DNA of 64,000 nt from Planotetraspora phitsanulokensis (lineage in GTDB: Bacteria; Actinomycetota; Actinomycetes; Streptosporangiales; Streptosporangiaceae): assembly GCF_016863295.1 (NCBI RefSeq), contig NZ_BOOP01000018.1:1-64000 (forward strand), written 5' to 3'. How positions within the stretch are numbered: the stretch's first letter is position 1; each line of letters begins with the position of its first letter. Below, piece by piece: positions 1 to 64,000 of the stretch. A program made the position numbers and the translations under genes. The notes beneath the pieces were generated by a model. That model was not told the DNA's origin. It searched no databases and worked only from the letters and a program-made list of their open reading frames with translations.

Positions 1-92
1 GCCTCCGTGGCCTCCGTGGCCTCCGTGGCCTCCGTGGCCTCCGTGGCCTCCGTGGCCTCCGTGGCCTCCGTGGCCTCCGTGGCCTCCGTGGC
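1..92. repeat. 9-bp tandem repeat (GCCTCCGTG)n at the window edge
   Basis: Ten perfect head-to-tail copies of GCCTCCGTG run from base 1 to 90, followed by the first bases of another. The array probably continues to the left of the window. The 9-bp period keeps reading frame (Ala-Ser-Val on the plus strand), and a plus-strand frame stays open through it to a TGA at 157-159, so it could be the coding tail of a convergent gene. It ends 13 bp beyond the stop of the monooxygenase gene. Confidence 0.9.
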
Positions 93-104
93 GGCTTCGG
101 CCGG

Positions 105-1916
<1,812 letters not shown>

Positions 1917-1967
1917 TCAAGGGCCGACCCCTCCACCGGGCCGGAGTGTCACGGTGCCGACCGGCGT

Positions 1968-2001
1968 GGCACGCGGTGGGAACGCCATCCCACCGCGTGC
2001 C
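1968..2001 (-). terminator. Hairpin terminator after the LamG-protein gene
   Basis: Perfect 13-bp arms GGCACGCGGTGGG (1968-1980) and CCCACCGCGTGCC (1989-2001) enclose an 8-nt loop, 27 bp beyond the stop codon at 2029. There is no U-tract, as is common in high-GC actinobacteria. Confidence 0.7.
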
Positions 2002-2028
2002 GCGCGCACGAGGGCAACTGTGCGTGGG

Positions 2029-4917
2029 TCAGAAGAGCTGCCGCTGGGCGATCTCTGTCTCGGAGACCACACCGTCATACAGGCGGACCTCGTCGATGTC
2101 GCCGGAGAAGTACCACCCCGGCTCCGAGCCCGTCTGCCCCCGGCCCACGTTGACCGGCCCGGTGGCGTCGATCATGTCCGGTGCATCGATCGGCGGGCAC
2201 CCGGCGATCGGCCCGACCCCGGGGACGGCCTCCGAGCAGTTGCCATCCACATACAGGCGGGCAGTGTGACTTGCCGCGTCGTAGACCGCGGTCAGGTGTG
2301 CCCACGACCACGGGTCAACGGGGTCGGACGACCAGACCACGACTCTCTCGTCGGAATCGCCTCCGGACGTCACCAGGGCCCAGCGCGCGATCGGCGCCGG
2401 GTCGTCCGGACTCATCCGCTCTTCGATGCTGAAACCGGTGTTCGCCTCTCCGAACTGGCTCACCACGACCATCCGGTCGTCCGGTGTCTCCGGCACCACG
2501 GCGGGCTTGACCCAGGCCATGACCGAGTACGAGCCGCGGGTGGAGACGACGCCGCTCGGTGTGTCGGCGTACCCGCCGGACTGTGCGTCGACGAGCAGGT
2601 CGGATGCACCCATCCGGCCACCCAGGCCGCCGTCCGCGAACGACGGCTGCCAGGTCGCACCCGACCGCAGGGTCATGTCGGGAGCCCCCGGTACGGCGTT
2701 CGCCGCGATCGAGCCGCTTCCTCCGTCGAACGGCCAGTAGGAGCTCAGCATGGCCTCGCCACCGCCCGTCCCGCCGTCTACCGCCACGCTGAACCTGTAG
2801 GTGACCCGCGAGCTCCAACGACCGGCCGCGTTCCTGTTGCGCACCCCTAGTCTCTGGGTCCCATCGCTCGTGGGAGCCCATGCGATGGTCAGCGACTCGC
2901 CCGGCGCGACGCTCTCGGTCACCGGCGCCTGGCCCTCGAAGGTGTACTCGTAGGAGACCACGTCCGGGCTGCCCGCACTGAAGGTGAAGGCCCCCGGCTT
3001 GCCCACACCGCCGTGGGCCTGCCCGTCGGCCGGATAGTCGGCCGACGAGACCACCGGGGGCAGCGGCGCCCCCGAGCTGATCTTCAGGTAGCACCAGCCG
3101 GACCAGTCCGACGTCGCGTTCTCATCCGAAGAACGTGCCCGCCAGGCGATCGTCTGCCCGTCGGCGAACGCCCCGGAGGGAACCGTCGCGGAGAACGGCA
3201 GCCCGGAGGAGACCCCCGAATTGGTGATGGGCGCGATGTCCCGGCCGCCCTTGCGGGACTGGCCGTCCCACCATTCGATGGTCCCCCCGACCCGGTTGTC
3301 GGGGTCGCGCAGAACCGCGGTCAGCGTGGGCGTGGCCGTGGCCGACAGCGCGGGAGCGGAGGCGTCGGTCGCACAGGCTCCGCCCGGATCGGATGACAGG
3401 TCGGCGGCCGAAGGCGCCGCAGGCGGGTTCTGGTAGGTGACGATCAGCCGGGGTTCGCGGGCGTCCGCGCCCGAGTACTTGTTGGCCGAGTAGAACTTCG
3501 CCCACGAGTCGGGGTCGCTCTCATCGGCCGCCGCCAACCGGAGCCCGTTGTCGGGCGCGCCCGCCGCCCATGCGGAGACGATGGAGTCGATGTCCCAGCT
3601 CATGTAGTCGGCGGGGCAGGCCGCGGAGTGCCCGTGCCGTTCCCGGTTGGTCACCGCGTCCGCGGAGGTGACCGGGGGCTGGGTGGACCAGGTCAGCGTG
3701 GCCGGGTCCCACTCGCCGGTCACCCGGCTGACCTCCAGGCCCGCACCCTCGGTGCAACTGGACGCCCGCCAGGAGTACAGCCACAGGTCGGCGTCCAGGA
3801 TCCGCGTGCCCACGAGCGATGAGGAGGCGAACTTCAGGTACGACCGTGCCGTGCACCCGTCCGGGCATCGGCGGGACTCGGCCTTGTGCCCGGCCTTGAG
3901 CACGTCCGACCCCTGCCGGGTCACGGAGGAGTCGCTGTCCGTCCAGACGTCGGTGGCCGCGTAGAGCGACGTCGTCGGGTCGATCGTCACGGGATAACGG
4001 CGATCCGGCGACGTCAGGAAGCCCATGTCCGGGCGCAGCACCAGCGCCTGTCCTCCGGCGGTGTCCTCCACCGCGGCGTCCACCCGCACGGTGTCGGAGT
4101 CGCCGTCCGCGTCGCTCGAGGAGTCCCACATCTGGGGAGCGGGCGCGGAGGCCACCAGCCTGCCCGCGGGGTCCCGCAGTTGGAGCGAGCCCGTGCGCGC
4201 GTCCAGCGTCAGCCGCACGCCGCCCTCGCTCACGATCGGCAGCCGGATCTCCACCGGCCGCGCCGGCCGGTCCCGAAGGACCACGGTGTGCGCGAACCCG
4301 GTCTTCAGCGCCGTCACGGCCAGGTCCGCCGGCTGGCCCGAAGGCAGGCGCACCCCGCGGTATGTCGCGGTGTCGCCGCGTACCACCGGTTCGGGCAGCG
4401 TCGCCGGCCACGACAGTCCGTACGCGCTCGCGCCGGATCGCAGGAGTGCGAACGGCGCGGAACCACCGGAGCCGAGCGTGAGGTCGGCGGCCGTGGCGCG
4501 GGGACGCAGGGCTCCGCCGGACTTCACCAGCGTGGTGTCGATGTCCACCCAGCCGCCGGGCCGTCGGACGCGCGTCGGTCCGCTGGTCACCTCCAGCCGG
4601 AACGAGCCGTCCGGCAACGCCACCGTCCGGGACGAGGACGTCGTCGCGCCGTCGACGGCGACCTCGGTGCCGGAGGAGCGCGCCAGCGTCGACGCGGACG
4701 CCTCGTCCATCGCGGACAGCGGGCGGCCCTTCGACGGCCCGCCGGACGTCGCGGAGGCGGGCACCGGAACGACCGCGACCGCCGCCGAGGTCATGACGAG
4801 GGTGAACGCCGCCAGAGTCGCGGCGGCCCTCCGGACGGCCGGGCGACGCCCGGAGAGCAGATGATCTCGATGTGATGCCGAATCGGGGGGACTAGGCCGT
4901 AGCCAGGATGAACGCAC
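2029..4917 (-). CDS. Secreted DNRLRE- and LamG-domain protein
   Basis: A 962-residue exported protein. The N-terminus has a basic stretch, then a hydrophobic segment (about residues 31-50) and an Ala-x-Ala-like cleavage region near residue 56. A beta-rich domain precedes a DNRLRE region (about 315-500, ending RLIVTYQNPP), which often carries paired cysteines, and a C-terminal LamG/concanavalin-like domain (about 735-955). DNRLRE and LamG modules usually stand in front of RHS/YD-repeat toxin or wall-bound proteins in these genera, whereas here the protein ends right after LamG. Its role is unknown; carbohydrate or surface binding is inference. The start is GTG. The gene stands alone, with a terminator downstream and a promoter-like sequence at 4958-4987. 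Confidence 0.75.
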   Translation of the reverse strand: MRSSWLRPSPPDSASHRDHLLSGRRPAVRRAAATLAAFTLVMTSAAVAVVPVPASATSGGPSKGRPLSAMDEASASTLARSSGTEVAVDGATTSSSRTVALPDGSFRLEVTSGPTRVRRPGGWVDIDTTLVKSGGALRPRATAADLTLGSGGSAPFALLRSGASAYGLSWPATLPEPVVRGDTATYRGVRLPSGQPADLAVTALKTGFAHTVVLRDRPARPVEIRLPIVSEGGVRLTLDARTGSLQLRDPAGRLVASAPAPQMWDSSSDADGDSDTVRVDAAVEDTAGGQALVLRPDMGFLTSPDRRYPVTIDPTTSLYAATDVWTDSDSSVTRQGSDVLKAGHKAESRRCPDGCTARSYLKFASSSLVGTRILDADLWLYSWRASSCTEGAGLEVSRVTGEWDPATLTWSTQPPVTSADAVTNRERHGHSAACPADYMSWDIDSIVSAWAAGAPDNGLRLAAADESDPDSWAKFYSANKYSGADAREPRLIVTYQNPPAAPSAADLSSDPGGACATDASAPALSATATPTLTAVLRDPDNRVGGTIEWWDGQSRKGGRDIAPITNSGVSSGLPFSATVPSGAFADGQTIAWRARSSDENATSDWSGWCYLKISSGAPLPPVVSSADYPADGQAHGGVGKPGAFTFSAGSPDVVSYEYTFEGQAPVTESVAPGESLTIAWAPTSDGTQRLGVRNRNAAGRWSSRVTYRFSVAVDGGTGGGEAMLSSYWPFDGGSGSIAANAVPGAPDMTLRSGATWQPSFADGGLGGRMGASDLLVDAQSGGYADTPSGVVSTRGSYSVMAWVKPAVVPETPDDRMVVVSQFGEANTGFSIEERMSPDDPAPIARWALVTSGGDSDERVVVWSSDPVDPWSWAHLTAVYDAASHTARLYVDGNCSEAVPGVGPIAGCPPIDAPDMIDATGPVNVGRGQTGSEPGWYFSGDIDEVRLYDGVVSETEIAQRQLF

Positions 4918-5239
4918 ACAAACCCCGTTACAAGATCAGGAGCGACAAAACGCACCGATCGTATGGAACGTGACTAACGGCCGTAAAGCCACTTTTCATG
5001 ACCTCACGAGTAAGCCTGTAACGGATCGAGCGGATCGGGCGATAGTCACGATCACTCGGTGGGTGAGCGTACGGTTAACGCCCTGCCCGGCATCAGGACG
5101 GCACCCGCTCTCGGCACCCGAGCAGCCCCTGCGACCGCCCCCCGGGGCGCGATGTGACGATGATCACACAGTGAACGGTCGGCGACCCTGGAGACATCCT
5201 CGGGTGTCGGCGCGATGGCCGGGCGGCCACGCGGGCGCG
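4918..5239. promoter_or_regulatory. Intergenic region with a likely promoter for the LamG protein
   Basis: This 322-bp gap lies between era and the LamG-protein gene. On the minus strand TTTACG (4982-4987) and TACGAT (4958-4963) are 18 bp apart, about 40 bp before the GTG start. I see no gene or other element. Confidence 0.35.
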
Positions 5240-6151
5240 TCAGTCGTAGAAGCCCAGGCGGCGCAGCTGCTTGGGATCGCGCTGCCACTCCTTGGCGACC
5301 TTGATGCGCAGGTCGAGATAGACGCGGCTGCCGAGCAGCGCCTCGATCTGCTGCCGCGCGCGGGTGCCGACGTCCTTCAGCCGGGCGCCGCCCGGCCCGA
5401 TCACGATCGCCTTCTGAGACGGCCGCTCCACGTACATGAACGCATAGATGTCCAGGAGGTCGTCGCGGCCCTCACGCGGCCCCATCTCCTCCACCACGAC
5501 AGCGATGGAGTGCGGCAGCTCGTCGCGGACGCCCTCGAGCGCCGCCTCCCTGATGAGCTCGGCGACCAGGATCTGCTCCGGCTCGTCGGTCAGCTCGCCT
5601 CCGGCGTACAGCGGCGGCGACTCGGGCAGGCGGGCGACGAGCTGGTCGGCGAGCACGTCGAGCTGCTCTCCGCTCTCGGCCGACACCGGGACGATCTCCG
5701 CGAACTCGGCCAGCTCCGACACCGCGAGCAGCTGACGGGCGACCTGCTCCCGCGAGGCGAGGTCGCACTTGGTCACGACCGCGACCACCGGAGTCTTCTT
5801 CACGGCGGCCAGCTTCTCGGTGATGAACCTGTCACCCTTGCCGATCGGCTCGTTGGCGGGCACGCAGAAGCCGATCACGTCGACCTCGGTCAGCGTGGAC
5901 AACACGAGGCTGTCCAGCCGCTCGCCGAGAAGCGTGCGGGGCCGGTGGAAACCGGGGGTGTCCACGATCACGAGCTGCGCCTCGGGGCGGTGCACGATGC
6001 CGCGGATGGCCCGCCGGGTCGTCTGCGGCTTCGACGAGGTGATGGCGACCTTCGTGCCCACGAGCGCGTTCATCAGGGTCGACTTGCCGACGTTCGGCCT
6101 GCCGACGAAGCAGGCGAACCCTGCGTGGAAGTCATTGCTCGCGTCAGACAT
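5240..6151 (-). CDS. era: GTPase Era, 16S rRNA maturation factor
   Basis: A 303-residue GTPase of normal family length. G1 is GRPNVGKS near the N-terminus, G3 is DTPG, and G4 is TKCD rather than the commoner NKxD. The C-terminal KH domain carries VIGPGGARLKDVG. Era binds the 3' end of 16S rRNA and helps 30S assembly. The ATG at 6151 overlaps the stop of the upstream deaminase-like gene by 8 bp, so the two are probably translated together. It is the last gene of the minus-strand run that begins at the HIT gene. Confidence 0.96.
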   Translation of the reverse strand: MSDASNDFHAGFACFVGRPNVGKSTLMNALVGTKVAITSSKPQTTRRAIRGIVHRPEAQLVIVDTPGFHRPRTLLGERLDSLVLSTLTEVDVIGFCVPANEPIGKGDRFITEKLAAVKKTPVVAVVTKCDLASREQVARQLLAVSELAEFAEIVPVSAESGEQLDVLADQLVARLPESPPLYAGGELTDEPEQILVAELIREAALEGVRDELPHSIAVVVEEMGPREGRDDLLDIYAFMYVERPSQKAIVIGPGGARLKDVGTRARQQIEALLGSRVYLDLRIKVAKEWQRDPKQLRRLGFYD

Positions 6152-6479
6152 GCCGGCCCTTCAGGGAGCCGTCGGGCGCGGCCAGGAGGAGCGTGCCGTT
6201 GCGGAGGTCCTGCATGACCGACAGGTCCTGCTCCCCCGGGCCGTCCGCCTCGGTGACCAGCGCTGTCGCCTCGAGGGCCTTCGCTCCGCTCGACACGGCC
6301 ATCGCCACCGCGACCTGGACCGCCGTCAGCTGGAGCGAGGGCAAATCGACCCCGCTCGCGGCATATGTCCGCCCCGTCTCGTCGCGCACCGCGGCTCCCT
6401 CGGCGGAGCCGTTACGGGCGCGGATCGAACGCGCCAGTGTGATGATCTTTGCGTCCTCAGGGTCCAGCGTCTCTGTCAC
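6144..6479 (-). CDS. Cytidine-deaminase-like protein lacking zinc ligands
   Basis: A 111-residue protein in the place where actinobacterial genomes often carry an annotated cytidine deaminase between the CNNM gene and era. Length and pattern fit a short deaminase fold. The His-Ala-Glu catalytic motif is absent (the aligned stretch reads LQLTAVQVAVAMAV), and there is no Pro-Cys-x-x-Cys, so it should not bind the catalytic zinc. It starts with GTG at 6479 inside a 4-bp GTGA overlap with the preceding lipoprotein gene and overlaps era by 8 bp. A structural or regulatory role is likelier than deamination, but this is inference. Confidence 0.7.
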   Translation of the reverse strand: MTETLDPEDAKIITLARSIRARNGSAEGAAVRDETGRTYAASGVDLPSLQLTAVQVAVAMAVSSGAKALEATALVTEADGPGEQDLSVMQDLRNGTLLLAAPDGSLKGRHV

Positions 6480-7129
6480 GGGTCAAGGCTACCGACCTCT
6501 CGGACCAGCGACCGGACCAGTTCTTCGGTACGGAGGGCGTCGGGCGGCGCCAGGCCCGCGTGGACGAGGGCGACGAGGGTGTGGTTGACGTTCGCGACGA
6601 CCAGATGCATCTCGTACGGATATCCCCCGACGCGGCCGGTCAGCCGGCGGGCCTCGACGTCGTCGCCGACGTCCTCGATCGGGAACTCGGAGACCACCAG
6701 CCGGTCTCGCTGTCCCGCGCCGCCGCTCTGGGCGGTGACGCACTCGCCCATGGCCTCGCGCAACTCCTCGAGGTGGTCCGCGGCCTGATCTCCCAGGTAG
6801 ACCGCCAGGCCGACTCCGGCCAGCTCCCCTATGCCGTCGCCCTGATAGGTGACCGCGGCCGTGCCGCCGAGGCCATCCTGGGGCGGCTTGCCCGCCACCG
6901 CGTCGAAGAGCACGCGGCACGCCCGCTTCTTGGGCCGGAAGGGCGGCTGCCACCGGTCTCTGGCCCGATCGGAGAAGCCGGCCGGCAGGTCGTCCATGGT
7001 GGCGAGCGCGGCGCGCATCCGGGCGGTCTCGGCTGTGGATCTCGCGCGTGCGTGGATCACGTCCTCGGTGCCGCACGCTCCCGTCATAGCGATCAGCCCG
7101 CATACGAGGGCCGTGTGGATGATCCGCAT
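6476..7129 (-). CDS. Putative lipoprotein of unknown function
   Basis: A 217-residue protein with a short signal sequence ending in the lipobox-like AMTGAC (Cys near residue 19), so it is probably anchored to the outer face of the membrane. The mature part holds one further Cys-containing stretch (KRACRVLF) and no catalytic motif that I recognise. The ATG at 7129 has the strong ribosome site GGAGGAG about 8 bp upstream; the open frame extends further upstream without protein character. It is coupled to the deaminase-like gene by GTGA and may belong to the era transcript. Function unknown. Confidence 0.75.
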   Translation of the reverse strand: MRIIHTALVCGLIAMTGACGTEDVIHARARSTAETARMRAALATMDDLPAGFSDRARDRWQPPFRPKKRACRVLFDAVAGKPPQDGLGGTAAVTYQGDGIGELAGVGLAVYLGDQAADHLEELREAMGECVTAQSGGAGQRDRLVVSEFPIEDVGDDVEARRLTGRVGGYPYEMHLVVANVNHTLVALVHAGLAPPDALRTEELVRSLVREVGSLDP

Positions 7130-7434
7130 ACCGTCGTCTCCTCCGCCGACCCGTTCCTTCCCTTGGACGGAAATCGACAACCACAAGGAGTGACGAGCGA
7201 CGACGAGCAGTGGTGAATGGGGCGCTCCCACCCGTTCCGGCCGGGTGAGAGCCCCCACGACCCCCGAGTGAGGGTGCCGGTGCGCCGCGAACCCCTTCCG
7301 GCGCGCCGGGCCCCCCCTTCGGCGTCCCGAACCCCTCCCGGACGCCTTGCAAGCACTGTGGCCCAGTCGGCTTGCAGAACGCTTAACGGACGCTTGCCGC
7401 CGATGCCACATGCGGCACGAATCCGACAGCCGGT
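7130..7434. other. Intergenic region with a GC-rich hairpin
   Basis: This 305-bp gap separates the CNNM gene from the lipoprotein gene. Imperfect 11-bp arms CCGGTGCGCCG (7277-7287) and CGGCGCGCCGG (7299-7309) could end the CNNM transcript. No gene is seen. Confidence 0.4.
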
Positions 7435-7436
7435 CG

Positions 7437-8735
7437 CTATTCCCGCTCGGCCGAGGCCCTGACGACGTCGTCGTTCTCGGGGGCGGGCTTGACCGGCCGG
7501 ACGACGACGGTGCTGATGCGGTTGCGGCGCCCGGCCAGGGTCTCCGCCGTCAGCCGGAGACCGCCGACCGTGGCCTCGGAGCCCGCGATGGGCACGCGTC
7601 CCAGCGCGTGCGCCAGCAGGCCGCCCACGGTGTCGACGTCCTCGACCTCGATCTCGGTGTCGAACAGCTCGGCCAGCTCGTCGATCGGCAGCCGCGCCGT
7701 CACCCGTACGGCGCCGCCGTCGAGCCATTCGACCCGGGGCGCCTCCTGGTCGTACTCGTCGGCGATCTCACCCACGATCTCCTCGAGCACGTCCTCGATC
7801 GTGACCAGGCCGGCGGTGCCGCCGTACTCGTCGATCACGATCGCCAGGTGGATCTGGCGCGCCTGCATCTCGCGCAGCAGTTCGTCGATCGGCTTGCTGT
7901 CGGGGACGTAGGTGGCCGGGCGCATGAACCCGTCGACCCGGGCGCCCGTGTCGCCGTTGTCCTGTATCCGCCTGACGATGTCCTTGAGATACGCGATGCC
8001 GACGACGTCGTCCTCGTTCTCCCCGACCACGGGGATGCGGGAGAAGCCGCTGCGCAGGGCCAGCGACAGCGCCTGGCTCAGCGTCTTGCCGCGCTCGATG
8101 AAGATGATGTCGGTGCGCGGCACCATGACCTCGCGGACGAGCGTGTCGCCCAGCTCGAACACCGAGTGGATCATTTCCCGCTCGTCGGGCTCGATCACCC
8201 TGCGCTGTTCGGCGAGGTCGACGAGATCACGCAGTTCGGCCTCGGAGGTGAACGGGCCCTCCCGGAACCCCCGGCCCGGCGTGAGGGCGTTGCCCAGCAG
8301 GATCAGCAGCTTCGGCAGCGGCCCGAAGATCCGTGTCAGCCCGTACACGATCGGGGCGCCGGCCAGCGCGACCGGCTCGGCGTGCTGCCGGCCGAGGGTA
8401 CGCGGGGAGACGCCGACGATGACGTAGCTCACCACGATCATGATGGCGGCCGCCACCGCGTACGCCTGTCCCTGGTCGCCGAGCCAGTCGACGGTCAGCA
8501 GGGTGGCGATGACGGTGGCCACCAGCTCGCAGCTCAGCCGCAGCAGGAGCAGCAGGTTGAGGTAGCGCGGCGGGTCGGCGACGATCGCCTGGAGGCGCAC
8601 GGCGCCCCGGCGGCCGTCCTTGACGAACTCCTCGGCGCGCACCCTGGAGATGCGCGTGAGGGCCGTCTCCGCACTCGCCAGCAGGCCGCCGACCACGATC
8701 AGGATGACGGCCGAGATCAGCCAGCCGTTGTTCAC
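7437..8735 (-). CDS. Hemolysin-family CNNM/CorC membrane protein with CBS domains
   Basis: A 432-residue integral membrane protein. The N-terminal half is a CNNM (DUF21) transmembrane domain beginning with a hydrophobic helix and the SAETALTR motif. A pair of CBS domains follows (about 200-320, with VPRTDIIFI), then a C-terminal CorC/HlyC transporter-associated domain. Relatives bind nucleotides through CBS and are linked to Mg2+/Co2+ efflux; the hemolysin name is historical. The GTG at 8735 is preferred because it forms a GTGA overlap with the ybeY stop and has GGAGGT upstream; an in-frame GTG at 8759 would add 8 residues. Confidence 0.9.
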
Positions 8736-9208
8736 GGCTTCCGCCGCACCTCCCGCCACGCCTCGAGCAGTTCGCCCTGCAGGCCGAACATCTCGGCGTG
8801 CTCCTCTGGTTCCGCATGGTCATAGCCCAGCAGGTGGAGGATGCCGTGGGTGCAGAGCAGCTCCAGCTCGTCCTGGGCGCCGTGCCCGGCCTCGGCGGCC
8901 TGCTTGGCGGCAACCTGGGGGCAGAGCACCACGTCGCCGAGCAGCGCCGGGTCGGTGGCGGCGTCGTCCTCGCGGCCGCCGCCGGAGTTGGGCCGCAGCT
9001 CGTCCATGGGGAAGGCCAGGACGTCGGTCGGCCCCGGCTCCCCCATCCACTGCTCGTGCAGGACGGCCATCGCCGCCTCGTCGATGATCAGGATCGACAG
9101 CTCGGCGAGGGGGTGGATGCCCATGCGCCCGAGCACGTGCCCGGCCAACTCGACGAGCGCCGACTCGTCGACCTCGACGCCGGACTCGTTGGCCACCTCG
9201 ATGCTCAC
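8732..9208 (-). CDS. ybeY: Endoribonuclease YbeY
   Basis: A 158-residue metalloprotein with the diagnostic zinc motif [11 protein letters not shown] near the C-terminus (H-x3-H-x5-H). YbeY acts in 16S rRNA 3' processing and 70S quality control. The GTG start at 9208 is set by a perfect AAGGAG 6 bp upstream; the open frame continues further upstream only because it overlaps phoH. The stop overlaps the next gene by GTGA, and phoH lies 25 bp upstream, a very common bacterial pairing. Confidence 0.95.
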
Positions 9209-9233
9209 CGGATCTCCTTCACGCGCGCGCTCG

Positions 9234-10298
9234 TCACCGTCTGCCTCTGGATCGCTTGGCGATCTCGCGGGGCTCGGACGCGATCGCCGCGTCATAACGC
9301 CCGTAGGCGTCCACGATGTCGCTGACCAGCCGGTGGCGTACCACGTCGGCGCTGGTCAACCTGCTGAAATGAATGTCCTCGATGCCCTCGAGGATGCTCT
9401 GCACGACCTTGAGGCCGCTCTCCTGGCCACCGGGCAGGTCGATCTGGGTCACGTCACCCGTGACGACGATCTTCGAGTTGAAGCCCAGCCGGGTCAGGAA
9501 CATCTTCATCTGCTCGGGCGAGGTGTTCTGCGCCTCGTCGAGGATGATGAAGGCGTCGTTGAGGGTGCGCCCGCGCATGTAGGCCAGCGGCGCGACCTCG
9601 ATCGTGCCCGCGGCCATCAGGCGCGGGATCGAGTCGGGGTCGAGCATGTCGTGCAGGGCGTCGTAGAGCGGCCTCAGGTACGGGTCGATCTTCTCGTAAA
9701 GCGTGCCCGGCAGGAATCCCAGCCGCTCCCCCGCCTCCACGGCGGGCCGGGTCAGGATGATCCGGTTGACGTGCTTGTTCTGCAGGGCTTTGACGGCCTT
9801 GGCCATCGCCAGGTAGGTCTTGCCGGTGCCGGCGGGACCGATGCCGAAGACGACCGTGTGCTTGTCGATCGCGTCGACGTACCGCTTCTGGTTGACCGTC
9901 TTGGGGCGGATGGTCCGGCCCCGCGACGAGAGGATGTCCAGGGAGAGCACCTCGGCGGGGCGGTCGGTGGTCATCCGCAGCATGGCGATGCTGCGCTCCA
10001 CCGAGTCGGTAGTCAGCACCGCGCCCGAGGTGACCAGCTCGACCAGCTCCTCGAACAGGCGCACGACGACGCCGCTCTCCTCGGGGCTGCCCGTGACTGT
10101 GATCTCGTTGCCGCGCACGTGGATGTCGGCGCGGAAGGCCTTCTCAATGACCCGCAGCAGCTCGTCGCGCGAGCCGAGGAGGCTGACCATCGGCTGCCCA
10201 TCGGGGATGACCACCTTGGCCTGGGTTTTATGGAATTCCTGTGATTCGGACATGGGCGGCCCTACGGCCTGCTCGCCTCCCTCGTTTCCTACCGTCAT
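9234..10298 (-). CDS. phoH: PhoH-like ATPase
   Basis: A 354-residue protein. An N-terminal KH-like region (about 30-120) precedes the P-loop ATPase domain with Walker A GPAGTGKT (about 155) and the Walker B-like FIILDEAQN (about 250). PhoH proteins couple with YbeY in RNA processing and are phosphate-starvation inducible in some bacteria; the exact role is unclear. The ATG at 10298 gives an extra N-terminal 15 residues compared with the ATG at 10253 (MSESQEF), which is an equally plausible start. Confidence 0.93.
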
Positions 10299-10307
10299 GC
10301 TAGCCGC

Positions 10308-10652
10308 TCACCCCGGTGGCCATTGGAGACTCCTGCCCCCGAGAACGTGCGCGTGGACGTGGAAGACGGTCTGCCCGGCGCCCGGGCCGGTGTTGAGGAC
10401 CACGCGATAGCCGGATTCGGCCACGCCTTCCTGCACGGCCACGGCGTGACATGCCTTGAGGAGATCGTCGGCCAAGCCGTCGTCGGCCTCCGCCAGCGCC
10501 GCCGCGTTCTCGTGGTGGGCCTTGGAGATCACCAGGACGTGGGTGGGCGCCTGGGGGTTGATGTCGCGGAACGCGAGCGCCCGCTCGGTTTCCAGGACGA
10601 TTTCCGCGGGAATCTCCTTGGCCGCTATGTTGCAGAACAGGCAGTCGGTCAC
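10308..10652 (-). CDS. HIT-family nucleotide-binding protein
   Basis: A 114-residue histidine-triad protein. The CxxC pair near the N-terminus (DCLFCNI) and the catalytic triad HVHAHVLGG near the C-terminus identify the HINT branch, which hydrolyses purine nucleoside phosphoramidates. The GTG at 10652 gives the usual start (M-TDCLFC); a TTG 24 bp further upstream is less likely. It is the first gene of the minus-strand block leading to phoH, 9 bp away. Confidence 0.92.
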   Translation of the reverse strand: MTDCLFCNIAAKEIPAEIVLETERALAFRDINPQAPTHVLVISKAHHENAAALAEADDGLADDLLKACHAVAVQEGVAESGYRVVLNTGPGAGQTVFHVHAHVLGGRSLQWPPG

Positions 10653-10772
10653 GAGCGACAGAGTAGCCGTTGCCAATCAGTGATGCCGTGGAAAGATCCC
10701 CGTAGATAGTCTGTGTGTGCGACACTGCACCGAAAAAACACCCCTAGTGTCGGGCGAGGACACCACTGGGTC

Positions 10773-11378
10773 ATGCCCCCTAATGATTCGGAAGAACGTA
10801 AACTTCCCGGGAGTGACGAGCGTCCTACTGACGTGACCACCGAAACCCTCGTGGCCGACAGGTCCCTGGGGGCGGTGCCCGTCGGGTGGGATGCCGACAT
10901 GGCCGTGACGGCGCTTTACAGCGCTCACTATCGGTCATTGGTGCGTCTCGCGGTGTTGCTGGTCCGTGATGTGGCCAGCGCGGAAGAAGTCGTGCAGGAC
11001 GCCTTCGTCGCCATTCACGGCGCGTGGCGACGGCTTCGCGACACCGACAAGGCACTCGCCTACCTCCGCCAGTCGGTCGTCAACCGCTCACGGTCCGTGC
11101 TGCGCCATCGCGCCGTCGTCGAGAGATACGCTCCCAAGGGCCTTCCCGACGCGCCGAGCGCGGAGAACGGCGCGATCGGCGAGCTGGAGCGCACGGCGGT
11201 GATCGAGGCACTCCGCGGCCTGCCCACCCGGCAGCGGGAGGCTCTCGTCCTGCGCTATTACGGCGACCTGTCCGAGGCTGAGATCGCCAACGCGATGGGG
11301 ATCAGCAAGGGCGCGGTGAAAAGTCACACGGCCCGCGGCATGGCCGCACTACGGATGGCACTGGAGCAGTTCTCATGA
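10773..11378 (+). CDS. ECF RNA polymerase sigma factor (SigE-family type)
   Basis: A 201-residue sigma factor. Region 2 begins around SAHYRSLVRLAVLLV and includes ASAEEVVQDAFV; region 4 near the C-terminus has the helix-turn-helix LSEAEIANAMGISKGAVKSH. It should direct RNA polymerase to a small stress or envelope regulon. The start is uncertain: ATG 10773 (MPPNDSE) has no good ribosome site, and a GTG at 10713 is also open. It overlaps the next gene by ATGA, as sigma/anti-sigma pairs often do. The pair stands on the plus strand inside a minus-strand housekeeping block, which suggests insertion. Confidence 0.88.
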   Translation: MPPNDSEERKLPGSDERPTDVTTETLVADRSLGAVPVGWDADMAVTALYSAHYRSLVRLAVLLVRDVASAEEVVQDAFVAIHGAWRRLRDTDKALAYLRQSVVNRSRSVLRHRAVVERYAPKGLPDAPSAENGAIGELERTAVIEALRGLPTRQREALVLRYYGDLSEAEIANAMGISKGAVKSHTARGMAALRMALEQFS

Positions 11379-12001
11379 CCTTCCCCGACGACGACTTCGA
11401 GGAGTTGCTCCGCGCTTCCATGCGCGCGGAGGCGGACTCCGTCGTGCCGTCTCCCGAGGGGCTGAACATCATCCGCGGCCGGATCGAGAAGCGCGGCCTG
11501 CGGGGGACGTTTTGGTGGCGGGCAGGAGTCACCGTAGCCGGAGCCGTCCTGGTGGCCGGCACGGTCGTCATGCTGGTCCCCGACCTGCGGACCCAGGTGA
11601 GCCAGAGCACGGGCATCTCGGTCGCGGGAGCGGACGGTACCGAGCTTCCCGACACCTCCTCGACGGGACGGCCCCCCGCGGGAACGGTTCCCACCCCCGT
11701 GATCACCCCCAGCGTGACGCCGCACTCTCAGCTGTCGCCGACGCCCTCGCACAAGCCGAGCACGAGCGTGCGACCGACCCCGCCCAGGACGACACCCTGC
11801 GCCACTCGCGGAGCGGGCCAGACCCCGGCCTCCCCCTCGTGCCCCCCGGAGCAGAAGACCCCCTCGCCCCCGGTGACCACGCCCGCGACGACGTCTCCGT
11901 CCCCGACTCCCACGCCTACGCCCACGCCCACGCCTACTCCCACGCCCACGGAGACGGCCACGACCAACTCGGTGGCCGACGACACCGCGCCGGCCTCCTG
12001 A
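11375..12001 (+). CDS. Membrane protein with Pro/Thr/Ser-rich tail, candidate sigma-factor partner
   Basis: A 208-residue protein. The cytoplasmic N-terminus (about 1-48) is short and acidic, one transmembrane helix spans about 50-70, and the outer 135 residues are almost entirely Pro, Thr and Ser, including a PT-dipeptide run encoded at about 11895-11955. There is no zinc-binding HxxxCxxC motif, so a classic ZAS anti-sigma factor is not supported. Its topology and the 4-bp overlap with the sigma gene still suggest a membrane tether or sensor. The extended tail probably crosses the cell wall. Confidence 0.72.
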   Translation: MTFPDDDFEELLRASMRAEADSVVPSPEGLNIIRGRIEKRGLRGTFWWRAGVTVAGAVLVAGTVVMLVPDLRTQVSQSTGISVAGADGTELPDTSSTGRPPAGTVPTPVITPSVTPHSQLSPTPSHKPSTSVRPTPPRTTPCATRGAGQTPASPSCPPEQKTPSPPVTTPATTSPSPTPTPTPTPTPTPTPTETATTNSVADDTAPAS

Positions 12002-12020
12002 CCTCAGCGGCCTGAGGGCG

Positions 12021-12752
12021 TCACCAGCGCCCGCAACGCGACAGCAGCACCGCCGCGGCGGCCACCCCTGCCGTCGAGGTCCGCAACACCGTCGGCCCCA
12101 GCAGGGCCGGTACGGCTCCCGCCTGCGTGAACCGGGCGAGTTCCTCGCCGGTGACGCCGCCCTCGGGTCCCACCACGATCACAACATCGCCCTCGGTGGG
12201 GAGCGTGAGGCCGGACAGCGGGGTCTCGGCCTCCTCGTGCAGGACGATCCCGAGCGCCGCCTGTGAGATCAGTTCCGCGACCTGGCCGGTGGTGGCCTGC
12301 TCCGTCACCTCGGGGAGATGGAACCGGCGGGCCTGCTTGCCGGCCTCGCGTGCGGTGTTACGCCAGCGGGCCGTCCCCTTGGCGGCGCGGTCGCCCTTCC
12401 ACTGGGTCACGCACCGGGCCGCCGACCAGGGCACGACGACGTCCACGCCGACCTCGGTCATCATCTCGACGGCCAGCTCGCCCCGGTCGCCCTTCGGCAG
12501 GCCCTGGACCACGACCAGCCGGGGCGCGGGCGCCTCGACGCGATGGCGCCCGACCACCTCGGCGGCGAGCGAGTCCTTGCCCGCGTCGAGCACCACGCAC
12601 TCGGCGACGAACCCGGCGCCGTCGGTGAGGTCGATCCGCTCGCCCGCGCGCATCCGGCGGACGGCGGCCGCGTGCCGTCCCTCCGGGCCGCCGAGCACGA
12701 CGCGGTCCGCCTCGAGGTCGGCCCGGTCGGCCAGGAACACGGGAACGCTCAT
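12021..12752 (-). CDS. rsmE: 16S rRNA (uracil-1498-N3)-methyltransferase RsmE
   Basis: A 243-residue SPOUT methyltransferase. The N-terminal PUA-like domain contains GPEGRHAAAVRRMRAGERI, and the C-terminal knot has the S-adenosylmethionine-binding VVGPEGGVTGEE and LGPTVLRTSTA. The family usually reads LRTETA at the last site, so a Glu to Ser change is present. It methylates U1498 of 16S rRNA. It starts 19 bp after dnaJ and is convergent with the sigma operon. Confidence 0.94.
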   Translation of the reverse strand: MSVPVFLADRADLEADRVVLGGPEGRHAAAVRRMRAGERIDLTDGAGFVAECVVLDAGKDSLAAEVVGRHRVEAPAPRLVVVQGLPKGDRGELAVEMMTEVGVDVVVPWSAARCVTQWKGDRAAKGTARWRNTAREAGKQARRFHLPEVTEQATTGQVAELISQAALGIVLHEEAETPLSGLTLPTEGDVVIVVGPEGGVTGEELARFTQAGAVPALLGPTVLRTSTAGVAAAAVLLSRCGRW

Positions 12753-12771
12753 GCGCCGCTCACCACAGGGC

Positions 12772-13905
12772 TCAGCGGCCGTTGAAGGCGTCTCGCAGCC
12801 GCGAGAAGAAGCCCTGCTGCCCGGGCGTGAACTTGCCCGGGGGCCGCTCCTCGCCCCGCAGCTTCGACAGCTCCCTGAGCAACTCCTCCTGCTGGGGGTC
12901 GAGCTTGGTCGGGGTCTCCACCGTGACGTGGATCAGCAGGTCGCCGCGCCCCGTCTCGTTGAGCCGCTGGACGCCTCTGCCGTACAGGGGGATGACCTGG
13001 CCCGCCTGCGTGCCGGGGCGCACGTCGATCTCCTGGGCACCGTCGAGGGTCTCGACGGTGAGGGACGTTCCGAGCGCAGCGGCCGTCATGGGGATCTGGA
13101 CGGTGCAGTGGAGGTCGTCGCCGCGCCGCTCGAAGATCTGGTGCGGGCGCTCGACGATCTCCAGGAAGAGGTCGCCGGCGGGGCCGCCTCCGGGGCCGAC
13201 CTCGCCCTCGCCCGCGAGCTGGATGTGGGTGCCGTCCTCGACACCGGCGGGGATGCGCACCTTGATGGTCCGTCGGGTGCGTACGCGGCCCTCGCCGGAG
13301 CACTCCATGCACGGGTGGCGGATCACGCTTCCGAAGCCGCCGCACTGCGGGCAGGGACGCGAGGTCATGACCTGGCCGAGGAACGACCGGGTGACCTGGG
13401 AGACCTCACCGCGTCCGTGACACATGTCGCAGGTGTCCGGGTGGGTGCCCGCCGCCGCGCCGGAACCCTGGCAGACCTCGCACAACACGGCCGTGTCGAC
13501 GACCAGCTCACGCGTGGTGCCGAACCCCGACTCCGCGAGGTCGAGCTCGACCCGGATCGTCGCGTTGCGCCCCCTTCTGGCCCGGGATCGCGGCCCTCGC
13601 GAGCCTCCCGAGCCCCCGAAGAAGGCGTCCATGATGTCGCTGAACGGGAACCCCGCGCCGAAGCCGCCCGCCCCTGCGCCGGCGCCGCTGCTGAACGGGT
13701 CGCCGCCCAGGTCGTACATCTGGCGCTTGCTCGCGTCGGAGAGCACCTCGTACGCCTGGGTGACCTCCTTGAAGCGTTCCTGGGTCTCGGGGTCGGGGTT
13801 CACATCAGGGTGCAGCGCCCGGGCGAGACGGCGGTACGCCTTCTTGATCTCTTCCTGGCTGGCGTCACGGCGTACCCCGAGGGTCGCGTAGTAGTCCTGG
13901 GCCAC
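12772..13905 (-). CDS. dnaJ: Molecular chaperone DnaJ
   Basis: A 377-residue full-length type I DnaJ: J-domain with the HPD triad (ALHPDVNP, about 31-38), a Gly/Phe-rich linker including [10 protein letters not shown], four zinc-finger repeats ([32 protein letters not shown]) and a C-terminal substrate-binding domain. It stimulates DnaK ATPase and delivers clients. The GTG start follows the hrcA stop directly, so it is co-transcribed with hrcA and under CIRCE control. This is the second, hrcA-linked DnaJ typical of actinobacteria. Confidence 0.97.
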
Positions 13906-14919
13906 TTATGACCCCGCCAGGATCTGGCCCACGTAGCGCGCCACGGCGCGTACCGCACCCATCGTCACGGGATAGTCCATTCGAGTCGGGCCCAGCACTC
14001 CGAGCCGGGCCAGTTCCTTGTCGCCCGAACCGTATCCCGCGGCCACGATAGAGGTGCCGCGAAGTCCGGTGTACGGGTTCTCCGAGCCGATCCGCACGGT
14101 CAGCTCGGACAGTCCGCCTGTCTCGCCGAGGAGGCGCATCAGGACGACCTGCTCCTCCAGCGCCTCCAGCACGTCGCGAAGGCCGACGCTGAAGTCGGCC
14201 GCCGCGAGGTTGGCGGTACCGGCGAAGACGAGTTTCTCCTCGTGCCGCTCGACGAGCGTCTCGAGGAGCACGGACAGGATGGTCGCCGCCACCGGCCTGT
14301 CCTCCTGCGGGAGCCGTTCCGGCAGCTCCGCGACGGTCTCCGGGACGTTGGACAGGCCACAGCCGTCGAGGCACGTGTTGAGCACGGCCCGCAGGTTCGC
14401 GATCCGGTCCTCCGCCACGTCCTCGATCAAATCGATCACGCGCTGCTCGACCCTGCCAGTGTTGGTGATCAGCACGAGCATGACCCGTCGCTCACCGACG
14501 GGCACGATCTCCACGTGCCGGACCGTCGACCTGGTCAGCGACGGATACTGCACCACCGCGACCTGGCGGGTGAGCTGGGCGAGCAGGCGCACGGTCCGCA
14601 TGACGATCTCGTCGAGGTCGACCGCTCCCGCGAGGAACGTCTCGATCGCGCGGCGTTCGGCTCCCGAGAGCGGTTTCACCTGGGAGAGACGGTCGACGAA
14701 CAGGCGGTACCCCTTGTCCGTCGGCACCCTGCCCGCGCTCGTGTGGGGCTGGTGGATGTACCCCTGCTCCTCGAGCGCGGCCATGTCGTTGCGGATCGTC
14801 GCAGGTGAGACACCGAGATTGTGCCTGTCGGCAAGGGCCTTCGAGCCCACCGGCTCGTTGGTGGACACGTAGTCCTCGACGATGGCACGCAGCACGGCCA
14901 GCTTGCGGTCGTCGAGCAA
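13906..14919 (-). CDS. hrcA: Heat-inducible transcription repressor HrcA
   Basis: A 337-residue repressor with an N-terminal winged helix ([21 protein letters not shown] and the HTSAGRVPT motif) and a GAF-like C-terminal domain. It binds CIRCE elements and represses chaperone genes until its folding by GroE fails under heat. The start is a TTG at 14919 with an excellent ribosome site (AGGGAGGTG) about 6 bp upstream; the open frame upstream runs through the CIRCE element and is not coding. It represses itself and dnaJ through the CIRCE at 14952-14978. Confidence 0.96.
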
Positions 14920-14938
14920 TGTGTCACCTCCCTGTGCA

Positions 14939-14969
14939 GGGAACACAGGCTCTGGCACTCTGTGTTCCC
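14939..14969. repeat. 10-bp inverted repeat interlaced with CIRCE
   Basis: GGGAACACAG (14939-14948) and CTGTGTTCCC (14960-14969) are perfect reverse complements. The right arm occupies the 9-bp spacer of the CIRCE plus one arm base, so the two inverted repeats cannot both be extruded or be freely bound at once. Confidence 0.75.
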
Positions 14970-14978
14970 GAGTGCCAA
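14952..14978 (-). promoter_or_regulatory. CIRCE operator of hrcA-dnaJ
   Basis: Arms CTGGCACTC (14952-14960) and GAGTGCCAA (14970-14978) surround a 9-bp spacer, which matches the actinobacterial form of the CIRCE element bound by HrcA. It lies 33 bp before the hrcA TTG start. Confidence 0.93.
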
Positions 14979-15167
14979 GTGTACGGCTACGGCTCCCGGG
15001 GTGCGATAACACAGACGATGCGATGGACAAACCGCCAGGTGATCGTCCCTATGCCATATAAGAGGAATACCCCCTTCCGGGCGGGTCCGAGCCCGATCTC
15101 CGAATCCCGACCCGGGCACCGCGCTCCGGTGGCCGGCGACGTCACGCCGCGCGCGCCCGCCGTTTGC

Positions 15168-15183
15168 TAGCGTTCCCGGCATG
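15168..15183 (+). promoter_or_regulatory. Leaderless-type promoter of the DUF3097 gene
   Basis: A TAGCGT -10-like hexamer (15168-15173) is followed after 7 bp by the ATG, with no ribosome site between. This spacing places transcription start at or next to the A of the ATG. Confidence 0.5.
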
Positions 15184-15987
15184 TACGGGCAGGACGTGCT
15201 TTCCGGAGACTGGCGGCGCCCCCGGCGGGGGCAGATCCCCAAGGTTCCGGCCGAACCGGACCTCGTCGTCGAGGACGCGGAAGGCCGCTTCTGCGGCGCC
15301 GTCGTGGCCTGCGACAAGGAGGCCGTGACCCTGGAGGACCGATTCGGGCGGCGGCGCGTCTTCCCCCTCGTTCCCGCCGGGTTCCTCCTGGACGGCAAGC
15401 CGGTGACGCTGGTGCGGCCCACCGCCGCACCTCAGGGCGCCAGGCGGAGCGCCTCCGGCTCCATCGCGGTGGAGGGCCTGCGTGCCCGGGTGGCCAGGGA
15501 GAGCAGGATCTACGTCGAGGGCGTGCACGACGCCTCCCTTGTGGAGAAGATCTGGGGCCACGACCTTCGCGTGGAAGGCGTGGTGGTCGAGTTCCTCGAA
15601 GGCGTCGACGATCTGCCGGCCATCGTGGCGGAGTTCGCCCCCGAGCCGGGCAGGCGCCTGGGGGTGCTGGTCGACCATCTCGTGCCCGGCTCCAAGGAGA
15701 GCAGGATCGCGGCCCAGGTGACCGGTGACCACGTGCTCATCGTGGGACACCCGTACGTGGACATCTGGCAGGCGGTCAAGCCGACGGCCCTCGGCATCAA
15801 GGAGTGGCCGGACGTGCCTCGCGGGATCCCGTGGAAGGAAGGCGTGATCGCCGCCCTGGGCTGGCGGATGGACCCGCAGGAGGCCTGGCGGCACATCCTC
15901 GGACGGGTCGAGACCTTCACCGACCTCGAGCCCCAACTCCTCGGACGCGTCGAAGAGCTGATCGACTTCGTCACCGCCCCCGCCTGA
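15181..15987 (+). CDS. DUF3097 family protein with TOPRIM-like motifs
   Basis: A 268-residue conserved actinobacterial protein that commonly neighbours hrcA and hemW. The middle part reads SRIYVEGVHDASLVEKIWG and, about 45 residues later, VLVDHLVPGSKE. This spacing and the conserved Glu and Asp resemble the TOPRIM fold of primases and topoisomerases, which binds Mg2+ and acts on phosphodiesters. The N-terminal 90 residues form a beta-rich region. No biochemical role is known to me, and nucleic-acid or nucleotide chemistry is inference. The ATG at 15181 appears to be leaderless. Confidence 0.8.
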   Translation: MYGQDVLSGDWRRPRRGQIPKVPAEPDLVVEDAEGRFCGAVVACDKEAVTLEDRFGRRRVFPLVPAGFLLDGKPVTLVRPTAAPQGARRSASGSIAVEGLRARVARESRIYVEGVHDASLVEKIWGHDLRVEGVVVEFLEGVDDLPAIVAEFAPEPGRRLGVLVDHLVPGSKESRIAAQVTGDHVLIVGHPYVDIWQAVKPTALGIKEWPDVPRGIPWKEGVIAALGWRMDPQEAWRHILGRVETFTDLEPQLLGRVEELIDFVTAPA

Positions 15988-16004
15988 CCCGCACAGACCT
16001 TCGG

Positions 16005-16017
16005 CGTGATCATGCAC
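16005..16017 (+). repeat. Single copy of the CGTGATCATGCAC dispersed repeat
   Basis: The 13-mer CGTGATCATGCAC lies in the 37-bp gap between the convergent DUF3097 and hemW genes. Six more copies or near copies cluster at 57837-58103. Confidence 0.7.
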
Positions 16018-16024
16018 GAAATGG

Positions 16025-17245
16025 CTACGGCGTCAGGTCCCGGACCAGGGCGTCGGCGAGCAGCCGTCCACGCAGGGTGAGCACGGCCCGCCCCCGCTTG
16101 AACGGCTCCACCTCGAGCAGGCCGTCTCCCAGAGCCCTGGCGCACGCCGTACGGGCCTGCGGGGGCAGATCGGACAGCGGGAACCCGGACACGAGGCGGA
16201 GCTCCAGCATGATCCGCTCGACGGCCCGGTCTTCCGCGGTCAGCTCCTCCCTGGCGTGTCCGGGAGAGGCCCCCGAGACCAGGCGGGACGCGTACGCCGC
16301 CGGATGTTTGACGTTCCACCAGCGGGTGCCCCCGACGTGGCTGTGCGCTCCAGGGCCGACGCCCCACCAGTCACCGCCGGTCCAGTAGAGCAGGTTGTGG
16401 CGGCAGCGAGCCTCTTCATCGGCCGCCCAGTTGGAGACCTCGTACCACTCCAGGCCCGCGGCCGAGAGCATCTCCTCCGCGATGAGGTAGCGGTCGGCGG
16501 CCACGTCGTCGTCCGGCATCGGCAGCTCGCCGCGGCGGATGCGGGCGGCCAGGCGGGTGCCGTCCTCGACGATCAGCGAGTAGGCCGAGACGTGGTCGGG
16601 CTCGGCCGCCAGGGCGGCGGCCAGCGAGTCACGCCAGTCGTCGTCGGTCTCCCCCGGCGTGCTGTAGATCAGGTCCAGGTTGACGTGGTCGAACCCGGCC
16701 TTCCTCGCCTCCCGTACGGCCTGCTCGGGCCGGCCCCGGGTGTGCCTGCGGTCGAGCACCCTGAGCACGTGCTCGCTGGCGCTCTGCATGCCGAAGCTCA
16801 TCCGGGTGAAGCCGCCCGCCCGGAGCTCCTCCAGGTAGGCCTGGTCGACCGACTCGGGGTTGGCCTCGGTGGTCACCTCGGCGCCGGGCGCCAGGCCGAA
16901 CTCGTCGTCGATCGCCGAGAGCAACCGTACGAGATCGGCCGCGGGCAGCAGGGTCGGCGTGCCCCCGCCGAAGAACACGGTCTCCACCGGCAGGTCGGCG
17001 TCCCCGAGCACGCGCCGGGCGAGCCGTACCTCTTCGATCGCCGTAGCGGCGTAGTCGCGCTGCGACGCCCCCTGGCCCAGCTCGGCGGCGGTGTAGGTGT
17101 TGAAGTCGCAGTAGCCGCACCGCGTGGCACAGAACGGGACATGCACGTAGAAGCCGAACGGGCGTGAACCGAGCCCGTCGAGGGCCGACTGCGGCAGGTC
17201 GCCGGACGCGGGAACGGGATCGCCGTCGGGAAGAGCGGAAGGCAC
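16025..17245 (-). CDS. hemW: Radical SAM heme chaperone HemW
   Basis: A 406-residue radical SAM protein. The [4Fe-4S]/SAM motif is CATRCGYC (CxxxCxxC, about residues 38-45), followed by the GGGTPTLL glycine motif and a C-terminal HemN-like domain. It lacks the extra features of true coproporphyrinogen oxidase and belongs to the HemW group that delivers heme. The start is GTG, preceded by a G-rich stretch. The gene stands alone between convergent DUF3097 and the divergent chitinase gene. Confidence 0.92.
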   Translation of the reverse strand: MPSALPDGDPVPASGDLPQSALDGLGSRPFGFYVHVPFCATRCGYCDFNTYTAAELGQGASQRDYAATAIEEVRLARRVLGDADLPVETVFFGGGTPTLLPAADLVRLLSAIDDEFGLAPGAEVTTEANPESVDQAYLEELRAGGFTRMSFGMQSASEHVLRVLDRRHTRGRPEQAVREARKAGFDHVNLDLIYSTPGETDDDWRDSLAAALAAEPDHVSAYSLIVEDGTRLAARIRRGELPMPDDDVAADRYLIAEEMLSAAGLEWYEVSNWAADEEARCRHNLLYWTGGDWWGVGPGAHSHVGGTRWWNVKHPAAYASRLVSGASPGHAREELTAEDRAVERIMLELRLVSGFPLSDLPPQARTACARALGDGLLEVEPFKRGRAVLTLRGRLLADALVRDLTP

Positions 17246-17403
17246 ACCCCCAGTCTGCCGCCAGTCTCACCGTGCCGACGACGCCGCACGACCGAGTACG
17301 ACGATGCCGCACCACGGTGCGGGTGACGCCGTCCCGTCGACAAGGCCGCCGCGAAGCCATTGACGGCCCGATCACCCCGGTCTACGATCGCGGCAATTTA
17401 CAA

Positions 17404-17412
17404 GAAAGTTTC
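17404..17412 (+). promoter_or_regulatory. GAAAGTTTC operator-like palindrome before the chitinase gene
   Basis: GAAA-G-TTTC is a 9-bp odd palindrome inside an AT-rich patch about 37 bp before the GTG start. I recall related GGAAACTTTCC-type sites before secreted glycoside hydrolase genes in this order. It could be a regulator site or part of the promoter; no protein is assigned. Confidence 0.4.
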
Positions 17413-17448
17413 CTAATAGTTGTGCCTAACGACAGCAGGAGACACAAC

Positions 17449-18720
17449 GTGCGCCGATTCCTGAAGCACCTCCTCGTCGCGACGGTCGCCGTCGGCCTCA
17501 CGGCCGTCGCCGTGCCGCCCGCGGCCCAGGCCCAGACGGGCAAGAACGACCGCTTCAAGCGGGTCGCCTACTTCATCCAGTGGGGCATCTACGGGCGGAA
17601 CTACCACGTCAAGGACCTCGAGACCAGCGGCGCCGCCGCCAAGCTCACCCACATCAACTACGCCTTCGGGTTCGTGGGGCCCGAGGGCACGTGCTACTCC
17701 GCCGACCCCTGGGCCGACTGGCAGCGTCCGGTGCCCGCCGAGCAGAGCGTGGACGGCGTCGCCGACACGGACGCCCAGCCGCTCAAGGGCAACCTCAACC
17801 AGCTCAGGAAGCTCAAGTCCGAGCACCCGGGCCTGAAGGTCCTGATCTCGCTCGGCGGCTGGACCGGATCGAAGTACTTCTCCGACGCCGTCCTCACTCC
17901 CGCGTCGCGGGCCAAGCTGGCCGCCTCCTGCGTCGACCTGTGGATGAAGGGCAACCTCCCCGACCTGCCGGCCGGCGCGGGCGCCGGCGTGTTCGACGGC
18001 ATCGACCTCGACTGGGAGTGGCCCGGCTCCTCCGGCAACGACGGCAACATCATCCGCCCGGAGGACAAGCAGAACTTCACGCTCTTCCTCGCCGAACTGC
18101 GGCGTCAGATGAAGGCGGCCGACCGGAAGTCGGAGCTCACCGCCTTCCTCCCCGCGGCGGCCACCAAGATCGACGCCGGCTTCGAGGTCAAGAAGGTCTT
18201 CAGCCAGCTCGACTTCGCGACCGTTCAGGGGTACGACCTGCGCGGCTCGTGGGAGCTCCAGACCGGCCACAACGGCAACCTGTTCACCGACCGGCGTGAC
18301 CCCAACCCCGTGCGGTACAGCGTCGACCAGACGGTCCGCGACTACATCAGCCGCGGAGCGCCCGCCAAGAAGATCGTCGTGGGAGTGCCCGCGTACGGCC
18401 AGGGCTGGACCGGCGTGACGTCCAAGGGCGACGGCCTCTACGCTCCGGCGACCGGGCCCGCTCCCGGCACCTGGGCACCCGGCAGCGACGACTACAAGAA
18501 CCTCGTGAACAAGCCGGGCAAGCGCTACCGCGACCTGCTGACCGGCACGCTCTGGCTCTACGACGGCAACGAGTTCTGGTCCTACGACGACCCGGCCGTC
18601 ATGGTCCAGAAGGCCGCCTACATCAGGCTCAAGGGTCTCGGCGGCTCGATGTTGTGGTCCATCGACCAGGACGACGCCAAGGCGTCACTCACCTCGGCGC
18701 TGTACTCCGTGCTGCGCTGA
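17449..18720 (+). CDS. Secreted GH18 chitinase
   Basis: A 423-residue exported glycoside hydrolase. The signal peptide (about 1-28: basic start, hydrophobic core, end AAQAQ) is followed by a single GH18 TIM barrel with the SxGG motif ISLGGW and the catalytic DGIDLDWEWPG (DxxDxDxE, Glu as acid/base), and QGYDL and the final W as substrate-binding positions. It should cleave beta-1,4-linked GlcNAc chains outside the cell. No separate chitin-binding module is present. The GTG at 17449 has AGCAGGAG about 8 bp upstream; the open frame before it is not coding. A strong terminator follows. Confidence 0.93.
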   Translation: MRRFLKHLLVATVAVGLTAVAVPPAAQAQTGKNDRFKRVAYFIQWGIYGRNYHVKDLETSGAAAKLTHINYAFGFVGPEGTCYSADPWADWQRPVPAEQSVDGVADTDAQPLKGNLNQLRKLKSEHPGLKVLISLGGWTGSKYFSDAVLTPASRAKLAASCVDLWMKGNLPDLPAGAGAGVFDGIDLDWEWPGSSGNDGNIIRPEDKQNFTLFLAELRRQMKAADRKSELTAFLPAAATKIDAGFEVKKVFSQLDFATVQGYDLRGSWELQTGHNGNLFTDRRDPNPVRYSVDQTVRDYISRGAPAKKIVVGVPAYGQGWTGVTSKGDGLYAPATGPAPGTWAPGSDDYKNLVNKPGKRYRDLLTGTLWLYDGNEFWSYDDPAVMVQKAAYIRLKGLGGSMLWSIDQDDAKASLTSALYSVLR

Positions 18721-18779
18721 TCCCCCGAACCCACCTGCGGGGGTGGGCCCGCCCGCCGCAGCACGGGCGGGCGACGGGA

Positions 18780-18814
18780 GGGGGCCGGAGCTCCTGGGTC
18801 GAGCTCCGGCCCCC
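18780..18814. terminator. Bidirectional terminator between chitinase and MOSC genes
   Basis: Perfect 14-bp arms GGGGGCCGGAGCTC (18780-18793) and GAGCTCCGGCCCCC (18801-18814) with a 7-nt loop are followed by TTT on the plus strand. The hairpin sits between convergent stops at 18720 and 18823. Confidence 0.88.
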
Positions 18815-18822
18815 TTTCCGTG

Positions 18823-19446
18823 TCACTTCAGCACTCTCTCCGCGATCCCGTCCCACTTCTCACTGTGGCCGGGATGGGCGAGGATCTTGCGCATCAGGTC
18901 CCTGTCTCCGTGATACGCGGCGAACGCCTCGCGGATCGTCACCCCGTCCCGCGGACGGTCCAGCACCTCGATCTCGTCGCCCGCGCCCAACTCTCCCTGT
19001 TCGACGACCCGGCAGTACGCGCCCGGACGGGCGGCCAGGGTGAAGCGCCTGACCCAGCCGGGCTCCCCCATCCAGCCGCGGAACGTCACGCAGGGGATCC
19101 GGGGGGCCGTCACCTCGAGGACAGCGGTCCCGATCCGCCACCGTTCCCCGATGAGCGCCTCCGTCACATCGGCTCCCGACGTGGTGAGGTTCTCCCCGAA
19201 CGAGCCGTCGCGCCGATCCCGGCCCAGCTCGGCCTGCCACCAGTCGTGGTCCTCCCGCGCGTACGCGTAGACCGCCTGGTCGGGGTGCCCGTGGTTGACG
19301 AGGTCGGCCCGCTCGTCCCCTGCCAGGCCGTTCGCGTGGACGGCGACGCGGCCCTCGGCCGGCCTCTTGTCGATGGCGGTCCGGCGGAGCCTCCCGGCCC
19401 ACTCGGCGGCTACGGCACGGCCCAAGTTCACCGAGAGAATGCGCAT
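18823..19446 (-). CDS. MOSC domain protein (YiiM-like)
   Basis: A 207-residue MOSC protein. It has the NHGHPDQAVYAYAREDHDWW stretch, GSFGENLTTSG, and the presumed molybdenum-ligand Cys in APRIPCVTFRGWM. MOSC domains bind a sulfurated molybdenum cofactor; YiiM relatives reduce N-hydroxylated compounds. The ATG at 19446 is preferred because a -10-like TAGCGT lies 7 bp before it (rc of 19454-19459), suggesting a leaderless transcript. The gene stands alone. Confidence 0.85.
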   Translation of the reverse strand: MRILSVNLGRAVAAEWAGRLRRTAIDKRPAEGRVAVHANGLAGDERADLVNHGHPDQAVYAYAREDHDWWQAELGRDRRDGSFGENLTTSGADVTEALIGERWRIGTAVLEVTAPRIPCVTFRGWMGEPGWVRRFTLAARPGAYCRVVEQGELGAGDEIEVLDRPRDGVTIREAFAAYHGDRDLMRKILAHPGHSEKWDGIAERVLK

Positions 19447-19590
19447 GGACCTGACGCTAGTGAATCCGCACCGCCGCGACCATCGGGTTTCCGGCGGGCG
19501 AGGTGCCGATCCCCACCCACGGGTGGAGCCTGGGATCTCCACCCGTGCTCCGATCCGCCGGGACCCCGGCCCTCCCTAACGTCGGGTCCC

Positions 19591-20073
19591 ATGAACGAAC
19601 TGCTCGCCGCCGTACTGGCTCTCGCCGTCCTCGCCCTCGCCGTCTACCGCCAGATGCGCGTCCGTCCCGTCAACGAGGGGCGCGCGCTCACCCTGCCGCT
19701 CGTGCTCATCGTCGTCGGCGTGCTCCAGGGACATCTGATCGACTCCGCCCACGCGTCGCTGAGCATCGCATTGCTCGCCGCGGAGCTGCTCGTCGGCGCC
19801 GCGCTCGGCATCGTCCGGGCCTACACGATGCGGGTCTGGCGTGACGCCCAGGGCACGCTGTGGCGCAAGGGGACGACGTGGACGATCGTCGCCTGGCTGG
19901 TCGCGATCGCGGCGCGCTTCGGCTTCGTGGCCGTCGGAAGCGCCGCCGGAGTGGCCCTCGAAACGGGTTCGATCCTGATCTTCCTTGGGCTCTCCCTCGT
20001 CGTCCAGGCCGTCGTGGTCGCCCACCGCGCACGATCGATGGACTCCGCGCCCGCGGTTACCGTCGAGGGGTGA
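19591..20073 (+). CDS. Integral membrane protein, DUF1453/CcdC-like
   Basis: A 160-residue protein with about four to five hydrophobic helices, the first right at the N-terminus, and a short polar loop around RAYTMRVWRDAQG. The pattern resembles DUF1453/CcdC-like proteins of unknown function. The ATG follows a TAACGT hexamer after 8 bp, which suggests leaderless transcription. Its stop overlaps the histidine kinase start by GTGA, so the two are likely made together and this protein may be an accessory of the kinase. Confidence 0.72.
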   Translation: MNELLAAVLALAVLALAVYRQMRVRPVNEGRALTLPLVLIVVGVLQGHLIDSAHASLSIALLAAELLVGAALGIVRAYTMRVWRDAQGTLWRKGTTWTIVAWLVAIAARFGFVAVGSAAGVALETGSILIFLGLSLVVQAVVVAHRARSMDSAPAVTVEG

Positions 20074-21140
20074 AAAGGGCCCGCGACATCATGTTCTTAT
20101 TGCGGCTCGCGGCCGTTGCGGCGTTTGCGGTCGCCGTCGTGCGCGCCCGGCCGCAGCCCGCGCTCACGTGGCCGCACGTGATCGACGGGCTCCTCGCGGC
20201 CGGCTTCGTCATACTGGCGTTCCTGGCCCTCCAGCGGCGCGACCGCCCGCGGCCCGTCGTGCTCCTGACGGCGTACGCGATGGTCACCGTGGCCGTCGCA
20301 CTCCAGATCATCGCGCCCCACAGCCCCGCCCTCACCGCGGTGTTCGTCTCCATCGGCGTCATCGCCGTACGGCTCCCGCCGGCCCACTCCCTGCCGATGA
20401 CCACCGCCGCCCTGGCCGTGCTCACCCTGAGCGCCCAGTCGCAGGACCGGTCGGTCTCGTGGGACGTGATCGCCTTCACCGTGGTGGTCTACCTGATCGC
20501 GTACGTGCGGCGGACGACCGTCGCGGCGCGCGCGGCTGAGGAGCGGGAGGCCGTCCTCGCGGAGCGTGCGCGCATCGCCAGGGACATCCACGACATCCTC
20601 GCGCACTCCCTGTCGGCCCAGCTCCTCCACCTCGAAGGGGCCCGGCTCCTTCTGCGCGCCGACCGGTCCGGCGAGGCGCTCGAGCGGGTGGATCTGGCCA
20701 GGGACATGGCCAAGCAGGGGCTGGAGGAGGCGCGCCGGGCCATCACGGCACTGCGCGGGGACGTCCCACCGCTGGCGGAGGCGGTCTCCGCCCTGACCGG
20801 AGAGTTCCAGGCCGCGACGGGGGTGGGCTGCGAGCTCACGTTGACGGGCGAGACCCGCCGGCTCGATCCGGAGACCGAGCTGACGATCATCCGTACCGCC
20901 CAGGAGGCGCTCACCAACGTGCGGCGGCACGCCCCCGGCGTCGCACCGGACGTCCGGCTGACCTTCGGCCCGGCGTCGTGCTCGCTCGAGGTGACCAACG
21001 AGCTGGCCGCCTCGCCGGGGACGCCCGGCAGCGGTTACGGAGTCGTGGGCATGCGCGAGCGGGCCAAGCTGCTCGGAGGCAGCCTGGAGGCGGGCGAGCA
21101 CGACGGCGTGTTCCGCGTCCGTCTGGAGGTGCCGGCGTGA
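20070..21140 (+). CDS. Histidine kinase of the NarL-partner (HPK7) type, no response regulator next to it
   Basis: A 356-residue sensor kinase. About five membrane helices (about 8-150) are followed by the dimerisation helix with the phospho-acceptor motif ARDIHDILAHSLSAQL and an HATPase_c domain (NVRRHAPG as N box, GYGVVGMRERA as G box). Such kinases normally overlap a LuxR-type response regulator gene downstream. Here a GTGA overlap is present at the stop, but the new frame ends after 17 codons (21137-21190) and lepA follows on the other strand. Codon 10 is TTA (20097-20099), rare in these genomes and read by the bldA tRNA. Confidence 0.88.
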   Translation: MKRARDIMFLLRLAAVAAFAVAVVRARPQPALTWPHVIDGLLAAGFVILAFLALQRRDRPRPVVLLTAYAMVTVAVALQIIAPHSPALTAVFVSIGVIAVRLPPAHSLPMTTAALAVLTLSAQSQDRSVSWDVIAFTVVVYLIAYVRRTTVAARAAEEREAVLAERARIARDIHDILAHSLSAQLLHLEGARLLLRADRSGEALERVDLARDMAKQGLEEARRAITALRGDVPPLAEAVSALTGEFQAATGVGCELTLTGETRRLDPETELTIIRTAQEALTNVRRHAPGVAPDVRLTFGPASCSLEVTNELAASPGTPGSGYGVVGMRERAKLLGGSLEAGEHDGVFRVRLEVPA

Positions 21141-21194
21141 CCCTCCGGCCACGCCCTCACCGAGCCTTCCGACGGTCCCGGCCCCGCTGACGCG

Positions 21195-23027
21195 CTACTT
21201 CTTGGCCTTGTCCGCGGCGCCGCCGGAGTCGGTGGACAGCGCCGCGACGAAGGCCTCCTGAGGCACCTCGACCCGGCCGACCATCTTCATGCGCTTCTTG
21301 CCTTCCTTCTGCTTCTCCAGCAGCTTGCGCTTACGGCTGATGTCGCCGCCGTAGCACTTGGCGAGGACGTCCTTGCGCATGGCCCGGATGTTCTCCCGGG
21401 CGATCACCCGGGCGCCGATGGCGGCCTGGATGGGCACCTCGAACTGCTGCCTCGGGATGAGGTCCTTGAGCTTCTTGGCCATCTCGACCCCGTAGGCGTA
21501 GGACTTCTCCCGGTGGACGATGGCGCTGAAGGCGTCGACGGGCTCGCCCTGCAGCAGGATGTCGACCTTCACGAGATCGGCGTCCTGCTCGCCCGACGGC
21601 TCGTAGTCGAGGGAGGCGTAGCCACGCGTCTTGGACTTGAGCTGGTCGAAGAAGTCGAAGATGATCTCACCGAGCGGCAGGGTGTAGCGGATCTCGACCC
21701 GGTCCTCCGAGAGGTACTCCATGCCCATGAGGTTTCCCCGGCGGCCCTGGCACAGCTCCATGATCGCGCCGATGAACTCGGAGGGCGCCAGCACCGTGGC
21801 CTTCACCATCGGCTCGTAGATCTCGGCGATCTTGCCACCGGGGAACTCCGACGGGTTGGTGACCACGAGCTCCTTGCCGTCCTCCATGATCACGCGGTAG
21901 ATGACGTTGGGCGAGGTGGAGATCAGCGAGAGATTGAACTCCCGCTCCAGCCGCTCCCGGACGATCTCCATGTGGAGCAGGCCGAGGAAGCCGCAGCGGA
22001 AGCCGAACCCCAGCGCCGCCGACGTCTCAGGCTCGTAGACCAGCGCGGCGTCGTTCAGCCGGAGCTTGTCGAGAGCCTCACGCAGCTCGGGGTAGTCGTC
22101 GCCGTCGATCGGATAAAGCCCGGAGTAGACCATCGGCTTCGGGTGGTCATAGCCGCCGAGCGGCTCGGTGGCGGGCTTCACCGCGCTGGTCACCGTGTCG
22201 CCGACACGCGACTGGCGCACGTCCTTCACGCCGGTGATGAGGTAGCCCACCTCGCCGACGCCGAGGCCCTTGTCGGACGGCACGGCCTCCGGCGAGATCA
22301 CACCGATCTCCAGCAACTCGTGCTGCGCCGTGGTGGACATCATGAGCACCCGCTCGCGCTTGGACAGGTGCCCGTCGATGACGCGGACGTAGGTCACGAC
22401 ACCCCGGTAGGTGTCGTAGACCGAGTCGAAGATCAGCGCGCGAGAGGCCCGGTCGGCGTCGCCGACGGGGGCCGGGATGTGCTCGACGACGTGGTCGAGC
22501 AGCTCCTTGACCCCGACGCCCGTCTTTCCCGACACCCGCAGGACGTCGCCGGGGTCGCAGCCGATGAGTCCGGCGATCTCCTCGGCGTACTTGTCCGGCT
22601 GCGCGGCGGGCAGGTCGATCTTGTTGAGCACCGGGATGATGTGCAGGTCGGCGTTCATGGCCAGGTAGAGGTTGGCCAGCGTCTGCGCCTCGATGCCCTG
22701 GGCCGCGTCGACCAGCAGGATCGCACCCTCACACGCCTCCAGCGACCGCGACACCTCATAGGTGAAGTCGACATGGCCGGGAGTGTCGATCATGTTGAGC
22801 ACGTGGCCGTCCCACGGGAGCCGGACGGCCTGCGACTTGATCGTGATGCCGCGCTCGCGCTCGATGTCCATCCGGTCGAGGTACTGCGCGCGCATGGACC
22901 TGTCGTCGACCACGCCGGTGAGCTGGAGCATCCGGTCGGCGAGAGTCGACTTGCCATGGTCGATGTGCGCGATGATGCAGAAGTTGCGGATCAACGCGGG
23001 GTCGGTCTGGCCAGGCTGGGTGCGCAC
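21195..23027 (-). CDS. lepA: Elongation factor 4 (LepA)
   Basis: A 610-residue ribosomal GTPase. The N-terminal G domain has G1 AHIDHGKST and G3 DTPGH, domain II follows, and the LepA-specific C-terminal domain ends with the [19 protein letters not shown] stretch. It acts on translating ribosomes and in initiation or ribosome biogenesis under stress. GTG at 23027 is chosen to give the usual N-terminus (RTQPGQTDP); a TTG at 23042 would add 5 residues and neither has a clear ribosome site. Confidence 0.96.
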
Positions 23028-23156
23028 CGAAGTCCGTTTCAACAGAGTTCAACAAGGTGGGTGTGTGCCCGATCGGCCGAACCGCCTCGCCTCACGCTCA
23101 GCGCGCTCTCCGGTCGGGGCTGGCGAAGCAGCCACCCTCCATGGTGGCATGTCCGG

Positions 23157-24176
23157 ATGCTTGCCTTGACCATCAGAGGGACCATCAGGCACGTTACCCG
23201 CTGGGCGGTGATCGTCCTGGCCGTTCTGCTGGCCCTGGGACTGACCGCCGCGGCCGCGCTGCGGATCGAGTTCACCGGCTCTCCAGCGGCCTGGGCGAGG
23301 ACGACGGGGCACGACGCCCTGTGGATGGGGCACGCCTGGGTGGACGGGAGGAAGACCGCCGCCGACGTCGACGCGCTGGCCGTCCGATTACGGCAGAGCG
23401 GGATCCGGGACGTCTACGTCCACAGTGGCCCGTTCGAGGCCGACGGCACGCTCCGCGCCGACAGATATCCCGGCGCGGCGGACTTCCTGAAGTGGTGGCG
23501 GGAGAAGCTGCCCGGAATCCGGGTGTCGGCCTGGCTCGGCCAGGTCGTGGACGACGACGTCGAGGGCAGCCTGGACCTCGCCGACCAGCCGACCCGGGCG
23601 AGGATCGTCGCCGGGGCGAAGGCGCTGGCCGATCTCGGATTCGACGGCGTCCACTACGACTTCGAGCCCGTCCAGGACGGGGACCGGTCCTTCTTCGACG
23701 TGCTGACCCGGACCCGCCAGGCCATCGGCGCCAAGCTCCTGTCGACGGCCACGCAGCAGATCGAGCCCCTGCCCGGCATGCGGTTCCCCCTCCGCCTCGC
23801 CGTGGGCCACGACAAGTACTGGACGCCCGGCTACTTCCGGCAGGTCGCGGACCTCACCGACCAGGTCGCCATCATGACCTACGACTCCTGGACCCCCCTG
23901 CCGTCGCTCTACGGCGGCCATGTCGTACGGCAGACGAAACTGGCCATGGGCCTGGTACCCGAGAACAAGACCATCCTCATCGGCGCGCCCGCCTACCACG
24001 ACCACATCGTCGCCCTGAGCGACTTCGCCGAGAGCGTCGCGTCCGCGGCCGACGGCGTCAGGCTCGCCCTCACCGAGGACGGCCCGCGATCCAACCTGGG
24101 CCTCGCCCTCTATGTGGACTTCGCGGCCACGGAGGAGGACTGGAAGGAGTACGAGACGGCCTGGGTCCGGCCCTGA
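23157..24176 (+). CDS. Membrane-anchored GH18-like glycoside hydrolase
   Basis: A 339-residue protein with an N-terminal signal anchor (about 17-37) and an extracytoplasmic TIM-barrel-like domain. The strand LGFDGVHYDFEPV matches the GH18 signature DxxxDxE, with Glu as likely acid/base, and IMTYDSW matches the later GH18 Tyr motif. The substrate is unknown; cleavage of GlcNAc-containing polymers or peptidoglycan fragments is inference. Codon 78 is TTA (23388-23390), so translation could depend on bldA. It is divergent from lepA and has no partner gene. Confidence 0.75.
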   Translation: MLALTIRGTIRHVTRWAVIVLAVLLALGLTAAAALRIEFTGSPAAWARTTGHDALWMGHAWVDGRKTAADVDALAVRLRQSGIRDVYVHSGPFEADGTLRADRYPGAADFLKWWREKLPGIRVSAWLGQVVDDDVEGSLDLADQPTRARIVAGAKALADLGFDGVHYDFEPVQDGDRSFFDVLTRTRQAIGAKLLSTATQQIEPLPGMRFPLRLAVGHDKYWTPGYFRQVADLTDQVAIMTYDSWTPLPSLYGGHVVRQTKLAMGLVPENKTILIGAPAYHDHIVALSDFAESVASAADGVRLALTEDGPRSNLGLALYVDFAATEEDWKEYETAWVRP

Positions 24177-24285
24177 TCGACGGCCGCCGCGATCATGGCC
24201 GCTCCCGGAATCGCGGATCCGGCTTCAGCCCCTGTCAGGCCGGCGCACTGTAGGATTCAGACGCAGGCCGTGGCTCATGCGCGAT

Positions 24286-24313
24286 TTGAGCGCCGAGCAG
24301 GGCTGTTGATACT
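24286..24313 (+). promoter_or_regulatory. rpsT promoter
   Basis: TTGAGC (24286-24291) and GATACT (24308-24313) are 16 bp apart. The resulting leader of about 70 nt contains a GGCGCGC/GCGCGCC hairpin (24330-24336 and 24351-24357), possibly used in S20 control. Confidence 0.6.
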
Positions 24314-24389
24314 CTGTTTCTCTGCGTGTGGCGCGCCCTCTCTCGAGCCCGCGCGCCCCATCCGACCAAGACTTCACCGAGGCTTCTTC

Positions 24390-24662
24390 GTGGCGAACAT
24401 CAAGTCCCAGATCAAGCGCAACAGGCAGAACGAGAAGGCCCGGCTGCGCAACAAGGCCGTCAAGTCGTCCCTGAAGACGGCTGTCCGCAAGTTCCGTGAG
24501 ACCGCGGACCAGGGCGACGTCGAGGCGACCGTGGCAGCCCTCCAGGCCGCCTCCCGTCAGCTCGACAAGGCCGTCAGCAAGGGCGTCATCCACAAGAACC
24601 AGGCCGCCAACCGCAAGTCGGCGATCGCCAAGCGCGCCGCCGCTCTGCAGGCCGCCAAGTAG
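24390..24662 (+). CDS. rpsT: 30S ribosomal protein S20
   Basis: A 90-residue, highly basic, all-helical ribosomal protein beginning [20 protein letters not shown] after the initiator, typical of S20. It binds 16S rRNA early in 30S assembly. The GTG at 24390 is fixed by the family N-terminus. It is monocistronic, with its own promoter (24286-24313) and a terminator at 24681-24708. Confidence 0.98.
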
Positions 24663-24680
24663 CGTTCTAACGGGCGTCCA

Positions 24681-24708
24681 CGCCGCATCCCACCTTCGGG
24701 ATGCGGCG
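24681..24708 (+). terminator. rpsT terminator
   Basis: Perfect 11-bp arms CGCCGCATCCC (24681-24691) and GGGATGCGGCG (24698-24708) with a 6-nt loop, followed by TTTCGG, lie 18 bp after the rpsT stop. Confidence 0.9.
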
Positions 24709-24987
24709 TTTCGGCGTTCCCGCTCTGAGCCCACCGGTGCCCCATCCGGCCCCGGCCGTGGTTCCACCCGGCCCCGCCGGGCTCCGCACTGCCGGGGTCC
24801 ACACCCCCGGGAAGGCCGCCGCTCCGCCGGGCTCCCAGAAGGCGGACACTAAATGTCCAAATTATGTCTCGATTTCGATATCACAACGGCATCCCCGCAC
24901 CGTATCGGCTCGATTACTGATCATCCGCTGCCCCTCCCGAATGCCTAGAGTGACAAGCTCTGTATTCGGCGCGCACAGGGACGGTTC
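24709..24987. other. Intergenic region before the FtsX/ABC operon
   Basis: The 279 bp before the first permease gene change from GC-rich to an AT-richer stretch (about 24849-24965) that should hold the operon promoter. I could not pick a convincing -35/-10 pair. No gene is seen. Confidence 0.4.
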
Positions 24988-27636
24988 ATGCGGGGGCGAA
25001 CACCGATGGTCATCCGGCGCGCGCTGAGCGAGCCACTGCTGCTGGTCGCGGCACTCGGGTCGGTCCTGCTCGCCACGACCACCCTCGTCGCGCTCATGGT
25101 CTACGCGGTATCCGTCACCGAGGACGGCGTACGCCGGGCCATGGAGACCGCCCCGCTGTCCACTCGCGCGGTCACGGTCACCACCTCGGTCACGGCACGT
25201 GACTTCACCCGGATCGACGGGCTCGTCCGCAAGCAGGTCGCCGATCACTTCGGGGGCGTGCCCGCGCAGATGACGTCGAGCACGCTTTCGGACTCCTACG
25301 CCATGCCGGGCCAGGAGAAGGCCGAACGCCCAGAACTGACCAGATTCGCCACATACGAGGGCCTCGACCAGAATGCCACGCTGCTCAGCGGGAAGTGGCC
25401 GGCGGACGGCGGCGCATCGACGCGGATCGTCCAGGCGTCGATCTCCGAGGCCGCCGCCCGCGCGATGAGCCTGTCGGCGGGCGACCGGCTCAGCGTCGTA
25501 GGGCGGCTCGACGGCCGTCGGGTCACGGTGCAGATCACGGGGGTGTTCCGTCCCGGCGACCTGTACGGTTCCAGCGGCATCGGCGACGAGTTGCTCGTGT
25601 CGGGCGTCCAGAACGCCGACTACACCACCTACGGCCCGCTCGTCGTGTCCGCCGGCACCTTCCTCGACCGGTTCACCACGTCGGTCTCCGCGAGCTGGCA
25701 CGCCGTACCCGATCTGGGCGGCCTTCCCCGGGAGCAGCTGGCGTCCTTCGCCGGATCGGTCGCCGCGATCGAGCCGGCGGTCAGGACCGACTGCCCGGAC
25801 TGCACGTTCTCGAGCCTCCTGCCCGGCATGCTCACCCAGCTTGACCGGGCCGCCCTGGTGGCCCGCTCGACCATGCTCGTCCCGGTCCTGCAACTGCTGG
25901 TCCTCGCGGCCTACGCCCTGACGCTCACCGCCCGTCTCCTGTCCGACCACCGGACGATGGAGGTCGCGCTGCTCCGGTCGCGAGGCGGCGGCTCGGTCCG
26001 CCTCGCCGTACTGGCCGGGGGCGAGGCGCTGCTGGTCGCCCTGCCCTGTGCCGTCGCGGCGCCGTTCCTCGCGCCCGTCCTGCTCCAGCTGACCAGCGCG
26101 ACCGACGTACGGCTCTCGCCGCCGTCGACGGCGGCCATGCTCGCGGTCTCGGCAGCGGTGGCGCTGGCCTGCGCCGTCCTCCTGGCGCTGCCCGCCATCA
26201 GGAGCACCCGCCGCACCTACATCGAGGAACGCGGATCGCGCGGCCGCGGAGCACGTCAGGGGATCCTCCAGAGGGCCGGCGCCGACGTGGTGCTGCTCGT
26301 GCTGGCCGCGCTCGCGATCTGGCAAATGCGCCACTACGGCGCGCCGGTGACCTCGACGGCGGGTGGCGGCCTGGGGATCGACCCGCTGATCGTGGCGGGG
26401 CCGGCGCTCGCCCTGCTCTGCGGAGGAATGCTCGGCCTGCGCCTGCTCGGCCCGATCTCGGCCCTCGTCGAGCGGCTCACCGCACGCGGCACCGGGCTCG
26501 CGTCGGCCCTCGGGTCGCGCCAGGTGAGCCGGCGCCCGACCCGATACTCCGGCCCCACCCTGCTGCTGACCATGGCGGTCGCCATCGGGGTGCTCTCGCT
26601 CGCCACGGGCTCCACCTGGCGGGCGTCCCAGGACGACCAGGCGAGGCACCTGGCCGGCGCCGACCTCCGCGTGGCCGTCCCTCCGGGAGGCGACGGCAGG
26701 GAGTCGACCTACAAGACGTTGCCCGGAGTGACCGCCGTGACCGGCGTCCACCGGAGCGTGGCGTCCATGGGCGGCGGCGACGTCACGCTCCTCGGCGCCG
26801 ACGCCGCGAAGCTCGGCACGATCATGCTGCTGCGGCCCGACCTGTCGGCGACCCCGCTGGCCGCGCTGACCTCACGGCTCGCACAGCCGGGCACGGCGCT
26901 TCCGGTCGTGGTCACCTCCGGCCTGGCCCAGCTCAGGACGATCACGATCGGCTCCCAGGCCGTCCCCGTCCACGTGGTGGGAACGACCGCCTCCATGCCC
27001 GGCACGGCCGCCGGGACCCCTGCCGTGCTCGCCGATCTGTCGGCGTTGCGGGCGGCGAAGGTCCCCCGGGAGGCCACGGAATGGTGGATCTCCGTCAAGG
27101 ATCACGACACCTCGCGTGCGGTGGCCGCGCTGGGGACGAACCCCGAGGAGACCGTGACCGATCTGGCCGCGCTCGACCGGCAACTCGGCGGCGACCCGCT
27201 GGCGGCAGGGCTCCAGGGGGCGCTGACGCTCGGCTTCGCCGCCGCACTCGCCTTCGCACTGCTGGGCTTCCTCGTCAACGCGGCGGTGTCCGCCAGAGAA
27301 CGCCGGGCGGAGTTCGCCCTGCTCAGAGCACTCGGCGTGACCTTCAAACAGATGATCGCCCTGCTGGCGGTCGAGCAGTCGTTCGTCATCGCGCTTTCAC
27401 TGGCGGGCGGAGTCCTCCTCGCGGGGATCGTCGCCGCGGTCGTGGTGCCGGCCATCGTGCTGACCGGGCAGGCGACCGCCGTCACGCCCCCGGTGCTGCT
27501 GGACGTCCCGTGGCCGACCGTGGCCGCTCTCATCCTGATCATCATGGTGAGCCTCCTGGTGGTGGTCGGCGGGCTGGCGCGGTCGCTGCACCGGCGGGGA
27601 CCAGGCGGCGTGCTGCGATCCGGGGAGGACCGATGA
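24988..27636 (+). CDS. FtsX-like ABC transporter permease (large)
   Basis: An 882-residue membrane protein with an N-terminal helix (about 15-40), a large extracytoplasmic domain (about 45-280), a block of three or more helices, a second periplasmic-type region (about 540-710) and a C-terminal FtsX domain with three helices (SARERRAEFALLRALGV). This duplicated MacB/FtsX layout is typical of ABC systems that move lipids, peptides or drugs or transmit mechanical signals, rather than importers. ATG 24988 is used; ATG 25006 is also possible. The stop overlaps the next permease by ATGA. The four-gene operon continues to 31747. Confidence 0.88.
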   Translation: MRGRTPMVIRRALSEPLLLVAALGSVLLATTTLVALMVYAVSVTEDGVRRAMETAPLSTRAVTVTTSVTARDFTRIDGLVRKQVADHFGGVPAQMTSSTLSDSYAMPGQEKAERPELTRFATYEGLDQNATLLSGKWPADGGASTRIVQASISEAAARAMSLSAGDRLSVVGRLDGRRVTVQITGVFRPGDLYGSSGIGDELLVSGVQNADYTTYGPLVVSAGTFLDRFTTSVSASWHAVPDLGGLPREQLASFAGSVAAIEPAVRTDCPDCTFSSLLPGMLTQLDRAALVARSTMLVPVLQLLVLAAYALTLTARLLSDHRTMEVALLRSRGGGSVRLAVLAGGEALLVALPCAVAAPFLAPVLLQLTSATDVRLSPPSTAAMLAVSAAVALACAVLLALPAIRSTRRTYIEERGSRGRGARQGILQRAGADVVLLVLAALAIWQMRHYGAPVTSTAGGGLGIDPLIVAGPALALLCGGMLGLRLLGPISALVERLTARGTGLASALGSRQVSRRPTRYSGPTLLLTMAVAIGVLSLATGSTWRASQDDQARHLAGADLRVAVPPGGDGRESTYKTLPGVTAVTGVHRSVASMGGGDVTLLGADAAKLGTIMLLRPDLSATPLAALTSRLAQPGTALPVVVTSGLAQLRTITIGSQAVPVHVVGTTASMPGTAAGTPAVLADLSALRAAKVPREATEWWISVKDHDTSRAVAALGTNPEETVTDLAALDRQLGGDPLAAGLQGALTLGFAAALAFALLGFLVNAAVSARERRAEFALLRALGVTFKQMIALLAVEQSFVIALSLAGGVLLAGIVAAVVVPAIVLTGQATAVTPPVLLDVPWPTVAALILIIMVSLLVVVGGLARSLHRRGPGGVLRSGEDR

Positions 27637-30125
27637 TCAGGCTGCTGAACGCCCACAAGGGCGTGGCGGCGCTGCTCGCCGTGCTGGTGCTGAGCGTCTC
27701 GCTGCTCGTCGCGGCCCTTCCCCGGGCGCTGGAGGCGTCATATGACGAGGGCGCCCAGCGGCTTCTGTCGAACTCGCCCCCGCAGCTCACGTCGCTCGGC
27801 GTGGTCCTGTCCACGAGCTACTGGGCCGAGCCGCTGGCGACCGTCCAGCAGACCGTCGCGAAGGACGACGACTGGCGCGCGGAACTCCCTCCCGCTCTGC
27901 GGCAGGTGACGACCGACGAGAAGCTGATCAGCATCGAGTCCGAGCGCATGCGGATCTCGAACAAGCGCAATCACCACCTGACTCTCATGTGGGTCTCCAC
28001 CGCCGACTCCGCCGTCCGCTACGTCGAGGGCAGGCCGCCGGGCCCCAGGAAGGGGACCAGGTTCGACGTCGCCTTCGCCTCGTCCGTGGCCGCGGAAGTC
28101 GGCATCAAGGTGGGCGACGTCCTCCGACTCGACGGTCTCACCGCGAGGGTCACCGGGCTGTATGAACCGGTGACCGCCGCCAAGGCGTTCTGGGCCCACT
28201 ACGACGCGCTCGGCCGGGTGATCAGGGCGCTCCCCGTCGGGGCTCAGGAAGAGCAGATGTATCTCGCGGGCCTCACCGACGGCGGCAGCGTGGCGTCCCA
28301 GCAGACCAAGCGGGTCTACCACTGGTACATGACCGTGAAGCCCGACGCGGTCACGGCCCGCAACGCGGAAGCCGTACGCGCCGGGGTCACCGATTTCAGA
28401 AACCGCGTCTCCGACAGCGGCTCCGGCATCTCCCTGTCCACCAACCTCGACCGGCTCCTGACGCAGTTCCTGGACAGGCTCGCACTGACGCGGACGCTGA
28501 TGGCGGTGCTCCTCGGCGGCCTCATCGTGGTCTGCGCCGCCACGATCGCGCTCGCCGTACGTCTGCTCGCCGAACGCGTACGCGGCGACCTCGCCCTGAT
28601 GCGCGCCCGCGGCGCCTCGCTCCGCCAGGTCACCCTCGCGGGCACCGGAGTGGCCGCCCTCATGGCCGTGCCCGCGGCCGTCATCGGGTACCTGATCTCC
28701 TTCGCCGTACCGGGGCCGGTCACGCCGATCGTCCACATCGGGCCCGCGCTCCTCGCCCTGGCGGCCGTCGCCTTCTGCGCCGCCTGGGTGGCGGGCGCGC
28801 ACCGCAAGCCTCTGGACCAGCGCAGGGACGACATCGCGACGGCGCGGCCCTCCCCGCGGCGGATCGCCATGGAGGTGCTCGTGGTCGCGCTGGGCGTGGG
28901 AGGCGTGCAACTGCTGCGCACCCGCGGGCTCGGCACCGGCGACCCGCTCCTCTCGCTGGCTCCGCTTCTGCTCGCCCTCGCCGCCGCGATCGTGACGCTG
29001 CGGGTCTATCCCCTGCCGCTCAGGCTGTTGGTCCGGCTGACCGCGCGCGGCCGCAACGCCTCGTCGTACCTGGGCCTCACCATGGCGGCGCGCGCTGCGG
29101 CGGGCGTGGCGCTGCCCGTGCTGGCGCTGCTTCCCGCCCTGTCCATCGGCGCGTACGGCGCGGCCACCGTGCAGAGCATCGACACCGCCCAGCGGCAGGC
29201 CGCCTGGCAGATGATCGGCGCGGAGATCCGGGTGGAAGTGGATCGGGACATCCCCACCACCCTGGTGGAAGAACTCCGGCGGACACCTGGCGTGGACGCG
29301 GTGGTGCCGGCCTCCGTAGGCCCGATCACCGCCGAGGTGGGCTTCCACGGGACTCCGGCGACCGTGGTCGCGGTCGACCTGGAGGCCTACCGGCGACTGG
29401 TCGCCGGCAGCCCGCTGACCGTGCCCCGTGTACCGGGCTCCGGAGCGCTCGTCACCCGCGGCCTGTCCGCCATGGCGAGCTTCGACATCAGCTGGCCGAC
29501 GCACATCACCGTGGTGCCCAAGGGAACCGTCGCGTCGTTCCCCGGCGTGGACATCGCGGGGCAGGAGCTCATCGTGGTTCCCGCCATGGCAGGAAAGGCC
29601 AACACCCTGCTCGTCCGCGGGGACGCCGATGCGGTCAGAGCAGCGGTCAAGACCGGGATACCGTCCGGCGCCGTGGTCAGGACCGTGAACGGGGCGCTCG
29701 ACGACGTCGCGGCTGAGCCGCTCGCGTCCGCGCTCGTCACCGGCCTGTGGGTGGTCAGCCTCGCACTCGCCGTGTACGCGCTGGTCGGCGTGGCCATCGC
29801 CTTCGTGTCCCGCGCACCGGAGCGTGCCCGGGCTCACGCGCTGCTCGCCGTGCTCGGCCTGACCGGACGGCAGGCGAGGATCCTCACCGTCCTGGAGGTG
29901 ACCCCGCTGCTCCTGCTGACGACCTGCGCGGGGTTCGCCCTGGGCATCGGCCTGCCCGCACTGCTCGGAGCGGGGGTCGACCTGGCGGCCTACGCGGGCC
30001 TGCCGGCCGGCACCCCGTCGCTCACCTCGGCAACGCCCGCGCTGGTGTTCGCGGCCGGCGTCGCCCTCATCGCCCTCGTAGGCTCCTACCTTGGAGGTGG
30101 TCATGCCAAGTCTGGCCGATCTTGA
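27633..30125 (+). CDS. FtsX-like ABC transporter permease (second)
   Basis: An 830-residue membrane protein with the same general layout as its neighbour: N-terminal helix, large outer domain (about 35-280), a helix block with the RGDLALMRARGASLRQ coupling segment, a second outer domain and a C-terminal helix block (RARAHALLAVLGLTGRQ). Sequence identity with the first permease looks low, so the two probably form a heterodimer. GGGGAGGA precedes the ATG, which overlaps the previous stop. The 3' end overlaps the first ATPase gene. Confidence 0.88.
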   Translation: MIRLLNAHKGVAALLAVLVLSVSLLVAALPRALEASYDEGAQRLLSNSPPQLTSLGVVLSTSYWAEPLATVQQTVAKDDDWRAELPPALRQVTTDEKLISIESERMRISNKRNHHLTLMWVSTADSAVRYVEGRPPGPRKGTRFDVAFASSVAAEVGIKVGDVLRLDGLTARVTGLYEPVTAAKAFWAHYDALGRVIRALPVGAQEEQMYLAGLTDGGSVASQQTKRVYHWYMTVKPDAVTARNAEAVRAGVTDFRNRVSDSGSGISLSTNLDRLLTQFLDRLALTRTLMAVLLGGLIVVCAATIALAVRLLAERVRGDLALMRARGASLRQVTLAGTGVAALMAVPAAVIGYLISFAVPGPVTPIVHIGPALLALAAVAFCAAWVAGAHRKPLDQRRDDIATARPSPRRIAMEVLVVALGVGGVQLLRTRGLGTGDPLLSLAPLLLALAAAIVTLRVYPLPLRLLVRLTARGRNASSYLGLTMAARAAAGVALPVLALLPALSIGAYGAATVQSIDTAQRQAAWQMIGAEIRVEVDRDIPTTLVEELRRTPGVDAVVPASVGPITAEVGFHGTPATVVAVDLEAYRRLVAGSPLTVPRVPGSGALVTRGLSAMASFDISWPTHITVVPKGTVASFPGVDIAGQELIVVPAMAGKANTLLVRGDADAVRAAVKTGIPSGAVVRTVNGALDDVAAEPLASALVTGLWVVSLALAVYALVGVAIAFVSRAPERARAHALLAVLGLTGRQARILTVLEVTPLLLLTTCAGFALGIGLPALLGAGVDLAAYAGLPAGTPSLTSATPALVFAAGVALIALVGSYLGGGHAKSGRS

Positions 30126-31056
30126 GGCCCAGGCGGGAGCGACACGTCCCGCCTTCGGCGAGAACGCGCACATCCTGTGCGACAACCTGGTCCGCATCTA
30201 CAAGACCGAAGGCTCGTCTCGTGGCTCCGATCGGAGCGCCGCCGTCGAGGTGGTCGCTCTGCAGGGCCTCGACCTGCTGATCGACAAGGGTGAGCTGGTC
30301 GCCATCGTGGGCGCGTCCGGCTCGGGCAAGTCGACTCTCCTCAACGTGCTCTCGGGGCTCGACATCCCGACCGCGGGCCTGGCCCGCGTCGCCGGCATGG
30401 ACCTGCTGTCGATGACCTCCCGCGACCGGCTGCGTTTCCGCCGCTCCATCGTGGGATTCATCTGGCAGCAGACGGCGCGCAACCTCCTGCCGTACCTGAC
30501 CGCGCGGGAGAACGTCACGCTCCCGATGAAGCTGGCCGGCCGCCGGGCCGACAAGTCACGGGCCGGCGACCTGCTGGAGCTTCTCGGCGTCGCCGACTGC
30601 GCGGGCCGGCGGCCCGGCGAGTTGTCCGGCGGCCAGCAGCAGCGGGTCGCCATCGCCGTGGCCCTGGCCAACTCCCCCGAGGTGATCCTCGCCGACGAGC
30701 CGACGGGAGAACTCGACAGCGACACCTCCGAGGAGGTCTTCGCCGCCCTGCGCGGCGCCAACCGGGAGCTTGGCGTCACCTGCGTCATCGTGACCCACGA
30801 CCCGACGGTGTCGGAGCAGGTGGACCGGACCATCGGCATCCGCGACGGGCGCACGTCGAGCGAGACCCTGCGCCGCACGTCACAGGACGGCGGGGTGATC
30901 GCGGAGGAGTACGCCGTGCTCGACCGCGCCGGCCGCCTTCAACTGCCCCGGGACTTCATGAACGAGCTGGAGATGGAGCGCCGGGTGCGCCTGGAGCTCG
31001 AACGGGACCACATCGGAGTGTGGCCGGCCGATCGCGAGGATGAGCCGAATGACTGA
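30103..31056 (+). CDS. ABC transporter ATP-binding protein (LolD/MacB type)
   Basis: A 317-residue ATPase with Walker A GASGSGKST, signature LSGGQQQR, Walker B VILADEPT and the switch His in VTHDP. It is longer than usual: about 40 residues before the core and a C-terminal extension of about 60 residues (PRDFMNELEMERRVRLELER) that might contact the permeases. The ATG at 30103 has GGAGGTGG just upstream and lies inside the end of the permease gene. It overlaps the second ATPase gene. Confidence 0.92.
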   Translation: MPSLADLEAQAGATRPAFGENAHILCDNLVRIYKTEGSSRGSDRSAAVEVVALQGLDLLIDKGELVAIVGASGSGKSTLLNVLSGLDIPTAGLARVAGMDLLSMTSRDRLRFRRSIVGFIWQQTARNLLPYLTARENVTLPMKLAGRRADKSRAGDLLELLGVADCAGRRPGELSGGQQQRVAIAVALANSPEVILADEPTGELDSDTSEEVFAALRGANRELGVTCVIVTHDPTVSEQVDRTIGIRDGRTSSETLRRTSQDGGVIAEEYAVLDRAGRLQLPRDFMNELEMERRVRLELERDHIGVWPADREDEPND

Positions 31057-31747
31057 GCCGCTGGTCGTCGTAGAGGGCCTGCGCAAGACCTACCAGAAAG
31101 GCCCCAAGGAGGTCGCCGCGCTGAAGGACGTCTCGTTCGAGGCGTTTCCCGGCGAGCTGATCGCCATCAGGGGACGCTCCGGCTCGGGCAAGACCACCCT
31201 TCTCAACCTCGTGGGCGGGCTGGACCGGCCGGACGCGGGGCGGGTCTCCATCGCGGGCCGTTCCGTCACGGACATGGCGGAGTCGGGGCTGGTGCAGCTG
31301 CGCCGGGACGTGATCGGGTTCGTCTTCCAGAGCTTCGGCCTGGTGCCGGTGCTCTCGGCGGCCGAGAACGTGGGCGTGCCGCTCCGGCTGGCGAAGGCGG
31401 CTCCGCGGGAGCGCGACGAGCGGGTTCAGGTGCTGCTTTCTCTGGTCGGCCTGGCCGATCACGTCAACCAGCGGCCCTACGAGCTGTCCGGCGGCCAGCA
31501 GCAGCGGGTGGCGATCGCCCGTGCCCTGGCCAACCGGCCGCGCGTCCTGATCGCCGACGAGCCGACCGGGCAGCTGGACTCCCACACGGCTCGTCAGATC
31601 ATGGAGCTGATTCGCGCCCTCGTGCGGAGCGAGGGGGTCACCGCGATCGTCGCGACGCACGACCTCGGCCTGATCGCGCTGGCCGACCGGGTGCTCGAAC
31701 TGCGTGACGGCGTGCTCGTGGAGGCCGTCCCCCAGGCCGCCTCATAG
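31049..31747 (+). CDS. ABC transporter ATP-binding protein (second)
   Basis: A 232-residue compact ATPase with Walker [10 protein letters not shown], signature LSGGQQQR, Walker B VLIADEPT and switch THDLG. It is the minimal LolD/MacB size. The ATG at 31049 has GAGG 9 bp upstream; an in-frame ATG at 31040 is possible. It is the last gene of the operon and overlaps the convergent MFS gene by 6 bp. Two different ATPases and two different permeases suggest either a fully asymmetric transporter or two exchangeable pairs. Confidence 0.92.
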
Positions 31748-33007
31748 GTCCGCGGTTCGCGACCGGCTCGCGGCCGTGCCGGGTGCGGGTGTGCCGGGTG
31801 CGGCCGCGTCCGGCTTGGCGGCGACGTCCGCGGGCCCGCCGTCGTGATCCGTACGTGCGCGGACCTCGGGCAGGGCGACGACGGCCAGGTTGACCGCGGC
31901 GACGAGCACCGCGGCGGTGAGCAGCGGAATCGCGGTCCCCGTCCAGGCTGCGAGCGGAGCCGCGACGGCGAGCCCGAGTGGCCGAGCGACGAACGAGATC
32001 AGCGCGTCGAACGACCCGACCCGGCCGAGCGCCTCCTGCGGGATCCGCCGCTGCATGACGGTGTCCCACAGCGGGATCAGCAGGCCGAGGCCGAACATCG
32101 CGACGAAGTAGGCGCACGCGACCACGACGAGCGGCGCCGGGATCGACAGGGCCACCAAAGGGACCGCGTAGAGAGCGGCTGAGCAGTTCGTCACTGCGAG
32201 CGGGCGCGCGATCGGAAGCCTCGGCGCGAGGAGGACGCCCACGACCGTCGCCACGGTGCCGGCCTGGGCGATGACGATCCACGCGGACTCTCCGCCCAGG
32301 CTGCGCACGGCGATGACGGGGCCGAGAGTGAGCAGGAATCCCGCGCAGAGGTGCCACACGCCGTGACCGAGCACGCTGGTGAGGAACCACCGGTGGCGCC
32401 TGGCCTCACGCCAGCCCTCATGCAGGTCGGCCAGGAAGCGCCCTCGCGGACTGCTGGGCGCGGTCGTGACGATCCCACCCAAGGTGAGAGCCGAGCCGGC
32501 GAACAGCACCCCCGTGATCACGAACGACCAGCCCGCACCGGCCCAGAGGGTGAGCCCTCCGGCGAGGGCGGGTCCGCCGATCTGGGCGAATCCGTTGACC
32601 ATCCCCAGCCGCGCATTGAGCCTGAGCCTCCCCTCGGGCGGGGCCACCGCCACGACCAGTGGTGAAACCGCCGGAATTCCGAACGCCACGGCCACACCGG
32701 TCAGCGCGGCGAGCCCGGCGATCTCGCCGACCGAGGGATCACCGAGAAGGAGCCTCGCGCCGATCACCGTCTGGGTCGCGCATCGCGCCAGGTCCGCGAC
32801 GAGGATGACGCGTCTCGGCGGCAGCCGGTCCGCCACCACCCCGCCGATCGGCAACAGCAGCACCATCGGAATCGTCTCCGCGGCGAGCACGATGCCGAGA
32901 TCGACAGCCGAGCCCGTGGCCCGGATGACGGCGAGCGTCAGCCCGGTGGGGATGAGCGCGGTGGCCAGGGCGGCGACCGCCCGTCCGATGAGGAGTCGAG
33001 CAATCAT
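31742..33007 (-). CDS. MFS transporter (MFS_3 type exporter)
   Basis: A 421-residue major facilitator protein with about 12 hydrophobic helices, the loop motif GGVVADRLPPRRVILVAD between helices 2 and 3 and a second similar loop in the C-half. The family includes siderophore and drug exporters. The ATG at 33007 faces a divergent marR gene 55 bp away, and TTGACG-17-TTAGTT promoter hexamers on this strand overlap repeats that probably bind MarR. Repression by that MarR and drug export are inferred from this arrangement. Confidence 0.88.
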   Translation of the reverse strand: MIARLLIGRAVAALATALIPTGLTLAVIRATGSAVDLGIVLAAETIPMVLLLPIGGVVADRLPPRRVILVADLARCATQTVIGARLLLGDPSVGEIAGLAALTGVAVAFGIPAVSPLVVAVAPPEGRLRLNARLGMVNGFAQIGGPALAGGLTLWAGAGWSFVITGVLFAGSALTLGGIVTTAPSSPRGRFLADLHEGWREARRHRWFLTSVLGHGVWHLCAGFLLTLGPVIAVRSLGGESAWIVIAQAGTVATVVGVLLAPRLPIARPLAVTNCSAALYAVPLVALSIPAPLVVVACAYFVAMFGLGLLIPLWDTVMQRRIPQEALGRVGSFDALISFVARPLGLAVAAPLAAWTGTAIPLLTAAVLVAAVNLAVVALPEVRARTDHDGGPADVAAKPDAAAPGTPAPGTAASRSRTADL

Positions 33008-33020
33008 GCCGGCAAAACTA

Positions 33021-33045
33021 ATTCGTCAACGAATAATTCGTCAAC
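33021..33045. promoter_or_regulatory. Divergent promoter/operator between the MFS and marR genes
   Basis: ATTCGTCAAC occurs twice (33021-33030 and 33036-33045), 15 bp apart, and the first copy extends to the near palindrome TTCGTCAACGAA. On the minus strand it provides TTGACG-17-TTAGTT for the MFS gene. On the plus strand TATACC (33050-33055) ends 7 bp before the marR ATG. Confidence 0.65.
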
Positions 33046-33062
33046 AAAATATACCCTGGCGT

Positions 33063-33587
33063 ATGATCGGAAAGGTGGACGACTCGGTGGACCGGCACAT
33101 CGCCCGCTGGCGGGGCAAGACGCCCTTCGACGAACGGGTGGAGGCGATCGTCACCAGGCTGCAGTTCCTGGTGAGGCATCTGTCGCGGAGCAAGGACACC
33201 GCGCTCGCCATGGTCGGCCTCCAGGATTTCGAGTTCGAGACGCTCCATCGGCTGGCCTCGCGGGGTGAGCACGGGCGAGCCACCCCGTCAGAGCTCTCGG
33301 CCGACCTCAAGCTTTCGCCGGCCGGCATGACGGGCCGGCTCGACACCCTGGAGAAGGCCGGTCTCGTGCGGCGCGTCCGCAGCGAGGAGGATCGCCGGCG
33401 GGTGGACGTCGAGCTCACCGAAGAGGGCCGTGCTACTTGGCTGAGGGCCATGGACGTGCGAGGTGAGGCCGAGGAGGACATGGTCGGCGTTCTCACCACC
33501 GCCGATCAGGATGTGCTCGCCGCTCTGCTCAAGCGGATGCTGCTCCAGGTCGAGGAGCCCGGCCCTCATGAGGCCCCGGAGGAGTGA
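33063..33587 (+). CDS. MarR-family transcriptional regulator
   Basis: A 174-residue winged-helix regulator. The recognition region is TPSELSADLKLSPAGMTGRLDTLEKAGL, followed by the wing SEEDRRRVDVELTEEG. About 50 extra residues precede the usual MarR core. Regulators of this family bind palindromes in the intergenic region and release DNA on binding phenolic or drug ligands. The ATG at 33063 is 7 bp after TATACC, suggesting a leaderless mRNA. It very likely controls itself and the divergent exporter. Confidence 0.9.
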   Translation: MIGKVDDSVDRHIARWRGKTPFDERVEAIVTRLQFLVRHLSRSKDTALAMVGLQDFEFETLHRLASRGEHGRATPSELSADLKLSPAGMTGRLDTLEKAGLVRRVRSEEDRRRVDVELTEEGRATWLRAMDVRGEAEEDMVGVLTTADQDVLAALLKRMLLQVEEPGPHEAPEE

Positions 33588-33707
33588 GCCCGGCCGCCGG
33601 TCGGCGGCGGACGCCGGACGGCGAGGGAGGCGACACGGCGAGGGAGGCGACAGGGCCACCAGCGCAGGCGGCTCGGCCGTTCGTGGCCCTCGGCGATATG
33701 TCCGGCA

Positions 33708-33883
33708 GGTCCAGTGACTCAGCGATTCAGCAGCTCAGCGACTCAGTGGCCCAGCAGCTCAGCGGCCCAGCAGCTCAGCGACTCAGCGGCCCAGCAGCTC
33801 AGCGACTCAGCGGCCCAGCGGCCCAGCGGGCCAGTGACTCAGCGGCTCAAGGGCCCAGTAGCCCAGCGACTCAGTGGCTCAGC
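33708..33883. repeat. 8-bp tandem array, 22 degenerate units
   Basis: Twenty-two head-to-tail octamers follow the pattern R-R-N-Y-CA-R-Y, mainly GACTCAGC, AGCTCAGC and GGCCCAGC. The array fills the gap between the convergent marR and holA genes, and its last unit contains the holA stop codon (33879-33881). The 8-bp period does not preserve reading frame, so any protein frame through it is an artefact. The 120 bp between marR and the array hold nothing recognisable. Confidence 0.93.
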
Positions 33884-34844
33884 GACCGGTACGGCTGGCG
33901 ACGATGACCTGGACGGCGCGCTCCAGCGCGTACCCCGGATCCGTGCCGGCACCCTTGACCTGCTCGTCGGCCGAGGCGACCGCCTGCATGGCGATGGAGA
34001 TGCCCTCCGGCCCCCATCCGCTCAGCTGGCGCTTGACCCGGTCGATCTTCCATGGGGGCATCCCCACATGGCCGGCGAGCTGGGCTCCGCGCAGGTTGCG
34101 TGGCGCGCCCCCCACCTTCGCCAGTGAGCGGAGGCCGCCCGCGAGGGCGCTGACGATCAGGACCGGCGCCACCCCGGTGGCCACGGCCCAGCGGAGCTGC
34201 TCAAGCGCCTCGCCGAGTCGCCCTTCGATCGCGAGATCGGAGATGGCGAAGCCGGTGACCTCGGCCCGGCCCCGGTGGTAACGGGCGACCGCGGCCTCGT
34301 CGATGGTCTTCCCCGAGGTGTCGAATGCCAGCTGGCCACAGGCGGCGGCCAGCTCGCGCAGGTCGCTGCCCACGGCGTCGAGCAGAGCCTGGGCGGCGGC
34401 GGGGGCGATCGAGCGGCCGTGCCTCCTGACCTCGGCCTTGATGAAGTCGAGCCGCTCCCCCGGTTTCGTCGGCTTGGCCACCGTGACGACCTCGGCGCCC
34501 GCCTTCTTGACGCCGTCGACGAGGGCCTTCCCCTTGACCCCGCCGGGGTGGGCGAGGATCAGCACGGTGTCGTCCGCCGGGTGCGCGGTGTACTTCACGA
34601 TCTCGGCGATGACGTCCTTCTGGAGGTCCTGCGCCGACCGGATCACGACGACTGACCGGTCATCGAAGAGGGACGGCGAGGCGAGCTGGGCCAGCTCCCC
34701 GGTCTCGACCTTCCCTCCCACGAGGTCGTGCACCTCCGCCTCCGGATCGGCGTCGCGCACCGCCGAAACGACGGCCCCGACGGCTCGGTCCACGAGGAAC
34801 TCCTCATCGCCGACGACGAGGGTCACGGGAGCTGGATTCGCCAT
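33879..34844 (-). CDS. holA: DNA polymerase III delta subunit
   Basis: A 321-residue clamp-loader subunit. The N-terminal AAA-like domain (VTLVVGDEEFLVDRAV) lacks a functional Walker A, as expected for delta, and the C-terminal collar domain contains LEQLRWAVATGVAPVLIVSALA. It opens the beta clamp during loading. ATG 34844 (MANPAP) is chosen; ATG 34856 would add 4 residues, and neither has a strong ribosome site. The stop codon is formed by the 8-bp repeat array. Confidence 0.93.
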   Translation of the reverse strand: MANPAPVTLVVGDEEFLVDRAVGAVVSAVRDADPEAEVHDLVGGKVETGELAQLASPSLFDDRSVVVIRSAQDLQKDVIAEIVKYTAHPADDTVLILAHPGGVKGKALVDGVKKAGAEVVTVAKPTKPGERLDFIKAEVRRHGRSIAPAAAQALLDAVGSDLRELAAACGQLAFDTSGKTIDEAAVARYHRGRAEVTGFAISDLAIEGRLGEALEQLRWAVATGVAPVLIVSALAGGLRSLAKVGGAPRNLRGAQLAGHVGMPPWKIDRVKRQLSGWGPEGISIAMQAVASADEQVKGAGTDPGYALERAVQVIVASRTGR

Positions 34845-34899
34845 GTCTGGCAGCATGCCACGCCGCGCCGGGTGTGGCACATCCCGCGGTACACGGACC

Positions 34900-37362
34900 T
34901 CATCCCTTCCTCGGCACGATCCCGAGCCGGCCCTCCTGGGCGGTCACGGCGAGATCGCCGGACAGGTCGGTGCGGTAGACCCGCATGCCGAGCAGACCGA
35001 GCCGCTGCGTCGTCAGCGGGGCCGGATGGCCGTAGTCGTTGACCGCTCCGACGCTGATCAACGCGGCACGCGCCCGGGTGGCGCCCAGAAACCCCGGATC
35101 CTGCCGCCGGGAACCGTGGTGGGGAACCTTGAGGACGTCGACGGACGGGACTCCGGCACGCGCCAGGAGGGCCTGCGACTCGGTCTCGAGATCTCCGGCG
35201 AGCAACGCGGATCCGATGAGCCCTCCCGCCGGCGCGAACCAGCGGACGAGCAGCACGATGCTGGCGTTGTTGGCGACGGCCCCCTCCCCCGGGCCCTGGC
35301 GAGGGGCGTCGGACGACGGAGCGATGACGGTGATCTCCGCGCCGCCGAACCGCCACCGCGTCCCCGGCGGCATCACCCACTCGGGGACTCCCCTCGCCCG
35401 CAACCGCCAGGAGACGCGGGCGCTCTCCCTCTCGGGGACGCGACCCGGGCTCACCAGCGCTGCGCCCACGGCTCTGCCGCGCATCGCGCCTTCGAGGCCG
35501 CCGACATGGTCGAGATGGGGATGCGTGAGCACCATCAACGGCACCTGCCGGACGTCGAGATCGCGCAGGCAGCGGTCGACCGGTCCGGGCTCGGGACCTG
35601 TATCGATCACTATGGCCCTGCCGGGGCCGGCGGATACGGCCAGCGCGTCTCCCTGGCCCACGTCGCAGGCGACCAGCAACCATCCGGGCGGGGGCCACGG
35701 GGAGCTCACGGGCCCCGCGACCAGGACGGCGACCAGAGCGCCGGCGAGCAGGGCAAGCGCCGCCCGCCTGTACGCCCGTCGCCTCATCACCGCCCACACC
35801 GTCACCGCGGCGGCCGCCAGCAGAACGAGACCGGCGAGTCCCCCCGGCCAGCCGATCGTCGCCATGGGAACCGCGGCGGCGTGCTCGGCGACGACGATGA
35901 TCCAGCCGGCGGCCCAGCCCGCGGGATGCACCAGGATCTGAGCCGCTCCCATGCTCAGCGGGGCGACGACCGCCGCGGCGAAGCCGAGCACGGTGGCCGG
36001 CGCGACCGCCGGCCCCGCGAGCAGATTCGCCGGGACGGCCACGAGGTCGAGCCGGCCGGACATGAGCACCAGCACCGGCGTCACGGCCGCCTGCGCCGCG
36101 GCGGGCACCGCGACCGCCTCCGCCGCGAGCATCGGCATCCGCTCCGCCAGCCGTTCGCGCCAGCGCGGAGCGAGCACCAGGATGCCGCCGGTCGCGAAGA
36201 CGGAGAGGGCGAAGCCGTACTGCCTGGCGAGTCCCGGATCGAAGAGGATCAGGCCGAGCACGGTGGCGGACAGGACGGCCACCCCGTCCTTCGGCCGGCC
36301 GGCGCCGAGCGCGACCGCGGCGATCGATCCCATGACGAGCGCCCGCAGCACGCTGGGCGACGGCCTCGCGACCACGGCGAACCCGAGCATCGCGACGATC
36401 ATGAGGAGCGCGCGCAGGGGCAGCGGCAGCCCGGCGATCCTCGCGAGGGCGAGGACGGCTCCCGCGATCAAGGCGAGGTTCGCTCCGGAGACGGCGGTCA
36501 GGTGGCTGAGCCCGGCCGTGGTGAAGTCCTGCCTGATCTGGTCGTCCATCCGCGACACGTCGCCGACCACCAGGCCGGGGAGCAGCCCCCGCTGGCCGGG
36601 AGGCAGAACGTCGCTCGCCTCGCGGAGGCCGGCGCGCACCTCCCCCGCCACGGTCTGCGCGGCCGACGGATCGCCGAGGAGCTCCGGACCGCCTCGCACG
36701 AGCAGGACGGCGGCGGTCAGCTCGCCCGCCTCCGCGGGCCCCAGGCGTCCCCGGACCCTCACCTTCTGGCTGGGCAGCAGCGTGCTCCACCCCTCCCCCG
36801 AGCCGAAGAGCACGATCGGCACGTCCACGGCGAAACGCTCCGTGGCGGAGGTCACGGACACCATGCGCGCCTCGACCACGGCGCTGTCCCGCTGAACGAC
36901 TCCGCCGCGATGGGGCCGCACGCGGGGGTCGTCGGTGATCACGACGTCCGCCGTCACCGAGGCGCTCCGCGCCGCCAGTCCGGGCACCGGGCCGCTGGTG
37001 ACGGCGTGCACCTTGAAGGCCACGATGGCGGCGGTGGCCGACAGGCACGCGAGGGTCCCCACGACGACGTTCCGGGCGCCGGGCGACCTCATGTTCCGGG
37101 CCCGATGCCGTATCCCGGGCGTTCGCGCGCGGGGCGATGTGCGAAGGCGTGCACCAGGTGGCCTGGACATGAGCGCGGCCCAGCACGTCGCCGCAGCGAC
37201 GGCGGCGACGACGGCCGTCACCGCACCTGCGGCGGCCGAGCATCCCAGCAGGACGATCGCCGCCGCCCAGGACGCCAGGGCGGGTGCGACCAGCGGCAGC
37301 GCGTGCGTCGCCCCTGTCTCCGGCCTCGGTCCGGCTCCGCGATCCGCGGCTCCCGCCGTCAC
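34900..37362 (-). CDS. comEC: ComEC/Rec2 DNA-uptake channel protein
   Basis: An 820-residue membrane protein with the ComEC order: N-terminal helices, a DUF4131/OB-like outer region (about 130-260), the competence domain of many helices (GLSHLTAVSGANLALI) and a C-terminal metallo-beta-lactamase domain with THPHLDHVGG and VLKVPHHGSR. ComEC forms the inner-membrane channel for single-stranded DNA in competent bacteria; in actinomycetes its role is mostly untested. The GTG start overlaps the comEA stop by GTGA. Confidence 0.93.
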   Translation of the reverse strand: MTAGAADRGAGPRPETGATHALPLVAPALASWAAAIVLLGCSAAAGAVTAVVAAVAAATCWAALMSRPPGARLRTSPRARTPGIRHRARNMRSPGARNVVVGTLACLSATAAIVAFKVHAVTSGPVPGLAARSASVTADVVITDDPRVRPHRGGVVQRDSAVVEARMVSVTSATERFAVDVPIVLFGSGEGWSTLLPSQKVRVRGRLGPAEAGELTAAVLLVRGGPELLGDPSAAQTVAGEVRAGLREASDVLPPGQRGLLPGLVVGDVSRMDDQIRQDFTTAGLSHLTAVSGANLALIAGAVLALARIAGLPLPLRALLMIVAMLGFAVVARPSPSVLRALVMGSIAAVALGAGRPKDGVAVLSATVLGLILFDPGLARQYGFALSVFATGGILVLAPRWRERLAERMPMLAAEAVAVPAAAQAAVTPVLVLMSGRLDLVAVPANLLAGPAVAPATVLGFAAAVVAPLSMGAAQILVHPAGWAAGWIIVVAEHAAAVPMATIGWPGGLAGLVLLAAAAVTVWAVMRRRAYRRAALALLAGALVAVLVAGPVSSPWPPPGWLLVACDVGQGDALAVSAGPGRAIVIDTGPEPGPVDRCLRDLDVRQVPLMVLTHPHLDHVGGLEGAMRGRAVGAALVSPGRVPERESARVSWRLRARGVPEWVMPPGTRWRFGGAEITVIAPSSDAPRQGPGEGAVANNASIVLLVRWFAPAGGLIGSALLAGDLETESQALLARAGVPSVDVLKVPHHGSRRQDPGFLGATRARAALISVGAVNDYGHPAPLTTQRLGLLGMRVYRTDLSGDLAVTAQEGRLGIVPRKG

Positions 37363-38270
37363 AGGGCGACCTTGTCCTTGATCTCGGAGAATCGTTTCTC
37401 CCCGACCCCGGAGACCTCACGGAGCTGATCGACGCTCTGGAAGCCGCCATGCGCCTCGCGGAACTCGATGATGCGCTCGGCGAGCACGTCACCGACACCC
37501 GGCAGGCCGTTGAGCTGCTCCGCTGTCGCCGAGTTGAGGCTGATGAGACCACCCGCGGCCGCACCGGCCGGCGTGACGTCTCCGGGAGACGTCGGCGTGG
37601 GAGCACCCACCACGATCTGCTCGCCGTCCACGAGACGCCGGGCGAGATTCAGCGCGCCCGGTTTCGCACCCGGCCGGATCCCGCCTGCGGCGTCGATGGC
37701 GTCGGCGACCCGGGACCCCGTCGCCAGCGACAGCACCCCCGGTCGCCGCACCTTGCCCGTCACGTACACGACGACGCTCGCCGTCGGCGACGGGGACGCC
37801 GCCACAATCGAGGAGACGCTCATCGGAACGGGCGGAGTCAGCGGCTCGGCCACCGGTCGCGAACGCCATGCGAAGACGCCCGCCACGATCGCCGCGAGCG
37901 TGCCCAGGACGACGAGCACCCGCAGGCACGGCACACCGGGATCGAGCAGCGGAACCGCGCCCGCCAGACGCCCGCGCATCCGCGCCCCAAGTGAGTCCAC
38001 TGAGTCCACGGCAGACGACTCCTCCTCCGTCAGGACCGGTTCGTACGGCTCACGCCCCGCGACAGCCGTACGAACCACGTGGGGGGCCTCGTGGGGCGAA
38101 CCGAACGACGGCGGCGGACCGGGCAGGGGACGCTCACGGGCAACCGGCGGCCCTGACTCCACCGGCGCCGTCAGACGGCGCAGACGAGCCTCTACCGCGA
38201 CGCGTTGAGCCGCCTGCTGCGTGGTTCGCACCCGGGAGACGCTAGGTGGGCGCGAGGCGTCCGCCCCCAC
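37359..38270 (-). CDS. comEA: ComEA-like helix-hairpin-helix DNA-binding protein
   Basis: A 303-residue protein with a long disordered cytoplasmic N-terminus (about 1-115), one membrane helix (about 117-135), an SLBB domain (VVYVTGKVRRPGVLSL) and two C-terminal helix-hairpin-helix motifs (LPGVGDVLAERIIEF and VSGVGEKRFSEIK). It should bind incoming double-stranded DNA outside the membrane and hand it to ComEC. The GTG start at 38270 is the first available; the N-terminal region is poorly conserved, so the true start could lie further in. The 138 bp upstream hold nothing recognisable. Confidence 0.9.
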   Translation of the reverse strand: MGADASRPPSVSRVRTTQQAAQRVAVEARLRRLTAPVESGPPVARERPLPGPPPSFGSPHEAPHVVRTAVAGREPYEPVLTEEESSAVDSVDSLGARMRGRLAGAVPLLDPGVPCLRVLVVLGTLAAIVAGVFAWRSRPVAEPLTPPVPMSVSSIVAASPSPTASVVVYVTGKVRRPGVLSLATGSRVADAIDAAGGIRPGAKPGALNLARRLVDGEQIVVGAPTPTSPGDVTPAGAAAGGLISLNSATAEQLNGLPGVGDVLAERIIEFREAHGGFQSVDQLREVSGVGEKRFSEIKDKVAL

Positions 38271-38408
38271 CGGAACGGCGCTCTGTGGATGACGCGATGC
38301 CTGTGGAAACGCAGGCCGCTCACTTGCTCGCCGGTGAAAGCGCCACCGCTCACGCAGACGCCCGCCGAACGACCGGGCGCTCTGGACTCTGGCTGAACCG
38401 CCGGGCGC

Positions 38409-39254
38409 TCACTCGGTCGCCGTGGAGACCGTCACGCCGAGCAGGCCGGGGCCGACATGGGCGCCCAGCGCCGGCCCGACCTCGACGACCATCATGCGGA
38501 CGAGTCCGGGCAGCCGGGCGCTCAGACTCTCCGCGAGCGCGCCGGCCCGGGCCGAGGCCATGAGATGTTGCACCGCCACGTTCACCGGCTCGTCCGCGGC
38601 CACCTCGACCGCCAGGTCCTCGAGGCGGGCGATCGCGCGGCCCGCCGTACGGACCTTCTCCACGACGGTGATCGGGCCGTCGCCGAGTCGCATCAGCGGC
38701 TTGATCGCCAGAGCGGAGCCCACGAGGTTGGCGGCGGCGCCGATGCGGCCGCTCCGCCGGAGGTGCTCGAGCGTGTCGACGTAGAAGAACGTGCGGGTGA
38801 CGTCGGCACACCGCCTCGCCGCGGACACGACGTCGGCGAGAGCCGCTCCCCGCCGGGCCGCCTGCGCCGCGGCCAGCACGGGGAAGCCGAGCCCCATGGC
38901 GATGGACCGGCTGTCGATCACCTCGACGGGGATCGGCGCCTCCCGCGCGGAGACGAGAGCGGAGTCCACCGTGCCCGACAACTCGCCGGAAAGGTGGACG
39001 GAGACGATGCCCGTCGCTCCCTGCGCGGCCGCCTCCCCGTAGACGTCGGTGAACAGTTGCGGCGACGGCCGCGACGTGGTGGCGCCGCCGCGCAGGGCAT
39101 CGGCGACGGCGGAGGTGTCGATGGGCGTCCGGTCCTCGATGATCTGGCCGTCATAGGCGACCCGTAACGTGACGACGGCGATCCCCTGCCTGGCCGCCTC
39201 GGCCTCGCCCAGATACGCGGTGGAATCCGTGACGACGGCGATCATCGGGGGCAT
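38409..39254 (-). CDS. DegV family fatty-acid-binding protein
   Basis: A 281-residue DegV protein: N-terminal VVTDSTAYL, the TSRPSPQLF ligand-loop motif, VSVHLSGELSGTVDSA, and a C-terminal domain. DegV/FakB proteins hold a fatty acid in a buried tunnel and present it to the kinase FakA. In this window there is no FakA. ATG 39254 is preceded by TACTCT after 6 bp, suggesting leaderless transcription; ATG 39245 (MIAVV) is an alternative. Confidence 0.9.
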   Translation of the reverse strand: MPPMIAVVTDSTAYLGEAEAARQGIAVVTLRVAYDGQIIEDRTPIDTSAVADALRGGATTSRPSPQLFTDVYGEAAAQGATGIVSVHLSGELSGTVDSALVSAREAPIPVEVIDSRSIAMGLGFPVLAAAQAARRGAALADVVSAARRCADVTRTFFYVDTLEHLRRSGRIGAAANLVGSALAIKPLMRLGDGPITVVEKVRTAGRAIARLEDLAVEVAADEPVNVAVQHLMASARAGALAESLSARLPGLVRMMVVEVGPALGAHVGPGLLGVTVSTATE

Positions 39255-39317
39255 ATCGAGAGAGTAACCGCTCGCGATCTCCGGGACACGTGGATGATCG
39301 CGCGAGTGGGCGGCGGG

Positions 39318-40526
39318 TTACTGGACGGGGGTTCCGCCGCGCCAGACCCGGCGGGGCTTGAGGCCGTACGACCAGGCGAACGCGCCCTCGTGGTCGGCGT
39401 CCCACTGCACGATGTCCGCCAGCCGGCCGGGAGCGAGGATGCCGCGGTCGGGGGCGCCGAGCACCTGGGCTCCGCCCAGCGTCGCCGCGCGGAGCGCGTC
39501 CCCCACGCTCATGCCGAACGCCGACACGGCCAGGCTGATCACCAGGGACATCGAGGTGATGCCGCAGTGGCCCGGGTTGTGGTCGCTGCCGAGCGCGATC
39601 GGGACGCCCTGGGCGATCATGCGGCGCACCGGCGGAAGGCTGCCGCCCTGCAGAGCGGTGGCCGGGCAGACGACGGCGGGCACGCCGTACCTGCCCATCA
39701 GCGCGATGTCCTCGTCGGTGGTGTGGTGGAGCAGGTCGGCGGACGAGCATCCCATCTCGGCGGCCAACTGGACCGCGCCGCGGCGGTTGAAGGCGCCCGC
39801 GTGAACGCGCGGAAGGAGGCCGACGTTGCGGCCGGAGGCGAGCACCCAGCGGGCCTCGTCGACGCTGAAGTGGCCGTCGTCGCAGTAGACGTCCACGCTG
39901 TCGGCCCCGGCGGCGGCCGCGTCGGCGCACCAGGTGGCGACGGCCTCGACGTAGTCGCGCTGACGGCCGAAGTACTCCGGCGGGACCACGTGCGCGGCCA
40001 GGAACGTGACGTGCACGCGCGGCATCATCGGCTCTTTCTCGAGCTCGCGCAGCAGCCGGACGTCCGCCAGTTCTCCGTCGCGGGTCAGGTGGTAGCCCGT
40101 CTTGGCCTCGACGGTCGTCGTGCCGGCCAGCAGCCACTCGCGCAACCGTTCGCGTACGCCGTTGCACAACGTCCACGGGTCGGTGCCGCGGGTCACCGTG
40201 ACGGTCGAGCCGATGCCGCCGCCGGCCGCGTTGATCGCGGAGGCCGTCGAGCCGCCCGACCGCATCGCCATCTCGGCGTAGCGGTTCCCGGCGTAGACGG
40301 GGTGGGTGTGGGCGTCGATGAGACCGGGCGTGACGAGCGCGCCGCCGAGGTTCTCCACGTGATCGACGTCGACGATGTCGTTGACGACCCCCGGCACGCT
40401 CTGCGGCAGGTCGGCCGCCCGCCCGACCCAGGCGATGCGGTCGTTGTGGACCAGGATGGCCGCGTTGCTGCATACGTCGTGACCGGTCCAGAGCCGGCCG
40501 ATGTTGGTGAGCAGCCGAACGGTCAT
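39318..40526 (-). CDS. hutI: Imidazolonepropionase HutI
   Basis: A 402-residue amidohydrolase. The N-terminal metal motif is DAHTHPVYAGNRYAEM and the later ligands include ALGSDHNPG. HutI opens the ring of 4-imidazolone-5-propionate in histidine breakdown to N-formimidoylglutamate. Other hut genes are not in this window, although they often lie nearby. The ATG overlaps by ATGA the stop of a 30-codon ORF just upstream, so translation is probably coupled. Confidence 0.93.
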   Translation of the reverse strand: MTVRLLTNIGRLWTGHDVCSNAAILVHNDRIAWVGRAADLPQSVPGVVNDIVDVDHVENLGGALVTPGLIDAHTHPVYAGNRYAEMAMRSGGSTASAINAAGGGIGSTVTVTRGTDPWTLCNGVRERLREWLLAGTTTVEAKTGYHLTRDGELADVRLLRELEKEPMMPRVHVTFLAAHVVPPEYFGRQRDYVEAVATWCADAAAAGADSVDVYCDDGHFSVDEARWVLASGRNVGLLPRVHAGAFNRRGAVQLAAEMGCSSADLLHHTTDEDIALMGRYGVPAVVCPATALQGGSLPPVRRMIAQGVPIALGSDHNPGHCGITSMSLVISLAVSAFGMSVGDALRAATLGGAQVLGAPDRGILAPGRLADIVQWDADHEGAFAWSYGLKPRRVWRGGTPVQ

Positions 40527-40615
40527 CCGACCACCTGCCCATCGTCCCGGAACACGACAAAGTCCCAGGTCATGGGCGCCGCGCCCACTGGGTCCGCTCC
40601 GTGTCCGGACGTCAT
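40523..40615 (-). CDS. Small ORF (30 aa) translationally coupled to hutI
   Basis: The ORF reads from ATG 40615 to a TGA that overlaps the hutI ATG (ATGA). CAGGAG lies about 9 bp before its start, better than any site in front of hutI itself. The peptide begins MTSGHGADPVGAAP and ends with MTWDFVVFRDDGQVVG, which has more protein character than random sequence. It may be a leader peptide, a conserved small protein or the remnant of a longer gene. I do not recognise it. Confidence 0.5.
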   Translation of the reverse strand: MTSGHGADPVGAAPMTWDFVVFRDDGQVVG

Positions 40616-40996
40616 TGGGGGGTCTCCTGCCTCATCGCGCACCGGTGTTGTGCGATGACCCTACCGCCAGGATCTTGAACCCGGGCGATTTCAGTTCAGT
40701 TACGTTATTTCACAGGTCGACTGGATGTACAGGGCTATTGAGAAAGAACGCCAATACGCCACAGCCGTATAGATACGTCACTTCTGTCCCCGACTTCGCA
40801 CCGGCAGCCGTTCCCCGCGACTTGAAACCGATGCCCTCGCACTCGCCAACGCGCAACAACACGTTCTGGTGTCATCTTGTTACCCGCGCCATAAGGTCTC
40901 GTTAGGCTGGCGTTATCGTACCAAGGTCACCCCCGGAGAGCCACTAACGAACCGTGACCCTCGCAGGGGCGTGTCGGGGAGAACGGTAACGGCCGC
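40616..40996. other. Intergenic region before hutI with a hairpin
   Basis: This 381-bp, comparatively AT-rich gap lies between hflX and the hutI leader ORF. TCATCGC (40632-40638) and GCGATGA (40652-40658) enclose the palindrome CACCGGTG and could be an operator or leader hairpin of hutI. The hutI promoter should lie further right (about 40660-40800), but I could not fix its hexamers. No tRNA or further gene is seen. Confidence 0.4.
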
Positions 40997-42400
40997 TCAG
41001 ACGGTCTCGACGGGCTTGGCGACCCGGTCCAGCTCGGCGAACAGCGCCCCCAGAACCCTGGCGTGCAGGATGGTCCCGTCGCCGGTGTGCTGCAGGGACA
41101 GCACCTCGCCCTCCTTGTGGGCCCGCGCGACCAGGTCCGTCCTGTCGTACGGCACGAGCATGCGGACCTCGTGGTCCAGGCGCGGCAGCTCGGTCTCGAT
41201 CATCGCCATCAGCTCACCCATGCCGGAGCCGGTGCGCGCGGAGACCACCACGCTGTGCCGTTCCTTCATGGTCAGCCGGGCGAGCGTCACCGGGTCGGCG
41301 GCGTCGGCCTTGTTGATCACGACGATCTCGGGGATCTCGCTCGCGCCCTCGATCTCGGCGAACACCTCGCGGACGGCCGCGAGCTGCGACTCGGGATCGG
41401 GATGCGACCCGTCGACCACGTGCAGGATCAGGTCGGCGTCCCCGACCTCCTCCAGGGTCGAGCGGAACGCCTCGACCAGCTGGTGGGGCAGGTGCCGGAC
41501 GAACCCGACGGTGTCGGCGAGCGTGAACAGGCGGCCCTCCGGCGTGCGCGCCCGGCGCACCGTGGGGTCGAGGGTCGCGAACAGCGCGTCCTCGACCAGC
41601 ACGCCCGCACCGGTCAGCCGGTTGAGCAGCGACGACTTGCCCGCGTTGGTGTAGCCGGCGATCGCCACGGCCGGCACCTCGCGGGCCTGCCGGTGGTGCC
41701 GCATGGTCTCGCGGGCCGTCGACATGTTCTTGATCTGGCGGCGGAGCTTCGCCATCCGCTCACGGATGCGGCGCCGGTCCAGCTCGATCTTCGTCTCACC
41801 GGGACCACGGCCGCCGATGCCGACGCCGCCGGCGGCGCGGCCGCCGACCTGCCGGGAGAGGTTGCCACCCCAGCCTCGCAGGCGGGGCAGCAGGTACTGG
41901 AGCTGGGCCAGCTCGACCTGGGCCTTGCCCTCCCGGCTCTTGGCGTGCTGGGCGAAGATGTCGAGGATCAGCGCGGTCCGGTCGATGACCTTGACCTTGA
42001 CGATCTCCTCCAGCTGGCGCAGCTGGCCGGGCGTGAGCTCACCGTCGCAGATGACGGTGTCGGCGCCGGAGGCGGCCACGATGTCGCGCAGCTCGATCGC
42101 CTTCCCCGATCCGATGTACGTCGCGGGGTCGGGCTTGTCACGGCGCTGGATCAGTCCCTCCAGGACGTCCGATCCGGCGGTCTCCGCGAGGAGCCTCAGC
42201 TCCTGCAGTGAGTTCTCCGCGTCGAAGACGGAGCCGCTGGTCCAGACGCCCACGAGGACGACCCGCTCCAGCCGCAGCTGGCGGTATTCGACCTCGGTGA
42301 TGTCCTCGAGCTCCGTCGAAAGACCGGCCACACGGCGGAGCGCCTGGCGCTCTTCGAGTTCGTAATCGCCTACGGCAAGGTCTTCGGGCTCGTCATGCAT
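40997..42400 (-). CDS. hflX: Ribosome-associated GTPase HflX
   Basis: A 467-residue GTPase. The N-terminal HflX domain (GLIQRRDKPDPATYIGSGKA, glycine-rich GGRGPGETKIELDRR) precedes a G domain with G1 GYTNAGKSS, G3 DTVGF and G4 NKAD. HflX splits stalled 70S ribosomes, and in actinobacteria its homologues give macrolide-lincosamide tolerance after heat or antibiotic stress. ATG 42400 is set by AGAAGAG about 9 bp upstream; ATG 42409 is also possible. The gene stands alone. Confidence 0.94.
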   Translation of the reverse strand: MHDEPEDLAVGDYELEERQALRRVAGLSTELEDITEVEYRQLRLERVVLVGVWTSGSVFDAENSLQELRLLAETAGSDVLEGLIQRRDKPDPATYIGSGKAIELRDIVAASGADTVICDGELTPGQLRQLEEIVKVKVIDRTALILDIFAQHAKSREGKAQVELAQLQYLLPRLRGWGGNLSRQVGGRAAGGVGIGGRGPGETKIELDRRRIRERMAKLRRQIKNMSTARETMRHHRQAREVPAVAIAGYTNAGKSSLLNRLTGAGVLVEDALFATLDPTVRRARTPEGRLFTLADTVGFVRHLPHQLVEAFRSTLEEVGDADLILHVVDGSHPDPESQLAAVREVFAEIEGASEIPEIVVINKADAADPVTLARLTMKERHSVVVSARTGSGMGELMAMIETELPRLDHEVRMLVPYDRTDLVARAHKEGEVLSLQHTGDGTILHARVLGALFAELDRVAKPVETV

Positions 42401-42516
42401 ATATGTCATCTCTTCTAGAGGAACACTCCGACACCCCTGGTGTCTTCCCATCGATGGTGGCACGACGTCCCGATGTCCGCATCTGGTTATGGCCTGCGGT
42501 GTTCCGCCGGGGACCG

Positions 42517-43212
42517 TCAGCCCTTGAGGACCCGGGCGTCGCCGGAACCGGTCTTGACGACGACGGTGCGGGGAGACGAGGGATCCTGTGTCACGGCGAC
42601 CTCCTCGTCGCCGGCACCCGTGCTCGCGGTCACGTTGTAGGACCCGGACGGCACCCAGACGGTGCCGTCTCCCGAGCCGGTCTCGACGCGTACCTTCTCG
42701 GGGGTCGCGGCGAAGCGGAGCTTGACCTCGCCCGATCCGGTCGTGGCGGTCACCTGACGGCCGGAGAGCCCTCTCGCGTCGATGTCGCCGGATCCGGCCG
42801 CCGCGCTCACCTGGCCGCTCAGCTCACGGAGGGTGATCGTGCCCGATCCCGCGTCGATGTTCACGTTCAGGCCCTTCGGGACCTCCACGCGGTAGTCGAC
42901 GGAGCAGTCGTGGCACTGGTAGCGCAACGTGAGCGTGCCGGCGTCGACCTGGTGGCCGTTCTGCGGCTTCTCGCCCCGCCAGTGCAGGGTCTCGGTGACG
43001 TGGACGCCGGTCCTGCCGGACTCGTTGACGACGATCTCACCGGCCCCCGTGTAGGCGCGCAGGGCCGTGATCTCGTCGGTCACGTCGTAGGACTCGACGG
43101 CCTGCTCGCCGCCGAGGCCGACCTTGCCGAGGTCGATCTCCGCGCCGCACGCGGTGAGAGCGAGGGCGGCGCCCAGTGCCACTCCCGCGACGATCATGCT
43201 CTGCCTTCTCAT
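42517..43212 (-). CDS. DUF4097 family lipoprotein
   Basis: A 231-residue exported lipoprotein: a short signal ends in the lipobox ALTAC, followed by a repetitive beta-helix-like domain of about 20-residue rungs rich in GSG (TGAGEIVV, AGSGTITL, AGSGDIDA, TGSGEVKL, TGSGDGTV, TGSGDARV). This is the DUF4097/adhesin-like family, of unknown function. A CxxC pair (YQCHDCSVDY) lies in the middle. The ATG at 43212 gives the lipoprotein signal directly; the longer open frame is antisense to aceB. It is divergent from aceB. Confidence 0.82.
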   Translation of the reverse strand: MRRQSMIVAGVALGAALALTACGAEIDLGKVGLGGEQAVESYDVTDEITALRAYTGAGEIVVNESGRTGVHVTETLHWRGEKPQNGHQVDAGTLTLRYQCHDCSVDYRVEVPKGLNVNIDAGSGTITLRELSGQVSAAAGSGDIDARGLSGRQVTATTGSGEVKLRFAATPEKVRVETGSGDGTVWVPSGSYNVTASTGAGDEEVAVTQDPSSPRTVVVKTGSGDARVLKG

Positions 43213-43329
43213 GACACCGATTCTTCTGGTGCGTACGGCACCGCCCCATCGGGGAGATCCCCCGGTCCGCCCTGACGCGTCCCCCACGTTGACCCTCGGA
43301 TCAGCGGTGGAGTAGCGTCGATTCCACCA

Positions 43330-43341
43330 TTTAGAACTAAA
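43330..43341 (+). promoter_or_regulatory. TTTAGAACTAAA palindrome before aceB
   Basis: Perfect 5-bp arms TTTAG and CTAAA with a 2-bp centre lie 25 bp before the aceB ATG in an AT-rich patch. It could be part of the promoter or the operator of the IclR-type regulator encoded at 50216-50950. The regulator assignment is inference. Confidence 0.4.
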
Positions 43342-43366
43342 TTTCCGGATCGTGGAAAGAGTGCCG

Positions 43367-44953
<1,587 letters not shown>

Positions 44954-44965
44954 CATGACCGACTC

Positions 44966-45009
44966 GGGGGTCAGGAATCTTCCCGCCCGGTGGAAGGTTC
45001 CTGATCCCC
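44966..45009. terminator. Long imperfect hairpin between aceB and the DUF1016 gene
   Basis: Arms of 18 bp (44966-44983 and 44992-45009) pair with two mismatches around an 8-nt loop; the core is TCAGGAATCTTCC with GGAAGGTTCCTGA. It lies 13 bp after the aceB stop and probably ends that transcript, in which case DUF1016 and glcDEF need another promoter. There is no U-tract. Confidence 0.65.
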
Positions 45010-45039
45010 ATCGGTGTACGACTAGACGAGCGCATCCAT

Positions 45040-45059
45040 CCAGATGTCGCTACATCTGG
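45040..45059. promoter_or_regulatory. Inverted repeat directly before the DUF1016 gene
   Basis: CCAGATGT (45040-45047) and ACATCTGG (45052-45059) are perfect 8-bp arms around CGCT and end 3 bp before the ATG. The position suits an operator on a short-leader transcript or a hairpin that hides the start. No ribosome site is visible. Confidence 0.55.
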
Positions 45060-45062
45060 TCC

Positions 45063-46142
45063 ATGAGCGAATTCAGAGAGGCCGGCGACCACGCCGGCGC
45101 CGCCGCCGGACCGCCCCGGGCGATCACGCGTGAGATCACCAGGAGCCACTACCGGTCGGCGCTCACGGCCAACGCCGAACTGATCCACCAGTACTGGCGC
45201 ATCGGCCGCCACATCCTCGGCCGCCGACTGGGCGACACCCGGTACGACGAGGTCCTCGCCCGCCTGGCGGCCGAACTCAGGGCCGAGTACCCCCGGGCCA
45301 GGGCGTACTCCCGGGCCAACCTGCATCGCATGACGACCTTCGCCGCCGCCTGGCCGGAGTTCGTCCCGCAGTCCCTGGAGTTGATCCCGTGGGGCCACGT
45401 CGTCGTCCTGCTGGACCTGCTCGACGACCGCCCGACCCGCGAGTTCTACGCGATGAAGGCGGCCCACGAGGGCTGGACCCGGAGCACGCTGACGATGATG
45501 ATCCGGAGCGGGCTGCACCTGCGGCCGGACCACCCCCTGTACGACACCGGCAGGACGGTGCCGCTGGAGGACCGCGACTGCGTCAGGGACATGCTCACCG
45601 ACCCCTTCGTGACGGAACTGCTCGACGGAGGCGAACGGCGCGGGCGCGACCTCGAGGCTCGGATGATCGACACCGTCGTCACCTTCCTCCAGGAACTCCG
45701 GGTGGGTTTCGCGTTCGCCGCCAGGCGGCGCCGTCTGTCAGCCCGGGGCGAGGAGTTCGTCGCCGACCTGCTCTTCTACCACCTCGCGCTGCACCGCTAC
45801 GTCGTCGTCGATCTCCGGACCGACGGCTTCGCCCCGGAGCACGCCGACCGGCTGGACCTCTGCGTCGCCGCCGTGGACGACCAGGTCCGCGACCGGATGC
45901 GGGACGAGCCGACGCTGGGCATCCTCCTGGTCGCCTCACGCGATCAGATCATGGTCGAGTACCGGCTCGGCGCGATGATCTCGCCGCTCTCGGTGGGCCC
46001 GCACACACTGCCCGCCGACCTCCAGGCGGCCCTCCCGACGCCCGCGGAGCTGGCAGGTGCCATCGCTCCTGCTCTGCGAGATGATTCAAGGGAAGACGAC
46101 ATTCAGGAGCGAATCATCACAGAAGGCCCGGCCGGCCTGTGA
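45063..46142 (+). CDS. DUF1016 / YhcG-type PDDEXK nuclease-fold protein
   Basis: A 359-residue protein with the N-terminal DUF1016 helical domain (ANAELIHQYWRIGRHIL) and a C-terminal PDDEXK domain (EEFVADLLFYHLALHRYVVVDLRTDGF). Relatives read D-L-K or E-L-K at the last motif; here it is D-L-R, so the catalytic Lys is replaced by Arg and cleavage activity is doubtful. Members are widespread and often mobile; some are linked to defence or restriction loci. No defence partner is present here: the gene sits between aceB and glcD, 46 bp before glcD and in the same direction. Confidence 0.85.
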   Translation: MSEFREAGDHAGAAAGPPRAITREITRSHYRSALTANAELIHQYWRIGRHILGRRLGDTRYDEVLARLAAELRAEYPRARAYSRANLHRMTTFAAAWPEFVPQSLELIPWGHVVVLLDLLDDRPTREFYAMKAAHEGWTRSTLTMMIRSGLHLRPDHPLYDTGRTVPLEDRDCVRDMLTDPFVTELLDGGERRGRDLEARMIDTVVTFLQELRVGFAFAARRRRLSARGEEFVADLLFYHLALHRYVVVDLRTDGFAPEHADRLDLCVAAVDDQVRDRMRDEPTLGILLVASRDQIMVEYRLGAMISPLSVGPHTLPADLQAALPTPAELAGAIAPALRDDSREDDIQERIITEGPAGL

Positions 46143-46188
46143 AGGACCAGGGCCGGGGGCCGCGGACGCACGAGGAGGAACCGTAGCG

Positions 46189-47640
46189 ATGTCCACCCTC
46201 CAGCGGCTCACCGAGCGGCTCGGCGACATCCTGGACGAGGGCTCGGTGATCACCGATCCCGTACGGCTGCGGACCTACGACTGCGACGGGCTCACCTATC
46301 ACCGGGCCACCCCCGGCGTGGTCGTGCTGCCGGAGTCGGCCGAGCAGATCGCGGCCGTGGTGCGGCTGTGCGACGAGTACGGCGTGCCGTTCGTGGCGAG
46401 GGGGTCGGGAACCGGGTTGTCCGGCGGCGCCCTTCCCCGGACCGACGGTGTGCTGATCGTCACCTCCCGCATGCGCCGCATCCTGGAGATCGACATCCCC
46501 AACCGGCGTGCGGTGGTCGAGCCGGGCGTGACCAACCTGGCCATCTCCGAAGCCGTCCGCGAGCGGGGCTACTACTACGCGCCCGACCCCTCCAGCCAGC
46601 AGATCTGCTCGATCGGCGGCAACGTCGCGGAGAACTCGGGCGGCGCCCACTGCCTGAAGTACGGCTTCACCGTCAACCACGTCGTCGGGATCGAGCTGGT
46701 CACCCCGCAGGGGGAGATCGTGGAGTTGTCGGACCGCGATCCCGGCTACGACCTCCTCGGGGCGTTCATCGGCTCGGAGGGCACGCTGGGCATCGCCACC
46801 AAGATCACCGTACGGCTGTCGCGGACGCCCGAGGCGGTCACGACCCTGCTCGCGGCCTTCACCGGGATCGAGGGCGGCGGCCGGGCCGTGTCGGCGATCA
46901 TCGGCGCGGGGATCGTCCCGGCGGCCATCGAGATGATGGACGCCCTGGCGATCGAGGCGGCCGAGGCCGCGGTGCACTGCGGCTACCCCGAGGGAGCCGG
47001 GGCCGTGCTCGTGGTGGAGCTCGACGGGCCGCACGCCGAGGTGGACCACCAGTTCGCCGCCGTCGAGCGGATCTGCCGCGAGACGGGCGCCTTCGAGATC
47101 CGGGTCGCCGCCTCGGCCGAGGAGCGGGCCGCGATCTGGAAGGGCCGCAAGTCGGCCTTCGCCGCCGTGGGGCGGATCAGCCCCGCCTACATCGTCCAGG
47201 ACGGGGTGGTCCCGCGGACGGCGCTGCCCGAGGTGCTCGCCGCGATCGACCGGCTCCAGGAGGAGTTCGGCATCCGGGTGGCGAACGTGTTCCACGCGGG
47301 CGACGGGAACCTCCACCCTCTCGTCCTTTTCGACGACACCGTGCCCGGCCAGGGCGAGCATGCCGAGGCCGCCAGCGGCCGGATCCTCGACCTGTGCATC
47401 GAACACGGCGGTTCGATCACAGGCGAACACGGCGTCGGTGTTGATAAATCTCGTTATATGCCGCGAATGTTCAGTGAGGAGGACCTCGACACCATGCAAC
47501 TCGTGCGGTGCGCCTTCGATCCGAAGGGCCTGTCCAATCCCGGCAAGGTCTTCCCCACCCCGCGGCTGTGCGGGGAGGTCCCCGGGGTGCGCAAGGGCGT
47601 GCATCCGCTGGTGGAGTCCGGCATGGCCGAGCAGTTCTGA
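46189..47640 (+). CDS. glcD: Glycolate oxidase subunit GlcD (FAD-linked)
   Basis: A 483-residue FAD-binding oxidase. The N-terminal FAD_binding_4 domain contains PFVARGSGTGLSGGALP and CSIGGNVAENSGGAHCLKYG, and the C-terminal FAD-oxidase_C domain has NVFHAGDGNLHP and TGEHGVGVDKSRYM. With GlcE and GlcF it oxidises glycolate (or D-lactate-like 2-hydroxyacids) to the 2-oxoacid at the membrane. ATG 46189 has GAGGAGGAA 8 bp upstream. Codons 418-425 around GVGVDKSRY (about 47437-47460) switch to A/T-ending codons (GTT GAT AAA TCT CGT TAT), unlike the rest of the gene. Confidence 0.93.
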   Translation: MSTLQRLTERLGDILDEGSVITDPVRLRTYDCDGLTYHRATPGVVVLPESAEQIAAVVRLCDEYGVPFVARGSGTGLSGGALPRTDGVLIVTSRMRRILEIDIPNRRAVVEPGVTNLAISEAVRERGYYYAPDPSSQQICSIGGNVAENSGGAHCLKYGFTVNHVVGIELVTPQGEIVELSDRDPGYDLLGAFIGSEGTLGIATKITVRLSRTPEAVTTLLAAFTGIEGGGRAVSAIIGAGIVPAAIEMMDALAIEAAEAAVHCGYPEGAGAVLVVELDGPHAEVDHQFAAVERICRETGAFEIRVAASAEERAAIWKGRKSAFAAVGRISPAYIVQDGVVPRTALPEVLAAIDRLQEEFGIRVANVFHAGDGNLHPLVLFDDTVPGQGEHAEAASGRILDLCIEHGGSITGEHGVGVDKSRYMPRMFSEEDLDTMQLVRCAFDPKGLSNPGKVFPTPRLCGEVPGVRKGVHPLVESGMAEQF

Positions 47641-47689
47641 TGAGCACCTTCCCGCAGCCCCCGGCCGACTCTCACAGGAGGTTGCTGCC

Positions 47690-48910
47690 ATGAGCGCCGA
47701 GGCCGATCTCGCCGCCTGCGGCACGACCGTGCGCCCGGCGGGCGAGGACGACACGGTGGCGGGCGTCCGGCCGCGCTGGGTGGCACTGCCGGAGACGACC
47801 GAGGACGTCGCCGCCGTGCTCCGCGTGGCCGCCGCGCACGGCCTCGCCGTCGTGCCCACCGGCGCGGGGACCATGTTGCACTGGGGCCCGCCGCCCGAGC
47901 GCTGCGACCTGCTGGTCGACACCTGCTGCCTGAACGAGATCCTCGAACACGCCTCCGGCGACCTGGTGACCCGCGTCCAGGCGGGGGTGACGCTCGGCTC
48001 GCTCGGCGAGGCGCTCGCCTCGCAGGGCCAGCGCCTCGTCGCGCGGCCGCCGGTCTCGGGCTCCACCGTGGGCGGGATGCTCGCGACCGGAGTCGCGGGG
48101 CCGCTCGGATTCCGCTACGGCACCAGCCGCGACCTGCTCATCGGCGTCACCGTCGTGCTGGCCGACGGCACGATCGCCAAGTCGGGCGGCAAGGTCGTGA
48201 AGAACGTCGCGGGATACGACCTCGGCAAGCTGTTCACCGGCTCGTACGGCACGCTCGGCGTCATCACGGAGGCGGCGTTCCGCCTGCATCCGCTGCCCGC
48301 CGACAGCCGCTGGGTCACCGCTCCCCTTCCCGAGGCCGAGCGCGAGCAGGAACTCGCCGGGACGCTCGCCGCGTCCGTCCTCGAACCCGCCGCGATCGAG
48401 CTCGATCGGCCCGGTGCCGGCGAGGGCGTGCTCTCGGTCCTGGTCGAAGGCGTGGCGGCGGCCGAGCGGGCGAAAGCCGTACAGGACCTCATGGGGGTGG
48501 ACGCCGGGATCGGCGAGGAGCCGCCCTCCTGGTGGGGCCGTCTACCCGGCGACGACCTCCTGCTGTCGCTGCGCGTGCCGCCGGCGGCGCTGGCCGCCAC
48601 GCTTCGCGCGGTCGACGAGCTGGCGGCCCCCGTGGCCCTCGCCCCGCACGTGCGCGGTTGCGCCGCCACGGCCGACCTGTACGTCGCGCTGCCCGGGTCG
48701 CCCGATCCGGACCGGGTCGCCGCCTTCGTCACCGCCGTGCGCGAGGAGATCCGGCCGTTCGGGGGCCGGCTGACCGGCGTGGCGCTGCCGCCCGGCGTCG
48801 CGGTGGACTTCTGGGGGCCGACCGGAGCGCTCGGCCTGATGCGCCGGGTGAAGGACCGCTTCGACCCGGACCGCCGGCTGTCTCCGGGCCGCTTCGTCGG
48901 AGGCATCTGA
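47690..48910 (+). CDS. glcE: Glycolate oxidase FAD-binding subunit GlcE
   Basis: A 406-residue FAD_binding_4 protein. The FAD-contact motifs VVPTGAGTMLHWG, RPPVSGSTVGGMLATG and KNVAGYDLGKLFTGSYGTLG are clear. It lacks most of the C-terminal oxidase domain of GlcD, as GlcE proteins do. ATG 47690 has ACAGGAGG about 8 bp upstream. It lies between glcD and glcF in one transcript, 49 bp after glcD. Confidence 0.92.
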   Translation: MSAEADLAACGTTVRPAGEDDTVAGVRPRWVALPETTEDVAAVLRVAAAHGLAVVPTGAGTMLHWGPPPERCDLLVDTCCLNEILEHASGDLVTRVQAGVTLGSLGEALASQGQRLVARPPVSGSTVGGMLATGVAGPLGFRYGTSRDLLIGVTVVLADGTIAKSGGKVVKNVAGYDLGKLFTGSYGTLGVITEAAFRLHPLPADSRWVTAPLPEAEREQELAGTLAASVLEPAAIELDRPGAGEGVLSVLVEGVAAAERAKAVQDLMGVDAGIGEEPPSWWGRLPGDDLLLSLRVPPAALAATLRAVDELAAPVALAPHVRGCAATADLYVALPGSPDPDRVAAFVTAVREEIRPFGGRLTGVALPPGVAVDFWGPTGALGLMRRVKDRFDPDRRLSPGRFVGGI

Positions 48911-48959
48911 TGAACCCCCGCAGCCGCAGGCCGCCGGGCCGTCACATGGAGGACGCCGC

Positions 48960-50219
48960 ATGGACCCCGAGCTGATCAAGGATTGTGTGCACTGCGGGTT
49001 CTGCCTGCCCACCTGTCCCACGTACGTGTTGTGGGGCGAGGAGATGGACTCGCCCCGGGGCCGGATCCAGCTCATGGACCAGCACGTGCACGGCACGCCG
49101 GTCACCGACGAGATGGCCGGGCATCTGGACGCGTGCCTCGGCTGCATGGCCTGCGTGACCGCCTGCCCTTCGGGCGTGCGCTACGACCGCCTGATCGAGC
49201 AGACGCGCGCCGTGGTCGAGCAGGAGCACAGGCGGACGCCCGACGAGCGGGCCGTCAGGGCCATGGTCTTCGCGCTCTTCCCGTACCGGCGAAGGCTGCG
49301 GGCGATGCGTCTGCCGATGGCCATGAGCAAGCGGCTCCGGCCGCTGCTCGAGCGGGTGAACCCCACGCTCGGGGCGATGGCCGAGCTCGCGCCGCCGGCC
49401 CCCAGGCACGTACGGCTTCCGCCCGTGGTCAGGTCGCGCAGGCGGCGCAGAGCCACCGTCGGACTGCTCACCGGCTGCGTTCAGGGTGAGTTCTTTCCGC
49501 AGGTCAACGCGGCCACCGTCCGAGTTCTGGCGCTCGAGGGCTGTGACGTGGTCATCCCGCCGCGGCAGGGATGTTGCGGCGCCCTGTCGCTGCATTCGGG
49601 CCGCGAGGCGGAGGCGAAGAGATTCGCCAGGCGCACGATCGCGACCTTCGAGCGGGCCGGGGTCGACACCGTCGTGGTCAACGCGGCCGGGTGCGGATCG
49701 AGCATGAAGGACTACGCCGAGGTGCTGAAGGACGATCCCGGCTGGTCCGGACGCGCTGAGGCGCTGCGGTTCCGCGACCTCGCCGAGTTCCTCGTGGAGC
49801 TGGGGCCGGTCGCGGAGCGCCACCCCCTGCCGGTCTCGGTCGCCTATCACGACGCCTGCCACCTGGCCCACGCCCAGGGCGTGCGGGCGCAGCCGAGGCA
49901 GCTGCTGGGCGCCATCCCGGAACTCGACCTGAGGGAGATCGCGGAGTCCGCCATCTGCTGCGGATCGGCGGGGACCTACAACCTGTTCCAGCCTCAGGCG
50001 GCACGCGAACTGGGCGACCGCAAGGCCGAACGGGTGCTGGCCACCGGCGCCGACCTGCTGGTGTCCGCGAACCCGGGCTGCACGATGCAGATCGCGGCCG
50101 CGACCCGGCGCGCGGGCAAGGGCGAGCTCCGCGTCGCGCACACCGCGGAGGTGCTCGACGCCTCACTGCGCGGGCTGTCCCCGCAGTCCCTCGGGTGGGT
50201 CTCGGAGGTCGCCAGGTGA
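48960..50219 (+). CDS. glcF: Glycolate oxidase iron-sulfur subunit GlcF
   Basis: A 419-residue protein with two [4Fe-4S] ferredoxin motifs (CVHCGFCLPTC, Cys 9, 12, 15, 19; CLGCMACVTAC, Cys 59, 62, 65, 69) and two C-terminal CCG domains (PPRQGCCGALS, and ESAICCGSAGTYN). It passes electrons from the flavin subunits to the quinone pool. Its stop overlaps the start of the IclR gene by GTGA. Confidence 0.94.
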   Translation: MDPELIKDCVHCGFCLPTCPTYVLWGEEMDSPRGRIQLMDQHVHGTPVTDEMAGHLDACLGCMACVTACPSGVRYDRLIEQTRAVVEQEHRRTPDERAVRAMVFALFPYRRRLRAMRLPMAMSKRLRPLLERVNPTLGAMAELAPPAPRHVRLPPVVRSRRRRRATVGLLTGCVQGEFFPQVNAATVRVLALEGCDVVIPPRQGCCGALSLHSGREAEAKRFARRTIATFERAGVDTVVVNAAGCGSSMKDYAEVLKDDPGWSGRAEALRFRDLAEFLVELGPVAERHPLPVSVAYHDACHLAHAQGVRAQPRQLLGAIPELDLREIAESAICCGSAGTYNLFQPQAARELGDRKAERVLATGADLLVSANPGCTMQIAAATRRAGKGELRVAHTAEVLDASLRGLSPQSLGWVSEVAR

Positions 50220-50950
50220 GCGTGCAGAGCGTCGACCGGGCGCTCGACGTCCTGGAGGCCCTCGCGGAGCAGGGCGGGCAGGCCGGGCTGTCGGAGATCG
50301 CGGCTCGGACGGGCCTGCCGTACGGGACGATCCACCGGCTCCTTCAGACGCTTCTCGCGCGCGGGTACGTCCGGCAGGAGTCCGATCGCCGGTACGCCCT
50401 CGGCGGGGCGCTGCTGCGCATCGGCGGCACGGCCGAGCGCATGGTCGCCTCGCGGGCCGAGCCGTACCTCGCGCGGCTGGTGGAGCAGTCGGGTGAGACG
50501 GCGAACCTGGCGATGCTGGAGGGCGACTTCGTCGTCTATGTGGCGCAGGTGCCGTCGCCGCGGAGATTGCGCATGTTCGCCGAGGTCGGCCGCAGGGTCC
50601 TGCCGCACAGCACGGCGGTCGGGAAGGTGCTGCTCGCCGAGCGCCCGGACGCCGCGGCGGTGTTCCGGCGGACCGGCCTGCCGCGCCGTACGGACCGGAC
50701 CATCACGACCGTCGACGGCCTGCTCGGCGAGCTGGACGAGGTGCGGGCCCGCGGATACGCGCTGGACCTCGGCGAGGAGGAAGGCGGCGTGCACTGCATG
50801 GCGGTCCCCGTCGTGGACGGCGGCCGGACGTTCGCGGCGATGTCGGTGTCGGGTCCGGCCGAGCGGATCGACGCCATCGACCGCGACGAGCTGGCCTCGA
50901 TGTTGCGGAAGGCGGCCGGCGATTTCGGCTCGGCGGTCTTCGGTCTCTGA
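50216..50950 (+). CDS. IclR-family transcriptional regulator
   Basis: A 244-residue regulator: N-terminal winged helix (LSEIAARTGLPYGTIHRLLQTL) and C-terminal IclR effector domain (VLPHSTAVGKVLLAE, EEGGVHCMAVPV). The GTG is coupled to the glcF stop by GTGA. IclR itself senses glyoxylate and pyruvate, and the location after glcDEF and near aceB makes glyoxylate or glycolate a reasonable effector. The target site is not known; the palindrome at 43330-43341 is one candidate. Confidence 0.92.
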   Translation: MSVQSVDRALDVLEALAEQGGQAGLSEIAARTGLPYGTIHRLLQTLLARGYVRQESDRRYALGGALLRIGGTAERMVASRAEPYLARLVEQSGETANLAMLEGDFVVYVAQVPSPRRLRMFAEVGRRVLPHSTAVGKVLLAERPDAAAVFRRTGLPRRTDRTITTVDGLLGELDEVRARGYALDLGEEEGGVHCMAVPVVDGGRTFAAMSVSGPAERIDAIDRDELASMLRKAAGDFGSAVFGL

Positions 50951-51002
50951 TTCGGGCGCTGATCCCCCACACGTTTCCGGCGTTTCCATGGAGGATGAAC
51001 GT

Positions 51003-51239
51003 ATGTGTCGAAGCATCAAGACCCTGCGTCCGCCGTTCACCGACGAGGTGACGGAGAAGGACATCCACGCGGCGGCCCTGCAGTACGTGCGGAAGATCTC
51101 GGGATTCCGGGCGCCCGCCTCGCACAACGCGGAGGCCTTCGAGCGCGCCGTCGAGGCGATCACCGAGGCCAGTGCGGCGCTCCTCGCCTCCCTCGAGGTG
51201 CGCGGTCAGCATCCTTCCGGCGGAGCCGCCGCATCGTGA
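51003..51239 (+). CDS. DUF2277 family protein
   Basis: A 78-residue protein with the family N-terminus MCRSIKTLRPP and the conserved AALQYVRKISGFRAPA. The family is small, soluble and of unknown function. GGAGG lies 8-12 bp before the ATG. It lies 52 bp after the IclR gene and may be the last gene of the glycolate transcript, but a functional link is not known. Confidence 0.85.
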   Translation: MCRSIKTLRPPFTDEVTEKDIHAAALQYVRKISGFRAPASHNAEAFERAVEAITEASAALLASLEVRGQHPSGGAAAS

Positions 51240-51329
51240 ATCCGGGCCGCGGAACGTAGGGAACAGCCCGGGCTGGTCCGGCGGAGTAGGGGTGAAAGGC
51301 GCGAAGCCGCCAACGGAAGGATTCCCCCT

Positions 51330-51353
51330 ATGAACGGACAGAACGGGTGGTGA
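51330..51353 (+). CDS. Seven-codon leader ORF before the sigma gene
   Basis: ATG 51330 opens a frame of seven codons (MNGQNGW) that ends in TGA at 51351-51353, overlapping the GTG start of the sigma factor at 51350 (GTGA). GGAAGG lies 9 bp before the ATG, while the sigma start itself lacks a ribosome site. Translation of the sigma factor probably depends on ribosomes that finish this mini-ORF. Confidence 0.5.
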   Translation: MNGQNGW

Positions 51354-52000
51354 GTACCGCGGCCACCGAGCAGGGCACCCGCCCCTGGGGTCGCCGTGCC
51401 GCCATACGAGGCCCCCAGGCCGGTCCGGGAGAGACGGCGACCGACGCCGGGCTGATCCAGGCGTCGCTGACCGACCCCGACGAGTTCGCAGGCCTGTTCG
51501 ACCGGCATTCCGACGAGATCCACGCCTACGCGAGCAGGCGGCTGGGCCTCGACCACGGGCACGCGGACGACGTGACGGCGGAGACGTTCCTCGTCGCGTT
51601 CCGCAAGCGGCACCGCTACGACCTGGACAGGCCGGACGCCCGGCCATGGCTGTACGGCATCGCCGGCAACCTCATCTCCGGCCACCGCAGGTCGGAGGTC
51701 CGGCGCCTCAAGGCCCTCGCCCGAACGGCGGGCGGCGCGGAGACGCACGAGCTCCACGAAGAGGAGCGAAACGCCGAGCGGGCCAGCGCCGCGGCGCTCC
51801 GACCCGCCCTCGCGGCCGCGCTCGCGCGGCTGTCGGCGGCCGAGCGGGAGTTGCTCCTGCTCGTCGCCTGGGCCGACCTCAGCTATGAGGAGACCGCCCA
51901 GGCGATGAAGATCCCGGCAGGGACGGTCCGATCCCGGTTGCACCGGATCCGCGCGAAACTCCGCCGCCACCTTGACCTTCCCAAGGAGACCACGCCATGA
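51350..52000 (+). CDS. ECF RNA polymerase sigma factor
   Basis: A 216-residue sigma factor with region 2 (LFDRHSDEIHAYASRRLG, DDVTAETFLVAFRKRHRYD, PWLYGIAGN) and region 4 with the helix-turn-helix LSYEETAQAMKIPAGTVRSRLHRI. It is paired with a CU044_5270 protein by an ATGA overlap, a common arrangement in actinobacteria. A GTG at 51347 is an alternative start. A seven-codon ORF overlaps its start. Confidence 0.9.
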   Translation: MSTAATEQGTRPWGRRAAIRGPQAGPGETATDAGLIQASLTDPDEFAGLFDRHSDEIHAYASRRLGLDHGHADDVTAETFLVAFRKRHRYDLDRPDARPWLYGIAGNLISGHRRSEVRRLKALARTAGGAETHELHEEERNAERASAAALRPALAAALARLSAAERELLLLVAWADLSYEETAQAMKIPAGTVRSRLHRIRAKLRRHLDLPKETTP

Positions 52001-53085
52001 CCGACGAATTCGACATGATCACCCAGGCACGGCCCGAGGCGCCGGCCTACTCCCCCGCCGCCAAGGCGTCCGCGCGCCGCCGGCTGACCGCCCTGACCGC
52101 GGAGGCCCCCTCACGGCGCAGGCCGTTCGGCATCGTGATCGCGGGTGTGGCGGTGGTCGCCGGCGCGAGCGTGGTCGTGGTCAACGGCCTCCAGCCGGTT
52201 CCCCCGCAGGCACCGGGTCAGGTCGCGGAGTCCACCCCCGGATCGAAGCCCGGCTCCGGTGCGGTGGCGCTGCCGGACGTCACGAACATGTCGGCGACCG
52301 AGGTCCTCGGCAGGGCCGCCCAAGCGGCGACCGACCTCAACCCGCGGAACGACCAGTTCATCAAGGTCACCTCGCAGACGATGTATCCCACCCTCTCCCC
52401 CCCTGCCCACATGGAGAACGGGAAGACGACAAAGGAGTCGCGCTACCTCTACCGGACGAACCGCACCATCTGGCTATCGGCCGACGGCAGCAAGGACGGC
52501 GTGCTCAAGATCGAGTACCTCAAGCCGCGTGCTTATCCGGGTTGGCCCATCCCCAAGGAGGCCTACGCGGAGGTGGGCACGACCGACTCGACGAAACTGC
52601 CGACGTGCGGTCAGGTGCCGGACACCGTATACACACGGCTCAAGAGGCTTCCCACGAGCGAGAAGGGGATGCGTGACTACCTGTACTCGGGCCCCCACAC
52701 CAAGAATCCCGCCGAGATCGACGCCTGGACGAGGGTGGGCGACCTGCTGCGGGAGACCTACATGCCGGCGGCCCAGCGCTCCGCGCTGTTCAAGGCGGCG
52801 GCCACGATCTCCGGGGTCAAGGTCACAGGCGGCGTGACGGACGCCGCCGGCCGCGCGGGCGTCGGCGTCGGCCTGGTGCGCTTCGGCGTCCGAGAGGACC
52901 TCGTCTTCGACGCGAAGACCTTCGAGTTGCTCGGCGAGCGGGGAACCGTCGTGAACCATAAGGAGGCGAAGTCGCCCCTCGACAGCGTGGTCTCCTCCAC
53001 CGCGCGGCTCCAGGTCTCGGTCACCGACACGGCGCCCAAGGCGCCGGACCCGATCAGCGAGAAGAAGGGCAAGAGCTGCGGCTGA
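51997..53085 (+). CDS. CU044_5270 family membrane protein
   Basis: A 362-residue protein with a cytoplasmic N-terminus (about 1-43), one membrane helix (about 45-67) and a large outer domain with the LNPRNDQFIKVTSQTM region. The CU044_5270 family is known only from its regular position after ECF sigma genes. It probably acts as the membrane partner that senses a signal outside and controls the sigma factor, but no zinc anti-sigma motif is present. The ATG overlaps the sigma stop. Confidence 0.85.
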   Translation: MTDEFDMITQARPEAPAYSPAAKASARRRLTALTAEAPSRRRPFGIVIAGVAVVAGASVVVVNGLQPVPPQAPGQVAESTPGSKPGSGAVALPDVTNMSATEVLGRAAQAATDLNPRNDQFIKVTSQTMYPTLSPPAHMENGKTTKESRYLYRTNRTIWLSADGSKDGVLKIEYLKPRAYPGWPIPKEAYAEVGTTDSTKLPTCGQVPDTVYTRLKRLPTSEKGMRDYLYSGPHTKNPAEIDAWTRVGDLLRETYMPAAQRSALFKAAATISGVKVTGGVTDAAGRAGVGVGLVRFGVREDLVFDAKTFELLGERGTVVNHKEAKSPLDSVVSSTARLQVSVTDTAPKAPDPISEKKGKSCG

Positions 53086-53173
53086 TCGAGGCCTGTTCCA
53101 CGGCGCGACCGACCTCCTGAGTTCGCTGACCGGCCGACCGAGTTCCGCTGACCGGCCGCCCGTGAACGCGCCG

Positions 53174-53209
53174 CGGCGCCCGCCCCTCGAACATGAGGAG
53201 CGGGCGCCG
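53174..53209. terminator. Bidirectional terminator between the CU044_5270 gene and dctA
   Basis: Arms of 15 bp, CGGCGCCCGCCCCTC (53174-53188) and GAGGAGCGGGCGCCG (53195-53209), pair with one mismatch around a 6-nt loop, between convergent stops at 53085 and 53219. Confidence 0.85.
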
Positions 53210-53218
53210 TACCTGCTT

Positions 53219-54595
53219 CTAGGACTGGAGGGCGGGTGCCTCATGGTCCTGCGGCGGCGCGGGGGCGTCGTCGTCGAGCAGCGTGGTCTCGTCGAACGGA
53301 TCATGTCCCGCGAGCACCGCCTCGGCCCGCTCCCGGTCGAACTCGCCCGTCCACGTGGCGACGAGCACGGTGGCGACGGCGTTGCCGGCGAAGTTGGTCA
53401 GCGCGCGGGCCTCGGACATGAAGCGGTCGATCCCGACGATGAGGCCGACCCCGTCCACCAGCTCGGGCCGGTGCGACTGCAGGCCGCTCGCGAGTGTCGC
53501 GAGGCCCGCGCCGGTCACCCCCGCCGCGCCCTTCGACGCGATCATCATGAACGCCAGCAGGGCGAACTGCTCGCCGATGGCCAGTGGAGAGCCGGTCGCC
53601 CTGGCGACGAACAGGGTGGCCATCGTGAGGTAGATGGCGGTGCCGTCGAGGTTGAACGAGTAGCCGGTCGGCACGGTGATGCCGGCGACCGGGCGGCTCA
53701 CGCCGAGGTGCTCCATCTTGGCGATCAGACGGGGCAGGGCGGACTCGGAGGACGACGTCGACAGGATGAGCAGGAACTCCCGCCGCAGGTAGTTCAGCAG
53801 CGCGAGCATGTTGATCCGCGCGACCGACCACAACATCGGCCCGAGGACGACGAAGACGAACACCAGGCAGGTCGCGTAGAAGCTGACCATGATGAGGCCG
53901 AGGCTCTTGAGCGCGTCCATGCCCGTCGCGCCCACGACCGCGGCCATCGCGCCGAAGGCGCCGACGGGCGCGGCCCACATGATCATGGCGAGGATCCGGA
54001 AGACGAGCCGCTGGATGTGCTCGATGCCGGCCAGGATCGGCGCCGCCTTCGGGCCCATGGCCTGGAGGGCGAACCCGGTGAGGAGGGCGACGAGCAGCGT
54101 CTGCAGGACCTGCCCCTCGGTGAACGCCGACACGAGCGTGGTGGGGATGATGCCGAGCAGGAACTCGGTGGTATCGCTCTCCCCGCCGGTGGCCGCCTGG
54201 GCCTCCGCCGCCTTGCGGAGCTCGTCGGTGAGCTGCAGCCCCTGCCCCGGATCGATGAGGTTACCGACCAGCAGTCCGATCGCGAGCGCTACCGTCGACA
54301 TCACGAGGAAGTAGACGAGCGCGAGCCCGCCGACCTTGCCGACGCTCGCCGCCTTCGCGACCGAGCCCACTCCCAGCACGATCGTGCAGAAGATGATCGG
54401 GCTGATCATCATCTTGATCAGCGCGACGAAGGCGGTGCCCAGCGGCTTGAGCGCCGTCCCCAGGTCGGGGGCGACGAAGCCCACGGCGATGCCAGCCAGC
54501 ACCGCCACGATGACGGCGAGGTACAAATAGCGAGTCCGGTCTGAGCGTTGGGGGGTGGCGGCCTGGGGTTCATCCGGGGACGCGGACATGGACAC
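53219..54595 (-). CDS. dctA: C4-dicarboxylate:cation symporter DctA
   Basis: A 458-residue DAACS-family carrier with about eight helices, the serine-rich re-entrant loop LILSTSSSESALPRLI and the substrate helix TGYSFNLDGTAIYLTMA. It takes up succinate, fumarate or malate with Na+ or H+. GTG 54595 has AGGAAA 4 bp away from it; ATG 54589 is an alternative. It is divergent from a CitA/DcuS-type two-component system that very likely induces it when dicarboxylates are present. Confidence 0.93.
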   Translation of the reverse strand: MSMSASPDEPQAATPQRSDRTRYLYLAVIVAVLAGIAVGFVAPDLGTALKPLGTAFVALIKMMISPIIFCTIVLGVGSVAKAASVGKVGGLALVYFLVMSTVALAIGLLVGNLIDPGQGLQLTDELRKAAEAQAATGGESDTTEFLLGIIPTTLVSAFTEGQVLQTLLVALLTGFALQAMGPKAAPILAGIEHIQRLVFRILAMIMWAAPVGAFGAMAAVVGATGMDALKSLGLIMVSFYATCLVFVFVVLGPMLWSVARINMLALLNYLRREFLLILSTSSSESALPRLIAKMEHLGVSRPVAGITVPTGYSFNLDGTAIYLTMATLFVARATGSPLAIGEQFALLAFMMIASKGAAGVTGAGLATLASGLQSHRPELVDGVGLIVGIDRFMSEARALTNFAGNAVATVLVATWTGEFDRERAEAVLAGHDPFDETTLLDDDAPAPPQDHEAPALQS

Positions 54596-54713
54596 TCACT
54601 TTCCTGGGGGAAGGAAACTTCAGTGGAGCGACTATGCGGCCCGATATGAGCTGGGTCACCATTGCGTACATTTCGTTCATCACCGAAGTGCGCTCGGGAA
54701 AGTGAGACAGGGG

Positions 54714-56303
54714 ATGGCGATTCCTGGCCGGCTGCGGCGCTGGAGTCTCGCCCGGCAGATCCTCGTGCTGCAGATCGTCGTCGTGGGCGTGACGGTGACG
54801 GTGAGCACCACCATCGGCTTCCTTCAGGCCCGGGACCTGCTCACCGATGAGGCCACGGGGGTGTCCACGGCGGTGGCGATCAGCGTGGCCGACTCCCCCG
54901 CGGTGCTCGACGCGCTGGACGAACCCGACCCCACGACGGCGCTGCAGCCGTACGCGGACCGGGTCACCGCGGAGACGAAGGTCGACTTCATCACCATCAT
55001 GAGCCCGGCCGGCATCCGGTACACCCACCCCAACCGCAGCCAGATCGGCGGGCACTACCTGGGCAGCATCACCGAGGCCCTCGCAGGAGGGACCTACAGC
55101 GAGACCTACACGGGCACGCTCGGCCCCTCGGTGCGTACGATCACCCCCGTGAAGGACCAGGCGGGCAGGGTCAGAGCCCTGGTCAGCGCGGGAATCACGG
55201 TCGAGAGGATCAGCAGCAGGCTCCACGCGCAGATCGGCGCGGCAGGGCTCGCCGGGCTGATCGGCCTGTCGGCCGGGGTCGCCGGCTCCTACCTGGTCGG
55301 ATCACGGCTGCGACGGCACACGCACAGCCTCGGCCCCTCGGAACTGAGCCGCATGTACGACTACCACGAGGCGATCCTGCACGCCGTACGCGAAGGGCTG
55401 CTCCTGGTGGACTCCCAGGGCACGCTCACGCTGTGCAACGACGGCGCCCGCGAACTGCTCCGTCTCGGCGCCGACGCCGAGGGCCGTCAGGTCACGGACC
55501 TGGGGCTGCCGCCGTCCCTCACCGAACTGCTCGCGTCCGGGGAGAACCGCACCGACGAGATCCACCTCACCGGCGAGCGGGTGCTGCTGGTCAACGTCGC
55601 CGTCGTGCGGTCGGGGTCGCGCTCGCTCGGCACCGTGGTGACCCTGCGCGACCACACCGAACTGCAGGGGCTGGCGGGTCAGCTCGACGCCGAACGTGGT
55701 TTCGCCGACTCGCTGAGGAGCGCGGCGCACGAGGCGGCCAACCGGCTGCACACCGTGATCACCCTGGTCGAGCTGGGCCGTCCGGAGCAGGCGGTGGCCT
55801 TCGCCACCGCGGAGCTCAAGGCGGCCCAGGAGCTCACCGACCGCGTGGTCGCGGCCGTGCGCGAGCCCGTGCTCGCCGCGTTGCTGCTCGGCAAGTCGGC
55901 CGAGGCGGGCGAACGCGGCGTGGAGCTGTCGATCAGCGAGGACACCGAACTCGACGACGTCGGCCTCGACGAGCGCGACCTGGTCACGGTCCTCGGCAAC
56001 CTCATCGACAACGCGATGGAGGCCGCGATGTCCGGCAGCCCGCCCGCCCGTGTGGGCGTCCGCATCACGACCGACGGGACGTCCTGCCTGATCCAGGTGA
56101 GCGACAACGGCCCCGGCCTCGACCCGGCCGCGGCGCAGGAGGCGTTCCAGCGCGGATGGACCACCAAGGGAAGCGGCCGCGGCATCGGCCTCGCCATGGT
56201 CGCCCAGGCCGTCCGGCGGCTGGACGGCACGATAGAGGTGTCCGGCGGCGAAGGCGCCGTGTTCACGGTACGGCTTCCGCTGCCCGTGGAGAGCCGGCCA
56301 TGA
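54714..56303 (+). CDS. Sensor histidine kinase, CitA/DcuS type
   Basis: A 529-residue kinase: membrane helix (about 12-34), extracytoplasmic sensory PAS-like domain (about 40-170, with ITIMSPAGIRYTHPNRSQIGGHY), second helix (about 172-195), cytoplasmic PAS (about 215-320), a SpoOB-type dimerisation helix with AAHEAANRLHTVITLVELG carrying the phospho-His, and HATPase_c with NLIDNAMEA and GRGIGLAMV. The fold and motifs match sensors of citrate and C4-dicarboxylates. ATG 54714 follows AGGGG directly; GTG 54702 is possible. It overlaps the regulator gene by ATGA. Confidence 0.92.
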   Translation: MAIPGRLRRWSLARQILVLQIVVVGVTVTVSTTIGFLQARDLLTDEATGVSTAVAISVADSPAVLDALDEPDPTTALQPYADRVTAETKVDFITIMSPAGIRYTHPNRSQIGGHYLGSITEALAGGTYSETYTGTLGPSVRTITPVKDQAGRVRALVSAGITVERISSRLHAQIGAAGLAGLIGLSAGVAGSYLVGSRLRRHTHSLGPSELSRMYDYHEAILHAVREGLLLVDSQGTLTLCNDGARELLRLGADAEGRQVTDLGLPPSLTELLASGENRTDEIHLTGERVLLVNVAVVRSGSRSLGTVVTLRDHTELQGLAGQLDAERGFADSLRSAAHEAANRLHTVITLVELGRPEQAVAFATAELKAAQELTDRVVAAVREPVLAALLLGKSAEAGERGVELSISEDTELDDVGLDERDLVTVLGNLIDNAMEAAMSGSPPARVGVRITTDGTSCLIQVSDNGPGLDPAAAQEAFQRGWTTKGSGRGIGLAMVAQAVRRLDGTIEVSGGEGAVFTVRLPLPVESRP

Positions 56304-56971
56304 TCTCCGTACTGGTCGTGGAGGACGAGGAGATCACCGCCGAGGCCAACCGGGTCTACGTCGAACGTGTGCCGGGCTTCGAGGTCGCGGGCGTGGTCCG
56401 CTCGGGCGGGGAGGCGCTGCGCTTCCTCGGGCGGCAGCCGGTCGACCTGATCCTGCTCGACCTCTATCTGCCCGACATGCACGGGCTCGACCTGTGCAAG
56501 GCCGTACGGGGCGCGGGCATCCTCTGCGACGTCATCGTGATCACCTCGGCGCGGGACCTGTCGATCGTGCGGTCGGCGGTTTCCGTGGGGGTGGCGCACT
56601 ACCTGCTCAAGCCGTTCACGTTCACCGCGTTCAGCGACAAACTCCGGCACTACGCGCGGTTCCGCGACTCCGTCGACGCGTCGGGAGAGGCGAGCGGCCA
56701 GGAGGAGGTCGACCAGGCCCTCGCCGCGTTGCACGGGCCCCCTCAGCCCCGCCTGCCGAAGGGGATGTCCCCGATGACGATGGCGGCGATCCTGCAGGTG
56801 CTGACCGACACTCCGGGCGGCGCCTCCGCCTACACGGTGGGGGTCGCGATCGGCGTCGCGCGCGTCACCGCCCGGCGTTACCTCGAGCACCTGGCCGAGT
56901 CCGGGATCGCCCAGCGGGTCCCCCAGTACGGGTCGGTCGGGCGGCCGGAACTGCTCTACCGGCTCGTCTGA
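56300..56971 (+). CDS. Response regulator, CitB/DcuR type
   Basis: A 223-residue regulator. The receiver domain has the acidic pair VVEDEE, the phospho-Asp in LILLDLYLPD and Lys in LLKPFTF; the C-terminal part carries the helix-turn-helix SAYTVGVAIGVARVTARRYLEHL. It is coupled to the kinase by ATGA and probably activates dctA, whose promoter lies between the two divergent genes. Confidence 0.93.
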   Translation: MISVLVVEDEEITAEANRVYVERVPGFEVAGVVRSGGEALRFLGRQPVDLILLDLYLPDMHGLDLCKAVRGAGILCDVIVITSARDLSIVRSAVSVGVAHYLLKPFTFTAFSDKLRHYARFRDSVDASGEASGQEEVDQALAALHGPPQPRLPKGMSPMTMAAILQVLTDTPGGASAYTVGVAIGVARVTARRYLEHLAESGIAQRVPQYGSVGRPELLYRLV

Positions 56972-56974
56972 CGA

Positions 56975-57754
56975 TCAGGCGCACTGGTCGAGCATCACGT
57001 CCTTGTCCGCGGCCGTGACCGGCAGGTCGTACTTGATGGAGACCTGAGCGAACCGCACGGCGTAGGAGCACCGGATGCCCTTGGCCGGCGGCAACCACGA
57101 CGCCGGGCCCGAATCGCCCTTGGCGGAGTTGGCCGAGCCGTCCACCGGCATCAGGTTGAGCGGGTCGTTGGCGATGCGCTTGCGTTCGGTGTCGCTCCAG
57201 CGGGAGGCGCCCATCTGCCAGTCGTAGGACAGCGGCATGACGTGGTCGATCTGGACCTCCGACGCGTCCTCCTTGCGCCATTCGATGGTGTCGCCCGTGT
57301 AGGGGTCGTTCAACGTCATCGAGACGACGACGCAGTCGGAGCCGCTGCGGTACTTGACCTTCTCACCGTCGCGCTTGAGGAGGTCGTTGCGGGTGTCGCA
57401 CCCGTTGTGCGCCAGGGGGACGTCGTCGGCGTTGTCCGCCCACGCGTAGCCGAACTCCTCGCGGTCGTAGCCGGTCTTGGGCCCGCGTCCCTTGGTCTTC
57501 ACCTGGTCGATCAGGTTACGGGCGTCGGTCCGGTCCTTGTCCGAGGTGATCTGGGCCAGGCCCGGCTCGGTGCCGTCCGGGTTGTCCAGGGGGTTCGTGC
57601 CGTGCGACTTCGCGGTGTCGTCGCCCTTGTTGTCGCCCTGGGAGTCCGAACGCCCCGGCGGGTCCAGGCTGAGCCCCTCCGTGGGCCCGCATCCGGCGAG
57701 AACGGCGATCGCCACCGACATACCGACGAAGATCCGAGATCCGCGCCCGCCCAC
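56975..57754 (-). CDS. Secreted HNH-type nuclease lipoprotein (DUF1524)
   Basis: A 259-residue exported protein. A short signal ends in the lipobox VLAGC (Cys near residue 22), and the C-terminal domain has the HNH/DUF1524 signature QIDHVMPLSYDW followed by NDPLNLMPVDGSANSAKGD. Four further cysteines may form disulfides. Such proteins are extracellular or surface nucleases. The GTG at 57754 has TAGGGG 5 bp upstream and gives a compact signal peptide. It is convergent with the response regulator gene, only 3 bp apart. Confidence 0.85.
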   Translation of the reverse strand: MGGRGSRIFVGMSVAIAVLAGCGPTEGLSLDPPGRSDSQGDNKGDDTAKSHGTNPLDNPDGTEPGLAQITSDKDRTDARNLIDQVKTKGRGPKTGYDREEFGYAWADNADDVPLAHNGCDTRNDLLKRDGEKVKYRSGSDCVVVSMTLNDPYTGDTIEWRKEDASEVQIDHVMPLSYDWQMGASRWSDTERKRIANDPLNLMPVDGSANSAKGDSGPASWLPPAKGIRCSYAVRFAQVSIKYDLPVTAADKDVMLDQCA

Positions 57755-57786
57755 AGCCACCCCTAGGTCATGAAATTTGCCACCTA

Positions 57787-57814
57787 GGTATAGCAAATGC
57801 CCAAGGGAAGGCAA
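57787..57814 (-). promoter_or_regulatory. Promoter of the HNH nuclease gene
   Basis: On the minus strand TTGCCT (57809-57814) and TATACC (57787-57792) are 16 bp apart, and TGC before TATACC gives an extended -10. Two CCTAGGT direct repeats between it and the start could bind a regulator. Confidence 0.6.
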
Positions 57815-57836
57815 ATAAACGCCCAATCCCCCTCGC

Positions 57837-58103
57837 CGTGATCATGCACACATTCGTGGAAGACGCCGATGACCCGCCCGCCCGCTGCCCGTGATCACGC
57901 ACGGATTCGGCGATACGCCGCCTGAGCAGCGCGGACACATTTCGTGATCATGCACAGATTCGGCGCGACCCGCCGCGACCTCGAACGACGCCAACCGTGA
58001 TCATGCAGTGGTGGCGCGCGGCCGATCGGCGACCTTCCCGCATGATCACGTACCGATAGCGACCAGGTCGTACGCCGTCTTTCCGAACCTGTGCATGATC
58101 ACG
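57837..58103. repeat. Cluster of CGTGATCATGCAC repeats
   Basis: Six copies or near copies of the 13-mer lie in 267 bp: plus-strand copies at 57837-57849, 57890-57902 (ATCACG variant), 57943-57955 and 57996-58008 (last base G), and inverted copies at 58040-58050 and 58091-58103. Spacing is irregular (about 40-53 bp) and several copies continue into GATTCGGCG. They resemble REP-like intergenic repeats, not a CRISPR. Confidence 0.85.
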
Positions 58104-58112
58104 GCCAAGCCG

Positions 58113-59057
58113 TCAGGCGGCGGGGATCCAGTCCTGCCAGACGATCTTGTTCTGCTCGACCCACTTCTGGGCCGCGGCCTGCGGGCTCAGCTTCTGGACG
58201 GCCATGTCGTACGCCACGGAGTTCTGGTCGTCGTTGGTCCATACGAAGTTCTTGATCAATTCGTATGCCTTGCCGCCCTCGGCCGCGAACTTCTTGCTGA
58301 CGATCTTGTCCAGCAGGTAGGGCGGGTAGTCGCAGGCGACCTTGGCCGGGTTCGCGTCACAGCCGATCGCGTACGGCGGAAGGTTGATCTTCACCAGCTT
58401 GAGCTGGGAGAACAGCCACTGGGGCTCGTAGAAGTACATGAGCAGCGGCGTCTTGTTCTTGTCCGCGTCCTGCGCGGCCTTGATCAGTGCGTCCTCGCTG
58501 CCGGCGTAGACCACCTTGAACGGGAGGTTGAGGTTCTTGATCAGCGCCGCGTCGTTGGTGACATAGGAGGGGTCGCCTGCGAGGAACTGCCCCAAGTTGC
58601 CCGACTTCGCGGTCTGGAACAAGGACTTGTAGGTGGCGAGCTTGTGATAGTCCGTGATGTCCGGATACTGCTTCGCCATCCACTCGGGGACGTACCACCC
58701 GATGACGCCCTTGTTGCCGTCCTCGCCCGCCGTCAGGGCGACCTTCTTCTCGTCGATGTACTCCTTCTTCAGCTCCGGGTGGGCCCAGTTCTCGAGAATG
58801 GCGTCGACCTTGCCGTTCTCGAAGCCCTTCCAGGAGTCCGCCTCCGCGGCCTCCACGCGCTCGACCTTGTAACCCAGCTCGTGCACGAGCAGGTACTCGA
58901 CCACGGCGGCGCTCGCCTCGTAGCCGATCCAGGGGTTGACGGCCAGGCGCACCGTCCCGGCGCCCCCGCCCGGGCCTCCCGCGTTGTCGGAACTCCCGCT
59001 GCACGCGGTCAACGCCAGCGCGATCGTGAGCACCCCGGCAAGAAGTCGGACCCTCAT
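58113..59057 (-). CDS. proX: Glycine betaine/proline-type ABC binding lipoprotein (first copy)
   Basis: A 314-residue OpuAC/ProX-type substrate-binding protein. The signal ends in the lipobox ALTAC, followed by a Gly-rich linker and the binding domain with aromatic residues typical of betaine cages (NPWIGYEASAA, ENWAHPE, WYVPEWM, FYEPQWLF). It should capture glycine betaine or related osmolytes outside the cell. ATG 59057 is set by GAGGTC about 5 bp upstream. It is a close paralogue of the gene at 59189-60169 and is separated from it by a strong hairpin. Confidence 0.88.
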   Translation of the reverse strand: MRVRLLAGVLTIALALTACSGSSDNAGGPGGGAGTVRLAVNPWIGYEASAAVVEYLLVHELGYKVERVEAAEADSWKGFENGKVDAILENWAHPELKKEYIDEKKVALTAGEDGNKGVIGWYVPEWMAKQYPDITDYHKLATYKSLFQTAKSGNLGQFLAGDPSYVTNDAALIKNLNLPFKVVYAGSEDALIKAAQDADKNKTPLLMYFYEPQWLFSQLKLVKINLPPYAIGCDANPAKVACDYPPYLLDKIVSKKFAAEGGKAYELIKNFVWTNDDQNSVAYDMAVQKLSPQAAAQKWVEQNKIVWQDWIPAA

Positions 59058-59146
59058 ATTGACCTCATCAGAAATAGGACGGGCGGCGAACGCGGACGAC
59101 GGGACCGCGGGCGACACCGGCAGAGTATTTCACAACCGAAAGCGAT

Positions 59147-59182
59147 GAATCGGCCGCGATCCAAAGGGATCGCGGCCGATTC
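59147..59182 (-). terminator. Strong hairpin between the two binding-protein genes
   Basis: Perfect 16-bp arms GAATCGGCCGCGATCC (59147-59162) and GGATCGCGGCCGATTC (59167-59182) with a 4-nt loop lie 6 bp beyond the stop of the upstream paralogue. It may end or attenuate the operon transcript, or protect its 3' end. Confidence 0.85.
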
Positions 59183-59188
59183 ACTCGA

Positions 59189-60169
59189 TCACTTCGCGAT
59201 CCAGGCCTGCCACTTGGTGGGGTTGGCCTCGACCCACTTCTTGGCGGCGTCCTCGGCGGACATGCCGTTGTTGGTGATGTCGTCGGCGACCTGGTTCTGG
59301 TCGTCGTTCGTCCAGTTGAAGTTCTTGACCAGCTCGTAGGCGGGGCCGCCGGTCTCGGCGAACTTCTTGCTCACGATCTTGTCGAGGTCGTAGGGCGGGT
59401 AGTCACACGCGATCTTCTTGGGATCGGCGTCGCATCCCTCCGTGTACGGCGGGAGGTTGATCTTCACGAGCTTGAGCTGGTTGAACAGCCACTGCGGCTC
59501 GTAGAAGTACATGAGCAGCGGCTTCTGCTGCTGGGTGGCCTGCTGGGCGGCCTTGATGAGGGCCGCCTCGCTACCCGCGTACACGACCTTGTAGTCGAGC
59601 TTGAGGTTCTTGACCAGGGCCTCGTCATTGGTGACGAACGACGGGTCGCCGTCGAGCATCTGGCCCTTGCCGTCGGACTCGGACGTCTTGAACAGGTCGG
59701 CGTACTTGTTCAGGTTCTTGTAGTCCGTGATGTCCGGGTACTTCTGCGCCATCCACTCAGGGACGTACCACCCGATGACACCCTTGTTGCCGGTCGAGCC
59801 CGCCTCGACGGCGACGCCCTTCTCCTCGATGTACTTCTTCTTCAGGTCGTCGTGGCCCCAGTTCTCGATGACCACGTCGACGGAGCCCGACTCCATGCCC
59901 TGCCACGAGGGCTCTTCGGCGAGGGTGACCGTCTCGACCTTGTAGTTGAGCTTGTTCTCCAGCAGGTAGTCGACGACCGCCGCGCTGGCCTCGTACCCGA
60001 CCCATCCGTTGATGGCCATCTTCACGGTGCCCACCGGAGCACTGCTCGCGCCTCCGGACGCGTTCGCGCTCGGCGCCGCCCCAGAGGTGTCGTCGACCTT
60101 CGCGCCACCACAGCCCGCTGCTGCGAGTCCAAGGACGAGAACACCTGCGACCAGGCGTAACTTGTTCAT
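59189..60169 (-). CDS. proX: Glycine betaine/proline-type ABC binding lipoprotein (second copy)
   Basis: A 326-residue binding lipoprotein: lipobox AAAGC, a Ser/Ala-rich linker (about 22-48) and an OpuAC domain with INGWVGYEASAA, ENWGHDD, WYVPEWM and FYEPQWLF. It shares long identical stretches with the first copy, such as LKLVKINLPPY and ACDYPPY, so the pair arose by duplication. Its ATG overlaps the permease stop (ATGA), placing it directly in the transporter operon. Confidence 0.92.
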   Translation of the reverse strand: MNKLRLVAGVLVLGLAAAGCGGAKVDDTSGAAPSANASGGASSAPVGTVKMAINGWVGYEASAAVVDYLLENKLNYKVETVTLAEEPSWQGMESGSVDVVIENWGHDDLKKKYIEEKGVAVEAGSTGNKGVIGWYVPEWMAQKYPDITDYKNLNKYADLFKTSESDGKGQMLDGDPSFVTNDEALVKNLKLDYKVVYAGSEAALIKAAQQATQQQKPLLMYFYEPQWLFNQLKLVKINLPPYTEGCDADPKKIACDYPPYDLDKIVSKKFAETGGPAYELVKNFNWTNDDQNQVADDITNNGMSAEDAAKKWVEANPTKWQAWIAK

Positions 60170-62091
60170 GCGATCCTCTTCTTTTCGGGGTTCAGGCGCC
60201 CGCTGGCGCCCTGTGTGATCCGGTCGAGCATGATTCCGAGCAGAACCAGGGCCACACCTGCGGCCAGGCCCTTCCCGTAGTCCTCCTGCTGCGAGATCCC
60301 GGCCACGACGTCATATCCGAGGGCGCCCGCCCCTACGAGCGCACCGATCACCACCATCGCCAGGGTCATCACGATGCCCTGGTTGGCGGCGAGGAGCAGC
60401 GAGCTCCTGGCCATCGGAAGCTGCACCTTCCATAGGAGCTGTCTGTCGGTCGAGCCGGCCGACCTGGCCGCCTCGAGCACCGTTCCCGGCACCGCCCGCA
60501 GGCCGTCCTCGACGAGGCGGGCGACCACGGGCACCGCGTAGATGAGCGAAGCGATGATCGCGGTGAACCGGCCGTTGCCGAACAACGCGACGGCGGGAAG
60601 CAGGTAGGAGAACGACGGCATGGTCTGCGCGGCGTCGAGCACCGGCCGCAGCACGGCGGCGAACCACCGCGACCTGGCCGCGCCGATACCGAGGGCAGCA
60701 CCCGCCAGGATCGTGATCACCGCGGCGACCACCACGATCGTCAGCGTCTCCATGCTGTGCTCCCACAGGCTGAGCGCCGCGATCAAGACCAGGCACCCGG
60801 CCGCGATCAGGCCCGCGCGCAGTCCGCTGATCCTCCAGGCGAAGGCCAGCACGGCCAGCGTGATCAACCACCAGGGCGCGCTGGTCAGCAGGTCCTGGAG
60901 CGGGTTGAGCAGCCCGTACGCGACGGTGTCGTTGAGGAAGCCGGTGAAGCCGTACCAGTGGCCTTCGATCCAGCTCACGACGTCGTTGATCGGGCGGACG
61001 ATCTGGATCTGCCACTGTTCGGGGAACTCCGGCGCCAGCACCGGCGTGAGCGCCACGCCCGCCACGACCAGCACCGCGAAGCCCGTCCAGCTCACGATCC
61101 TGGAACGCGCGCGCGAGACCGCCGCCGACCGGGTGATGCGGTCGAGCACGATGGCGATCAGGACGATCCCGATGCCCGGCACGAGCGCCGCGCCCACGTT
61201 GACCCGGGCGAGCGCCCGGATGAGGTCCACACCGAGTCCGGGAGCGGCGATCAGCGCGACGAGCGGCACCATCGACAACGCGGCCGCGATCGTCTGGTTC
61301 ACGCCGAGGGCGATCGTGTTGAGCGCCATCGGGAGCCGCACCTTGCGCATGGTCTGCCAGCGGGTGGCGCCCAGCGATTCCGACGCCTCGACCACCGTGG
61401 GCGAGACGCGCTCGATGGCCAGCGCGGTGATCCGGATCGCCGGCGGAATCGCGTAGATCATGGTGGCGATCGTCGCCGAGGCGGGGCCGATGAGGAACAG
61501 CAGCACGATCGGCGACAGGTACGAGAACGTCGGCATGATCTGCATGACGTCGAGCACCGGCGACACGACGCGCCGCACCGACGGCGAGCGCCCGGCGAGC
61601 ACGCCGATCGGGATGCCGATGATCAGCGAGAGCAGCACGGCCGACAGAGTCAGCGCGAGCGTGTCGACGCTGGCGTCCCACAGGCCGAGCACGCCGAGGC
61701 CGGCGAACCCGGCGACCGACACGACGGCGATCCGCCACCCGCCTGCCAGCCAGCCGAGGCCGGCCGCCACGCCGACGAGGCCGGGCCAGCCGAGACCGGT
61801 CAGGGCCGTCTGGAACAGGGTGAAGAGCTCGGCCACCCCGAGGCGCAGGTAGTTGATGAAGTACAGGAAGAACGGGCTCGTGTTGCGGTTCTCGTCGACC
61901 CAGTCGCGGGCGTCGTTGAGCCCGCGGAACAACGACGCGTCGTCATCGTGGGGCAGCACGGCGGTGTTCTTGAACACCACGTAGAGCACCACGACGAGCA
62001 CGGCCACGGCGGCGGGCAGCCATCGCACGAGCCGCTGGGCGCGCGCCGTCACGGGGACGGGCGAGGCCATGTCGGCGGGGGCGGCCACCAC
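60166..62091 (-). CDS. proW: Fused double permease of a glycine betaine/proline ABC importer
   Basis: A 641-residue membrane protein with two complete BPD_transp_1 permease halves in tandem. Each has the EAA-like loop: VEASESLGATRWQTMRKVRL in the first half and LEAARSAGSTDRQLLWKVQL in the second; each is preceded by a PTFSYL or PSFSYL segment. ProW-type permeases normally have one such unit and dimerise, so this is a fusion of both halves. The GTG start overlaps the ATPase stop by one base, and its stop overlaps proX by ATGA. Confidence 0.93.
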   Translation of the reverse strand: MVAAPADMASPVPVTARAQRLVRWLPAAVAVLVVVLYVVFKNTAVLPHDDDASLFRGLNDARDWVDENRNTSPFFLYFINYLRLGVAELFTLFQTALTGLGWPGLVGVAAGLGWLAGGWRIAVVSVAGFAGLGVLGLWDASVDTLALTLSAVLLSLIIGIPIGVLAGRSPSVRRVVSPVLDVMQIMPTFSYLSPIVLLFLIGPASATIATMIYAIPPAIRITALAIERVSPTVVEASESLGATRWQTMRKVRLPMALNTIALGVNQTIAAALSMVPLVALIAAPGLGVDLIRALARVNVGAALVPGIGIVLIAIVLDRITRSAAVSRARSRIVSWTGFAVLVVAGVALTPVLAPEFPEQWQIQIVRPINDVVSWIEGHWYGFTGFLNDTVAYGLLNPLQDLLTSAPWWLITLAVLAFAWRISGLRAGLIAAGCLVLIAALSLWEHSMETLTIVVVAAVITILAGAALGIGAARSRWFAAVLRPVLDAAQTMPSFSYLLPAVALFGNGRFTAIIASLIYAVPVVARLVEDGLRAVPGTVLEAARSAGSTDRQLLWKVQLPMARSSLLLAANQGIVMTLAMVVIGALVGAGALGYDVVAGISQQEDYGKGLAAGVALVLLGIMLDRITQGASGRLNPEKKRIA

Positions 62092-63167
62092 TACGCCTCC
62101 TCGGCCGTCGAGCCTGCGAGGGCCGCGTGCTCGGCGTCCCCTCCGGCCTCGCCGAGGCGGACCGCGCCGAGCAGGTCGACCCGGTCGACCACGCCGACGA
62201 GTTCGCCGTCGGCGACCACCCGGATCGGCCGGGCCGACGCCATCGCGGCCGGGATCGCGTCGTGGATCACCGTGTCGGCCGGGAGCTCCGGTCCGTCCAG
62301 CGGCTCGTCCGCGTCGGGCTGCCGGGAGATCCAGCGCAGCGACAGCACGTGCGACTTGGGAACGTCGCGCACGAAGTCGGCCACGTAGTCGTCGGCGGGC
62401 GCACCCACCAGTTCCTCCGGCGTGCCGACCTGCACGATCGAACCGTTCCGCATGATCGCGATCCGCTCGCCGAGCTTGAGCGCCTCGGACAGGTCGTGGG
62501 TGATGAAGACCATCGTCTTGCCCACCTCACGGTGCAGGCGGACGACCTCGGCCTGCATGTCCCGCCTGATCAGCGGGTCGAGCGCGCTGAACGGCTCGTC
62601 GAACAGCAGCACCTCCGGGTCGACGGCGAGCGCCCGGGCCAGGCCCACGCGCTGCTGCATGCCGCCGGAGAGCTGGTCCGGATAGGAGTCCTCGTGCCCC
62701 TCCAGCCCGACGAGGGACAGGATCGCGCGCGCCTTCTCGTGCCGTGCGGCCTTCGCCACGCCCTGGATCTCCAGACCGTAGGCGACGTTGTCGAGGACCC
62801 GGCGGTGCGGGAGCAGCCCGAAGTGCTGGAAGACCATGCTGACCCGGTGGCGGCGCAGTTCGCGCAACTGCGCGGCGGACATGCCCCGCACGTCCTCGCC
62901 GCCGATGGCGACGTCGCCGCCCGTCGGCTCGATGAGCCGGGTGAGGCACCGGACGAGCGTGGACTTGCCGCTGCCCGACAACCCCATGACGACGAAGACC
63001 TCGCCCGGACGGACCTCGAAGCTGACGTCCCTCACGGCGGCGGTGCATCCGGTCTTGGCCCGGAGCGCGGCGGAGTCGAGCTCCGCGTCGGGGCTACCGA
63101 TGATCCGATCGGCCTTGGGGCCGAAGATCTTCCAGAGCCCGCGAACCTCGATCGCGGCAGTGCCCAC
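62091..63167 (-). CDS. proV: Glycine betaine/proline ABC importer ATP-binding protein
   Basis: A 358-residue ATPase of the ProV/OpuAA type: Walker [10 protein letters not shown], signature LSGGMQQR, Walker [12 protein letters not shown], switch THDLS and a C-terminal CBS-like region ([17 protein letters not shown]). ProV CBS domains sense ionic strength. The GTG at 63167 has GAGGGG about 9 bp upstream; the longer open frame runs into the promoter and is not used. It is the first gene of the operon proV-proW-proX-(hairpin)-proX. Confidence 0.93.
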
Positions 63168-63722
63168 TCTGTTTCCCCTCACTCGGCTATCGCCCGAGAA
63201 GCGGCGTGAACGCCCGGGAACGCCACAGCACGGCGTGGAGATCGTCGCTCGCACGCCGTCGATGAAGAGCTGGGGGTCAACGACTCCTCATTGGGCATAT
63301 GCACAGGAGTTGCGTGATGCGCAACTCATCGTGTTGAACAGTGATGAGGCTAGGCCCCATCAGCCCCACAGATGGGCAGAAATAACACGATAAGCTCCAT
63401 ATCGTGATCATTCAGTGATCTATCCGTGGGGGCCTCGAGTATGCGCCCGTCCGGGCGCGGGAACCACTGCAGGACAGGGAAAGCTGTCGCCCTGGAGGGG
63501 TGCCCGGCCCACCGGCGGCGAAGATCCCTGGTCACCATATGGGACGCGCAACCAGTAAATGGGACGGCACGGCACCCGCCGAGGACGGCGAGGCCACCGT
63601 CGTGAGAACGGCAGGACGCGTGCCGAGACCGGCAAGGCACCCGGCGAGAACGGCAGGGATCGGCAAGGCACCCGGTGGAAAAAGGCGGGAGGCCGGTCGA
63701 GGACTGCAGGTCACCGACCCGG
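63168..63722. other. Intergenic region with the osmoprotectant-operon promoter
   Basis: The 555 bp between proV and the SDR gene contain the proV control region (63283-63327). A further partial copy of the dispersed repeat (CGTGATCATTCAG) lies at about 63403. CGGCAAGGCACCCGG occurs twice between about 63629 and 63680. I see no gene. Confidence 0.5.
63307..63327 (-). promoter_or_regulatory. Perfect inverted repeat over the proV promoter
   Basis: GAGTTGCG (63307-63314) and CGCAACTC (63320-63327) are perfect 8-bp arms around TGATG. On the minus strand TTGCGC within it can serve as -35, with CATATG 17 bp downstream. A repressor bound here would block the osmoprotectant operon. The leader to the GTG start would be about 110 nt. 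Confidence 0.65.
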
Positions 63723-64000
63723 TCAGGTGATCAGGATGCCGCCGTCCACGGGAAGGACGGCGCCGGTGATGTAGGAGCCCGCGTCGGAGGCCAGAAAGAC
63801 AGCGGTGGTCACGAGTTCGACCGGCTCGCCCGCCCGCTTCATCAGCACACGCTGCTCCATCACCCGGTCCAGGTAGCCGGGCGGATACTGCTCGGTCATC
63901 TCGGAGTGGAAGAAGCCGGGCTCCAGGCAGTTGACGCGGATGCCGCGCCGGGAGGTCCACTGCTGCGCCAGGTCCCGCGTCAGCCCCGCGACGGCGGCCT
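63723..64000 (-). CDS. SDR-family oxidoreductase, C-terminal part (runs off the window)
   Basis: The 92 visible codons encode the C-terminal part of a classical short-chain dehydrogenase. The visible sequence starts just after the expected YxxxK active site (AAVAGLTRDLAQQW) and has the IRVNCLEPGFF motif, the substrate-loop stretch and the C-terminal TGAVLPVDGGILIT. It should bind NAD(P)H and oxidise or reduce a small alcohol or ketone; the substrate cannot be told. The start lies beyond base 64000. Confidence 0.88.
   Translation of the reverse strand, partial: AAVAGLTRDLAQQWTSRRGIRVNCLEPGFFHSEMTEQYPPGYLDRVMEQRVLMKRAGEPVELVTTAVFLASDAGSYITGAVLPVDGGILIT

Follow-up and report, generated by a model that had tools for sequence, protein, structure and literature searches.

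Facing arms of a 53-bp repeat unit at gene ends in Planotetraspora: probable arrays of protein sites, possibly acting at the borders of transcription units

The array and its repeat unit

The window, by which we mean the whole stretch of 64,000 nucleotides of Planotetraspora phitsanulokensis DNA that was analysed, contains at 57837-58103 two facing arms of a 13-bp core, CGTGATCATGCAC: four copies on the plus strand, at start-to-start distances of 53, 53 and 53 bp, and then two copies on the minus strand, also 53 bp apart. The features of this region, and of a second site in the window, are the following.

56975..57721, minus strand: neighbouring gene (GmrSD_C / HNH_4 domains) whose 5' end is turned towards the array, 115 bp off (start as given by the gene finder)
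57822..57836, plus strand: C-rich, G-poor stretch ahead of copy 1
57837..57849, plus strand: copy 1, exact, outermost in the plus arm; tail box TTCG at 57853-57856
57890..57902, plus strand: copy 2, one mismatch, starting 53 bp past copy 1, with its TTCG tail at 57906-57909
57943..57955, plus strand: copy 3, exact, starting 53 bp past copy 2, with its TTCG tail at 57959-57962
57996..58008, plus strand: copy 4, innermost in the plus arm, with a CAG ending and without the TTCG tail, as is usual for innermost copies
58038..58050, minus strand: innermost copy of the minus arm, two mismatches
58091..58103, minus strand: exact copy, the outermost in the minus arm; its partner is 53 bp away, and it lies 9 bp past the stop of the minus-strand gene ending at 58113
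58113..59033, minus strand: flanking gene for an OpuAC glycine-betaine-type substrate-binding protein, its 3' end towards the array (the start at 59033 is that of the codon-usage gene finder; a longer ORF runs to 59117)
16005..16017, plus strand: lone exact copy, 17 bp past the stop of a plus-strand gene ending at 15987, with the 3' end of a convergent gene at 16025 and no partner at 53 bp

All six copies that the original prediction had placed in this intergenic region, in both orientations, are present with 0-2 mismatches, and the further copy that it had placed at 16005 between convergent genes is exact, with genes ending at 15987 and 16025. The partial copy that it gave at about 63403 is also there, but with two mismatches and no partner at 52-54 bp it is indistinguishable from chance. 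The repeat had been called palindrome-bearing; TGATCA is indeed a 6-bp palindrome, but the 13-mer that encloses it is asymmetric, and the continuation that had been pointed out, GATTCGGCG, proves to be one form of a tail, ARRTTCG. The exact 53-bp spacing, the strict convergent polarity, the second box TTCG and a third box, YGACCTG, had been missed in that prediction.

Allowing up to two mismatches, there are 14 matches in the window against 2.05 expected from composition, and the highest count among 100 shuffles was 7. The source genome (9.17 Mb in 95 contigs) holds 189 exact copies of the 13-mer, with 0 for the reversed control, a pattern that includes CTAG and is a lenient control for short words. 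The dispersed repeat family is thus real and bigger than first noted. Among 60 genomes, source included, the exact 13-mer occurs 151, 505, 583 and 654 times in four congeners and 0-4 times in each of the other 55; two cores 53 bp apart were found in at least 111 stretches of GTDB contigs, all of those listed being from Planotetraspora.

Spacing was measured in 41 loci, the window and 40 of 20 kb picked around arrays, at up to one mismatch and for neighbours less than 400 bp apart. Of 184 pairs of same-strand neighbours, 165 have a spacing of exactly 53 bp and six one of 52 bp; opposite-strand neighbours are convergent 29 times, at 24-170 bp, and divergent in none. From 898 unique copies the unit consensus is CGTGATCATGCAC-ARRTTCG-~13 variable-YGACCTGC-variable, and an arm is a run of such units closed by a last core without a tail. 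In the 67 arms of at least three copies, mean core mismatches rise from 0.21 in the outermost copy to 0.53 in middle ones and 1.30 in the innermost (67, 131 and 67 copies), while the TTC of the tail is present in 82%, 88% and 1% of them. Elsewhere in the window, at ~63560-63690, imperfect GC-rich repeats of the ACGGC / GGCAAGGCACCCGG type were seen by eye between an ABC transporter operon and the next gene.

Placement, selection and hairpins at gene ends

Genes were called with a codon-usage finder written for this analysis, so that gene starts are approximate. There were 306 unique arms, ten of them without a gene on the outer side; of the 296 that could be classed, 192 start at the 3' end of a gene and 95 at a 5' end, and nine lie in predicted ORFs. 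At the 3' ends the distances are short (median 17 bp): in 39 of the 192 the TGA of cgTGAtca is itself the stop codon, 96 start 4-30 bp past the stop and 57 start farther away. On the 5' side they are broad, with a median of 94 bp and only 13 of 95 at 30 bp or less. An arm is present in 71 of 115 convergent gaps longer than 150 bp, 52 of 181 ++ gaps, 41 of 166 -- gaps and 27 of 229 divergent gaps, figures in which only the ratio between gap classes is meaningful because the loci were selected for arrays and some overlap. One-armed arrays are common. In tandem gaps that carry arms, both arms are frequently present (26 of the 52 ++ gaps and 17 of the 41 -- gaps), and single arms in such gaps favour the sense side, 18 against 8 (++) and 17 against 7 (--).

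The same placement was found when eleven genome groups were counted with single copies included (276 runs kept, 103 matches in predicted ORFs left out): 178 runs are at 3' ends and 98 at 5' ends, genome G001 being the exception with four arms at 3' ends and five at 5' ends. In the sampled loci of four other genomes the copies are almost purely intergenic (160 of 166, six being in ORFs). In loci from other genomes, most of them with low counts, an 11-mer gave 45 matches (excluding three loci, from G333, G417 and G230), of which 32 fall in predicted ORFs, so raw 11-mer and 12-mer counts overstate presence in those genomes. The 20 nucleotides ahead of the core have a C/(C+G) of 0.59-0.84 across the eleven groups, against 0.49-0.53 downstream of other genes. 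In G115 the elements are farther from gene ends (median 188 bp), and in G115 and G076 (loci L247-L257) some cores are paired back to back at a distance of 27 bp, which was not seen in the 41 Planotetraspora loci.

In 212 ungapped comparisons of orthologous units, which are not independent because species pairs overlap (131 of 343 units, having alignment gaps, were dropped), substitutions amount to 0.021 in the core, 0.156 in the third box and 0.303 in the spacer. Two positions outside the search word, 17 and 18, have 0 substitutions in 212 each. Per species pair, with 6-44 units each, the core ranges over 0-0.03 and the spacer over 0.17-0.43. We read this pattern of substitutions as functional constraint in place, under strong purifying selection. 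The low-copy genome G000 gave no sign of a loss of constraint, at 6-11 units per comparison.

At six loci, orthologous arrays keep their borders and gain or lose whole units; for one array of G003 there is no equivalent in G000. When units were compared between different arrays of the same genome, in five genomes, none of the 6422 pairs reached 80% identity over the variable columns. Units within one array are sometimes alike, and identical units can stand in opposite arms. Array growth thus looks local, with no recent dispersal of whole units seen in those five genomes. In one locus of G001 (L227, 3878+ and 4196-) the two facing arms share an outer unit that is the same at all 53 bp, which indicates that one arm was copied into the other.

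The boxes AGGTTCG and CGACCTG look complementary, and we considered whether the unit might be an RNA hairpin. Among 540 units (reduced from 607) their pairing gave no covariation, for example 381 observed against 383.7 expected for columns 13/38, and in G001 AGGTTCG has changed to AAGTTCG while CGACCTG is unchanged, so an RNA hairpin unit is rejected. Hairpins downstream of genes were compared at arm ends without an opposite arm within 80 nt and at up to 200 control ends per set. Strong hairpins are rarer where there is an arm: 4 of 41 ends against 99 of 200 (p 1.2e-6), and in a second set 9 of 82 against 81 of 182 (p 2.8e-8). Stabilisation of mRNA ends by hairpins, one of the roles first proposed for the family, is disfavoured by these counts. 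The deficit is weak when judged against dinucleotide shuffles, with p 0.034 and 0.065 for the two large sets from Planotetraspora (a first run, on 47 ends and 150 sampled from 235 controls, gave p 0.016) and no significant difference in three smaller sets (p 0.29, 0.65 and 0.66); in G085 and G001 together even the raw difference in hairpin energy has only p 0.13. The deficit is therefore partly one of composition. As observed, arms tend to occur where the gene lacks a strong hairpin downstream. An intrinsic terminator, that is a G+C hairpin and a T run, is likewise rejected: strong hairpins are fewer, and no T run was seen by eye after the 45 of 145 last copies that were inspected.

Dialects in other genera and families

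Dialects that share the CGTGATC start and have other periods are found sporadically in four other families of the class. Closer to the source, G001 has the form CGTGATCATGCAG-AAG-TTCGG, and G085 (Planotetraspora sp. A-T 1434) has a TTCCCG tail and a period of 53 or 52 bp; the taxonomy puts this last genome in another genus than G000-G004, and its dialect differs too. In genus g86 (G209, G143 and G222; period ~53 bp) all 22 outermost sites, but only 2 of 41 inner ones, are within two mismatches of CGTGATCTTGTAGTTTGTCGC. Genus g55, with 187 pairs in G109 and 41 in G060, has the form CGTGATCTTGCGAATTCTCGCA, which we assigned to that genus because it is present in the loci that remain once those of G143 and G209 are set aside. 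A loose pattern, CGTGATC twice at 51-54 bp, matches in 116 of 130 genomes of the family, but only 0-12 times each outside Planotetraspora, G085, g55 and G143.

In the class as a whole, tandem CGTGATCWTG at 30-60 bp occurs in 19 of 393 genomes, the top counts being 120 in G000, 96 in G230, 88 in G280, 45 in G143, 20 in G417, 17 in G228 and 14 each in G283 and G310; facing exact pairs occur in 6 of 296. The tandem period is 37-38 bp in G230 (a single-contig genome with 288 copies of the 12-mer), 32-34 bp in G417, 33 bp in G333 and 30 bp in G283 and G310. G280 lacks a single tandem period; it has mainly facing pairs, at a distance of 32 bp, and three outward-facing neighbours, and the 12-mer is present 287 times against 0 in its congener G243. 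The matches of G228 mostly belong to a single tandemly repeated 22-mer, CGTGATCATGCAGCCGCTCGGC (contig 9, 47.8-48.1 kb; locus L373 from 8885). An 18-kb stretch contains 16 exact copies of it, so that the core has here become a minisatellite.

Tails are largely uniform inside a genome and different between genomes. At two places common to G333 and G417, members of one genus, the arrays adjoin the same genes and the tails differ, which suggests a concerted change of the tail. Such concerted change of dialect is an evolutionary puzzle, because it requires a large number of sites either to keep pace with a single reader or to be overwritten; dialects of neighbouring lineages would also supply natural specificity variants. 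In G283 and G310, of another family of the class, a compact ++- element of ~70 bp is near-identical at the ten places examined (L364-L372) and has the look of a mobile, REP-like element akin to the arrays. One and the same acyl-CoA dehydrogenase gene has elements at its 3' end in two families, in different dialects (L292 in G230; L252 and L221 in G115 and G209).

Candidate roles and comparison with known systems

The array is very probably a polar, phase-locked row of sites for a putative sequence-specific protein. The asymmetric core, the fixed unit length, selection on boxes and not on pairing, and the polarity away from the gene all argue for a protein arranged head to tail on the DNA; a binding site for a nucleoid protein, which was among the options first proposed, or for another DNA-binding protein is a candidate that forms part of our best explanation. 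The periods of 53, 37 and 33 bp follow no common helical rule, and helical phasing fails in some lineages, since the 37-38 bp of G230 is not an integral number of turns and G280 has no single period. We therefore read the period as lineage-specific, perhaps the footprint of the putative complex in each lineage.

As to function, the start at the stop codon, the bias towards convergent ends, the best-kept outermost sites, the C-rich flank and the few strong hairpins suggest that the arrays end or insulate transcription at the borders of transcription units, which we propose tentatively and with slightly less than even confidence. A row begins at a gene and heads into the intergenic DNA, where it is often met by another row from the opposite gene. 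A polymerase exiting the gene would then meet a row of directional protein roadblocks, with every further unit another opportunity to stop, and the C-rich, G-poor lead stretch is of the kind that Rho can load on as RNA, so that a part for Rho is suggested by base composition. Facing rows would insulate neighbouring units from each other, antisense transcripts included. That a third of the arms (95 of 296) are at gene 5' ends counts against termination; such arms would presumably stop antisense transcripts. Also unfavourable are the split of four to five in G001, the frequent presence of both arms in tandem gaps, the weakness of the hairpin deficit once composition is controlled, the lack of a general helical phasing, the larger distances and back-to-back pairs in G115, and the near-identical compact element of G283 and G310. 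To our knowledge, the ending of transcripts in high-GC actinobacteria without T-tract terminators is poorly understood, and a site family this regular would make the question directly testable. We found no description of these arrays among open-licence papers.

Oriented tandem protein sites after gene ends are known from eukaryotes, where Reb1 and the Sal boxes of TTF-I form roadblock terminators, and by analogy the arrays would work in a similar way. It is possible, if doubtful, that they are a bacterial counterpart of such rDNA terminators, with polar arrays replacing hairpin terminators at many gene ends and a recognition sequence that evolves in genome-wide dialects.

The sites may instead anchor or load a nucleoid-organising or supercoil-managing protein (a gyrase or topoisomerase helper, or a domain-boundary protein) without any stopping of the polymerase. 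The bias towards convergent gene ends, where positive supercoils meet, would fit, as would the fixed period and head-to-tail polarity, the hundreds of copies per genome and the selection on the sites; moreover, PMC2817692 reports REP/BIME sequences as protein binding sites and suggests roles for them in chromosome organisation. A mere anchor has no need to share its TGA with the stop codon, as 39 of 192 arms at 3' ends do, and both the sense-side preference of single arms in tandem gaps and the rarity of strong hairpins at arm-bearing ends count against it. We consider this explanation unlikely; were it true, the arrays would be an unusually dense polar site system.

Selfish REP- or MITE-like repeats, mobilised by a putative enzyme that prefers gene ends and with an order reflecting insertion mechanics, would explain the sporadic distribution (287 12-mers in G280, 0 in G243), the species-specific tails, largely uniform per genome even at the loci common to G333 and G417, the near-identical compact element of G283 and G310, and the copying inside arrays, which has left opposite arms with identical units. 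Such an origin is improbable; against it speak the purifying selection on orthologous units, the occupation of the same loci across species with gain and loss of units, and the 0 of 6422 similar pairs between arrays. Nor is an enzyme apparent: the Y1 (RAYT-type) transposase domain, PF01797, was unmatched in 16 of 20 element-bearing genomes, among them G000, G002-G004, G085, G230 and G280, and matched in G001, G143, G109 and G060, and the 13 predicted proteins encoded between facing arms have no Pfam transposase domain, although a small HTH_17 protein is among them and for three nothing scored above the cut-off.

The original prediction had suggested a REP-like element. According to PMC2817692, REP/BIME sequences occur in hundreds of intergenic copies, clustered and with a species-specific sequence, and in all of this the arrays resemble them. 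Unlike REP/BIME, the arrays are direct repeats in one-way, inward-facing arms whose orientation does not alternate, their core is asymmetric, their unit has no conserved pairing, and they have a fixed, lineage-specific period and strong selection on orthologous sites. Identity with REP/BIME and its RAYT therefore fails on the transposase, on the palindromic hairpin unit and on alternating orientation; the motif words that we searched for did not occur in the accessible portions of two REP surveys (PMC12306157, PMC3733652). What survives of the earlier reading is a family of intergenic repeats with the features expected of sites recognised by a protein; REP membership does not survive, and the stabilisation of mRNA by hairpins is disfavoured.

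The transcribed unit might also be read as RNA, in a 3'-UTR element serving mRNA protection, processing or the binding of a protein to RNA. Polarity along transcription and proximity to stop codons agree with this, and the facing pairs of other genomes do form palindromes, which in some of them can fold into long hairpins where the pairs are close. But the unit has no covariation, RNA has no need of fixed spacing, one-armed arrays are common, and the 95 of 296 arms at 5' ends are antisense to the gene in question; the array had no Rfam match up to E 1. An RNA-level role is, we think, also improbable. Outside the array, a sub-threshold Rfam match to the Glutamine-II riboswitch (window 57304-57351, 17.7 of 33 bits) lies inside the GmrSD_C/HNH gene and is probably due to chance.

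Species-recognition signals for DNA uptake are a very improbable alternative. The dialects of the DUS of Neisseriaceae, as PMC3630211 describes them, have facing pairs associated with terminators, and the arrays resemble DUS in the lineage dialects of their short core and in the facing pairs close to the ends of genes. Intragenic DUS are common (same source), whereas our copies are nearly all intergenic (160 of 166 in four genomes; 9 of 296 arms in ORFs), stand in tandem at fixed spacing and have a tail and a third box. ArgR boxes are scarcely credible: an ARG box of S. coelicolor, AB.SCO5864_0, does hold the exact 13-mer in a fragment shifted by ArgR (PMC5839063), but the domain, PF01316, was not found in the element-bearing drafts G109, G115 and G076 (99, 93 and 90% complete) and occurs once in each of the other 28 of 31 genomes, with arrays or without.

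The arrays are thus filed under none of REP/BIME, DUS and ArgR, and are dispersed intergenic repeat sites only in a wide sense. We know of no link between them and competence. Mycobacterial MIRU are tandem intergenic actinobacterial repeats of ~53-100 bp that adjoin stop codons; by this description the arrays are set apart, as their unit is conserved only in site-like boxes and their arms face each other. The sites matS and those of SlmA and Noc are single palindromic sites of chromosome-organising proteins, similar to ours in length and in being scattered over the chromosome, whereas the arrays stand head to tail at gene ends. A CRISPR array was rejected, since the spacers contain the conserved boxes TTCG and GACCTG. 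A phage or plasmid source for the arrays was rejected: the exact paired 12-mer was unmatched in viral contigs, and the array of the window was unmatched in plasmids.

An autonomous transposon with the arms as its ends was rejected on the content of the intervening DNA: the proteins encoded between facing arms include BipA, CobD, CobS, CobU, an aldehyde dehydrogenase, UbiA, a GNAT protein, an NTP transferase, a DUF309 protein and the small HTH_17 protein. The last, of 67 aa (L095 2569-2772, P. mira), is a small DNA-binding protein found at one locus only. Orthologous genes stand between facing arms in G333 (L318 8151-8969) and G417 (L320 9578-10417), one of them with a sub-threshold REase-like Pfam match of 21.2 of 38.2 bits.
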